Shown: piece by piece, positions 1 through 37,652 of the stretch
How positions within the stretch are numbered: the stretch's first letter is position 1
Layout: every line of letters begins with the position of its first letter
Assembly (NCBI GenBank): GCA_947474995.1
Contig: CANJNJ010000041.1
Location: forward strand, 1 to 37,652
Source: Opitutaceae bacterium
GTDB lineage: Bacteria > Verrucomicrobiota > Verrucomicrobiia > Opitutales > Opitutaceae
DNA: 37,652 nucleotides
Direction of reading: 5' to 3'
Notes under the pieces: model-generated
Seen by the model: the letters and a program-made list of their open reading frames with translations, nothing else
Databases searched by the model: none
Told to the model about the DNA's origin: nothing
Translations under genes and position numbers: made by a program

Positions 1-652
1 GGCTCTTGTTCCGTTCGACAAAGTCCTGCGCCTCGGCGGCGAAGAGATCGCCGGCATAGGCCACGCGCTTCGTCGCATAGCCCGTGCCTTCGACGGGGCC
101 GACCGGCGTCACCACATTGGGCAACGGCACCCGTTCGCCATTTCGCCAGAGAAAATTCGGGTAGTAATTGTGCGCGTGGGTTTGGTTCAGGAATCCGTAG
201 TAGTAATCAAAACCCTGCCGCCGCGGCTCACCTTCCTCGTCGACCAGCCCGAGGCCCCATTTGCCCACGAGGCCCGTCGCGTAGCCGGCCTGTTGCAGGA
301 CGCGGGCGACCGTCACATCTCCCGTGCGCAGCGTCTGCGCCGCGCTGTTGCCCGCCCCGGCGTTCCCGCGCACGCGCGTATGCCCCATATGCAGGCCGGT
401 CAGTAACACGCTGCGGGAAGGCGCACACACGGTGTTACCGGCATAGAATTGCGTGAACCGCATCCCTTCGGCCGCGAAGCGATCGATGTTCGGCGTCTCG
501 ATCAACTTCTGCCCGTAGCAGCCGAGTTCACCGTAACCGAGGTCGTCGGCCAGGATGAAGACGATGTTTGGCCTCGCGGGCTGCGCCCGCGAGGGAGTGG
601 CCAGGGCAAGGAAAACAGCCGGGGGGATCAGCCACCAGAGAGGCACGCGCAT
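1..652 (-). CDS. Sulfatase (arylsulfatase family), N-terminal part; C-terminus beyond left edge
   Basis: The leftward frame from ATG at 652 stays open to the window edge, giving 217 codons. It starts with a secretion signal (MRVPLWW, a hydrophobic stretch, then AQPARPN). Next come [19 protein letters not shown], with Asp36 and Asp37 as metal ligands, and VCAPSR, in which Cys76 is the expected formylglycine precursor of the C-x-P-S-R sulfatase signature. GKWGLG and a [16 protein letters not shown] segment follow, as in arylsulfatase A-type enzymes. Family knowledge: these are secreted or periplasmic calcium-dependent hydrolases that remove sulfate esters from polysaccharides or other substrates and need a formylglycine-generating enzyme. 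The substrate cannot be told. It is transcribed away from the permease at 1315, with a long repeat between the two. About half of the usual length is missing off the edge. Confidence 0.93.
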
Positions 653-711
653 GGCAGAGACGGAATCGATTGCCGTTCAGGTTTCAATGCCGCGTGCGTT
701 CGGCCTCCGTT

Positions 712-1165
712 TAGCCCCCATCCATCACGCTTTTTGTGAAGATATTTTTGTCACAGAGCGCACAGAGTTCGCACCCAGAGTTCACCGAGCCGAACAGGCT
801 GTCTTGCTCCGTGGCCTCGGTGGCTGGGCTCCGTGTCCTCTGTGACTCATGCGTTGGGTTGATCCAAGTGTGCCCATATCGATCCGGCTCGTTCCTGTTT
901 GCGACGATTTCCAAGCCCCAAACCAGTGCACAGGAGACCAAACCGAGGACAATCCGAGCTCGATCCCGGCCATTCCGATTTCTCCGGTCTCTGCCCGGCC
1001 TCGGATTGAACTCCTGTGCAAGGTCTGGGTGGCTCGTTCAACGATTGCGAGGCGCCACCCGGTCGAGGAGTCGTTTCCGGTCCGCCGTTCAATGTTTTGG
1101 CTGCTCCTTTGGCTTGCCCGCCTCTGGCGGGCTGCGGCCCTGAGCCGCGGGGCGAATTTTCCGGG
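712..1165. repeat. Long dispersed non-coding repeat, copy A
   Basis: This stretch aligns along its length with 28588-29022, in the same orientation and with small indels. The core at 902-1016 matches 28778-28892 at 113 of 115 positions. The left part, 750-846, is an imperfect hairpin: arm 750-767 (GTCACAGAGCGCACAGAG) pairs with 829-846 at 15 of 18 positions, and an inner CACCGAG/CTCGGTG pair lies between them. No transposase or convincing gene is present. Short frames shared by both copies differ by amino-acid changes at both core differences, which argues against coding. It fills most of the gap between the divergent sulfatase and permease genes, and I see nothing else in that gap. Confidence 0.85.
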
Positions 1166-1314
1166 TTGGCGGCCTCGACGGAGCTCGGCCTTCCATCGCC
1201 GGACCTCGACCGCAGATATCATCGGCAAATTCCTCTGGCTAGGGGCGCCATCTGCTGACTCCCTTCGCCGCAGCTGGATCGCCCGATCCGCTGAATCATC
1301 TTCCCCACCCCGTG

Positions 1315-2625
1315 ATGCCGAACGATTCTTCGCCCCCGAGCCTCATCCGGGCGATCGGCCGCTGGTCGCTCGTCGCCCTGGTGGTCAACAGCATCATCGG
1401 CAGCGGCATCTTCGGCCTGCCTGGCGATATCGCAAAACTCCTCGGGCCGGCCGCGCCCTGGGCCTACCTCATCGCCGCCGTGGGCATTGGCATCATCATG
1501 GCCGTCCACGCGGAACTGGCCTCGCAATTCAGCGACGCCGGCGGCCCCTACCTCTATGCGCGCGAGGCCTTCGGCCGGCTTTGCGGAATTCAAATGGGCT
1601 GGTTCGCCTGGCTCGTCCGCGTGACGTCCGGCGCGGCCAACGCGAATCTGTTCGTCATCTATTTTGGCGAGTTCTGGCGCAACGCCACGTCACCGTGGCC
1701 GCGCGCCTTGCTGCTGATCGGCCTGATTGGCGGCCTCGCCGTCGTGAATATCCGCGGGGTCCGCGGCGGAGCCCGGATTTCCAATCTGCTGACGGCGGCC
1801 AAACTCGTGCCGCTGGGAGCACTCATTGTCGCCGGGTTGCTCTTTGTCCACCGCCCGGCCAGCATCGCCGCCGCGGCGGACCCCAGCCTCGCCAGCTGGT
1901 CGAATGCCGTCATGGCCCTGATTTTTGCGTTCGGCGGCTTCGAGATGGCGCTCATCCCGATGGCCGAGGCGAAAAACCCGCGCCGCGATGCCCCGTTCGC
2001 CTTGTTCACCGGGCTCGCGATCGTGACGACCGTTTACGCCCTGATTCAGATCATCACCATGTGGTCGGTGCCCGATCTCGCGGGGCGGACGCGGCCGCTC
2101 GCGGATGCCGCGCGAGGGATCATCGGCCCGGCCGGCGCCGGGCTCATTGCCCTCGGCGCCATGCTTTCGACCTACGGTCACCTCAGCGCCCAGCTCGTTT
2201 CCACCCCGCGGCTCACTTACGCGATGGCGCAAAACGGCGACCTGCCCCCCGCTTTGGCGGCGGTGCATCCGCGGTTCCGGACCCCTTACCTATCCATCGT
2301 CCTCTGGGCGGTCGTGGTGATCGGACTGGCGATCTACGGAAGTTTTATCTGGAACGCGATTTTGTCGGCGGCGGGCCGACTGCTGACGTACTCGATTGGC
2401 TGCGCGGCCTTGATTCGTTTCCGCCACCTGCGACCAACGGCCGACGCGTTCCGGCTGCCGGCAGGCACGCTCTTCGCGGTGCTTGGAATGGTTTTTTGCT
2501 TGGCGATGATCTTTCGGATGAACGCCGAGCATGCGAAGATCATCCTCACGATCACGGTCGTCGCCGCGGTGAACTGGCTCGTGGTGCGGCGGCGGGCGCA
2601 GCGCGAAGCAAGGCCCGGAGTTTAA
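1315..2625 (+). CDS. APC-superfamily amino-acid permease
   Basis: This 436-aa integral membrane protein has about 12 hydrophobic segments. Near the N-terminus is the unwound-helix motif IGSGIFGLP (around residues 24-32), the substrate-binding signature of the amino acid-polyamine-organocation superfamily. FAFGGFEMALIPMAEAKNPRRD in the middle is the matching TM6-type segment, with the acidic and glycine residues common in APC transporters. I chose ATG at 1315; a GTG directly before it (1312) would add one residue. No Shine-Dalgarno is visible. Likely role: proton-coupled uptake or exchange of amino acids across the inner membrane; the substrate is unknown. Its TAA stop lies inside the left arm of the inverted repeat starting at 2620, so the element abuts the gene exactly. 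The aminotransferase downstream could act on the imported amino acid, but this is only inference from proximity. Confidence 0.88.
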   Translation: MPNDSSPPSLIRAIGRWSLVALVVNSIIGSGIFGLPGDIAKLLGPAAPWAYLIAAVGIGIIMAVHAELASQFSDAGGPYLYAREAFGRLCGIQMGWFAWLVRVTSGAANANLFVIYFGEFWRNATSPWPRALLLIGLIGGLAVVNIRGVRGGARISNLLTAAKLVPLGALIVAGLLFVHRPASIAAAADPSLASWSNAVMALIFAFGGFEMALIPMAEAKNPRRDAPFALFTGLAIVTTVYALIQIITMWSVPDLAGRTRPLADAARGIIGPAGAGLIALGAMLSTYGHLSAQLVSTPRLTYAMAQNGDLPPALAAVHPRFRTPYLSIVLWAVVVIGLAIYGSFIWNAILSAAGRLLTYSIGCAALIRFRHLRPTADAFRLPAGTLFAVLGMVFCLAMIFRMNAEHAKIILTITVVAAVNWLVVRRRAQREARPGV

Positions 2626-2888
2626 CCGCTAATTTTCGCTGATGTTTCGCCTCCGCAATGGCTGCGGCGATGAGCACTCACCGCCAACGGCTTTCGCGGG
2701 GCCATGGCCCCGCTGGCCACTAGAGGCTATCATGCACTTCCTCGTCGTAGTCCTCCCCGAGAGGGCAGGGCTGGAAAGTTCGATTGAACCGATCTGTCCC
2801 GCTTCTCTCGAAGCGGGCTACTTTCGGTCGAATCGGAAACCATCTGGCAAAGTGCATGACAGCCTCTAGCGAAGATTAGCGGTTAAAC
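2620..2888. repeat. Nested inverted-repeat element (three palindromes, one inside another)
   Basis: The outer arms 2620-2640 and 2868-2888 are 21 nt with one mismatch (GTTTAACCGCTAAT... against its complement). Inside, 2721-2739 and 2850-2868 form a second inverted pair of 19 nt with one mismatch (TAGAGGCTATCATGCACTT). Inside that, 2798-2805 and 2810-2817 form a perfect 8-bp hairpin with a TCTC loop. The right outer arm begins where the right inner arm ends. No open frame of note lies within. It resembles a non-autonomous, MITE-like unit, or one element inserted in another. No target-site duplication is evident. It fills the whole gap between the permease and the aminotransferase and could also end permease transcription. 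Confidence 0.8.
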
Positions 2889-2931
2889 TTGCCCCGCCGG
2901 CTTGCGGCCGCGAACACTCGCGGCCGCCCTC

Positions 2932-4092
2932 ATGCAAGAATCGCAACGCCTGCGCGCCGTTCAGTCGCCCATCATTCCTGTCATCGCGGATTTGATTCGC
3001 AGCTGCCCGGGCACGATTTCCCTTGGCCAGGGCGTCGTTAACTACGGTCCGCCGCCGTCAGCCCTCGAGCAGATGAGCCGGTTTCTCGCCGATCCGGCGA
3101 ATCACAAGTACCAGTCCGTCGCCGGCCTGCCGGCCCTGCTCGCGGCCATCGAGTCCAAGCTCGCGGCGGAAAACGGCCTGCGCGTCGGCCCGGAAAATCG
3201 CGTGATGGTGACGGCCGGCGGCAACAACGCCTTCCTCAACGCGGTGCTCGCGATCGCGGATCCCGGCGACGAGATCATCCTGCCGACGCCCTACTACTTT
3301 AATCACGAAATGGCGGTCACGATGGCGAACTGCCGGCCGGTGCTCGTGCCGACGGACGAGAACTACCAGCTGCAGCCCGACGCGATTCGCGCGGCGATCA
3401 CCGCGCGAACGCGGGCGGTCGTGACGGTCTCGCCCAATAATCCCACCGGGGCCGTGTATTCCGCCGCGGCGTTGCGCGAGGTGAATCGGCTTTGCGCGGA
3501 ACGCGGGATCTATCACATCAGCGACGAGGCCTACGAGTATTTCACCTACGACGGCGCGGAGCATTTCTCCGCCGCGTCATTGCCCGGCAGCGCGGCGCAC
3601 ACGATTTCGCTCTATTCGCTTTCGAAGGCCTACGGCTTTGCGAGCTGGCGGATCGGCTGGATGGTCTTTCCCACGCCGCTCGAGGCCGCGATGCGAAAAA
3701 TCCAGGACACGATCATGATTTGTTCGCCGGTGGTCTCGCAATTCGCCGCCATCGGCGCGCTGCAGGCCGGCCGCGCCTATGCGCAGGAAAAACTGCGCGA
3801 CATCGCCGAGGTGCGGGCCACCGCGCAGGCCCGGCTCGCGCAGGTCGAGGGCTGCCTCGTGCCGCCGGCGAAGGGCGCGTTTTATTTCCTGCTGCGCCTG
3901 GCGACCAAGCGCCACCCGATGGAAATGGCCGAGCGCCTGGTGCGGGAGCACGGCGTCGCCGTCATTCCGGGCAACGCGTTTGGGATTACGGAAGGCTGCC
4001 AACTGCGCGTCGCCTACGCCGCCTTGCCGAAAGCCACCGCGACGGAGGGGCTCGATCGGCTCGTGCGGGGACTGAATGCGCTGCTGCGGTGA
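2932..4092 (+). CDS. PLP-dependent aminotransferase, class I/II
   Basis: The protein is 386 aa, typical for fold-type I aspartate-aminotransferase-like enzymes. Visible motifs: SPNNPTGAVY (Asn170 contacts the cofactor), SDEAYEYF (Asp198 and Tyr201, pyridine-ring contacts) and SLSKAYGFASWRIGW, in which Lys232 is the Schiff-base lysine and Arg240 a phosphate ligand. C-terminal RVAYA carries the arginine that normally binds the substrate carboxylate. It should transfer amino groups between an amino acid and a 2-oxo acid in the cytoplasm; the donor is not readable. ATG 2932 was preferred to an upstream TTG (2902), because 2902 begins in the low-complexity spacer just after the inverted-repeat element and homologous starts are shorter. 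It converges on the DoxX-like gene, with a strong palindrome between them. Confidence 0.93.
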   Translation: MQESQRLRAVQSPIIPVIADLIRSCPGTISLGQGVVNYGPPPSALEQMSRFLADPANHKYQSVAGLPALLAAIESKLAAENGLRVGPENRVMVTAGGNNAFLNAVLAIADPGDEIILPTPYYFNHEMAVTMANCRPVLVPTDENYQLQPDAIRAAITARTRAVVTVSPNNPTGAVYSAAALREVNRLCAERGIYHISDEAYEYFTYDGAEHFSAASLPGSAAHTISLYSLSKAYGFASWRIGWMVFPTPLEAAMRKIQDTIMICSPVVSQFAAIGALQAGRAYAQEKLRDIAEVRATAQARLAQVEGCLVPPAKGAFYFLLRLATKRHPMEMAERLVREHGVAVIPGNAFGITEGCQLRVAYAALPKATATEGLDRLVRGLNALLR

Positions 4093-4125
4093 TCGACGGC
4101 ACTTGGCCTCTGATCAGAACCACCA

Positions 4126-4198
4126 ATGTTCGTAGTTCCGCCTTCAGGCGGAATCTGAATGAACCAGGCCTTCCGCCTGAAGGCGGAACTACGAACAT
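4126..4198. repeat. Perfect 28-bp-arm palindrome between convergent genes
   Basis: The arms 4126-4153 and 4171-4198 are exactly complementary over 28 nt, with a 17-nt loop. Each arm itself contains the near-palindrome TTCCGCCTTCAGGCGGAA. A related, more degraded copy is at 8626-8707, and a sister family with GGCTTCAGCC in place of GCCTTCAGGC lies inside a gene at 10374-10431. Positioned between the stops of the aminotransferase (4092) and the DoxX-like gene (4217), it may work as a two-way transcription terminator, but its dispersal points to a repetitive extragenic palindrome. Confidence 0.9.
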
Positions 4199-4216
4199 GG
4201 CCCGGGCACGCCAAAT

Positions 4217-4603
4217 TCAGTGATTCTTGGTTTCACACCCCAACGCCACCCACCAAACCCACGCGAGAAACACAGCTTGAAACGGCAGCCGCCACCAGAG
4301 CTGAAGCGAGGTTAACGTCGTGCCGGGCATATGGCCCTGCAAGGCGACGTGCAGGTTGGCCGGGAAGATCGCGACCAAAAGCGCGAGCAAACCCCAACCC
4401 GCCCGCCGCCGCATCGCCGGAACCAGCAGCCCCACGCCCCCGAGAGTCTCGGCGGCCCCGCTGATGAGGTTCATCGCCGACGGCCACGGCAGCCATGACG
4501 GCATCATGCCCAGATAAATTTCCGGCGCGCGAAAGTGATTCGCTCCCGCCACCACGAAAAAGAGCGCGAGCACCCAGCGCGCGATCAGCCGCGCGCGCTT
4601 CAC
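4217..4603 (-). CDS. DoxX-like small membrane protein
   Basis: A 128-aa protein with four predicted membrane helices. The N-terminal segment ARWVLALFFVVAGANHF and the motifs ISGAAETLGGVGLLVP and LVAIFPANLHVAL are typical of the DoxX/DoxD-like family. The start is GTG at 4603, and its first bases overlap the TGA stop of the upstream gene (4600-4602) in a GTGA arrangement, so the two are likely translationally coupled. The family is poorly characterised: members have been linked to thiol or quinone redox processes, and none of that can be confirmed here. It is the last gene of a leftward set with 4600-5835 and probably 5854-6132. Confidence 0.82.
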   Translation of the reverse strand: MKRARLIARWVLALFFVVAGANHFRAPEIYLGMMPSWLPWPSAMNLISGAAETLGGVGLLVPAMRRRAGWGLLALLVAIFPANLHVALQGHMPGTTLTSLQLWWRLPFQAVFLAWVWWVALGCETKNH

Positions 4604-5835
4604 GCCACCGGCGTCTTCGCCGCAGCGCCGCCGAAAAGTTCCTTGAGCGAGTGCCAGGCCTTGCGCAAACCCGCGGGCCGCACGCCTCCGCCGATCAGGT
4701 AGGCTCGCGCCAGCGTTTCCTCATGGCCGCGATAGCGCGGCGGCAAGAGGAACAGCGTGTCGGACTTTTCCGAAAGGATTGTGGAAAAAAACAGCCCCTG
4801 ACCGATCGCCATCGACGCGGGCGCTGCCGGCAACACGGCGGCACGCGGCGCCAGCCACAGCCAGGGGCGGTACATAAATTCCAGCCCGCCCTGCGTCCGC
4901 TGCACCAGCCGCCCATAAGTCCGCACCGGCACGCCGGGCAGATTGCCCCCGGCAAACATCCAGTTGTCGTTTTCCTTCGGCGTGAAGCGGTTGGTCCGGC
5001 GCGAGAAGAAATCCCAGCAAAACACAGAACCGAAAATTGTCAGGCGAAACGCCCAGCCCGCCACCAGCCACGCCACGAGGATGACGACGATCGAAAGCAA
5101 GGCTCCGACCCACGGGTTGATGGTCGCCGATAGGGTCAGCACGCCGAGCAGCGTGGTCCGGGCGCCCTTCAGCGCCGCATCGATCGCGCCCCACGGGCTG
5201 AGCAGGATGAGGACGTTGATCGCGTGCGAGGCCATCCACACGACCGCAAACATGGCGATGCCAAACGGGATCGTCAGGACGTTGAGCAGCCATGACAGAT
5301 CCACGTTCGCGAGATGGATCATCGCCAACCCGTCGGTCACGAACGGGTGGCTCTCGGCGACCTTGCTCCCGACCACCCATTTCGAAAGCGCGCCCATCGT
5401 CAGCGGGACCACTGCTCCCGCGGCGACCAATCCCGTCGCCTTGTTCTCGATCGTCTCGAGCATGTCGAAGGGTTTCTTCAGGCCGGGCGGCAAAAGCGTG
5501 CCGCAGGCGTCCTTGGCCGCACAGGCACCCACGATCAGCAGGGCGGGGACAAAAAACGTCCACTGCGCATACCAGGGCAAATCCGCCCGCGCCTTCTCAT
5601 CCTTGGCGCTGAACCATTGATAGGCCCCGTAGGCGCTGGTCCCGAGCAGGGGCGAAATCGCCATGCCCGTGACGCTCGAGATGGCCGTGGCCACGGGCGC
5701 CGCCGGCGAATGGTCGACCGGCGCCTTGGGCGCAGGCGCGGGCGCTGCCGGGGCGGCACCCGCCGCAAAGGCAAAAGGCGCGAATAGGACGCCGAGCGCA
5801 AAGGTGAGAGCGAACAGCGGAAGCAGCCGTTTCAT
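4600..5835 (-). CDS. Multi-pass membrane protein of unknown function
   Basis: The protein is 411 aa, starting at ATG 5835. It has an N-terminal signal-like helix (residues 1-25) and an Ala/Pro-rich linker (APAAPAPAPKAPVDHSP). Several hydrophobic segments follow, including TFFVPALLIVGACAA, LNVLTIPFGIAMFAVVWMA and ALLSIVVILVAWLVAGWAF. A hydrophilic C-terminal third contains a WDFFSRRTNRFTPKENDNWMF region and LFLLPPRYRGHEETLARAYLIGG. I do not recognise the family. Two cysteines in GACAAKDACG could form a disulfide. It is coupled to the downstream DoxX-like gene by a 4-nt overlap, so the two may act in the same membrane process. The 92-aa frame upstream ends 18 nt before its start. Confidence 0.8.
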   Translation of the reverse strand: MKRLLPLFALTFALGVLFAPFAFAAGAAPAAPAPAPKAPVDHSPAAPVATAISSVTGMAISPLLGTSAYGAYQWFSAKDEKARADLPWYAQWTFFVPALLIVGACAAKDACGTLLPPGLKKPFDMLETIENKATGLVAAGAVVPLTMGALSKWVVGSKVAESHPFVTDGLAMIHLANVDLSWLLNVLTIPFGIAMFAVVWMASHAINVLILLSPWGAIDAALKGARTTLLGVLTLSATINPWVGALLSIVVILVAWLVAGWAFRLTIFGSVFCWDFFSRRTNRFTPKENDNWMFAGGNLPGVPVRTYGRLVQRTQGGLEFMYRPWLWLAPRAAVLPAAPASMAIGQGLFFSTILSEKSDTLFLLPPRYRGHEETLARAYLIGGGVRPAGLRKAWHSLKELFGGAAAKTPVA

Positions 5836-5853
5836 TCCGCTAACTTGCGTAAA

Positions 5854-6132
5854 TTACGGCTTCAGGGGAAGCACAACGATGCGACGCAGCAGGCCTTCTT
5901 GAACTTTAGCCGGTCCCGAAACGGCGAGCTTGCTGGAGCCGCGACGAGGGCGTCGCGGCCCCAGTGAACGTCGGCCGAAAGTGTCGCCCAGTGGGTACCA
6001 CGGGGCTCCCGCCTCCCGCCGGCCCGATTCAATTTCGGCCACGTGGCCAAAATCAACCTTGCTGCTGGCCGCGACCAGCCTGACCGTTTTTTCGGCCGGC
6101 CCGCGGTCCAAAACCCGCGCGAATCGCTCCAT
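5854..6132 (-). CDS. Small hypothetical protein (92 aa) with a strong ribosome-binding site
   Basis: The frame reads leftward from ATG at 6132 to a TAA at 5854. Directly upstream is GGAGGAGG (6145-6138) with a 5-nt spacer, by far the best Shine-Dalgarno in the window. The product begins MERFARVLDRGPAEK and is basic in the middle (RRSLGPRRPRRGSSK), with no signal peptide or membrane helix and no family I recognise. Third codon positions are mostly G or C, as in neighbouring genes. It stops 18 nt before the 411-aa membrane protein gene, so the two and the DoxX-like gene would form one unit. Its start codon shares the sequence CATG with the start chosen for the opposite gene at 6131. The region could instead be just the 5' region of that gene. 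Confidence 0.5.
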   Translation of the reverse strand: MERFARVLDRGPAEKTVRLVAASSKVDFGHVAEIESGRREAGAPWYPLGDTFGRRSLGPRRPRRGSSKLAVSGPAKVQEGLLRRIVVLPLKP

Positions 6133-7834
6133 GCTTTCCTCCTCCCGCACTTCGCTTTGGTTCCAGCGCCGGTTGCCATGGCTTTGGGCGGCCGCCGCCG
6201 CGATGCCGATCCTTTTTGTCGCGACGACGGCCGTCAGCGGAAGCCGCAACATCGTTTACTACGACGAGTTCGAAACCGCCCTCGAACTTCTGCTGCGCAT
6301 CAATGCGGGCCTCGATTGGCGCGAACTGCTCCAGCGTCTCTTCGCGCTCAGCAATGAGCATCGCACGGTCGCGAGCCGCTTGATCTTTGCCGTCAGCTAC
6401 TGGCTGACGGGCGGCATCAATTTTCACGTCATCAGCGCGATTGGAAACCTCTTCCTGGTGGGCGCCGCGGCCATCCTCGTCGCGACCGCCGCCACCACCG
6501 AGCGCCGCGTCCGTCTCGGTGTGCTCCTGGCCTTTGGATTATTCCAGCTGGAAAACTTCGAGGGCTTCATCTGGGCCGGCGCCTCGATCGATCACTTTCA
6601 AGTGCTCACCTTTGCCGTGGCCGCCGTGGCCGCGCTCGCGCGCGGCACGCGGCCGGCCTGGGTGCTCGGCGCCGCCTGCGGCGTCTGGGCCACCTTTACC
6701 CTAGCCCACGGCGCCGTGGTCTGGCCCGTCGGTGCCCTCATGCTCTGGCAACAGCGGCGCTGGGCCTGGCTCGGGGCCTGGGGAGGCGTAACGATCGTCG
6801 CGCTGGCGATTTTCTTCTATGGGTTCGCGTTCAACCCCGGCCACCATCTCTCCACGGTGTCTTTCGGTCATGCCGCCCGGATTTTAATCTATTGGCTCAC
6901 GCTGCTCGGCGGGCCGCTCACGCTCGGCGCGGCGAAATTCGCGCCGTGGCTGGGCCTCGTTTTGCTCGGCGGGCTCGGCTATGTTTTTCGCCGCGGCGCG
7001 GCGAAGCGCGAAACGATCCCGTTTTTCACCGCCCTGTATGCCCTCGGCGCCCTCGCCCTGGTCGCTTTCGGTCGCTCGGAGCTGGCCGGCCCGCAAATCA
7101 CCTCGCGTTACCTCGTGATTGGCGACCTCGCCTGGGCGTTGTTGTTGTACATGCTGATTGAGGCGCACACGGATCCGCTGCGGCCGTATCGCGAGCTCCT
7201 CTGGCTGCTGCCGGCGCTCGTGGCCTTCAATCTCGCGGCGGACGTCAAATTCCTGCCGACCATTCAGGATTTCAACGAAATGCGGGACCGCGCCGCCACG
7301 AGCTTCATGCAATACGGGGAGGATGGCCGCGGCCTCCTGAACCTCCGCCTTCATCCGTCGCCCGGCCACGCGGAACGGCTGCTGACGCCGGCGGCGGAGC
7401 GCGGAATCTATGCCCTGCCCCGCGTCTCGCGCGCCAGGGAATTTCCCGCGGCCGAGCCAAGCACGCGGATGGTCGCGGCCCTCGACGAGTTGGTCGTCAA
7501 CGACCGCGCCGTCACCCTTGGCGGCTGGGCCATGCTCCCCGGGGAGCGCGCGCGCCGCGGCGAGGTGTTCGTTGTCCTCGACGGCAAAAACTCACGCTAC
7601 ATCTTCAGCACGCTCACCCTGCCCCGCTCGGACATCGCCAAGTACTACAACGAGCCCAGGTGGAAACTCGGCGGCTTTCGCGCCGTCCTCTTCCGGGACC
7701 AGTTGCCGGCCGAGGACTTCACCGTGGGCGTGATGATCGTGCATCGGGGCGTCGCCGAGGTCATGATGACGGCGAGCCGGGTTTTGCTGGCCCCGGGCCA
7801 GGCGCCGGCGGTGCCGCTTGCCACCAAGCCCTGA
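6131..7834 (+). CDS. Multi-pass membrane protein, GT-C glycosyltransferase-like, with C-terminal beta domain
   Basis: From ATG 6131 the product is 567 aa. The first helix (residues ~12-35) is followed by NIVYYDEFETALELLLR; an acidic Asp-Glu pair in the first outer loop is typical of GT-C fold glycosyltransferases that use lipid-linked sugars. About 9-10 further hydrophobic helices run to around residue 380. The last ~110 residues (VVNDRAVTLGGWAML ... GEVFVVLDG ... GGFRAVLF) resemble the beta-rich GGWA-type domain attached to some such enzymes. The frame is open 201 nt further upstream, but that part lies over the opposite 92-aa gene and looks non-coding. It is followed after 19 nt by the RNA methyltransferase. 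The function is inferred from architecture only; it could be a different polytopic envelope protein. Confidence 0.75.
   Translation: MLSSSRTSLWFQRRLPWLWAAAAAMPILFVATTAVSGSRNIVYYDEFETALELLLRINAGLDWRELLQRLFALSNEHRTVASRLIFAVSYWLTGGINFHVISAIGNLFLVGAAAILVATAATTERRVRLGVLLAFGLFQLENFEGFIWAGASIDHFQVLTFAVAAVAALARGTRPAWVLGAACGVWATFTLAHGAVVWPVGALMLWQQRRWAWLGAWGGVTIVALAIFFYGFAFNPGHHLSTVSFGHAARILIYWLTLLGGPLTLGAAKFAPWLGLVLLGGLGYVFRRGAAKRETIPFFTALYALGALALVAFGRSELAGPQITSRYLVIGDLAWALLLYMLIEAHTDPLRPYRELLWLLPALVAFNLAADVKFLPTIQDFNEMRDRAATSFMQYGEDGRGLLNLRLHPSPGHAERLLTPAAERGIYALPRVSRAREFPAAEPSTRMVAALDELVVNDRAVTLGGWAMLPGERARRGEVFVVLDGKNSRYIFSTLTLPRSDIAKYYNEPRWKLGGFRAVLFRDQLPAEDFTVGVMIVHRGVAEVMMTASRVLLAPGQAPAVPLATKP
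6138..6145 (-). promoter_or_regulatory. Strong Shine-Dalgarno site deciding the start of the 92-aa gene
   Basis: GGAGGAGG on the minus strand lies 5 nt before ATG 6132. Most genes here lack a recognisable ribosome-binding site, so this supports translation of the short leftward frame. Confidence 0.55.
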
Positions 7835-7853
7835 GCTCACCGAGCATCCCCGC

Positions 7854-8591
7854 GTGTTGACCAAGGCCGATCTGCAGCGTCTGCGCTCGCTGCGCGAAAA
7901 AAAAATCCGCGAAGAGCTCGGCCGGTTCGTCGTCGAGGGCGAGAAGGTCGTCGGCGAACTGCTCGCGATGAATTTTCCGCTGGTGGAAATCTACGCGACG
8001 GCGGCGTGGCCCGAAAGCCAGCGCGCAAACGTCGTCCGCCTCTCCGAGCAGGAGATGGCCCGGGTTACCCATCTGCCCGCACCCTCGAGCGTGCTGGCGG
8101 TGGGCCAAATCACCCGCACCCCGCTTCCCCCCGGTGCCCTCTCTCACGGGCTCACGCTCGCACTCGATGGCGTGCAGGATCCCGGAAACGTCGGCACGCT
8201 CCTGCGCATCGCCGACTGGTTCGCCTGCGATCGCGTTTTGCTGTCGCCCGACTGCGCCGATCTTTTTCATCAGAAAGTCATCGATGCCAGCAAGGGTTCC
8301 TTCGCGCGTGTGCCGGTTCACACCGTGGAGCTCGCGGCGGCGCTGGCGACGATTGCGTCAACCGTTCCCGTGCTGGGCTGTGAGCTCAAAGGTGACGATG
8401 TCCATACTCTGCCGCCGCTGCGCGACGCCGTCATCGTCATCGGCAGCGAGGGCCGCGGCTTGTCGGCGGCCGTCGCCGCCCGCGTGACGCGCCGCGTGAC
8501 CATTCCGCGTTTCGGCGGAGCCGAGTCGCTCAATGCCGCCGTCGCCGCCGCCATCGTGTGCGACAACCTGCGGCGGACGGCACCGCGCTGA
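7854..8591 (+). CDS. SpoU/TrmH-family RNA 2'-O-methyltransferase
   Basis: A 245-aa protein starting at GTG 7854 (reads MLTKADLQRLRSL, the usual opening of this family). The N-terminal substrate-binding part contains RFVVEGEKVVGELL. The SPOUT catalytic domain has all three motifs: LDGVQDPGNVGTLLRIADW (motif 1), IGSEGRGLS (motif 2) and IPRFGGAESLNAAVAAAI (motif 3). Family members form a trefoil knot and methylate ribose in rRNA or tRNA with S-adenosylmethionine. The target nucleotide is not predictable from sequence. An upstream TTG (7818) would overlap the preceding gene and add 12 unconserved residues. The 19-nt gap after the GT-C-like gene suggests co-transcription. Confidence 0.93.
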   Translation: MLTKADLQRLRSLREKKIREELGRFVVEGEKVVGELLAMNFPLVEIYATAAWPESQRANVVRLSEQEMARVTHLPAPSSVLAVGQITRTPLPPGALSHGLTLALDGVQDPGNVGTLLRIADWFACDRVLLSPDCADLFHQKVIDASKGSFARVPVHTVELAAALATIASTVPVLGCELKGDDVHTLPPLRDAVIVIGSEGRGLSAAVAARVTRRVTIPRFGGAESLNAAVAAAIVCDNLRRTAPR

Positions 8592-8625
8592 GTGCGGGCA
8601 TGCGTCGGTCGGTCGCTGCGGCCTT

Positions 8626-8707
8626 TGCTTGTAGTCCCTCCTTTAGGCGGAATCCGGTCCGTCTATATCCGCAGCCAAACCTTCCGCCTGAAGGCGGAAC
8701 GACAAAC
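8626..8707. repeat. Dispersed palindrome related to 4126-4198
   Basis: The arms around 8631-8652 (GTAGTCCCTCCTTTAGGCGG) and 8682-8707 (containing TTCCGCCTGAAGGCGGAA) are imperfect complements around a ~30-nt loop. The right arm matches the arm of the palindrome at 4171-4190. It lies between the methyltransferase gene and the 1163-aa gene, both rightward. It could affect read-through but is most simply a copy of the same repeat family. Confidence 0.8.
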
Positions 8708-8786
8708 CCGACTCAAATCGTAGAGTGAAGCATCCCACCGCGTCTTGCTTCGACCACCGGGTTTTCTACGCTCACCACCTCTCCCC

Positions 8787-11700
8787 ATGAATCGTCGCAT
8801 CCTTCGTTCTGCCGTCATGTGCGCGGCGCTTGCCTTCACCGCCCTGTCCAGCCGGGCCGCCGAGCCCGACGACGAGGACGAAAAGCCGGCCCCGATGGGA
8901 AAAATTCTGAATCCCGGCACGCGGGACGCGACGCCCAGCGTCAGCCCGGCCTCCAACGAGGGCCAGCAGGCCATCCAGCGGATGACCGTCCCGGCCGGCC
9001 TCGAACTCAAGCTCTGGGCCGCCGAGCCGATGCTCGCGAATCCGGTCGCGTTCAATTTCGACGAACGCGGCCGCATCTTCGTGGCCGAGACCTATCGCTA
9101 TCGCTCCAGTGTCCTCGATATCCGCGACTACATGTGGATGCTCGAGGACGAGCTCGCCAACCGCAACGAGGCCGACTGGATGTCCACGTTGCGCCGCCGC
9201 TTCGGCGAAGAGGGCCTCAAGGAGCTTTCGATCGAAAGCGAACAGGTCCGCCTCCTCGAAGATTCCCAGGGCACCGGCGTTGCGGACAAATCCGTGGTCT
9301 ACGCCGGCGGTTTCAACGGCCCGCTCGACGGCATCGCCTCCGGCGTCCTCGCCCGCCGCGGCAAGGTCTGGTTCACCAACATTCCCAGCCTTTGGATGTT
9401 CGCCGGTGACGACCGCGCCGCCGTCCGCACCGAGCTCAGCCGCGGGTACGGCGTTCGCTTCAACTTCACCGGCCACGATCTCCACGGCCTCATCTTCGGC
9501 CCCGACGGCAAACTCTATTTCAGCTGCGGCGATCGTGGCTCGTCCGTGCCCACCAAGGAAGGCGGCGTGCTCAACGCCCCCGACATGGGCGCGGTGTTCC
9601 GCTGCAACCCCGACGGCACACAACTGGAAATGTTCGCCTGGGGCCTCCGCAATCCCCAGTCGCTGCTCTTCACGGAAAACGGCGACCTCATCACGGGCGA
9701 CAACGACTGCGACCACGGCGACGAAGAGCGGCTGGTTCACGTGGTCGAGGGCGGCGACAGCGGCTGGCGCATCGGCTATCAGTTCGCCCCGCTCGGTCGC
9801 GCCGGCCCTTGGAATACCGAGCAACTCTGGTGGCCGCGCCACGAGGGGCAGAGCGCCGCAATCATTCCTCCCATCTGCAACATCGAGGATGGTCCGTCGG
9901 GCATCGCCTACTATCCCGGCACCGGCCTGAACCCGACCTATGCCGGCAGCATCTTCGTCACGCATTTCAAGGGCACGATCGCCAAGAGCGGCATCTATAC
10001 CTACAAGGTTAAACCCAAGGGGGCGACCTACGACATCGCCGACGCGAAGCCGTTCATGACCGCCGCACTGCCGACCGACGTGAAATTCGGGCCCGATGGC
10101 CGGCTCTACACCTCCGACTGGGCCGATGGCTGGCCGAAGTCCAAGCGCGGCCGCATCTACACCGTTTCCGATCCCAAGCACGTCAACGACCCCCTCATCA
10201 AGGAGACGAAGCAGCTCATCGCCTCCGACTGGACCGCCAAGTCCGCCGCCGAACTCACGACGCTCCTCGGCCACGCCGACTGGCGCGTGCGCCTCGAGGC
10301 GCAATACACGTTCGCCGAGCGCGGCGCCGCGAGCATTTCCACCCTGGCGGCAGCGGCCGCGGGGTCCGGGTTGGTAGTCCCGGCTTCAGCCGGTTCCGAT
10401 TCCGCCAAGCCCCGGCTAAAGCCGGAACTACAAACGTACTCCCGGCTGCACGCCATCTGGGGGCTCGGCCAAATTGCGGCCAAAAGCGTTGACGCCCTCG
10501 CCCCGTTGCGCGGCCTCTTGCACGACAGTGACCCGGAGGTGCGGGCGCAATCGGCCAAAGTCTTGGGCGAACATCCAACCGCAAGCGACGCCGACGCGTT
10601 GATCGTGGCTTTGCGCGATTCCGCTCCGCGGGTGCGCTTTTTCGCCGCCCAAAGCCTGGGTAAACTCGGCCGGCCGGAAGCGGCCGGCCCGTTGCTGGCG
10701 CTGGCGCGGGAGAACAACGACGTCGACAACTACGTGCGCCACGCGGTCGTCATGGGCCTCGTGGGCAGCAACAATCTCGCCGCCCTCGCGACGGGAGCAA
10801 AGTCCACTTCCCGCGCCGAGCGGATGGCCGTGCTCCTCGCCTATCGCCGGCTGGGCCGCGCGGAAATCACCCCATTCCTCACGGATGTGGATCCGTTGCT
10901 GGTCCGCGAAGCCGCCGTCGCCATTAACGACGCGCCGATCAATGGGGCGCTGCCCGCGCTCGCGGCGATGATCGATCAGCCCCTGACCGATGAGCCGATT
11001 CTCTTCCGCGTACTGAACGCCCATTTCCGGCTCGGCCAGCCGGCCAACGCCGCCGCCCTCGCCCGTTACGCCGCGCGGACCGACGCCCCCGCCAAAATGC
11101 GGGCCGAGGCGATCGCCCAGCTCGCGCTCTGGCCCACGCCGCCGCAGCGCGATCGGATCGTAGGCGTTTACCGCCCGCTCGCCGACAAAACCCGCGATCG
11201 CGCAATCGCCGTCCATGCCCTCGAGGCCGTTCTCCCCGGCCTGCTCGCGAGCACGACTCCCGCCGTGGTGGAAACGGCGGCGCTGAAAGTCCTGCAGGAC
11301 CTCGAAATCGCGGGTGCCGCCAACACGCTCTTCACGATGGTCGCGGACGCCGCCCAGTCCGGCGAAACCCGCGCGGCCGCCCTCAACGCCCTCGACAAAA
11401 TCAAGGACCCGCGCCTCGCCGACGCCGTCCAGACCGCCGGGGCCTCGACGTCCTCCACCCTGCGGCTCGCGGCGCTGCCCATCGCGGCTCGGCTCTCGCC
11501 CGACACCGCGGCCCCCGTTCTCGCCCATCTCGTGGCCCGCGGCACGACCGAGGAAAAAAAGAACGCCTTGCGCGCCCTCGGCAATCTCAAGCACCCCACG
11601 GCCGACTCCCTGCTGACGGAACAACTCCGCCAGCTCGCCACCGGCAAGGTTGAACCCGCCATTCAGCTGGAGCTCGTCACCGCCGCCGAACGGCGCAGCG

Positions 11701-12278
11701 ACCCGGCGATCAAAGACCTGCTCGCGAAACGGGAGGCGGCCCTGGCCGCCAATCCCGATCCGCTCGCCCCGTTCCGCGTAGCCTTGGCTGGCGGCGACGC
11801 GAAGCGCGGCGAGCGCATCTTCAACAACCAGCCCACGCTCGCCTGCGTCCGCTGCCATCGCGCCGGCAACGCCGGCGGTGACGCGGGTCCCAATCTGGCC
11901 GACGTCGGCGCGCGGAACAACCGCGAGTACCTGCTCGAATCCGTCGTCAAACCCAACGCGAAGATCGCGCCGGGCTTCGACACGATTGTGCTCACCCTGA
12001 AATCCGGCGGCACGGCCGCCGGCGTCGTTGCCCGCGAGACCGCCGACCTGATCGCGCTGCGCAACACCGAGAGTCAGGTGGTCGAAATCAAGAAGTCCGA
12101 CATCGCCAAGCGCGACGGCGCGCCCTCCTCGATGCCCGAAATCTACGGGACCATTCTCACGAAGACGCAGCTGCGCGACGTCGTCGAATACCTCGCCAGC
12201 CTGACAAAGAAACAGGAGCGGATCGACGACGACAAACCGCGCGCCCTCCGCGGCCTCCCGGTAGTGGCCAAGCGCTAA
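8787..12278 (+). CDS. PVC-type secreted propeller/HEAT-repeat/cytochrome c protein (putative membrane-bound dehydrogenase)
   Basis: The product is 1163 aa from ATG 8787. Order of parts: signal peptide (MNRRILRSAVMCAALAFTALSSRAA), an acidic linker, and a sugar-dehydrogenase-like beta-propeller (residues ~60-470, with NFDERGRIFVAETYRY, HDLHGLIFGPDGKLYFSCGDRG and GDNDCDHGDEERL). Next is a long array of HEAT/Armadillo-type helical repeats (~490-970), then a C-terminal Pirellula/Verrucomicrobium-type haem domain with CVRCH at Cys1020-His1024, followed by GGDAGPNLADVG. Such proteins are widespread in PVC bacteria and are thought to oxidise carbohydrate-type substrates in the periplasm; the substrate is unknown. 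Oddity: residues ~529-550 are encoded by a palindromic repeat (10374-10431) inserted in frame between two HEAT units. Upstream codons to 8745 are open but precede the signal peptide. Confidence 0.9.
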   Translation: MNRRILRSAVMCAALAFTALSSRAAEPDDEDEKPAPMGKILNPGTRDATPSVSPASNEGQQAIQRMTVPAGLELKLWAAEPMLANPVAFNFDERGRIFVAETYRYRSSVLDIRDYMWMLEDELANRNEADWMSTLRRRFGEEGLKELSIESEQVRLLEDSQGTGVADKSVVYAGGFNGPLDGIASGVLARRGKVWFTNIPSLWMFAGDDRAAVRTELSRGYGVRFNFTGHDLHGLIFGPDGKLYFSCGDRGSSVPTKEGGVLNAPDMGAVFRCNPDGTQLEMFAWGLRNPQSLLFTENGDLITGDNDCDHGDEERLVHVVEGGDSGWRIGYQFAPLGRAGPWNTEQLWWPRHEGQSAAIIPPICNIEDGPSGIAYYPGTGLNPTYAGSIFVTHFKGTIAKSGIYTYKVKPKGATYDIADAKPFMTAALPTDVKFGPDGRLYTSDWADGWPKSKRGRIYTVSDPKHVNDPLIKETKQLIASDWTAKSAAELTTLLGHADWRVRLEAQYTFAERGAASISTLAAAAAGSGLVVPASAGSDSAKPRLKPELQTYSRLHAIWGLGQIAAKSVDALAPLRGLLHDSDPEVRAQSAKVLGEHPTASDADALIVALRDSAPRVRFFAAQSLGKLGRPEAAGPLLALARENNDVDNYVRHAVVMGLVGSNNLAALATGAKSTSRAERMAVLLAYRRLGRAEITPFLTDVDPLLVREAAVAINDAPINGALPALAAMIDQPLTDEPILFRVLNAHFRLGQPANAAALARYAARTDAPAKMRAEAIAQLALWPTPPQRDRIVGVYRPLADKTRDRAIAVHALEAVLPGLLASTTPAVVETAALKVLQDLEIAGAANTLFTMVADAAQSGETRAAALNALDKIKDPRLADAVQTAGASTSSTLRLAALPIAARLSPDTAAPVLAHLVARGTTEEKKNALRALGNLKHPTADSLLTEQLRQLATGKVEPAIQLELVTAAERRSDPAIKDLLAKREAALAANPDPLAPFRVALAGGDAKRGERIFNNQPTLACVRCHRAGNAGGDAGPNLADVGARNNREYLLESVVKPNAKIAPGFDTIVLTLKSGGTAAGVVARETADLIALRNTESQVVEIKKSDIAKRDGAPSSMPEIYGTILTKTQLRDVVEYLASLTKKQERIDDDKPRALRGLPVVAKR
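10374..10431. repeat. Palindromic element inserted in frame within a coding sequence
   Basis: The arms 10374-10393 (GTAGTCCCGGCTTCAGCCGG) and 10412-10431 are complementary at 18 of 20 positions, with an 18-nt loop. The element follows the layout of the intergenic palindromes at 4126 and 8626 (GTAGT, then a self-complementary block, then AACTAC). It is translated as VVPASAGSDSAKPRLKPELQ, a hydrophilic segment between AAAAAGSGL and TYSRLHAIWGLG, where a HEAT linker would be expected. The reading frame is kept. Confidence 0.85.
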
Positions 12279-12326
12279 ATCCACCTCCCCTCACTCCCGC
12301 CCGACACGCGTCAGCGACCTACGCCT

Positions 12327-12378
12327 GTTTGTCATCTATTAGATGACAAACGGGCCCAATGGGAAACGCGCTGGGCCC
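12327..12378. terminator. Two tandem hairpins between convergent genes
   Basis: Hairpin one at 12327-12351 has an 11-bp perfect stem (GTTTGTCATCT / AGATGACAAAC) with a 3-nt loop. Hairpin two at 12352-12378 pairs GGGCCCA with TGGGCCC. They lie between the stops of the 1163-aa gene (12278) and the receptor gene (12389), where a two-way terminator is expected. There is no long U-tract. Confidence 0.65.
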
Positions 12379-12388
12379 TTCGGGAGTC

Positions 12389-14812
12389 TCATAGGGAGTT
12401 GTCGAACTTCATCGAGTCGTCCTTGGGTTTCTTGCCCGGTTGGCCGAAGTTTTTCACGATCCCGAGGAAGATGAGGCGGGAACTGCGGCGGCGGGAGCTG
12501 TCGTCGTGCAACGTCGGCGTGTCGATGACACTTCGCTCCCGGAGCGTGTTGAAAAGATCGGAAACGGTCAGCACGAACGAGGTCTTCTTGTCTTTGAGTT
12601 CGCGGCGCAACCCGACGTTGGCCACGAACATGGGGCTGCGCTCGCCCTGCGGGGTCAACCGAGCCCCGGAGTAATTAGTGTTGAGCTGGACCAGCGTCGC
12701 CTTCGAGGCATGCAGGTTGACGTTGAGCTTGGCACTCCACGCGTTGGCCGACCGGGAAGAACTGAAGCCCAGATTGCTCGCGTCGATTTGGTTACGATAG
12801 AGGTTCGTACTCAAATTGATCGTCGCGAGACCGATCTCCGTGCTGGCGGCCAGTTCGACCCCACCCGACCGATTCGTCGCCAGGTTCTCGCGGGTGGTCA
12901 GCAGCGTCGTGGCGTCCAGATAGCGCGTCACGGTCGTAAAGCCGTGAAAGGTGTCCCGGTAGTAAACGCTAGCGAGATAGGTCGTGTCGTTCTTGCGATA
13001 CTGGAAACCGGACTCAAGGGAGTGCGTGTCCTCCGGCCGGAGCCGCGGGTTGCCGGCCCGCAGGTTGTAAGGATCCTGATATTCCGGAAAAGGGTTCAGC
13101 GCGTCGCCTTCGGGCCGGTGAACGCGCCGGCTGTAGTTAAGCTGCAGCTGGTGGAAATCGGTGAGATTGTAGGTCAGGTGCAGCGTCGGATAGAAACGAA
13201 AATAGCTGTCCGAATCAGTCAGGCGCGCCGTCACCTGGTTCGTATTGATGCCGGTCTGCTCGAGCCGCACCCCGGCAAGGAAACCAAAATGGCCGACCGG
13301 CCGGCCAAAGGTGAGATAAATCGCATCGATCGTGTCCCGGTAGATGAAGCGATTGGTCCGGGTCGTGTCTAGGAGCCAGCGGGCCGTGGCCGGCTCGAAG
13401 AAGCCACTGCTGAAATCGGTGTCTTCCGTGTTCGTCTCATGCGCATAACCGGCTTCAAAGCGGGCGTCCTTCGCCAACGGCTGGAGGTACTCCGCCGTGA
13501 GTTCCGTGCCCGTTTCATTGGGCATCATCAGCGTGTAATCCTGCGAGACCGGCGGGGTGCCGGGAGTGCGAAAGACATTCGCATAGTGGTTGTCCTCATG
13601 CTCCCAGTGGCGCTCGCGTTTCAGTTCGAAACTCAGCTCGCGGCCCTCGGCGGCGAAGTCGTGGTGATAATGGGCGTTGAACGACAGGGTCTTTTGCCAC
13701 TCGGGATCGGTCCGCTGACGATCATAGTCACCGGTCATCTGTCCGCGCGCGTCGCCCGAGCTGCTGGTGAGCGTGGACGTGCGAAAAAAGGTTCGCAGGT
13801 TGTAGCTCCCCGTCACCCCAAGCTTGTTGGCGTCGTCCACCGTGTAATCCGCGCCCGCCTGCGCGAGGCGCGACAGGGGCCGCATGAATTCGAGCGTCCT
13901 CTGTCGCGTCGAGACCATGCTGTTCGTGGCGGAATCGAGGTGGCTGCGATTGATCTCGCCGTGACCGACGCGATCGTCCTGCCGGAGGCTGGCCATGCCG
14001 AAGACATGATATTTGCCACTCAGCCGGCTGCCCGTGAGCCCGAAATTGTAGCGGCTGTCGTTGCCGACACTGGCCCGTAGCACGCCCGACGACCCGGTCT
14101 CCATCTTGCCTTTCAACGTGATGTTAATGATCCCCGAGGTGCCGTCGGGCTTGTATTTGGCGGACGGGTTGGTGATGACCTCGATCTTCTCGATCGAGTC
14201 CGCCGGCATCTGCGCCAGCATGTCCGCCCGATTGGTCGCGCTCATCAACGCGGAGGTCTTGCCGTTGATAAGGATCAAAACGTTGTCGTTGCCCCGCAAA
14301 CTGACGTTGCCCTCGACGTCCACCTGGACCGAAGGGATATTTTGCAGCAAGTCACTCGCCGCCCCGGTGGTGCCGAGGATCTCCTTGCCGACGTTATAGA
14401 CCTTGCGATCGATGCTGTTGAGAAACTCCGACTGCTTAGCCGTCACCTCCATCCGCTCCATTTTCACGACCGAAACAGACAGCGGCAGCCGGCCCACATC
14501 GACCGACCGGTGTTGCGCGTCAACAACGACGGACGGCGTCTCCACGGCCTCCGCGCCCAGGGTGCCGTAAATCAGCCGGTATTCGCCCGGCGGGATCTTA
14601 TCCAACTCGAACGTTCCCTTCGCATCGGTCGCCACGGTCCGAACCGTCGTGCCCGTCGCCTTGTTCTTGAGTGTAACGGTGGCGTACTCGATGCCGCGAC
14701 CGTCGGCCGGACTAACCACCGCGCCGGAAATCGCAGCCGAGCCCGCCGGTGTCTGGGCGACCAGACTGCCAGCCAAACAAAAAATGAACGCGAGGAAGCG
14801 GGTGGGTGGCAT
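12389..14812 (-). CDS. TonB-dependent-type outer-membrane receptor with carboxypeptidase-regulatory-like domain
   Basis: The product is 807 aa from ATG 14812, which opens a proper signal peptide (MPPTRFLAFIFCLAGSLVAQ); the frame is open 171 nt further upstream but that part is not signal-like. After the signal comes a CarboxypepD_reg-like Ig domain (AAISGAVVSPADGRGIEYATVTL ... GTFELDKIPPGEYRLIYG). A plug domain follows (GAASDLLQNIPSVQVDVEGNVSLRGNDNVLILINGK ... IEKIEVITNPSAKY), then a long beta-barrel rich in aromatic-flanked strands (for example NRFIYRDTIDAIYLTFG, HLTYNLTDFHQLQLNYSR). It resembles the outer-membrane beta-barrel family related to TonB receptors. It ends in a hydrophilic tail (KKPKDDSMKFDNSL). 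Next to a metal pump and two-component system, it might import a metal complex, but the substrate is unknown. Confidence 0.87.
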   Translation of the reverse strand: MPPTRFLAFIFCLAGSLVAQTPAGSAAISGAVVSPADGRGIEYATVTLKNKATGTTVRTVATDAKGTFELDKIPPGEYRLIYGTLGAEAVETPSVVVDAQHRSVDVGRLPLSVSVVKMERMEVTAKQSEFLNSIDRKVYNVGKEILGTTGAASDLLQNIPSVQVDVEGNVSLRGNDNVLILINGKTSALMSATNRADMLAQMPADSIEKIEVITNPSAKYKPDGTSGIINITLKGKMETGSSGVLRASVGNDSRYNFGLTGSRLSGKYHVFGMASLRQDDRVGHGEINRSHLDSATNSMVSTRQRTLEFMRPLSRLAQAGADYTVDDANKLGVTGSYNLRTFFRTSTLTSSSGDARGQMTGDYDRQRTDPEWQKTLSFNAHYHHDFAAEGRELSFELKRERHWEHEDNHYANVFRTPGTPPVSQDYTLMMPNETGTELTAEYLQPLAKDARFEAGYAHETNTEDTDFSSGFFEPATARWLLDTTRTNRFIYRDTIDAIYLTFGRPVGHFGFLAGVRLEQTGINTNQVTARLTDSDSYFRFYPTLHLTYNLTDFHQLQLNYSRRVHRPEGDALNPFPEYQDPYNLRAGNPRLRPEDTHSLESGFQYRKNDTTYLASVYYRDTFHGFTTVTRYLDATTLLTTRENLATNRSGGVELAASTEIGLATINLSTNLYRNQIDASNLGFSSSRSANAWSAKLNVNLHASKATLVQLNTNYSGARLTPQGERSPMFVANVGLRRELKDKKTSFVLTVSDLFNTLRERSVIDTPTLHDDSSRRRSSRLIFLGIVKNFGQPGKKPKDDSMKFDNSL

Positions 14813-14997
14813 CAGGAGGCGACTTGACGGGCGTCGGGCGAAAGCACGGCTATTCCAGTCAAAAGCGGCGCCAGTGTAGGCTTGCCAGATGACGGAAACA
14901 TTACGGCCGCGGCGAGAAATTTGCCGGCGCAGGACTTTAATGTTTTTCGGTGCGTCAAGCGGGGCGGCAGGTTCTGCCGCCACTCCCCAGTAATCCC
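14813..14997. promoter_or_regulatory. Divergent control region with inverted AACATTA motifs and a 5'-UTR hairpin
   Basis: This gap separates the receptor gene (leftward) from the first propeller gene (rightward). AAACATTA at 14896-14903 and TAATGTTT at 14938-14945 form an exact 8-bp inverted pair with 34 nt between. The first extends to AACATTACGGC (14897-14907), which recurs with one change on the minus strand at 18429-18439, upstream of the second propeller gene. A GC hairpin (GGCGGCAG, GTT, CTGCCGCC, 14963-14981) ends 16 nt before ATG 14998 and could affect translation. The operator role is inferred. Confidence 0.35.
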
Positions 14998-16029
14998 ATG
15001 AATAAATCCGTTATCTTCGTCTTTGCCGCCGGTTTTATCACCAGCGCGGTTTCGCTCGCCGCGGTCGGCGCCGGTTCCCTTTACAAAGTGGTCAACAGCG
15101 CCCGGGTTGGCGGCACCGGCGGATTCGACTACGTGTTGGCAGACTCGGCGGCGCGCCGGCTCTACATACCGCGCAGCGATCGCGTGACGGTGTTCGACCT
15201 CGACACGCTCCAACCGGCGGGGGTCATCGCCAACGCCACCAACGTCCATGGTGCGGTCGTCGACCCCAAGTCGCACCATGGCTTCAGCAGCAGCAAGCCG
15301 GTCGTCATGTGGGACACGCGCACGCTCGCGACAATCAAGACCATCGAGGTCGCGGGAAACCCCGACGGCATCATGTTCGATCCCTACACCGAACGAATCA
15401 TCGTGCTCAGCCATCGCGCGCCCAACGCGACGGTCATCGACGCGAAGGACGGCTCCATCGTCGGCACCATTGATCTCGGCGGCGCCCCCGAGCAGGGCGT
15501 GAGCGATGGCGCGGGCCGTCTCTACATCGACATCGAGGACAAGGACAACGTGGCCGTCGTCGACGCCAAGACGCTCAAGGTCATCGCGAACTATCCCTTC
15601 GACGGCAAGGGCGGCACGCCCGCGGGCCTCGCCTTCGACGTGAAGAATCATGTGCTCTTCGCCTGCTGTCGCAACCCGGCAACGTGCGTGGTGCTCAATT
15701 CCGACGATGGCAAAATCCTCGCCACGTTGCCCATTGGGGCCGGCACCGACGGAGCCGTTTTCAACCCCGCGACCATGGAAGCCTTCAGTTCGCAGCGCGA
15801 TGGCACCCTCACCGTGATCAAGGAGAACAGCCCGACGAGCTTCGAAGTGAGGCAAAATGTGCAGACCAAAGTCGGCGCGAAGACGCTCACGCTCGACGAC
15901 CAGACCAACAAGATCCTCCTCATCGCGGCAGAAACGACGCCCCCACCGCCGCAAACCGATCCCACCAAGAAAGGCGGCCGCGGCCAAATGGTGCCCGATT
16001 CGTTTACGATTCTCGTGGTGGGACGCTAA
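14998..16029 (+). CDS. Secreted YVTN/YncE-like beta-propeller protein (first paralogue)
   Basis: A 343-aa protein with an N-terminal signal peptide (MNKSVIFVFAAGFITSAVSLAA). Repeats of about 40 residues follow, carrying the pattern VxDxxTLxxxxxI and GGTGGFDYVLADSAARRLYI, VFDLDTLQPAGVI, VIDAKDGSIVGTI, VVDAKTLKVIANY and VLNSDDGKILATL: a seven-bladed propeller of the YncE/surface-layer type. The C-terminus is DSFTILVVGR. It is a clear paralogue of the gene at 18553: the same opening motif, the same blade order and the same ending (SF-x-ILVG). Family proteins are periplasmic, and E. coli YncE is iron-regulated and of uncertain role. It is divergent from the outer-membrane receptor and adjacent to a sensor kinase. 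A sensory or scaffold role in metal handling is inference. Confidence 0.87.
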   Translation: MNKSVIFVFAAGFITSAVSLAAVGAGSLYKVVNSARVGGTGGFDYVLADSAARRLYIPRSDRVTVFDLDTLQPAGVIANATNVHGAVVDPKSHHGFSSSKPVVMWDTRTLATIKTIEVAGNPDGIMFDPYTERIIVLSHRAPNATVIDAKDGSIVGTIDLGGAPEQGVSDGAGRLYIDIEDKDNVAVVDAKTLKVIANYPFDGKGGTPAGLAFDVKNHVLFACCRNPATCVVLNSDDGKILATLPIGAGTDGAVFNPATMEAFSSQRDGTLTVIKENSPTSFEVRQNVQTKVGAKTLTLDDQTNKILLIAAETTPPPPQTDPTKKGGRGQMVPDSFTILVVGR

Positions 16030-16107
16030 GGTGGAACCCGATGTCCTCAGCGGGTTTTGGACCGTGCGCCCTCACATCAGCCTGTTGGGGACGACGGGCT
16101 CCACCTT
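16028..16107. repeat. Imperfect palindrome at the junction of convergent genes
   Basis: AAGGTGGAACCCG at 16028-16040 pairs with 16095-16107 (one mismatch); inside, GTCCTCAGCGGGTT and AGCCTGTTGGGGAC pair at 10 of 14 positions. It overlaps the TAA stop of the propeller gene and lies before the kinase stop (16125). It may serve as a terminator; it belongs to none of the other repeat families here by sequence. Confidence 0.6.
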
Positions 16108-16124
16108 TGATTCCCTGATGCTGG

Positions 16125-17516
16125 CTACGCCGGCTGCAGCTTAAACGCCAGTTTGCCTCCCGCCTCCAGCGCGGCCGACAAGCGCCAACCCGTCGCCAGC
16201 GCCATCATCCGCGCCAGCGAAAGACCGAGACCGACGTGTTCGCCGCCGGTCCGGGCCGTTTCCTTCCGCCAAAACCGATCGAAGAGTTTCGCGACGTCCG
16301 TCGGTTCCAATTGGTCCGTCGTATTCGCCACCCGCACGCACACCCGCCCGTCCTTTTGTTCGACCATGATCTCAATCTCGCCGCCGGTCAGCGTATAGGC
16401 GACGGCGTTGTCGAAGAGGTTGACCAGAATCGAGCGCATCAACGCGGGATCGGCGTCGGCCCGCACGGGGCTGACGGCCAAATGCACCGTCAAATTCCGG
16501 GCTTCGGCTCGCGCCGCAAACGGCCGCCAGACTTCCGCCACGAGTTGTTCCAGGGCCAGCGGTTCCGCCCGGCCGGCGAGTTGTCCCTGCTCACCCCGGG
16601 CCAGCGCGAGCAAGTGCGTGACGATCGTTTCCATGTGCTTCGTAATCGCGAGGGTTTCGCGATCCGTGGCGGAGTCACGTGACTCCGGCCATTTGAGCGC
16701 GCACTCGGCCGCGAGGCGCAACTCGGCCAGCGGCGTGCGCAACTCATGGGCCAGGTCGGCACTAAACCGACGCTCACGCTCGAACGAGACCTCGAGCCGC
16801 GCCAACAAATCATTCAATCGGCCCGCGATCGGCTGCAATTCGGCAGGCAAGGCCGCCGCCTCGAAGCGTGTGGCCAGCGATGCGGCATCGATTTGCGCCG
16901 CCTGTTCGCCCAGGTGCTCGAGCGGCCCGAGGCCGCGACGCAACACGCGGGGCACCACCAGAAATACCGCCACCAGCAGCACGGCTCCACATCCCGTGAT
17001 GCCGATGAGCAGCCCACCCAAGGTTTCATCGAATTCCTGACGATCGACCACCGTGACGACCCGCAACTCGCGGGTGGCGGACGGCCCGGTGGTCCCGTCA
17101 GAAAGCGTCGGGGCAAACAAGAACCCCACCGCCCGGCCGGGCCGGTGATTGGGCAGGGTCGCGTTCCAATATTTCGGATGCTCCGCCGTGCCCATGGCCT
17201 TTGCCTCCAGATCGGCCCCACCGAGAGAGGGCGACCGCTTTTGCGCCACCCCGGCGGAATCCCACAGTTCGAAATAATTTCGCGGATTGGCTCCTCCGTA
17301 GGCCGCAAGAAAATCGGCGGAAAAATCGAATGCGACCTGGCCGGCCTCGATCTCGGTCAACGCGGTCACCGTCATCGCCCGCGCCCGCAGCGCCGCGTCG
17401 AACGAATCCGTCAGGGCCCACCGGACCGCCGCCCCAATCGCGATCAGCCCGGCCCCGAGCAGAACCAGCAGCGCGAACATCAGGTCACGCGTGAGTTGTC
17501 GGCGAATCGAGATCAT
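16125..17516 (-). CDS. Sensor histidine kinase (two-component system, CusS-like context)
   Basis: The product is 463 aa from ATG 17516, which overlaps the stop of the upstream regulator in an ATGA arrangement, so the pair is coupled. Parts in order: TM1 (residues ~12-33), a periplasmic domain of ~135 residues containing EHPKYWNATLPNHRPG, TM2 (~167-188), a HAMP-like linker (RRGLGPLEHLGEQAAQID), and a dimerisation/phospho-acceptor helix with FSADLAHELRTPL, His257 being the phosphorylated residue. The ATP-binding domain follows, with NLFDNAVAY (N box), LFDRFWRK (F box) and GLGLSLAR (G box). It should sense a periplasmic signal and phosphorylate the regulator at 17513. Position beside a heavy-metal RND pump suggests a metal ion; two periplasmic His residues (in EHPKYW and NHRPG) are candidate ligands. 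It is convergent with the first propeller gene. Confidence 0.93.
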   Translation of the reverse strand: MISIRRQLTRDLMFALLVLLGAGLIAIGAAVRWALTDSFDAALRARAMTVTALTEIEAGQVAFDFSADFLAAYGGANPRNYFELWDSAGVAQKRSPSLGGADLEAKAMGTAEHPKYWNATLPNHRPGRAVGFLFAPTLSDGTTGPSATRELRVVTVVDRQEFDETLGGLLIGITGCGAVLLVAVFLVVPRVLRRGLGPLEHLGEQAAQIDAASLATRFEAAALPAELQPIAGRLNDLLARLEVSFERERRFSADLAHELRTPLAELRLAAECALKWPESRDSATDRETLAITKHMETIVTHLLALARGEQGQLAGRAEPLALEQLVAEVWRPFAARAEARNLTVHLAVSPVRADADPALMRSILVNLFDNAVAYTLTGGEIEIMVEQKDGRVCVRVANTTDQLEPTDVAKLFDRFWRKETARTGGEHVGLGLSLARMMALATGWRLSAALEAGGKLAFKLQPA

Positions 17517-18208
17517 CGGGCGGGCGCCGGTGCCGTCGGCGCCTCGAGCACATAGCCAAGGCCGCGGCGCGTGTGAATGAGCGGCGCCGCGTCGGGGCCA
17601 ACCCCAAGTTTTTTTCGTACGCTGCACACGGCGGAATCGACCACGTTGCTCATCGGGTCTACCTGGCCGTCATAAATGTGTTCCTCGATTTCGCGGCGCG
17701 AAACCACCTCGCCCCACCGCTGGGCCAAATACTCCAGCAGGAGATATTCGCGGGCTGTAAGGCTGACCATCTGGCCACCGCGTTTAGCCTGGCGCGCCAG
17801 CGTATCGATTTCGAGATCGGCCACGGTCAACCGCGTCGGCTTGTTGCCATAGGCGCGCCGGCACAGGGCCGCCACTCGCGCGAGCAGTTCCTCGAGAGCA
17901 AAGGGTTTGACGAGATAATCGTCCGCGCCGGCCCGCAACCCCGCGACCCGATCCGCCACAGTGTCGCGCGCAGTCAGGAGCAGCACGTGCACGGACTTGC
18001 CCCGCCGCCGCAGCTCCGTGAGGACCGAAAGGCCGTCGCGTTTCGGCAGCATGACATCGAGCACGATGACATCGTACGCGTGCGAGTCGGCCAGCCACAG
18101 CCCTTCCTCGCCATCACCCGCGCCATCGACGGCATAGCCAGATTTCTGCAAGGCGGTCAGCAGCGCACGCTGCAGGCGGGTTGAATCCTCAATCACGAGC
18201 ACGCGCAT
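17513..18208 (-). CDS. OmpR/PhoB-family response regulator
   Basis: A 231-aa protein with a receiver domain (residues 1-118) containing acidic pair Glu7-Asp8, phosphorylation site Asp51 (VIVLDVMLPKRDGL), Thr79 (LLLTARD) and Lys101 (YLVKPF). A C-terminal winged-helix DNA-binding domain (~128-222) shows SLTAREYLLLEYLAQRWGEVVSRREIEEHIYD and IHTRRGLGYVLE. It is a transcription factor activated by the kinase at 16125, whose start codon overlaps its stop. It is transcribed divergently from the propeller/efflux operon beginning at 18553, the usual layout of CusR/CzcR-type regulators and their pumps. A CATAAT direct repeat with 11-bp spacing at 18431-18447 is a candidate binding site. Confidence 0.95.
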   Translation of the reverse strand: MRVLVIEDSTRLQRALLTALQKSGYAVDGAGDGEEGLWLADSHAYDVIVLDVMLPKRDGLSVLTELRRRGKSVHVLLLTARDTVADRVAGLRAGADDYLVKPFALEELLARVAALCRRAYGNKPTRLTVADLEIDTLARQAKRGGQMVSLTAREYLLLEYLAQRWGEVVSRREIEEHIYDGQVDPMSNVVDSAVCSVRKKLGVGPDAAPLIHTRRGLGYVLEAPTAPAPAR

Positions 18209-18428
18209 GGCTGGAGCAAAGAGCCGGGCTCCCGGGCGTCAACCGGCCTGTGACCGTCGACCATCCACCGACCGCAGATGGATTATTTTTCGTGGCGATG
18301 AGGCTTTCATCCTATGGTCAAGGCTAGCAGGGCGAAGATTACGGGATGATGAAGGACCGAGCACGGATTTTTCCTCGGTAAAGATTGATCCCATTTCGAA
18401 CTTTGGGGCGGGCGAAACGTTCCGTCAC

Positions 18429-18464
18429 GCCATAATGTTCACATAATCTCTCGTGCCCTAGAAT
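18429..18464 (+). promoter_or_regulatory. Candidate regulator-binding direct repeat and promoter before the efflux operon
   Basis: In the 344-nt gap between the regulator (18208) and the second propeller (18553), CATAAT occurs at 18431-18436 and 18442-18447, 11 bp apart. That is the spacing favoured by OmpR-family dimers. TTCACA (18438-18443) and TAGAAT (18459-18464) could be -35 and -10 elements, but the spacer is only 15 bp; a regulator-assisted promoter is possible. The minus-strand reading AACATTATGGC matches the receptor/propeller control region at 14897-14907. I see no other gene or repeat in this gap. Confidence 0.35.
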
Positions 18465-18552
18465 AACCTCCTCTCGCCATTCCCTTTGCCGGTCGGTTTA
18501 TCTCTCGCGCGGACCAGCGAAGCCGCGATTCCACTCTGAATCCATCCTCCCC

Positions 18553-19587
18553 ATGAAATCGTTCCTCCGCTTCACGCCCGCATGGTTCGCCTTGGTGACC
18601 CTGCTCCCCGCCGCCCGCGCCGAATACAGCATCGTCTCTCGTTTCCCGATTGGCGGCGATACGTCCGGTTACGACTATGTCTGCGTGGATTCGACGGCCC
18701 GCCGGATCTATGTGGCGCATGAAAAGCGCTTCGAAGTGCTTGACGCCGACACCGGCAAGAAGCTGGGCGAAATTGGCCCGGTCAGCCGGGCCCACGGCAT
18801 TGCTCTCGCCCCCGAGTTCGGCCACGGCTTCGTTAGCAGCGGGATCGACGATCTCATTGTCATGTTCGATCTCAAAACCCAGAAAGAGCTCAAGCGTTTC
18901 AAGTCCTCGGGCTCGAATCCGGACGCCATCGAGTACGATCCCGAGTCCAAGAAGGTTTACGCCGCCAATCATGGCACCACGGGCGATGTCACCGTCATCG
19001 ATCCGGCGGCGGGCGACATCGTCGCAACCGTGAAACTCGGCGGAAAAAAACTCGAGGGCATCGGTTTCGACGGCCGCGGCCACGCCTTCGTCAACGATGA
19101 AGAGATGAGCGCCATCCACGTTTTCGACACCCAGACGCTGGCGAAGAAAGCCACGTGGTCCCTCGCTCCGGGCGAGGGCGGCACGGGCCTCGCGGTCGAC
19201 GCCAAGAATCATCGCGTGATGTCGGCCTGCGCCAATTTCAAGGTCATCGTGCTCGATAGTGACTCCGGCAAGGTGGTCGCCACGCCGGCGATCGGCGAAG
19301 ATCCCGATGGGCTCTACTATGACGCCAAGTCGCGGCGGATTTTTTCCCCCAACGCCGACGGGACGATGACCATTCTGCAGCAGGAGACGCCGGACAAATA
19401 TTCCGTGCTACAAACGGTGAAGACACCCATCGGCAGCAAGACGATTGGCTTCGACGAAAAAACCGGCCGCGCCGTGAGCTGTGTGCCGAAGTTCGGCCCG
19501 AAGCCGAAGCCGGTCAAAGGCGGGCCGGCGCCCAAGGCGCCGATCCTCGCGGGCAGTTTCGAAGTGATTTTGGTGGGAGAAAAGTGA
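18553..19587 (+). CDS. Secreted YVTN/YncE-like beta-propeller protein (second paralogue), first gene of efflux operon
   Basis: This 344-aa protein has a signal peptide (MKSFLRFTPAWFALVTLLPAARA) and propeller repeats like the gene at 14998: GYDYVCVDSTARRIYV, VLDADTGKKLGEI, MFDLKTQKELKRF, VIDPAAGDIVATV, VFDTQTLAKKATW and VLDSDSGKVVATP. It ends with SFEVILVGEK after a Lys/Pro-rich stretch (KFGPKPKPVKGGPAPK). It is probably periplasmic. The TolC-like gene starts 22 nt after its stop, so it likely heads a four-gene operon with the RND pump. No catalytic site is evident. Propellers of this kind next to efflux pumps might bind the substrate or a protein partner, but that is speculation. Confidence 0.88.
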   Translation: MKSFLRFTPAWFALVTLLPAARAEYSIVSRFPIGGDTSGYDYVCVDSTARRIYVAHEKRFEVLDADTGKKLGEIGPVSRAHGIALAPEFGHGFVSSGIDDLIVMFDLKTQKELKRFKSSGSNPDAIEYDPESKKVYAANHGTTGDVTVIDPAAGDIVATVKLGGKKLEGIGFDGRGHAFVNDEEMSAIHVFDTQTLAKKATWSLAPGEGGTGLAVDAKNHRVMSACANFKVIVLDSDSGKVVATPAIGEDPDGLYYDAKSRRIFSPNADGTMTILQQETPDKYSVLQTVKTPIGSKTIGFDEKTGRAVSCVPKFGPKPKPVKGGPAPKAPILAGSFEVILVGEK

Positions 19588-19609
19588 CCGTTGGCCGAGA
19601 GAACCGCCG

Positions 19610-21124
19610 ATGCGAACACCAGCCACGCAGAAAATGGCCTCCGCCGTAGCGCCGGTCTCCGACCGGCGTTGCTTCGGCATTCGGCCGAGGCGTTGGTTGC
19701 CTACTTCCCTACGCCGTTCAGAGACCGGCGCTACTTCGGTCAGCTTGGCCGGCATATTGGCGGCTCTATTTCTCGGTGGCTGCGCAACGACCCAAACAAG
19801 CGCGCCCGCCTCGCCCCCCGACGCCACCGCCGCGCAGTTGACGGCGCGCTCGCTGCAAGACCCCGGCCTGCGGCGTTTTCTCGCCGCCAATCTGGGACAC
19901 GAGCCGGCCACGTGGAATTTGGAAACGCTGAGCTGGGTCGCGTTCTATTATCATCCGTCGCTCGCCGTCGCCCGCGCGCAATGGGCGACGGCGCGGGCCG
20001 TCGCAACCTCGGCGGGCGTGCGACCGAACCCGACCATTGCCCTGGCCCCCGGCTACAACACCACCCGCGAAGCTGGGATTTCGCCGTGGTTTCCGGCGGT
20101 GAATTTTGATTTCCTCCTGCAGAGCACGCGCAAGGTTGACCTGCAGCGCGCCGCCGCGGACGCGGACGCCGAGGCCGCGCGACTGGGCATCTACACCGCC
20201 GTGTGGCAAGTCCGGAAGGATCTCCGCGCCGCGTTGCTCGATGCGACCGCCGCGAGCCGGCGCGAGGCCCTGCTGCGCACGCAGGCCTCCGGGCAGGCGC
20301 GCCTGCTCGCGCTGCTCGAGCAACGTCGGGCCGCGGGTGCCATTGCGCCCACCGAGGTTTCCTTGGCGCGGACCGCTTTGCTGCGGGCCGAAGCCGCCGC
20401 CGCGGATGCGCTCAGCCAATCCGCCAATGCCCGCGCCCGCATTGCCGCCGCGTTGGGCCTGCCGCTCGAGGCCCTGGACGGAATTTCTTTCGCCGCTCCC
20501 GCCGCTGGCACCGTTCGCGCGAGTGCGGAACTGGCAACCGCCCGACAGCACTCGCTGCAAACGCGCGCGGATGTCCTGGCCGCCCTCGCGAAATACCAAG
20601 CGGCGCAAGCGGCGGTTGAACTGGCGGTCGCCAAGCAGCAGCCGGATTTTCACCTCGGCCCCGGCTACCAATGGGATCAGGGCGCGAACAAATGGAGCCT
20701 GGCCCTGACGTTCGAGCTGCCGATTTTTCACCACAACGAGGCGCCCGTCGCCGAAGCCATCGCACGGCGCGCCGAAGCGGCCGCGCAGTTCGAGGCGACG
20801 CAAGCCCAGGCGCTGGCGGCAATCGACAGTGCCCTGGCCGCGGTCAAAGCCGCCGCCGCGCAACTCGGGCACGCGCAAAAACTGCGGGCGGAAATCGAAA
20901 AGCAAAACGCCGTCGCGCGCCGTCGCTTCGAACTCGGCGGCGCCGATCAAGTGGAAGTGCAGTCCGCCCAACTCGATCTCGCGACCACGGACTCCCTGCT
21001 CGCCGACGCCGAGGCCGCCGCCGCGCAGGCCGCGGGACAATTGGAAGACGCCTTGCAGGTGCCGTTCACCGACCTCGCCCTGCTCGCCAAGGGCAACACC
21101 GACAGTTCCCACCCGACGCCATGA
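19610..21124 (+). CDS. TolC/CusC-type outer-membrane efflux lipoprotein
   Basis: The product is 504 aa from ATG 19610, with the two outer-membrane-factor repeats: LSWVAFYYHPSLAVARAQW and long Ala-rich helices, each ending in a QSxxxLxxARxxYxxG-like stretch (RRFELGGADQVEVQSAQLDLA). A lipobox LGGC puts the acylated cysteine at Cys58. It should form the trimeric outer-membrane channel of the RND pump encoded next. The adaptor ATG overlaps its stop (ATGA at 21121-21124). The 44 residues before the hydrophobic signal core are unusually long and are mostly encoded by a palindromic repeat (19646-19734). Translation might instead begin at TTG 19697 inside the repeat, giving an ordinary Arg-containing signal peptide. 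Confidence 0.88.
   Translation: MRTPATQKMASAVAPVSDRRCFGIRPRRWLPTSLRRSETGATSVSLAGILAALFLGGCATTQTSAPASPPDATAAQLTARSLQDPGLRRFLAANLGHEPATWNLETLSWVAFYYHPSLAVARAQWATARAVATSAGVRPNPTIALAPGYNTTREAGISPWFPAVNFDFLLQSTRKVDLQRAAADADAEAARLGIYTAVWQVRKDLRAALLDATAASRREALLRTQASGQARLLALLEQRRAAGAIAPTEVSLARTALLRAEAAAADALSQSANARARIAAALGLPLEALDGISFAAPAAGTVRASAELATARQHSLQTRADVLAALAKYQAAQAAVELAVAKQQPDFHLGPGYQWDQGANKWSLALTFELPIFHHNEAPVAEAIARRAEAAAQFEATQAQALAAIDSALAAVKAAAAQLGHAQKLRAEIEKQNAVARRRFELGGADQVEVQSAQLDLATTDSLLADAEAAAAQAAGQLEDALQVPFTDLALLAKGNTDSSHPTP
19646..19734. repeat. Palindromic element overlapping the signal-peptide region of the TolC-like gene
   Basis: GTAGCGCCGGTCT (19646-19658) and its exact complement AGACCGGCGCTAC (19722-19734) flank a loop with further short inverted pairs such as CCGGTCTCCGACCGG (19652-19666). 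If translated from ATG 19610 it encodes APVSDRRCF through ETGAT, a charged stretch foreign to a signal peptide. Its sequence family differs from those at 4126 and 10374, but the overall design is the same. Confidence 0.8.
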
Positions 21125-22083
21125 AGAAAACCTTGATCGGAATTATTATCGGCCTCGCGATCGGCGCCCTCGGCATGCGGCTGTTGACCGGAGCCGGCCC
21201 GGCGGAAAAGCCGGCCGAAGCGGCGAAAGCCGCAGCCAAGAAGGAAAACCCCCTCCAACTCAACGCCGCGAAGCGCGACGCCGCCGGCATCGTCCTGGCC
21301 CGGCCCGCCTCCGCGACGCTCACTCCCGAGGTAAAGGGTTTTGGCCGCGTCCTCGATTCGACGCCGTTGATCGCCTTGATGGCCGAGGAGGAGACGGCGC
21401 GCACCGCCCTGGCCGCTTCGCAAAAGGAACTGGCCCGACTCAAACAACTTTTTGCCAGCGATACCAACGTCTCGGCCCAGGCGGTCGAAGCGGCCGAGGC
21501 CGCCGAAGCCCGCGATCGGGTGGCGGTCGATTCCGCGCATCGCCGGCTCGCCGCGTCGTGGGGACGCGACGTCGCGGGCCCGAATGGCAAATCCCTGCTG
21601 GCGGCCCTCGAAAAGGGCGCGGCGTTGGCTCGCGTCGATCTGATGCCGGGCGACGCGCCGCCCGAGGCGCCCAAGACCGTCGCGGTGGCGCTGGCCGGCA
21701 GCGACGAGCCGTTTCCGGCCGACGTGCTCGGCCTCGCGCCGGTGGTCGATCCGCAGATGCAGGGCACGAGCTTTCTCGTCCTCGTGCGCGAGCATCCGCT
21801 TCCCGCCGGTGCCCCCTTGCGCTCCACGTTCGCGGGCGCCGGCCACGCCGAATCCGTCCTCGTTATTCCCCGCAGCGCGGTCGTCTATCATCAGGGCAGC
21901 TCTTGGATTTATGTCCTCGGCGAAGAGGATACTTTCGAGCGCAAGATCGTGAGCCTCGGCCGAATCAGTCCCGCCGGCGTGGCGGTGCTCACGGGCTTGG
22001 ATCCGGATCATCAGGTCGTCACGACCGGGGCCCAACAGCTGCTCTCGGCGGAACTTCAGGTCGGCATGGCGCCGGCGGACTAG
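21121..22083 (+). CDS. RND efflux periplasmic adaptor subunit (membrane-fusion protein)
   Basis: A 320-aa protein with an uncleaved N-terminal membrane anchor (MKKTLIGIIIGLAIGALGMRLL). A lipoyl/barrel half follows (VKGFGRVLDSTPLIALMAEEETARTALAASQKELARLKQLF), then a helical hairpin of ~60 residues (ASDTNVSAQAVEAAEAAEARDRVA) and a beta-barrel and membrane-proximal part (MQGTSFLVLVREHPLPAGAPLRSTF ... SVLVIPRSAVVYHQGSSWIYVLG). It is shorter than typical CusB-like adaptors (about 380-410 aa) and I see no Met- or His-rich metal-binding N-terminus or separate C-terminal metal domain. It links the inner-membrane pump to the outer-membrane channel. It overlaps the TolC-like gene by 4 nt and ends 3 nt before the pump gene, so all are one operon. 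Confidence 0.88.
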   Translation: MKKTLIGIIIGLAIGALGMRLLTGAGPAEKPAEAAKAAAKKENPLQLNAAKRDAAGIVLARPASATLTPEVKGFGRVLDSTPLIALMAEEETARTALAASQKELARLKQLFASDTNVSAQAVEAAEAAEARDRVAVDSAHRRLAASWGRDVAGPNGKSLLAALEKGAALARVDLMPGDAPPEAPKTVAVALAGSDEPFPADVLGLAPVVDPQMQGTSFLVLVREHPLPAGAPLRSTFAGAGHAESVLVIPRSAVVYHQGSSWIYVLGEEDTFERKIVSLGRISPAGVAVLTGLDPDHQVVTTGAQQLLSAELQVGMAPAD

Positions 22084-22086
22084 GCC

Positions 22087-25000
22087 ATGCTCCAAGCCAT
22101 CGTTCATTTTTCGCTGCGCTTCCGGGGCATTGTCGTGTCCCTCGCGTGCCTGCTGATTGGCTACGGCCTCTTCGTGGCCTCGCGGGCGAAGCTCGATGTG
22201 TTTCCCGAATTCGTGCCGCCGCAGGTGACGGTGCAAACCGAGGCGCCCGGCCTCGCGCCCGAACAGGTTGAGACCCTGGTCACCCGCCCCATCGAAAACG
22301 CGATCAACGGCCTCGGCAGCCAGGAGTCGATGCGTTCGGAGACGATTCAGGGGCTCTCGGTCATCACGGTGGTATTCAAGGAAGGCACCGACATCCAGGT
22401 CGCGCGGCAGATGCTCGGCGAAAAACTCAGCGAGGCCGCCGGTCTGCTCCCGGCCGGGGTGCACCCGCCCAAGCTGTCGCCGCTCGTGTCGTCCACGATG
22501 GACCTGCTGAAAATCGGGCTGATTAACGAGAAGATGTCGCCGATGGAGCTGCGGACCTTCGCCGACTGGACGCTCAAGCCGCGCCTGCTGTCCGTGCCGG
22601 GGGTCGCCAAGTGCAGCGTTTACGGCGGCGAGGTTCGCCAGTTGCAGATCCAGGTGCACCCCGACCGACTGGCGGCGTTGGGCCTGACCCTGAACGATGT
22701 CCTCACCGCGGCGCGCGCGGCCACGGGCGTGCGCGGCGGCGGCTTCATCGACACCGCGAATCAACGGCTCGTGCTGCAGACCGACGGCCAATTGTTCACG
22801 CCCGAGGCCATCGGCGAACTCGCGTGCGTCCCCACGGCCGGCGGCGCGCCCGTCCGGCTGAAGGACGTCGCCACCGTGGCCTACGGCGCGGAACCCAAGG
22901 TCGGCGATGCGTTGATCATGGGCCGGCCGGGCGTGCTGCTGACGCTGTCGAGCCAGTTTGGCGCCAACACGATGGACGTGACCAAATTGCTTGAAGCCGC
23001 GCTCGCCGACCTGAAACCCCTGCTCGAGCGCGAAGGCATCACCGTCTACGACCGCCTGCACCGGCCGGCCACGTTCATCGAAGCCTCGCTGACGCACATC
23101 GGTCATTCGCTCCTCCTGGGCGCGGCGCTAGTTGCCCTCGTGCTCTTTGTTTTTCTCGGTCACGTGCGCATCGCGCTGATTTCGCTCTCCGCTATTCCCC
23201 TCTCCCTGTTAGCCGCCGTCATCGTCATGGATCGGCTGGGCGTCACCTTGAACACCATCACGCTCGGTGGTCTCGCCATCGCGATCGGCGAGGTGGTGGA
23301 CGACGCCATCATCGACGTGGAGAATATTGTCCGGCGGTTGCGCGAAAATCGGAGCCTCGCCACGCCGCGCCCGCTGATGCGGGTCATCCTGCAGGCCTCC
23401 CTCGAAGTCCGCAGCGCCGTGGTCTACGCGACCTTCATCGTCGCGCTCGTCTTTTTGCCCGTCCTCACGTTGTCGGGCCTGCAGGGCAGTTTTTTCGCGC
23501 CGCTGGCGAAGGCTTACATTCTGGCGATCCTCGCCTCGCTCGTGGTTGCCCTCACCGTCACCCCAGCGCTGACGCTCGTGTTCTTCGCCCGCAGCGCCAA
23601 GGACATCGAGGCACCGCGGATCCAATCCATTCTCCGCAGCGGTTACGAAAAAATCCTCCGCTGGGTCGCGCGCTATCCGTGGCCGGTCATGGGCGGCGTG
23701 GTCCTGTTTGTCCTCTTGGCGATTTCCCGGCTCCCCTTTCTCGGCGGCGAGTTCCTCCCCGAGTTTCGCGAAGGCCACTTCGTGCTCGGCGTATCCATGA
23801 CGCCCGGCACGTCGCTCACGGAGACCCTCCGGATCGGCCAACAGATTTCCGCCGCCCTCCTCCGCAATCCCCACATCGCCACCGTCGCCCAGCAAGTGGG
23901 CCGCGCCGAACTTGGCGAGGACACATGGGGGCCGCACAAGTGCGAATTCCACGTCGAGCTGAAACCGATGCCGGGCTCCGAGGACGCCGCCGTCGCGGAT
24001 GAAATCCGAAAAATCCTCGAGGCCACGCCCGGCATTCAGTTCGAGGTCCTGACCTTCCTCGGCGATCGGATCGGCGAAAGCATCAGCGGCGAGACCGCGC
24101 CGGTGGTCGTGAATCTCTTCGGCGAAAGTCTCGACGACCTCGATGCCAAGGCCGCCGACGTCGCCGCCGCCCTCGAAACCGTCCCGGGCGCCGCCGAGGT
24201 CGAAGTGAAAGCACCTCCGGGCGCACCGCGGCTGGCGGTCCGGCTCCGTCCGGCGGATGTCACCGCGTTCGGCCTGCGACCGCTCGATGTGCTCGAGACT
24301 GTCCAGGTGGCGTACGAAGGCGCGGTCGTCGCGCAGATCTATCGCGACAACGAAGTGAACGACTTGGCGGTGACGCTCGATGCGGCGGGCCGGGGCAATC
24401 CCGAGGACATCGGCTCGCTGCTCCTGACCACCACGAGCGGCGGACGCGTGCCGTTGCGCGCCGTGGCCGACATCTTCCGGACCGAAGGTCCATTCTCCAT
24501 CCTGCACGACGGCGCGCGGCGCCGGCAGGTGATTACCTGCAATCCCACGCGTGACGTGCAGTCTTTCGTCGCGGACGCGCGGCGCATCGTCGCCGAAAAG
24601 GTGCCGTTGCCCAAGGGCATCTACCTCGAATTCGCCGGCGCCGCCGAGGCGGAGAAGGCGGCGACGCGCGAACTGTTGCTGCACGCGGCCATCGCCGGCA
24701 TCGGCATCTTGCTCCTGCTCTCGATCGTGCTGGGCCACGGGCGCAACCTGCTCATCATTCTGGTGAATCTCCCCTTCGCCCTCGCCGGTGGAGTTCTCGT
24801 GGTCTACGGCGCAAAAATCCTCGGCGTCCAGGGGGCCGATTCGCTGACGATGGGTTCGCTGGTCGGGTTCGTAACCCTGTTCGGCGTCACCACCCGCAAC
24901 GCCATCATGCTGCTGTCGCACTGCGAACATCTCGTCACCCAGGACGGGCAACCGTGGAATCTCGCCACGGCCACGCGTGCCGCGTCAGAGAGACTCGTCC

Positions 25001-25233
25001 CCATCCTGATGACCGCGACGGTCACCGCGCTGGGCCTGCTCCCGCTGGCGCTGAAGAGTGGCGAGGCGGGCTGTGAAATCGAAGGACCCATGGCCCTCGT
25101 GATTCTCGGCGGATTGTCGACCTCGACCCTGCTCAATCTGCTCGTGCTGCCGACCCTGGCCCTGCGCTTCGGCCGGTTCGGCCTGCACACCGGTGATGAA
25201 GACTCATCGGCGGCCGCCTCGATCACTCCTTAG
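22087..25233 (+). CDS. RND efflux pump, heavy-metal (CusA/CzcA-like) class
   Basis: The 1048-aa inner-membrane pump has the 12-helix RND plan with two large periplasmic loops. Family features: [30 protein letters not shown] after TM1, [24 protein letters not shown] in the porter domain, and a TM4 segment [15 protein letters not shown] with the Asp and Glu used in proton relay. A [17 protein letters not shown] motif falls where CusA has its metal-binding Met/Glu, and there is a C-terminal half duplication ([17 protein letters not shown]). It should expel a substrate, probably a metal ion or a related compound, using the proton gradient together with the genes at 21121 and 19610. The methionine of the CusA copper site appears replaced here, so the metal is open. 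Confidence 0.93.
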   Translation: [1048 protein letters not shown]

Positions 25234-25292
25234 CCCGGAAAATTCCTACTGCGGTGCACGCCGCGCCCGAAAGCGAGCGGAGTTCTTTGGCC

Positions 25293-25392
25293 ACAGATTT
25301 CACCGATGGGCACAGATGCCGGGGAGTTGTTTGTACTGGTGCCCATCTGTGTAATTTCGGGCTAACCGAATTGAAGGATCGGGCTAACCCGA
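25293..25392. repeat. CACAGAT-type hairpin and small terminator-like stem between convergent genes
   Basis: CACAGATTTCACC (25293-25305) and GGTGCCCATCTGTG (25339-25352) are imperfect complements; a second GGGCACAGATG lies within. A smaller stem TCGGG/CCCGA with a CTAA loop is at 25379-25392. The repeat resembles the CACAGAG hairpin inside the long repeat at 750-846 in style but not in exact sequence. Together they separate the pump gene from the convergent 438-aa gene. Confidence 0.55.
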
Positions 25393-25394
25393 CG

Positions 25395-26711
25395 TCACTT
25401 CTTGGCCGGCACCACCGACGGCACCACGATCGCCGGCGCATTCGGATCAAAGGCCGGCGCCTTCGCTTCGACGGCCGGGGCGTAGGGATCGAAAATTGGT
25501 TTCTTCGCGGCCCGGGCGGGCGCTTTCGGTTCGACGGCCGGCGCGTTGGGATCAAACAAAGGCCGGCCACCCTCCTTCTTCGCGGGCGTATCCGGACCCA
25601 CCGACTTGCCGTCCGCCGGCACCGCGGCGGCGTCAGGACCGACGATCGGCTTGGGGGTCTCGTCCACGGCCTGCATTCCCGACCGTTTCTGAACCTCCTT
25701 GGCCACCGCGATAATATAATCCCGCGCCTGCTTCATCAGCTGCCGGACTTCGGCCATCGCGCTCGCCTCGCCAAAAATAAAATACGGGGCGGATTGAAAA
25801 TGATCGAGACTGTCGCCGACAAAGGGGTGATTCGCCGAGCGCAGGGCGGTGAGCGGTGGCTGCAGGCGCCATTGCCAGCCGCTCCGTTTGGCTTCGAACG
25901 GCAAGCGGATTACCAGCGTCTCGCCTTCGCGATGGGACACCTGGAGCAGCAGCGGCAACTCGGGCGGCGGCGGGCCCTGCCCCGGCGGAAAAATGTTAAA
26001 CTTCAAGTCCCGCTGCCGCGCCAGTTGCAGGCTCTCCTGCAGCTGCCGGTAGGCTGCGGTGCCATTGGTGACCGCCGGGATGTAGAGGGGTTTGCGCAAC
26101 GTCAGCGTCACCGCCGCGGCATAGCGAATGTGCTGGGAGTCGATCTGATCGGTTTCCTCGTACGTCACGCTGTCCGTCTGCAGCGGCTGGCGCGTACTCG
26201 AATAAAAAGCAACGACATCACCCGGGAGATCTTGAATGTGCGCCTCGAGCGCCTCAGGCGTGGGCGCGCGGTAAACGACTAGGGTCACGGTAAAATGCAA
26301 CGCGACGAGCGCGACCGCGAGGACGCCCGCCAACTTGGCGTAGCGTTTGCGGCGTTCCCGCTTTTCCTCGCGCGCCACGGCCGCGCGCTGCATGGCCGTG
26401 ACGAACGGCGCGCTGGTCACCGCGGGCGCGGCATATTCCTCCGCCAACTTCTTCAGCGCCGCCGCCAGCTCGTCCGAAACGGCGGACTCGCGCGCTGGAG
26501 CCGGTGGCGTAAACGGAATCGGACCCTTGGGCGCCGGCGCGGCGCCAGCCTTTCGTCCGGAGAACGCCGACGCGGCCGAGCCGGCCTTCGGCGTTTGCGC
26601 GGCTGGCTTGGAAGCCGGTTGGGCGGAAGCGGGCCCAGCGGGCGGGCGGGCGCCGCCTTGCTCGGCAAAATACTTTCCCCATGGCTGCTTCTTTTCGGGC
26701 GGCTCGCTCAA
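25395..26711 (-). CDS. Single-pass membrane protein of unknown function with C-terminal FDPxAP repeats
   Basis: The 438-aa frame begins at TTG 26711 (MSEPPEKKQPWGKYF); I found no better upstream start. Parts: a Pro/Ala-rich cytoplasmic region (residues 1-75), a charged helix ending in REEKRERRKR, one membrane helix at ~124-148, and an alpha/beta outer domain (~150-350) including a KFNIFPPGQGPPPPELPLLLQVSHREG segment. The tail has three tandem copies of a roughly 15-24-residue unit (LFDPNAPAVEPKAPA, IFDPYAPAVEAKAPA, AFDPNAPAIVVP). I do not recognise the family. The outer domain may bind something at the cell surface or periplasm. It is convergent with the RND pump and divergent from the MFS gene. 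Confidence 0.75.
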   Translation of the reverse strand: MSEPPEKKQPWGKYFAEQGGARPPAGPASAQPASKPAAQTPKAGSAASAFSGRKAGAAPAPKGPIPFTPPAPARESAVSDELAAALKKLAEEYAAPAVTSAPFVTAMQRAAVAREEKRERRKRYAKLAGVLAVALVALHFTVTLVVYRAPTPEALEAHIQDLPGDVVAFYSSTRQPLQTDSVTYEETDQIDSQHIRYAAAVTLTLRKPLYIPAVTNGTAAYRQLQESLQLARQRDLKFNIFPPGQGPPPPELPLLLQVSHREGETLVIRLPFEAKRSGWQWRLQPPLTALRSANHPFVGDSLDHFQSAPYFIFGEASAMAEVRQLMKQARDYIIAVAKEVQKRSGMQAVDETPKPIVGPDAAAVPADGKSVGPDTPAKKEGGRPLFDPNAPAVEPKAPARAAKKPIFDPYAPAVEAKAPAFDPNAPAIVVPSVVPAKK

Positions 26712-27181
26712 GGCAGCCTACCAACAGGCCCAAGGAGGAAGGCACTTCAAACAAAAAACTAGTCCAACGGTCGTTCTCCGAGAAAGACCCGGATTTTTAC
26801 ACCTGATAACGGCGGCAACCGAGAGGGTCGGTCTCGAATGGCGCACCGCCTCTTTTTCCGAGCGCAGTCCCGGACCAAGGCCTGGCGCGGCGCACGCCGC
26901 AACCAAACTCAAGTCGCCAGATTTTTTTCACCGGCGGCCAACCCGAGAACGAGCCGAGACCCATTCCTCCGCCTGACCTCGGTTCGTACTCCTGTAGAAT
27001 CCAGGGGCTTGGGCCAAAGCCCCTTCGCCACTCCTGGTGGTTTTGAAATTCCCCGTGACGTGCGGCGACTCTACAAAGCAGTAGGGCAAGAACTCGCGGG
27101 CAATCGCCGGCCGGTCAGGGCGGCGAGCTTGCACCGAATCAAACGCGCTGGCTTGCTCGGGTTGACCACCCGCTTTCCCTC
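26712..27181. other. Gene-free spacer between divergent genes, with one hairpin
   Basis: No convincing gene is present in this 470-nt gap. GGGGCTT (27004-27010) and AAGCCCC (27017-27023) form a 7-bp stem with a 6-nt loop, possibly a relic of another palindrome. The region must hold the promoters of both flanking genes, but no clear -35/-10 pair was recognised. Confidence 0.5.
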
Positions 27182-28534
27182 ATGTCGACCAACCCGCCCG
27201 CACCCCCGACTGACAAACGCCTGTTCGCCGTCCTCGCGGCCGCGGCCCTGGGCTGGATGTTCGACGGCCTCGAGATGGGGATGTTTCCGCTGATCGCCCG
27301 ACCCGCGCTGCAACATATGCAGGCCACCCAGGGAGCCGTGGTCACCGACTCGTTTGTCGGACTTTGGATGGGCTACGTGACCGCTGCGTTTCTGCTCGGG
27401 GCGGCGGGCGGCGGGGTCTTGTTCGGCTGGCTGGGAGACAAAATCGGCCGGGTCCGGGCGATGGCGCTGAGCATTCTCTGTTATTCGTTGTTCACCGGAC
27501 TGGTTTATTTCGCGACCGAGCCCTGGCACTTGCTGGTCACCCGCTTTGTCGCCGCCTTCGGCATGGGCGGGGAGTGGTCGCTCGGAGTGGCGCTCGTGAT
27601 GGAGGTGTGGCCCGAGAAACACCGCCCGATCCTGGCCGGCGTGATCGGCGCCGCAGCGAATGTGGGCTATGTCCTCATCGCAGTCATCGGGGTCGGATTC
27701 ACGATCACCACCGACTCCTGGCGCTGGGTCGCGCTGGTAGGCGCCGCGCCTGCGCTCCTGACCTTTGGGATTCTCGCCTTCGTGCCGGAGTCCGAACGCT
27801 GGCAGGAAGCCCAAAAGGATTCCCCGGGCAAACCGCTGCGCGAAGTCCTGCGGCCGCCGTTGCTCAAGGCCACCCTGCTCGCGACTCTTTTTTCCTCCGT
27901 CGCCCTCATCGGCACCTGGGGTTCCGTACAATGGCTGCCACTCTGGGCCGATCAAATGGCCCAGGAACAGTCGGTCACTGCGGCGCGAGCCGAGCTCGGT
28001 CGCTCCAGCGCCAGCGCTCCGGTCACCGAGGCGGCCGTCGTGAAGCGCGCGACGGAGCTCAAGGACAACCGCGCGAAGGCCTACACCCAGGGGGCTTCGG
28101 CGGTCGGCGCCATTTTCGGCTGCCTGCTCGGGGCCTGGATGGGCGGACGCTTTGGGCGCCGGCCCGCGTATTTCCTCCTTTGCCTCGTGTCCCTACTGAG
28201 TTGCGGCTGGCTCTTCCACTCCTTCCACACCTACGACCTGAGCTTCCTCATCCTGACCTTTGTCATTGGGGGATTCTCCGCCGCGTTTTATGGCTGGCTG
28301 CCCCTGTACCTGCCGGAACTTTTCCCGACCCGGGTGCGGGCCACGGGTCAGGGGCTGTCCTTCAATTCCGGGCGCATTCTCGCCGCTGTTGGCGCCGTGC
28401 AGATGGGCAGCCTGATGCAGCATTTCGGGGGCAGCTACGCCAAGGCCGGAGCCGTGATCACGTTGATTTACATCGTCGGCATGGGCGTGATCTGGCTCGC
28501 GCCGGAAACCAAGGGCCGGCCGCTGCCGGAGTGA
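27182..28534 (+). CDS. MFS transporter (sugar-acid/aromatic-acid:proton symporter-like)
   Basis: A 450-aa, 12-helix transporter. The N-terminal half shows LGWMFDGLEMGMFPLI (the D-G-x-E motif of TM1 in sialate, hexuronate and aromatic-acid carriers) and GWLGDKIGRVRAM, the signature loop between TM2 and TM3. GMGGEWSLGVALVMEVWPEKHRP is the TM5-type motif. The corresponding loop in the second half is GGRFGRRPAY, and LPELFPTRVRATGQGLSFNSGRI follows. ATG 27182 is the start. Family knowledge: proton-coupled uptake of organic acids or sugar acids across the inner membrane. The enzymes 3-8 kb downstream (aldolase-like and racemase-like) fit a sugar-acid theme, but co-regulation is not shown. Confidence 0.88.
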   Translation: MSTNPPAPPTDKRLFAVLAAAALGWMFDGLEMGMFPLIARPALQHMQATQGAVVTDSFVGLWMGYVTAAFLLGAAGGGVLFGWLGDKIGRVRAMALSILCYSLFTGLVYFATEPWHLLVTRFVAAFGMGGEWSLGVALVMEVWPEKHRPILAGVIGAAANVGYVLIAVIGVGFTITTDSWRWVALVGAAPALLTFGILAFVPESERWQEAQKDSPGKPLREVLRPPLLKATLLATLFSSVALIGTWGSVQWLPLWADQMAQEQSVTAARAELGRSSASAPVTEAAVVKRATELKDNRAKAYTQGASAVGAIFGCLLGAWMGGRFGRRPAYFLLCLVSLLSCGWLFHSFHTYDLSFLILTFVIGGFSAAFYGWLPLYLPELFPTRVRATGQGLSFNSGRILAAVGAVQMGSLMQHFGGSYAKAGAVITLIYIVGMGVIWLAPETKGRPLPE

Positions 28535-28587
28535 GCGGCGATCGTATCGGCCAACTATCGGCCACGCCCGCCGGGTGGGCCAGAGGC

Positions 28588-29022
28588 TAGCCCGTATCCC
28601 TCACGCTTTTCGCGAAGATGTTTTTGTCCCAGAGCGCACCGAGGTCGGGCCCCGAGTTCACCGAGCCAAACCCGCTGTCTTACTCGGTGGTTTCTGTGGC
28701 TGGGCTCCGTGTCCTCTGTGACTCCTGCCTTGGTTTGATTCAGGTGTGCTAATATCGATCCGGATCGTTCAGGTTTACGACGATTTCCAAGCCCCAAACC
28801 AGTGCACCGGAGACCAAACCGAGGACAAGCCGAGCTCGATCCCGGCCATTCCGATTTCTCCGGTCTCTGCCCGGCCTCGGATTGAACTCCTGGGCCTAGC
28901 CAGGGTGGTTCGTTCCACGATTTCGAGGCGCCACCCGGTCGAGGAATCATTTCCGGACCGCCGGTCAATGTTTTGGCGGCTCCTTTGGTTGCGGCCCCGC
29001 GCCACGTTAGGAATTTTCCGGG
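28588..29022. repeat. Long dispersed non-coding repeat, copy B
   Basis: This is the partner of 712-1165, in direct orientation 28 kb away. The hairpin arms corresponding to 750-767 and 829-846 are at 28626-28643 and 28705-28722. The core 28778-28892 has two differences from copy A. Both end near GAATTTTCCGGG. It lies between the convergent ends of the MFS gene and the 851-aa gene. A 137-codon leftward frame runs across it but is not kept in copy A beyond 81 codons. Confidence 0.85.
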
Positions 29023-29028
29023 CTAGGA

Positions 29029-29078
29029 TCGATCTCACGATCCATTGGCCGCGCACGGAGTGCACGGCCCACCCGGTA
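29029..29078. repeat. Half-copy of the TCGATCTCACG-loop palindrome family
   Basis: TCGATCTCACG (29029-29039) and a 32-nt block (29047-29078) match exactly the loop and right arm of the palindrome at 34453-34533 (its right arm and flank at 34507-34538). The left arm is absent; the preceding sequence is the end of long repeat copy B. It appears to be a truncated or broken copy. Confidence 0.75.
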
Positions 29079-29121
29079 CGTTCGGCGGTCTGAATTTTCC
29101 GGCCGCGCAGGATCGTTCCAA

Positions 29122-31677
29122 CTAGTGCGCGGCCGCGGAGAGCGTTTGCACGAGCTCTTCGAGATCGGTGTCGGTCCACGGCTCGTCACGCTTCGCCGTG
29201 TCGCGACGGGCGGCGACGACGGTCGCCAAGGATACGGGATCTGCATCGTGGCCCCACGAGCGGCGCACAAACGTGAGGACACCCGCGATCGCGGTGTCGT
29301 CGAGCATCGCCTTCCACGGCGGCATGATCAGATTCTGCTGCGTTTTTCCGTTGAGCACGATCCGCGACAGAATCCGCGGATCGCCCAGCACCCAGCGCGA
29401 GTAAACCAATGACGGCGCGAGACCCGGGAGACCCTGGCCGTTCGGTTGATGACAGGCCGCGCACAGGGTCGCGAACTGCGTCTTGCCCTTTTCGAAGAGT
29501 TCCTGCTCCGCGGCGCTCAGGGGCTTCATCACCGCCATGACGGATCCCGCTTTGCCCGGCCATTTCAACGAGCCGAGCAGTTGCTGCGCGGCCGCCCCGA
29601 ACGGCGTGTCCTGGCGGGCCGCGAGCGCCAGCAGCGGTTTTGGCTCGGCGGGCAGCGACGCGGCGAATTCCTTCCCCTCGGCTGACTTGGGCAGAAAGTA
29701 CCGCACGCCCGCCAGCACTGCCGTGCGCGCCCAATCCGGCGCGTTGTCCGCCGCAGCCAGCGTGAGCACGCGGTCAATCGACGCAGCCTGCCCGCCTTTC
29801 AGCACCGCACTCGTCGCAAACTTCACAGTGTCGCTGCTGTTGTTCGCCGCCGCGGGATCCCGCCCGAGCGCCTCGATCATTGCCGCTTCCCGACCCGCCA
29901 GTCCGCTCACCACCGCACCCGCCAAAAACGGCTGGCGGCCGGCCGCGACCACAAGTGTCCGCAGGGCCTCGTCGCCCACGGGCGTCTTTAACGCACCGAG
30001 CGAAAGCGCCAGCTGGATCCGTACCTCAGACTCCGTCCGCGACTTCACCAGGGCCACGACGCGCCCGGCAATCTCGTCGCCACCCGGTTTGGAAAAAAAG
30101 GCTTCCGCCACCCGGATTCCTCCCACCACCACGCGCGGATCGGCATCCGCCAGCGCCGCCAGCGTCGTCGCCGCGTCCAGTGCCCGACTGCCGTCCAGCG
30201 TCCACAGCGCGTGCAAACGACCGAGCGGATTTTGACCCTTCGTCGCCAGCTCGCGCAGCGCGGTGGCCACCGCCGGATTCGTCGCGGCCACTCGGCGCTC
30301 GACGAGCAGTCGCTGGGCCATATCGCGCGTCCAGCCATTTAAATCGCTGAGCGCCTTGACCCACTCCAACGGCGGCGCCTTGGCCAGCGTCAGATTGAGA
30401 TTCAACCGGGGCGCACCGTCCGGCACCACGCGCCAGATGCGGCCGCAGTCGATGGGCTGCTCAAGTTTGCGCTCCAGAATTTCTTTGCGCAGGTACGAGG
30501 TAACGTAGAGCCGATCCTGAATCACGCCGCGATACATGTCCACGATCCAAAGCGCGCCGTCCGGTCCGTTGAAGAGATTGACCGGCCGGAAACGTTCATC
30601 GGTCGAGGTCATGAACTCCTTGCCCTCATAAGCGTTGGCTCCCACGACCGCGCCGCCTTTTTCGGTCAGCTTGATTCGCTTCAGCAAATGTCCGGTCGGC
30701 TCGGAGAGGAACGCGTCGCCATAGAACTCCTTCGGAAACAGCGCGCCGCGATAAACCACCGGGCCGTTGGCGGCCGTGACCGCATAGAGCTTTCCTTCGG
30801 AATCGAGCGTCTTGTACCCACGATTGATGCCGGTCGTAATCCGACCGGGCCAGACTTTCAAATCAGCGGGCACGAGTTGGACGTTGGCGCCGTCGGCCGT
30901 GAAAGCCGGGTTTCGCTTCAAGTACGGGGCCGGCAATGCATCGAACCGCAGCGGGTCGCTGTTGCTGTTGTGGAAAAGCCGCCCGACGTCGTCCTGCGTG
31001 ATGCCCCACTGGCCGCGCGTGATCGTGTTTTCCCGTGAAAACTTTCCGTCGCCCTCGTATTTGAACCGCACGGTGTGATTCGCGCTGTAGATCCAGTTGT
31101 CCAGGCCCCACATGAGGCCGTTCGGCAGGTGCTCCACGTTACCCGGGCCACCGTAATCGTTCGCGATTTCGACCTGCGTGTCAGCGACGCCATCGCCGTT
31201 GGTATCGCGGGCAAAAAACAATTTCGGCGGTGTCGCAAAGAGCACCCCACCGTCAATGAGCGCAATCGCCCGCGGCAGGACGAGCTTGTCGAGAAACACC
31301 GTGCGCTGGTCCATCCGCCCGTCGCCATTCGTGTCCGTCAGCGTGATAATCCGGCCGATGGGCTCCTTGTCCCCGCGGCCTTCGATGTCGCGCATATAGC
31401 CCGTCATTTCCACCACCCAAAGTTTGCCGTCTGCTCCAAAAGCAATTGCCACCGGCTCCTGCACCAGCGGATCCGCGGCGACGAGTTCGGCGTGAAAGCC
31501 GGGCGGCAACTTGAACGTCTTCGCCTCTTCCTCCGGCGTGAGTGACGGCGCCGGCGGCACAACCCAATGCGCCGGCCGCGGCGGCTGGGTCTCGCCGGCC
31601 TTGTCGCCGTTCTGGGCCAGGAGCGGGACTGCGGTCAGTCCAAGCAAAGGGAGCAGACGGATGAATCGGGACGTCAT
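29122..31677 (-). CDS. PVC-type propeller/HEAT/cytochrome c protein, second type
   Basis: The 851-aa protein has a signal peptide (MTSRFIRLLPLLGLTAVPLLAQ) and a beta-propeller (residues ~50-420) with calcium-loop-like inserts DTNGDGRMDQRT and DTNGDGVADTQV. FNGPDGALWIVDMYRGVIQDRLY is a signature of PVC putative membrane-bound dehydrogenases. HEAT-like helices (~460-710) follow, then a C-terminal class I cytochrome c domain with CAACH at Cys739-His743 and a likely axial Met in LIMPPW. It differs from the 1163-aa protein in having a conventional cytochrome c domain. Role: probably periplasmic oxidation coupled to electron transfer; substrate unknown. The next leftward gene upstream (aldo/keto reductase) is 219 nt away, with direct repeats between. 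Confidence 0.88.
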   Translation of the reverse strand: MTSRFIRLLPLLGLTAVPLLAQNGDKAGETQPPRPAHWVVPPAPSLTPEEEAKTFKLPPGFHAELVAADPLVQEPVAIAFGADGKLWVVEMTGYMRDIEGRGDKEPIGRIITLTDTNGDGRMDQRTVFLDKLVLPRAIALIDGGVLFATPPKLFFARDTNGDGVADTQVEIANDYGGPGNVEHLPNGLMWGLDNWIYSANHTVRFKYEGDGKFSRENTITRGQWGITQDDVGRLFHNSNSDPLRFDALPAPYLKRNPAFTADGANVQLVPADLKVWPGRITTGINRGYKTLDSEGKLYAVTAANGPVVYRGALFPKEFYGDAFLSEPTGHLLKRIKLTEKGGAVVGANAYEGKEFMTSTDERFRPVNLFNGPDGALWIVDMYRGVIQDRLYVTSYLRKEILERKLEQPIDCGRIWRVVPDGAPRLNLNLTLAKAPPLEWVKALSDLNGWTRDMAQRLLVERRVAATNPAVATALRELATKGQNPLGRLHALWTLDGSRALDAATTLAALADADPRVVVGGIRVAEAFFSKPGGDEIAGRVVALVKSRTESEVRIQLALSLGALKTPVGDEALRTLVVAAGRQPFLAGAVVSGLAGREAAMIEALGRDPAAANNSSDTVKFATSAVLKGGQAASIDRVLTLAAADNAPDWARTAVLAGVRYFLPKSAEGKEFAASLPAEPKPLLALAARQDTPFGAAAQQLLGSLKWPGKAGSVMAVMKPLSAAEQELFEKGKTQFATLCAACHQPNGQGLPGLAPSLVYSRWVLGDPRILSRIVLNGKTQQNLIMPPWKAMLDDTAIAGVLTFVRRSWGHDADPVSLATVVAARRDTAKRDEPWTDTDLEELVQTLSAAAH

Positions 31678-31745
31678 GAGGCAATGAGGGACACACCTGA
31701 CGAAAAAGTGTCAATGGTCGGGTGGTGAAGCCGCCGATTCATTCT

Positions 31746-31766
31746 AAGGCATTATCCAAGGCATTA
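31746..31766. promoter_or_regulatory. Direct repeat AAGGCATTA x2, upstream of the 851-aa gene
   Basis: AAGGCATTA occurs at 31746-31754 and 31758-31766, a 12-bp period (about one helical turn), 69-89 nt before the ATG at 31677. This is a possible operator of the 851-aa gene. It could also be part of a dispersed repeat, since the neighbouring sequence is low in complexity. Confidence 0.3.
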
Positions 31767-31896
31767 GCCTCAAAAAACGTAAAAAAGAATGCCAAGACGG
31801 GAAACCGCTGAAAAAATTTCCAAAGCCCCGCTTGGGATGACGATTGATTGGGCTCGTTTTGCGCCTTCTGCGCCTTTTTGCGGCAACCGCCTTGTT

Positions 31897-32880
31897 TCAA
31901 TACACCCCGCGGATATGTGGCGCCACGTCGCTCGTGTAGAAATCATCCAACTTCTTGTGCAACTCGGCACGCAGCATCGGCAGCTCCGATGCGCGCGCAT
32001 TCGCCTTCGCCTGTTCCGGATTCTTCGCGCCCGGGATGATCGCGCTCACCGCGTCGAAATCCAGGCACCAGCGCAGCGCCAGCTCGCTCATCGTGTAACC
32101 CGCGGGCACGAGCGGCTTCAGCGCGTCGGCCAGCTCCACGCCCTTCTCAAAGGGCAAACCGGCGAAGGTCTCGCCCACGTTGAACCGTTTCCCGTCGCGA
32201 TTGAAGTTCCGGTGGTCGTTTTCCGGGAAGGTGGTCGTCTTGGACATCTTGCCTCCGAGCAAACCGCTCGCCAGCGGCAGCCGCACCAACAGGGCCACGT
32301 TTCGTTTCTTCGCTTCGGCGAAGAGCGTCTCGATCGGCTTCCGCCGAAAGACATTGAAGATAATCTGGAGCGAGGCGACGCCCTCCTGGCGCACGCAAAA
32401 ATCCGCCTGTTCCATCGACTCCACACTCATGCCAAAGTCGCGAATCTTCCCCTCGCGCTTCAGTTCGCGCAAATGCTCGATCACCTCGCCCTGTTTCAAC
32501 ACGTCGGTCGGGATGCAGTGAAACTGGGTGAGATCCAGCGCCGCCACGCCCAGCCGGCTGAGCGACGCCTCCGTATGCTGGCGAATCGCCGCGCGGGTAA
32601 AGTTGTCCGGCCAGCCCGGCGGACTGAAACGGCCGAGCTTCGTCGCCACGAAGATCGGCGCCCGTGTTTCCTTCAGGAATTTTCCGATGATGGTCTCGCT
32701 GCGCCCCATCCCGTAGACGTCGGCCGTGTCGAACAGCGTGGTCCCGGCCTCATAAGCCGCGCGGAGCGTCGCCAGGGCTGTTTCCTCGGTGACCTCGCCC
32801 CAGCCCGCGCCGAGTTGCCAGGTGCCCAGGCCCACTTCACCCACCGTCCGTCCCGTCCGCCCGAAAGTCCGTGTTTTCAT
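31897..32880 (-). CDS. Aldo/keto reductase
   Basis: A 327-aa NADPH-dependent-type (alpha/beta)8 oxidoreductase. The catalytic tetrad is visible: Asp51 (FDTADVYG), Tyr56, Lys81 (VATKLG) and His121 (LTQFHCIP). The cofactor-binding end has SAIIPGAKNPEQAKANARA. The closest resemblance is to the cytoplasmic 'general stress/IolS-like' branch. Its substrate (aldehyde, ketose or sugar-derived carbonyl) cannot be read. The start at ATG 32880 agrees with the family opening MKTRTFGRTGRTVGEVGLGTWQ. It is divergent from the LarA-domain gene at 33131, with a palindrome between. Confidence 0.92.
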   Translation of the reverse strand: MKTRTFGRTGRTVGEVGLGTWQLGAGWGEVTEETALATLRAAYEAGTTLFDTADVYGMGRSETIIGKFLKETRAPIFVATKLGRFSPPGWPDNFTRAAIRQHTEASLSRLGVAALDLTQFHCIPTDVLKQGEVIEHLRELKREGKIRDFGMSVESMEQADFCVRQEGVASLQIIFNVFRRKPIETLFAEAKKRNVALLVRLPLASGLLGGKMSKTTTFPENDHRNFNRDGKRFNVGETFAGLPFEKGVELADALKPLVPAGYTMSELALRWCLDFDAVSAIIPGAKNPEQAKANARASELPMLRAELHKKLDDFYTSDVAPHIRGVY

Positions 32881-32983
32881 CGGCGGCGACGTTGGGGCGC
32901 GGTCTTTGCCGAATCAAGTTTCTCGCGCGGATTGAAGTCACGGCGAACAGCGCAGGACTCCTGCCCATTGCGCCAAACCGGCC

Positions 32984-33069
32984 TCACGCGGAGCCGCGGA
33001 GGACGCGAAGCAACGTGAAAATCAATTCTTGGTTTGGTTTTTCTCCGCATTCTCCGCGGCTCCGCGTGA
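32984..33069. repeat. Palindrome with perfect 18-bp arms between divergent genes
   Basis: TCACGCGGAGCCGCGGAG (32984-33001) and its exact complement (33052-33069) flank a 50-nt loop; further weaker pairing continues inward. It falls in the shared upstream region of the aldo/keto reductase and LarA-domain genes, so it may lie in or next to their promoters. It belongs to a family different from the others in this window. Confidence 0.8.
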
Positions 33070-33130
33070 AACCTTGGTTCCATTTTGTTCTGGAGACGGC
33101 GCCGCGAGCTGCGAATCATCCGCCACCGCT

Positions 33131-34390
33131 ATGAGCTCATTCCCCCGGATGCTTCGCGTCCAACAGAACTACCCCAAGCCCGCGCCGTTGGACATCCCCG
33201 CGGTCTTGCGCCCGCAATTCGAGGCGCTGCGTTCCCGGATCAAGCCCGGTGCGCGCATCGCCGTGGGCGTCGGCAGCCGTGGCATTACGAATCTCAAGGA
33301 AATCATCGCCGCCATTCTCGCGATTCTCAAAGCCGCCGGCGCCAACCCCTTTATCATTCCCGCCATGGGCAGCCACGGTGGCGCAACCCCCGAGGGCCAG
33401 ATCGATGTCCTCGGCACCTATGGCATCACCGAGGCCAGCATGGGCGTAACGATTCGCGCCTCGATGGAGGTGCGTCAAATCGGCCTCACCGAAGACGGCG
33501 TCCCGGCCTACTGCAGCGTGGAGGCCCTCGATGCCGACGGCGTCGTGATCGTCAACCGCATCAAGCCGCACACTGATTTCGGCGGCGACCTCGGCAGCGG
33601 CATTTTCAAGATGGCCGTGATCGGCCTCGGCAAGCGTACCGGGGCCAATACGATGCACATGGCCGCGAGCCAGATCGGCTACGAACAAGCGATCCGCGGC
33701 ATCGCCCGCGTCATTATTGGCAAGGCACCCGTCATCTGCGGCGTCGGCATTATCGAGAACCAATTTCACGAGACGGCGCAACTCGTCGTGATCCCGCGCG
33801 AGACGATCGAGGTCACCGAAAACAAACTGCTGGTCGAGGCCCGTAACCTGATGCCGCTGCTGCCGTTCGATGACATCGATCTGCTGATCATCGATCGCAT
33901 CGGCAAAAACATCAGCGGCTGCGGCATGGACCCGAACGTCATCGGCCGCTCCGTGTACGGCTACGCCAGCAGCCTGCGCGTCCAAGGCTCTTTCAAGCCC
34001 TACATCCGCCGGATCTTCGTCCGCGATCTCACCGAAGAATCCCACGGCAACGCGATCGGCATCGGGCTGGCCGACATGACCACCACGCGGCTGGTCCGCG
34101 GCATGGATCACCGCATCACGTACATCAACGCCCTGACGGCGGTGCAGCCGCAGGTCGCGAAAATCCCGATCTATTTCGACACCGACCGCGAGGCCGTCGA
34201 ACAGTCCGTCGCCTCGCTCGCCATCACCGACGGGCGCGCCCCGACGATCGTGCGCATCGCCGACACCCTGTCCGTCGCCCACTTTGAAGCTTCCGAGACG
34301 CTCCTGCCTGAAATCAAAAAACGTCCGCTGCTGGAAATCCTCGGGCCGGCCAAGCCGATGGATTTCGGGGCGGATGGAAACCTGGTTTGA
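33131..34390 (+). CDS. LarA-domain (DUF2088, lactate racemase-like) protein
   Basis: From ATG 33131 the protein is 419 aa, close to the length of LarA (about 424). The N-terminal LarA-like domain has IAVGVGSRGI, where LarA-type enzymes usually show a D-x-x-R-P motif. IPAMGSHGGATPEG follows, with His82 at the position of a catalytic histidine. VNRIKPHTDFGGDLGSGIFKMAVIG places His147 and Lys160 near the positions of the histidine and pincer-nickel-linked lysine of LarA. The C-terminal domain includes IDLLIIDRIGKNISGCGMDPN. It may therefore be a racemase or epimerase of a hydroxy acid, but the altered first motif and the H-to-K spacing leave activity uncertain. No LarB, LarC or LarE is in the window. 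An alternative ATG is at 33149. The aldolase-family gene follows at 34647. Confidence 0.75.
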   Translation: MSSFPRMLRVQQNYPKPAPLDIPAVLRPQFEALRSRIKPGARIAVGVGSRGITNLKEIIAAILAILKAAGANPFIIPAMGSHGGATPEGQIDVLGTYGITEASMGVTIRASMEVRQIGLTEDGVPAYCSVEALDADGVVIVNRIKPHTDFGGDLGSGIFKMAVIGLGKRTGANTMHMAASQIGYEQAIRGIARVIIGKAPVICGVGIIENQFHETAQLVVIPRETIEVTENKLLVEARNLMPLLPFDDIDLLIIDRIGKNISGCGMDPNVIGRSVYGYASSLRVQGSFKPYIRRIFVRDLTEESHGNAIGIGLADMTTTRLVRGMDHRITYINALTAVQPQVAKIPIYFDTDREAVEQSVASLAITDGRAPTIVRIADTLSVAHFEASETLLPEIKKRPLLEILGPAKPMDFGADGNLV

Positions 34391-34452
34391 ACGTTTCTCA
34401 ATTTATTCCTGTATTCGCTGTCGTGCTGAGACAGGTGACGAAGGCGCCGCAA

Positions 34453-34533
34453 GGTGGACCGTGCGCTCCGCGCGCGGTCAGGGTTGGCCTCGATCTCACG
34501 TGCGATGGCCGCGCACGGAGTGCACGGCCCACC
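34453..34533. repeat. Palindrome with TCGATCTCACG loop (full copy)
   Basis: The left arm 34453-34480 (GGTGGACCGTGCGCTCCGCG...) is an imperfect complement of the right arm 34506-34533. The loop includes TCGATCTCACG (34490-34500). A second full but diverged copy is at 37198-37284, and a half-copy at 29029-29078. It lies between the LarA-domain gene and the aldolase-family gene, within what would be one transcription unit. Confidence 0.8.
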
Positions 34534-34646
34534 CGGTATGCCTTCGGTGGGTTTTGGCCTGACGTATTCCGAGACGTCAGCAGCGGCGCAGCGATGAATG
34601 ACACCCCCGGGGCCATCGTGCGACTTTGACCAAGGCTCCATTCCCT

Positions 34647-35549
34647 ATGACGCCCAAGCGTTTTCCTTCCGCCATCCTTGCCACCTGTCCCGTGCCGTGG
34701 ACCGAGGCCTACACCTTCGACGAGACCCTCTTCCGGACCGTCGTGCGGCGTTGGCGCACCGAGGTGACCCCCTACCTCTACATTTTTGGCACCGCGGGCG
34801 AGGGCTATGCGGTCACCGACGCGCAGTTCGAGGCGATCACCCGGGCCTTTGTCGGCGAGATGCCCGCCGGCACCTACCCGATGGTCGGGGTCATTAGCCT
34901 GTCGCTTGGGACGATCATCGAACGCATCACGCTCGGCCGCGCCCTCGGCGCCCGCCTTTTCCAGATTTCCCTCCCTGCGTGGGGCGCCCTGACCGACAGC
35001 GAGGTCGATCATTTTTTTCGCGAGACGTGCGGTCGCTTTCCCGACTGCCAGTTTCTCCACTACAATCTGGCCCGCACCAAGCGCCTGCTGACCGGCGCCG
35101 ACTACGCCCGCCTGAGCCAGGCCCATCCCAACCTCGTCGCGATCAAGATGGGCGGCGAGGACACGGCGGCGATGGCGGACGTCCTGGCCAAGGCTCCCGC
35201 GCTCCAGTGCTTCTTCACCGACTTCGGCTACGCCGCCCTGCGTGACACCCAGGAATGCGGCTTTCTCATGGCGCTGTCGGCCGTGCATCTCGGGCAAGCG
35301 AAGCGTTTTTTTGCGGCGCGCGGGACCGAACTGGCCGGCATGCTCGGCGAACTCCGCGTGATTCTTCACGAACTCAAGTCGGCGGTCGGCGCAGAGGCCC
35401 ACATGGACGGCGCGTACGACAAACTTTTTATCAAGCTGCACGAACCAAGCTTCCCCCTGCGCCTACTCCCGCCCTACACCACGACCAGCGACGCCACCTT
35501 GGCCCGTTTCCGCGCTTCCCTGCCCGCCGCGTGGCGAAACGCCCTCTAA
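34647..35549 (+). CDS. DapA/NAL-family aldolase (2-keto-3-deoxy-acid aldolase-like)
   Basis: A 300-aa class I lyase of the dihydrodipicolinate synthase/N-acetylneuraminate lyase superfamily. The barrel has the GTAGEGY motif (residues 49-54), which corresponds to GTTGE in the family and binds the 2-oxo-acid carboxylate. Tyr139 (FLHYNL) and the Schiff-base lysine Lys167 (LVAIKMGG) are in place. It therefore probably cleaves or forms a pyruvate-type adduct such as a 2-keto-3-deoxy sugar acid; true DapA function is less likely in this context. ATG 34647 was chosen over an in-frame TTG at 34626. Together with the LarA-domain gene and the MFS transporter, it suggests a sugar-acid route; this is inference. 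Confidence 0.87.
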   Translation: MTPKRFPSAILATCPVPWTEAYTFDETLFRTVVRRWRTEVTPYLYIFGTAGEGYAVTDAQFEAITRAFVGEMPAGTYPMVGVISLSLGTIIERITLGRALGARLFQISLPAWGALTDSEVDHFFRETCGRFPDCQFLHYNLARTKRLLTGADYARLSQAHPNLVAIKMGGEDTAAMADVLAKAPALQCFFTDFGYAALRDTQECGFLMALSAVHLGQAKRFFAARGTELAGMLGELRVILHELKSAVGAEAHMDGAYDKLFIKLHEPSFPLRLLPPYTTTSDATLARFRASLPAAWRNAL

Positions 35550-35640
35550 CCCGGAGCCGCCTGCCAAGGCGGACCGCGCCGTTCGCCGTTCCGCTTTCCA
35601 GCGGAATCACCAAGCCCGGTCGCGCCGGAGTTGAACGGCC

Positions 35641-36093
35641 GACGGCCCCGGACGTTGATGTCGGGATGCCCTCCATCGAGGGCTCGATAATCTCTCAGAT
35701 TGAACAGCGTCCGGCCGTCGCGCTTCTGGAAGTAGGGCATCGCGTAATAGCCATCCGTAACATTCGCCTGCTCCGCATTGCCGAGGATGAGCCAGCTGGA
35801 CGACCTGCAGGGCGTTCCTGTTCGATTTGAAACAGCCCGAGTTCCATCCGTTTCCCCTGCGGTAGCATCGTCCGCCAGTTCCGTCCAAGTAGACAGATAG
35901 CTCCATCGCGCACAAAGAGTTGCGGCTTCCTCATTGCGGGTGGAATCGTGGTGGCCGGGTTTTTCCCCTTCATGGAGCAAGAGGTCGAACGCACCCGCCG
36001 ATATGAGGCCGAGCGCGTCGTGGGATGATACTGCTTTCTTCGCGTCGCGGCGCCGCACGCGAGTGCAGGGTGGCATAGAATTGGACCATGCAA
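35641..36093 (-). pseudogene. Possible frameshifted gene remnant, unrecognised
   Basis: Two leftward frames each give protein-like text over part of this span. One frame reads VRDGAICLLGRNWRTMLPQG, then KRMELGLFQIEQE. In another frame, slightly further along, come WLILGNAEQANVTDGYYAM, PYFQKRDGRTLFNLRDYRA and LDGGHPDINVRG. Joining them at about 35810-35830 would need a frameshift. No single frame is convincing throughout, and there is no signal sequence or start with a ribosome-binding site. GC content is lower than in neighbouring genes, particularly at its 5' side (36090-36240). It may be a decayed accessory gene, or simply chance. The flanks 35550-35640 and 36094-36195 hold nothing I recognise. 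Confidence 0.3.
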
Positions 36094-36195
36094 TCGCAGG
36101 ATATTAATATTTAGATGCTTACATACATAGTTCGTGCACTTGTTCTGCGGGTAAGGCTACGCATCGGCGTGAAATCGCAGGTCGGTTACTACTAA

Positions 36196-36224
36196 TTGCC
36201 GAATACGCCTAGGTAGTGTACACT
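36196..36224 (+). promoter_or_regulatory. Sigma-70-type promoter for the secreted-protein/EF-hand unit
   Basis: TTGCCG (36196-36201) and TACACT (36219-36224) are separated by exactly 17 bp, with an AT-rich downstream tract, 24 nt before ATG 36248. This is the best canonical promoter I see in the window. Confidence 0.6.
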
Positions 36225-36247
36225 AGAAGCGTATTAAAAAGTTCCCC

Positions 36248-36538
36248 ATGAAAACTAATCTCTCCCGCACCCTTTTCGCCACAGTCGCTCTCCTCGTCGT
36301 CTCCCAGCCCTTGCTGGCTGCGACCAAGAAGACCGACAAGGAACTCGGTGCGCTGGTCGCGGCGCTCCAAACGGTCAGCCAGGATCCGCTCGGCGGTCGT
36401 CTCGGCCTCGCCGTTGCCGCGACCAGCACCCCGGCCCCTGCGCTCTCGGCCAAAAGCAACGGATTGACGGCTCAGAATTCCGGGGTCAGCGCCGATCAGC
36501 GCGCCTACCAACTCTGGAAAAACGATCGTAAGTCGTAA
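36248..36538 (+). CDS. Small secreted protein of unknown function
   Basis: A 96-aa protein with a clear signal peptide (MKTNLSRTLFATVALLVVSQPLLAA, cleavage probably after Ala24 or Ala25), leaving about 70 residues: KKTDKELGALVAALQTVSQDPLGGRLGLAV, then a Ser/Thr/Ala-rich stretch, then QRAYQLWKNDRKS. There are no cysteines in the mature part and no family I recognise. It has its own promoter (36196-36224), and the EF-hand gene starts 6 nt after its stop, so the two proteins are probably exported together. The mature part might form one amphipathic helix (DKELGALVAALQTV) suited to binding a partner such as the EF-hand protein. Confidence 0.72.
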   Translation: MKTNLSRTLFATVALLVVSQPLLAATKKTDKELGALVAALQTVSQDPLGGRLGLAVAATSTPAPALSAKSNGLTAQNSGVSADQRAYQLWKNDRKS

Positions 36539-36544
36539 TCGGCG

Positions 36545-37168
36545 ATGTATCGTAGGCGTTTAGCGCTGCTCGCGGCCTTCGCCTTGGTTTTCTTTCAACC
36601 GTTGGCTGGGGCCATGCCCGCAGCCGACCAAATCGGGCTCGCGTTCCGCTTGATGGACACGACCCAGAACGACGCCATCAGTCCGGCGGAGTGGAAACGC
36701 GCCTCGTTTGCTCTTTTTCGGGCGGCCGACAAAAACAACAACGACTTCATCGACGGCGACGAACTGAAAAGCAGCACCATCGCGCAGGACACCTTCCTGC
36801 GGGCCGACAAGGACCACGACGGCCGGCTCAGTGTGGACGAGTTCGTGGAGCTACGCCGGCAGCTGTTTACCTTGGCCGACCTCGACCACGATGACTACCT
36901 GACCTACGTCGAATACGAACTGTTCATCGTTTTCGAGCCCGTCGGCTGGCACGATCACAACGCGAATGGCCGCATGGATGTTTCGGAATTGCGGGTCTCG
37001 CTGACGGCCGCGTTTGAACAGCTGGACCTCGACCACGACGGCCTGCTGGACAAGAAAGAGGCCGCCTACATGGAAGCCAAGCGGTTTGCCCGATTCGACA
37101 AGGACCAGGATGGCAAACTCAGCCTGGAAGAACTTGTGGCCGGCTACCGGAGTGAATTCGGCGTGTAG
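36545..37168 (+). CDS. Secreted EF-hand calcium-binding protein with seven loops
   Basis: The 207-aa protein starts at ATG 36545. A signal peptide (MYRRRLALLAAFALVFFQPLAGA) is followed by seven EF-hand-like loops spaced about 24 residues apart, beginning near residues 38, 62, 88, 112, 137, 161 and 185. Examples are DKNNNDFIDGDEL, DKDHDGRLSVDEF, DLDHDDYLTYVEY, DLDHDGLLDKKEA and DKDQDGKLSLEEL, with Asp at positions 1, 3 and 5 and mostly Glu at position 12. The first loop (DTTQNDAISPAEW) and the fifth (DHNANGRMDVSEL) are less canonical. It likely binds calcium outside the cytoplasm as a sensor or structural protein. It follows the small secreted protein gene by 6 nt, so both share a promoter. 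Confidence 0.88.
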   Translation: MYRRRLALLAAFALVFFQPLAGAMPAADQIGLAFRLMDTTQNDAISPAEWKRASFALFRAADKNNNDFIDGDELKSSTIAQDTFLRADKDHDGRLSVDEFVELRRQLFTLADLDHDDYLTYVEYELFIVFEPVGWHDHNANGRMDVSELRVSLTAAFEQLDLDHDGLLDKKEAAYMEAKRFARFDKDQDGKLSLEELVAGYRSEFGV

Positions 37169-37197
37169 GTCTTACGGGCAACGAAACCGCGAAACGT

Positions 37198-37284
37198 AGG
37201 GTGGGCCGGGCGCTCCGGGCGCGGCCAAACGTTGGACTCGATCTCACGTTCCATGACCGCTCGGCGGAATGCACGGCCGACCCT
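37198..37284. repeat. Palindrome with TCGATCTCACG loop (diverged full copy)
   Basis: AGGGTGGGCCGGGCGCTCCG... (37198-37227) pairs imperfectly with 37254-37284. CTCGATCTCACG in the loop is the same as in 34453-34533. It follows the EF-hand gene stop by 29 nt and could also aid termination. Confidence 0.7.
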
Positions 37285-37652
37285 CCGGAGCATCCACGGC
37301 GAGCCCCTAACGGCCATGAATGAAGCCACCATTGGGCTGCCTTCGTTTCTCCCCGTCACTCCCGTCGCGTGAGAACCGCGGAGTGAACACCGAGGATGCC
37401 GCGTTCCTCGTAAGCCATGGTCGGGAAAAAGAAACGCTCCCGCTGAGAGCAATGCAGGCTCGGCTCGGCCGGAAAAGCGGCCGGGCCGCAATGCGGCAAA
37501 CCCCGCTTCGGCTGACCCACGCGATAGGCAACCCGCGCCGATTTCATCGCGCAGCCGGGGAATGAAATTGACTTTTTTCAGATCCTTAAAACTTTCGATA
37601 GTTCCAACTTATCGATAATTTAGCGGGTGGCTTTCCCGCCGCGCTTTTGAAC
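37285..37652. other. Gene-free right edge with an AT-rich inverted repeat
   Basis: No convincing gene is seen here. From about 37560 the sequence becomes AT-rich, and TCGATA (37595-37600) and TATCGA (37610-37615) form a 6-bp inverted pair 9 nt apart. It may be a control region of a gene beyond the edge. Confidence 0.35.

Follow-up and report, generated by a model that had tools for sequence, protein, structure and literature searches.

GTAG-tagged REP elements occur in the PVC superphylum, and intragenic copies have been reported from Opitutus terrae (Di Nocera et al., 2013, PMC3733652). According to that report, intragenic GTAG REP dimers and groups encode 20–30 amino acids, the recB genes of X. 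campestris and X. oryzae hold different REPs at roughly one position, and REPs in other genes lie at different sites (PMC3733652). In Pseudomonas fluorescens, REP doublets (REPINs), i.e., inverted repeats with a spacer and a predicted hairpin, are described as an extragenic population (PMC3116915). Among the palindromic elements (RPEs) of Rickettsiales, which measure 84–192 nt in the relevant rows of the R. japonica table, different groups were noted in orthologues at identical or neighbouring positions, and the authors named both an insertion hotspot and common origin as explanations, leaning to the latter (PMC3767692). RPE-4 and RPE-6 carry the tag CGTC and are described without a link to transposase genes (PMC3733652). 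Among the matches listed, in which subscription journals are sparsely covered, no title or opening of an abstract dealt with how translated REPs of Verrucomicrobiota decay or are selected. A first-pass annotation of the DNA studied here knew of no comparable case in Verrucomicrobiota, a statement overtaken by the intragenic O. terrae elements reported in 2013 (PMC3733652). Repeats translated in this way have been described before, and the recurrence of insertion sites is the part of the present results that is of specialist interest.

The element concerned lies in the window (i.e., the whole stretch of 37,652 nt that was analysed), which is contig 41 of an Opitutaceae assembly of 5.24 Mb in 261 contigs, 96% complete (genome G000), from an uncultured relative of Opitutus. 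Its parts, its host gene and two further copies of the same family are the following.

10370 to 10435, plus strand: REPIN within the host gene, its two REP arms GTAG-tagged and set head to head
10374 to 10393, plus strand: left REP arm, GTAG followed by a palindromic stem, encoding the variable part VVPASAG
10412 to 10431, minus strand: right REP arm, ending in CTAC on the plus strand and encoding RLKPELQ
8787 to 12278, plus strand: host gene for a 1163-aa PVC-type heme-binding CxxCH protein with TIGR02604 and TIGR02603 matches
4128 to 4196, strand not applicable: further member of this REPIN family, 69 nt long with perfect arms, outside called genes
8626 to 8707 (approximately), strand not applicable: longer member of this family, lying outside called genes upstream of the host gene

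The palindrome in the host gene, first put at 10371–10437 with a length of 58 nt, is real but spans 66 nt. Its calculated folding energy (DNA parameters) was −18.2 kcal/mol as opposed to −10.7 ± 2.07 kcal/mol for shuffled sequences, none of which (0 of 200) folded as well. The unit is a REP doublet, since either arm alone is a GTAG-tagged palindrome; each has GTAG at one end of a palindromic stem, as in the REP superfamily, and the two oppose each other across a spacer in a hairpin-capable arrangement, as in REPINs. The design is shared, as had been claimed, with the copies near 4126 and 8626, the former having perfect 28-nt arms. Tag, a palindromic stem (here TTCCGSCTTYAGSCGGAA), head-to-head dimer, numerous and mostly intergenic copies with some in genes, and phylum are all common to this family and the GTAG REPs of the O. 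terrae report, which gives 24 family consensuses (PMC3733652). Doublet, spacer and hairpin are likewise those described for P. fluorescens REPINs, from which the present family differs in sequence and in that one copy is predicted to be translated (PMC3116915). With RPE-4, RPE-6 and RPE-7 the element shares location of palindromes in genes, a conserved frame and the presence of different groups at one locus (PMC3767692), whereas its tag is GTAG rather than the CGTC of RPE-4 and RPE-6 (PMC3733652). An earlier comparison with RPEs was apt as to in-frame insertion into genes, but membership was rejected on the tag and the element is a GTAG REPIN. Other repeats noted in the window were a 300-nt direct repeat, 89% identical, at 712–1011 and 28588–28887 (28 kb apart), an exact 33-nt direct repeat at 29046–29078 and 34506–34538, and, between called genes at 19641–19739, a pair of inverted GTAG REPs that belong to another type (GTAGCGCCGGTCTCCGACCGGCG).

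The host frame was open throughout from 8745 to 12278, in agreement with an earlier description of the gene as otherwise continuous, and initiation at the Met at 8787 gives 1163 amino acids. The protein comprises a TIGR02604 N-terminal domain, HEAT repeats in its middle and a TIGR02603 heme-binding domain, and its N-terminus suggests that it is exported. Read in frame, the REPIN forms residues 543–564 of the frame from 8745 (529–550 from the Met), i.e., about 22 codons specifying LVVPASAGSDSAKPRLKPELQT; the expected in-frame reading was thus found, although the peptide is not specifically hydrophilic and is slightly longer than the 20 or so residues first supposed. An AlphaFold2 model of residues 471–806, run with 37 homologues (mean pLDDT 91.4), predicted helices at 513–539 and 560–578 with high confidence and, between them, a loop of low confidence (block pLDDT 61 and 57). 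Left arm and spacer occupy this loop between two HEAT helices in the model, and PELQT of the right arm opens the second helix, with which the conservation of the right arm described below is consistent. The solvent-exposed linker proposed earlier corresponds, then, to a modelled inter-helix loop, and exposure would be expected from the loop itself.

Membership of the palindrome in a dispersed family, as proposed earlier, was evident from 298 genome-wide matches to the pattern GCCGGAACTACRAAC with up to 2 mismatches, compared with 43 for the reversed control; at the same threshold, the arm pattern gave 7 matches in the window as opposed to 1.4 expected. A covariance model built from 18 copies detected the family in nine of 27 genomes of the genus, with at least 150 matches on both strands of G000, 69 in G021, 24 in G007, 8 in G018, 6 in G010, 2 each in G005, G014 and G017 and 1 in G015; the same model gave none in G025. 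Within 737 kb of the source genome (100 stretches, mostly around copies and Y1 genes, together with the window) 166 elements were detected, 132 of them paired REPINs, and of these 86 were exactly 69 nt long and 103 had a length divisible by three. In view of this uniform length, the REPIN may replicate as one unit. Each paired copy had one to four stop-free frames out of six, frames 1 and 2 of either strand being open in 89–105 of the 132 copies and frame 3 in 4–8. With a length that is usually a multiple of three and one or more frames free of stops, a whole copy can be read through.

Location within a gene was nevertheless exceptional for this family. Thus, with genes called by a home-made codon-usage script (coding fraction 0.84), 125 of the 132 paired REPINs in the surveyed 737 kb were intergenic, 6 overlapped a gene end and only one, that at 10370–10435, lay within a gene, a count that decayed in-gene copies would escape because of the gene caller and because the stretches were picked around well-matching copies. 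The intergenic REPINs were distributed between co-directional (71), convergent (30) and divergent (18) genes, with 6 at stretch edges. Eight single-arm matches inside genes, with 2–3 mismatches, were dropped as chance. A general scan for GTAG palindromes returned 165 (reversed control, 27), of which 10 were inside genes and, apart from those at L167 and L213, were judged to be chance. The palindrome at L167, the other clear in-gene case, belongs to a different family (GTAGCGCCGGTCTCCGACCGGCG), has a stem that recurred in the data, and lies in what we take to be an FdhA-like molybdopterin oxidoreductase. At L213 (positions 3034–3093 of that locus, on G000 contig 11), an end-overlapping copy of the window family provides the start of a presumably DUF1549-like protein. 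This protein, exported by its look, begins with the window family in G000 (MFVVPASAGCRSFRLKAELQT...) and with a different GTAG REP (MKADRELAPVAPVSDRRHASRR...) in G021 (L284, about 1306–1390), a hydrophobic stretch following in each case; a similar REP-encoded N-terminus was noted at L260.

Seven Y1_Tnp (PF01797) genes were present in the source genome. Inverted GTAG palindromes of their own families were noted at both ends of two of these (L035 and L037) and at one end of a third (L036), and none of the seven, in a genome 96% complete, had a REP of the window family alongside. Neither was a RAYT adjoining this family found on extension to 56 Y1 loci (7 own, 29 and 20; 54 genes, L123/L361 and L130/L359 being counted twice, and part of those present in the 27 genomes), in which respect the family differs from the P. 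fluorescens REPINs as described (PMC3116915). Unpaired arm matches with 3 mismatches near Y1 genes at L034 and L359 were set aside as chance. Among relatives, at least one GTAG palindrome adjoined RAYT-like Y1 genes at L343, L348, L357 and L360. Because RAYT-like genes adjoin GTAG REPs of other families, the window family is, by analogy, probably moved by a RAYT (Y1 transposase) also.

A search of genome contigs for homologues of the host gene yielded 42 loci, in assemblies labelled Opitutaceae, Opitutae or Verrucomicrobia, and the 41 that spanned the insert site were aligned. Absence of any REP-like insert from 35 of the 41 identified the segment as an insertion, and the opposite pattern, the same segment conserved in all distant orthologues, was not seen. 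The nearest homologues were 72–75% identical, and among homologues at that distance an exact empty site in a close relative was not found. The insertion was, however, not the lone fresh event that had been supposed, since two sister species (L069 and L038), which form a clade with the window (support 100/99), carry a decayed form of it. Their insert, one codon shorter than that of the window, agrees with it in frame and in its right end, and although the palindrome has decayed, KPELQ of the right arm is retained (RQKPELQTY as opposed to RLKPELQTY in the window). Between L069 and L038, pN/pS was 0.23 for the insert and 0.21 for the remaining gene, from which it follows that purifying selection acts on the inserted peptide as it does on the remainder of the protein. 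The nine right-arm codons differed at seven synonymous positions and at no amino acid. Such retention of KPELQTY with synonymous changes only indicates that the insertion is old and evolves as the remaining protein does; identity of the two inserts was 75%, and 45 of 217 equal-sized windows elsewhere were no better. Sister-species decay of an intragenic copy and a test of selection on its peptide are features of the present analysis that do not occur in the passages of the O. terrae report considered here (PMC3733652). The best overall explanation, which we hold with considerable confidence, is that a REPIN was inserted before the species of the window split from those of L069 and L038, that it was kept in the HEAT loop, and that its peptide is selected.

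The DNA of the window copy, in contrast with the age of the insertion, looks young. Thus, only 0.54 of four-fold sites were identical between the window and L069/L038, compared with approximately 0.47 calculated from base frequencies for saturation, and yet the REPIN arms of the window stand at the family consensus. Codons GTA, CTA and TCA accounted for 4 of 22 in the window insert as opposed to 6 of 1155 elsewhere in the gene. A fresh insertion on top of the fossil should have lengthened the segment, and the lengths are nearly equal; the window copy may have been overwritten from another copy or may be maintained at the DNA level.

Overwriting of this kind bears on a wider reading, possible but rather doubtful as a general account, according to which each loop holds an old REP that lineages later replaced in place with their own family, by a process like gene conversion or driven by transposase. 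The shared right end and near-equal length of the window and sister inserts, together with the freshness of the window copy, would fit such turnover. Other occupants were noted at the same HEAT loop. L053, the next relative of the window clade (support 89/86), has an in-frame GTAGGTCAGGTCTCAGACCTGAC there, L062 has GTAGGGCTGGTCTCCGACCTGCC, of which L064 carries a decayed form, and L052 has GTAGGTCAGGT followed by a stretch without a clear palindrome. The REP of L053 is of a different family from that of the window and yet its GTA codon lies, as in the window, 20 codons after the AER anchor, which would likewise fit turnover; the loop may thus have been occupied at first by a family other than that of the window. 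On the other hand, the corresponding distance is 17 codons in L062 and 15 in L052, i.e., starts 3 and 5 codons earlier, and the insert is absent from 35 of 41 HEAT loci, for which turnover would need several losses. With up to 2 mismatches, these families numbered 47 (L053), 55 (L052), 16 (L062) and 3 (L064) in their own genomes, and gave 0 matches in the reversed control of each genome and 0 in both G000 and G025; abundance at home and absence from the genome of the window favour repeated occupation or replacement over slow divergence. An off-site GTAG palindrome at about residue 389 of L051 and minus-strand matches near the HEAT site in L067 and L072, all from a second palindrome rule, were judged to be chance.

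A similar pattern was noted in the FdhA-like gene, for which loci from 13 of 15 other matching genomes were aligned. GTAG REPs or REPINs in G007, G014 and G018 start at the codon at which that of G000 starts, with a stem unlike that of G000, which again would fit turnover, and the insert was absent from the other 10 of the 13 loci, including G021 and G025, which again would call for several losses. The G000 stem has its loop in common with the stem of the other three genomes, and the families may be related.

Further genes came from a GTAGGKC-type family, covered at 30 loci from six genomes. Of its 45 arm matches at these loci, 12 were in called genes, 28 were intergenic and 5 were overlapping; the 12 genic matches sit in 10 genes, two of these genes being the HEAT gene again, and VG.VSD was present in 9 of the 10. 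This type was far more often genic in relatives (12 of 45) than the window family was in G000 (1 of 132), as noted at L245, L246, L249, L250, L254, L262 and L266. From eight further REP-bearing genes, two were picked as recognisable proteins, which we take to be an SNF2-like helicase and an ATPase-like protein. Among 25 other loci of the former, the same loop was occupied in G014 and G010 by REPINs from a different GTAG family, and among 18 other ATPase-like loci that spanned the site, G018 and G011 had a further REPIN there, tagged GTAG and GTGG in the former and GTGG in the latter. Apart from L299 and L304 with their GTAG REPINs, further species have other inserts in the SNF2 loop, as judged by eye: L320 has a stretch resembling a hairpin, and L321 and L322 have repeats that are GTTGAGGGTTGAGAGTT-like or similar. 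By eye also, FdhA of G014/G018, SNF2 of G010/G014, ATPase of G011/G018 and HEAT of L062/L064 looked like pairs of common descent, so that some REP carriers would not count as separate events. In each of the four genes one site is used repeatedly, which sets these results apart from the genes other than recB in the earlier survey (PMC3733652).

Recurrence at one codon might also arise if a transposase preferred certain DNA sites and struck them independently of protein tolerance, a choice of target that we regard as improbable. Consistent with it are the common start codon in four FdhA-like genes and in the window and L053, and the fact that all GTAG-tagged palindromes found under one rule in the four gene sets, 10 rows (3 of them those by which the genes were picked and 7 new), were within 15 residues of the site; single-arm rules of this kind miss, on the plus strand, the REPINs of the window and L062. 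Off-site palindromes in the four genes numbered 7, 0, 9 and 2 and had other tags, compared with 20, 1, 12 and 2 in the reversed control. However, a common sequence before GTAG was not seen by eye, and among rows free of REPs three of the four sites ranked high for length variation in 30-residue windows (top 5.0% for FdhA, 3.8% for SNF2 and 4.4% for the ATPase), so that tolerance accounts for them, whereas the HEAT site was only in the top 23.8%. Thus, tolerance of length change accounts for much of the site recurrence, and in-place exchange may still contribute in view of the exact codons shared (FdhA; window and L053) and of the fresh window copy.

Retention of the hairpin for a role in DNA or RNA (pausing, stability or attenuation), the peptide being incidental, appears less probable again. 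The near-consensus palindrome of the window, at near-saturated synonymous sites, would suit such a role, as would the distances of intergenic copies from genes, the median being 35 nt from 3' ends as opposed to 108 nt from 5' ends, but in L069 and L038 it was the palindrome that decayed and the peptide that was retained, and no Rfam match was present in the window at gathering thresholds. That the segment is an old, ordinary part of the protein resembling the repeat by chance, or else an assembly error, deserves scarcely any credence: the assembly is in 261 contigs, where repeats can mislead, and the peptide also occurs in two relatives whose palindrome is no longer intact, but the arms agree with the consensus of the family, the segment is missing from 35 of 41 homologues, and a homologous peptide in two other species would not be produced by misassembly.

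We therefore return to a REPIN kept in the HEAT loop with its peptide under selection. A copy would have come to lie in frame in the loop before the species of the window split from its two relatives. Selection would remove most copies that land in genes and would retain those in loops already tolerant of length change. The retained peptide would then have been held by ordinary selection at the protein level, its right arm becoming the first turn of the next helix, and the window copy may later have been refreshed from another copy or kept up at the DNA level.

The present results indicate that a protein can gain a selected segment from a mobile palindrome that is normally extragenic, and the recurrent loop sites offer a natural test of the question raised for Rickettsia, i.e., hotspot or common origin. 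As a tentative suggestion, loops in conserved proteins of this genus might be standing docks whose occupant is exchanged in place for the REP family active in each lineage. If so, the mobile element resident in a lineage would rewrite a peptide cassette and leave its frame intact, and in the window an old, selected cassette would have been rewritten recently.
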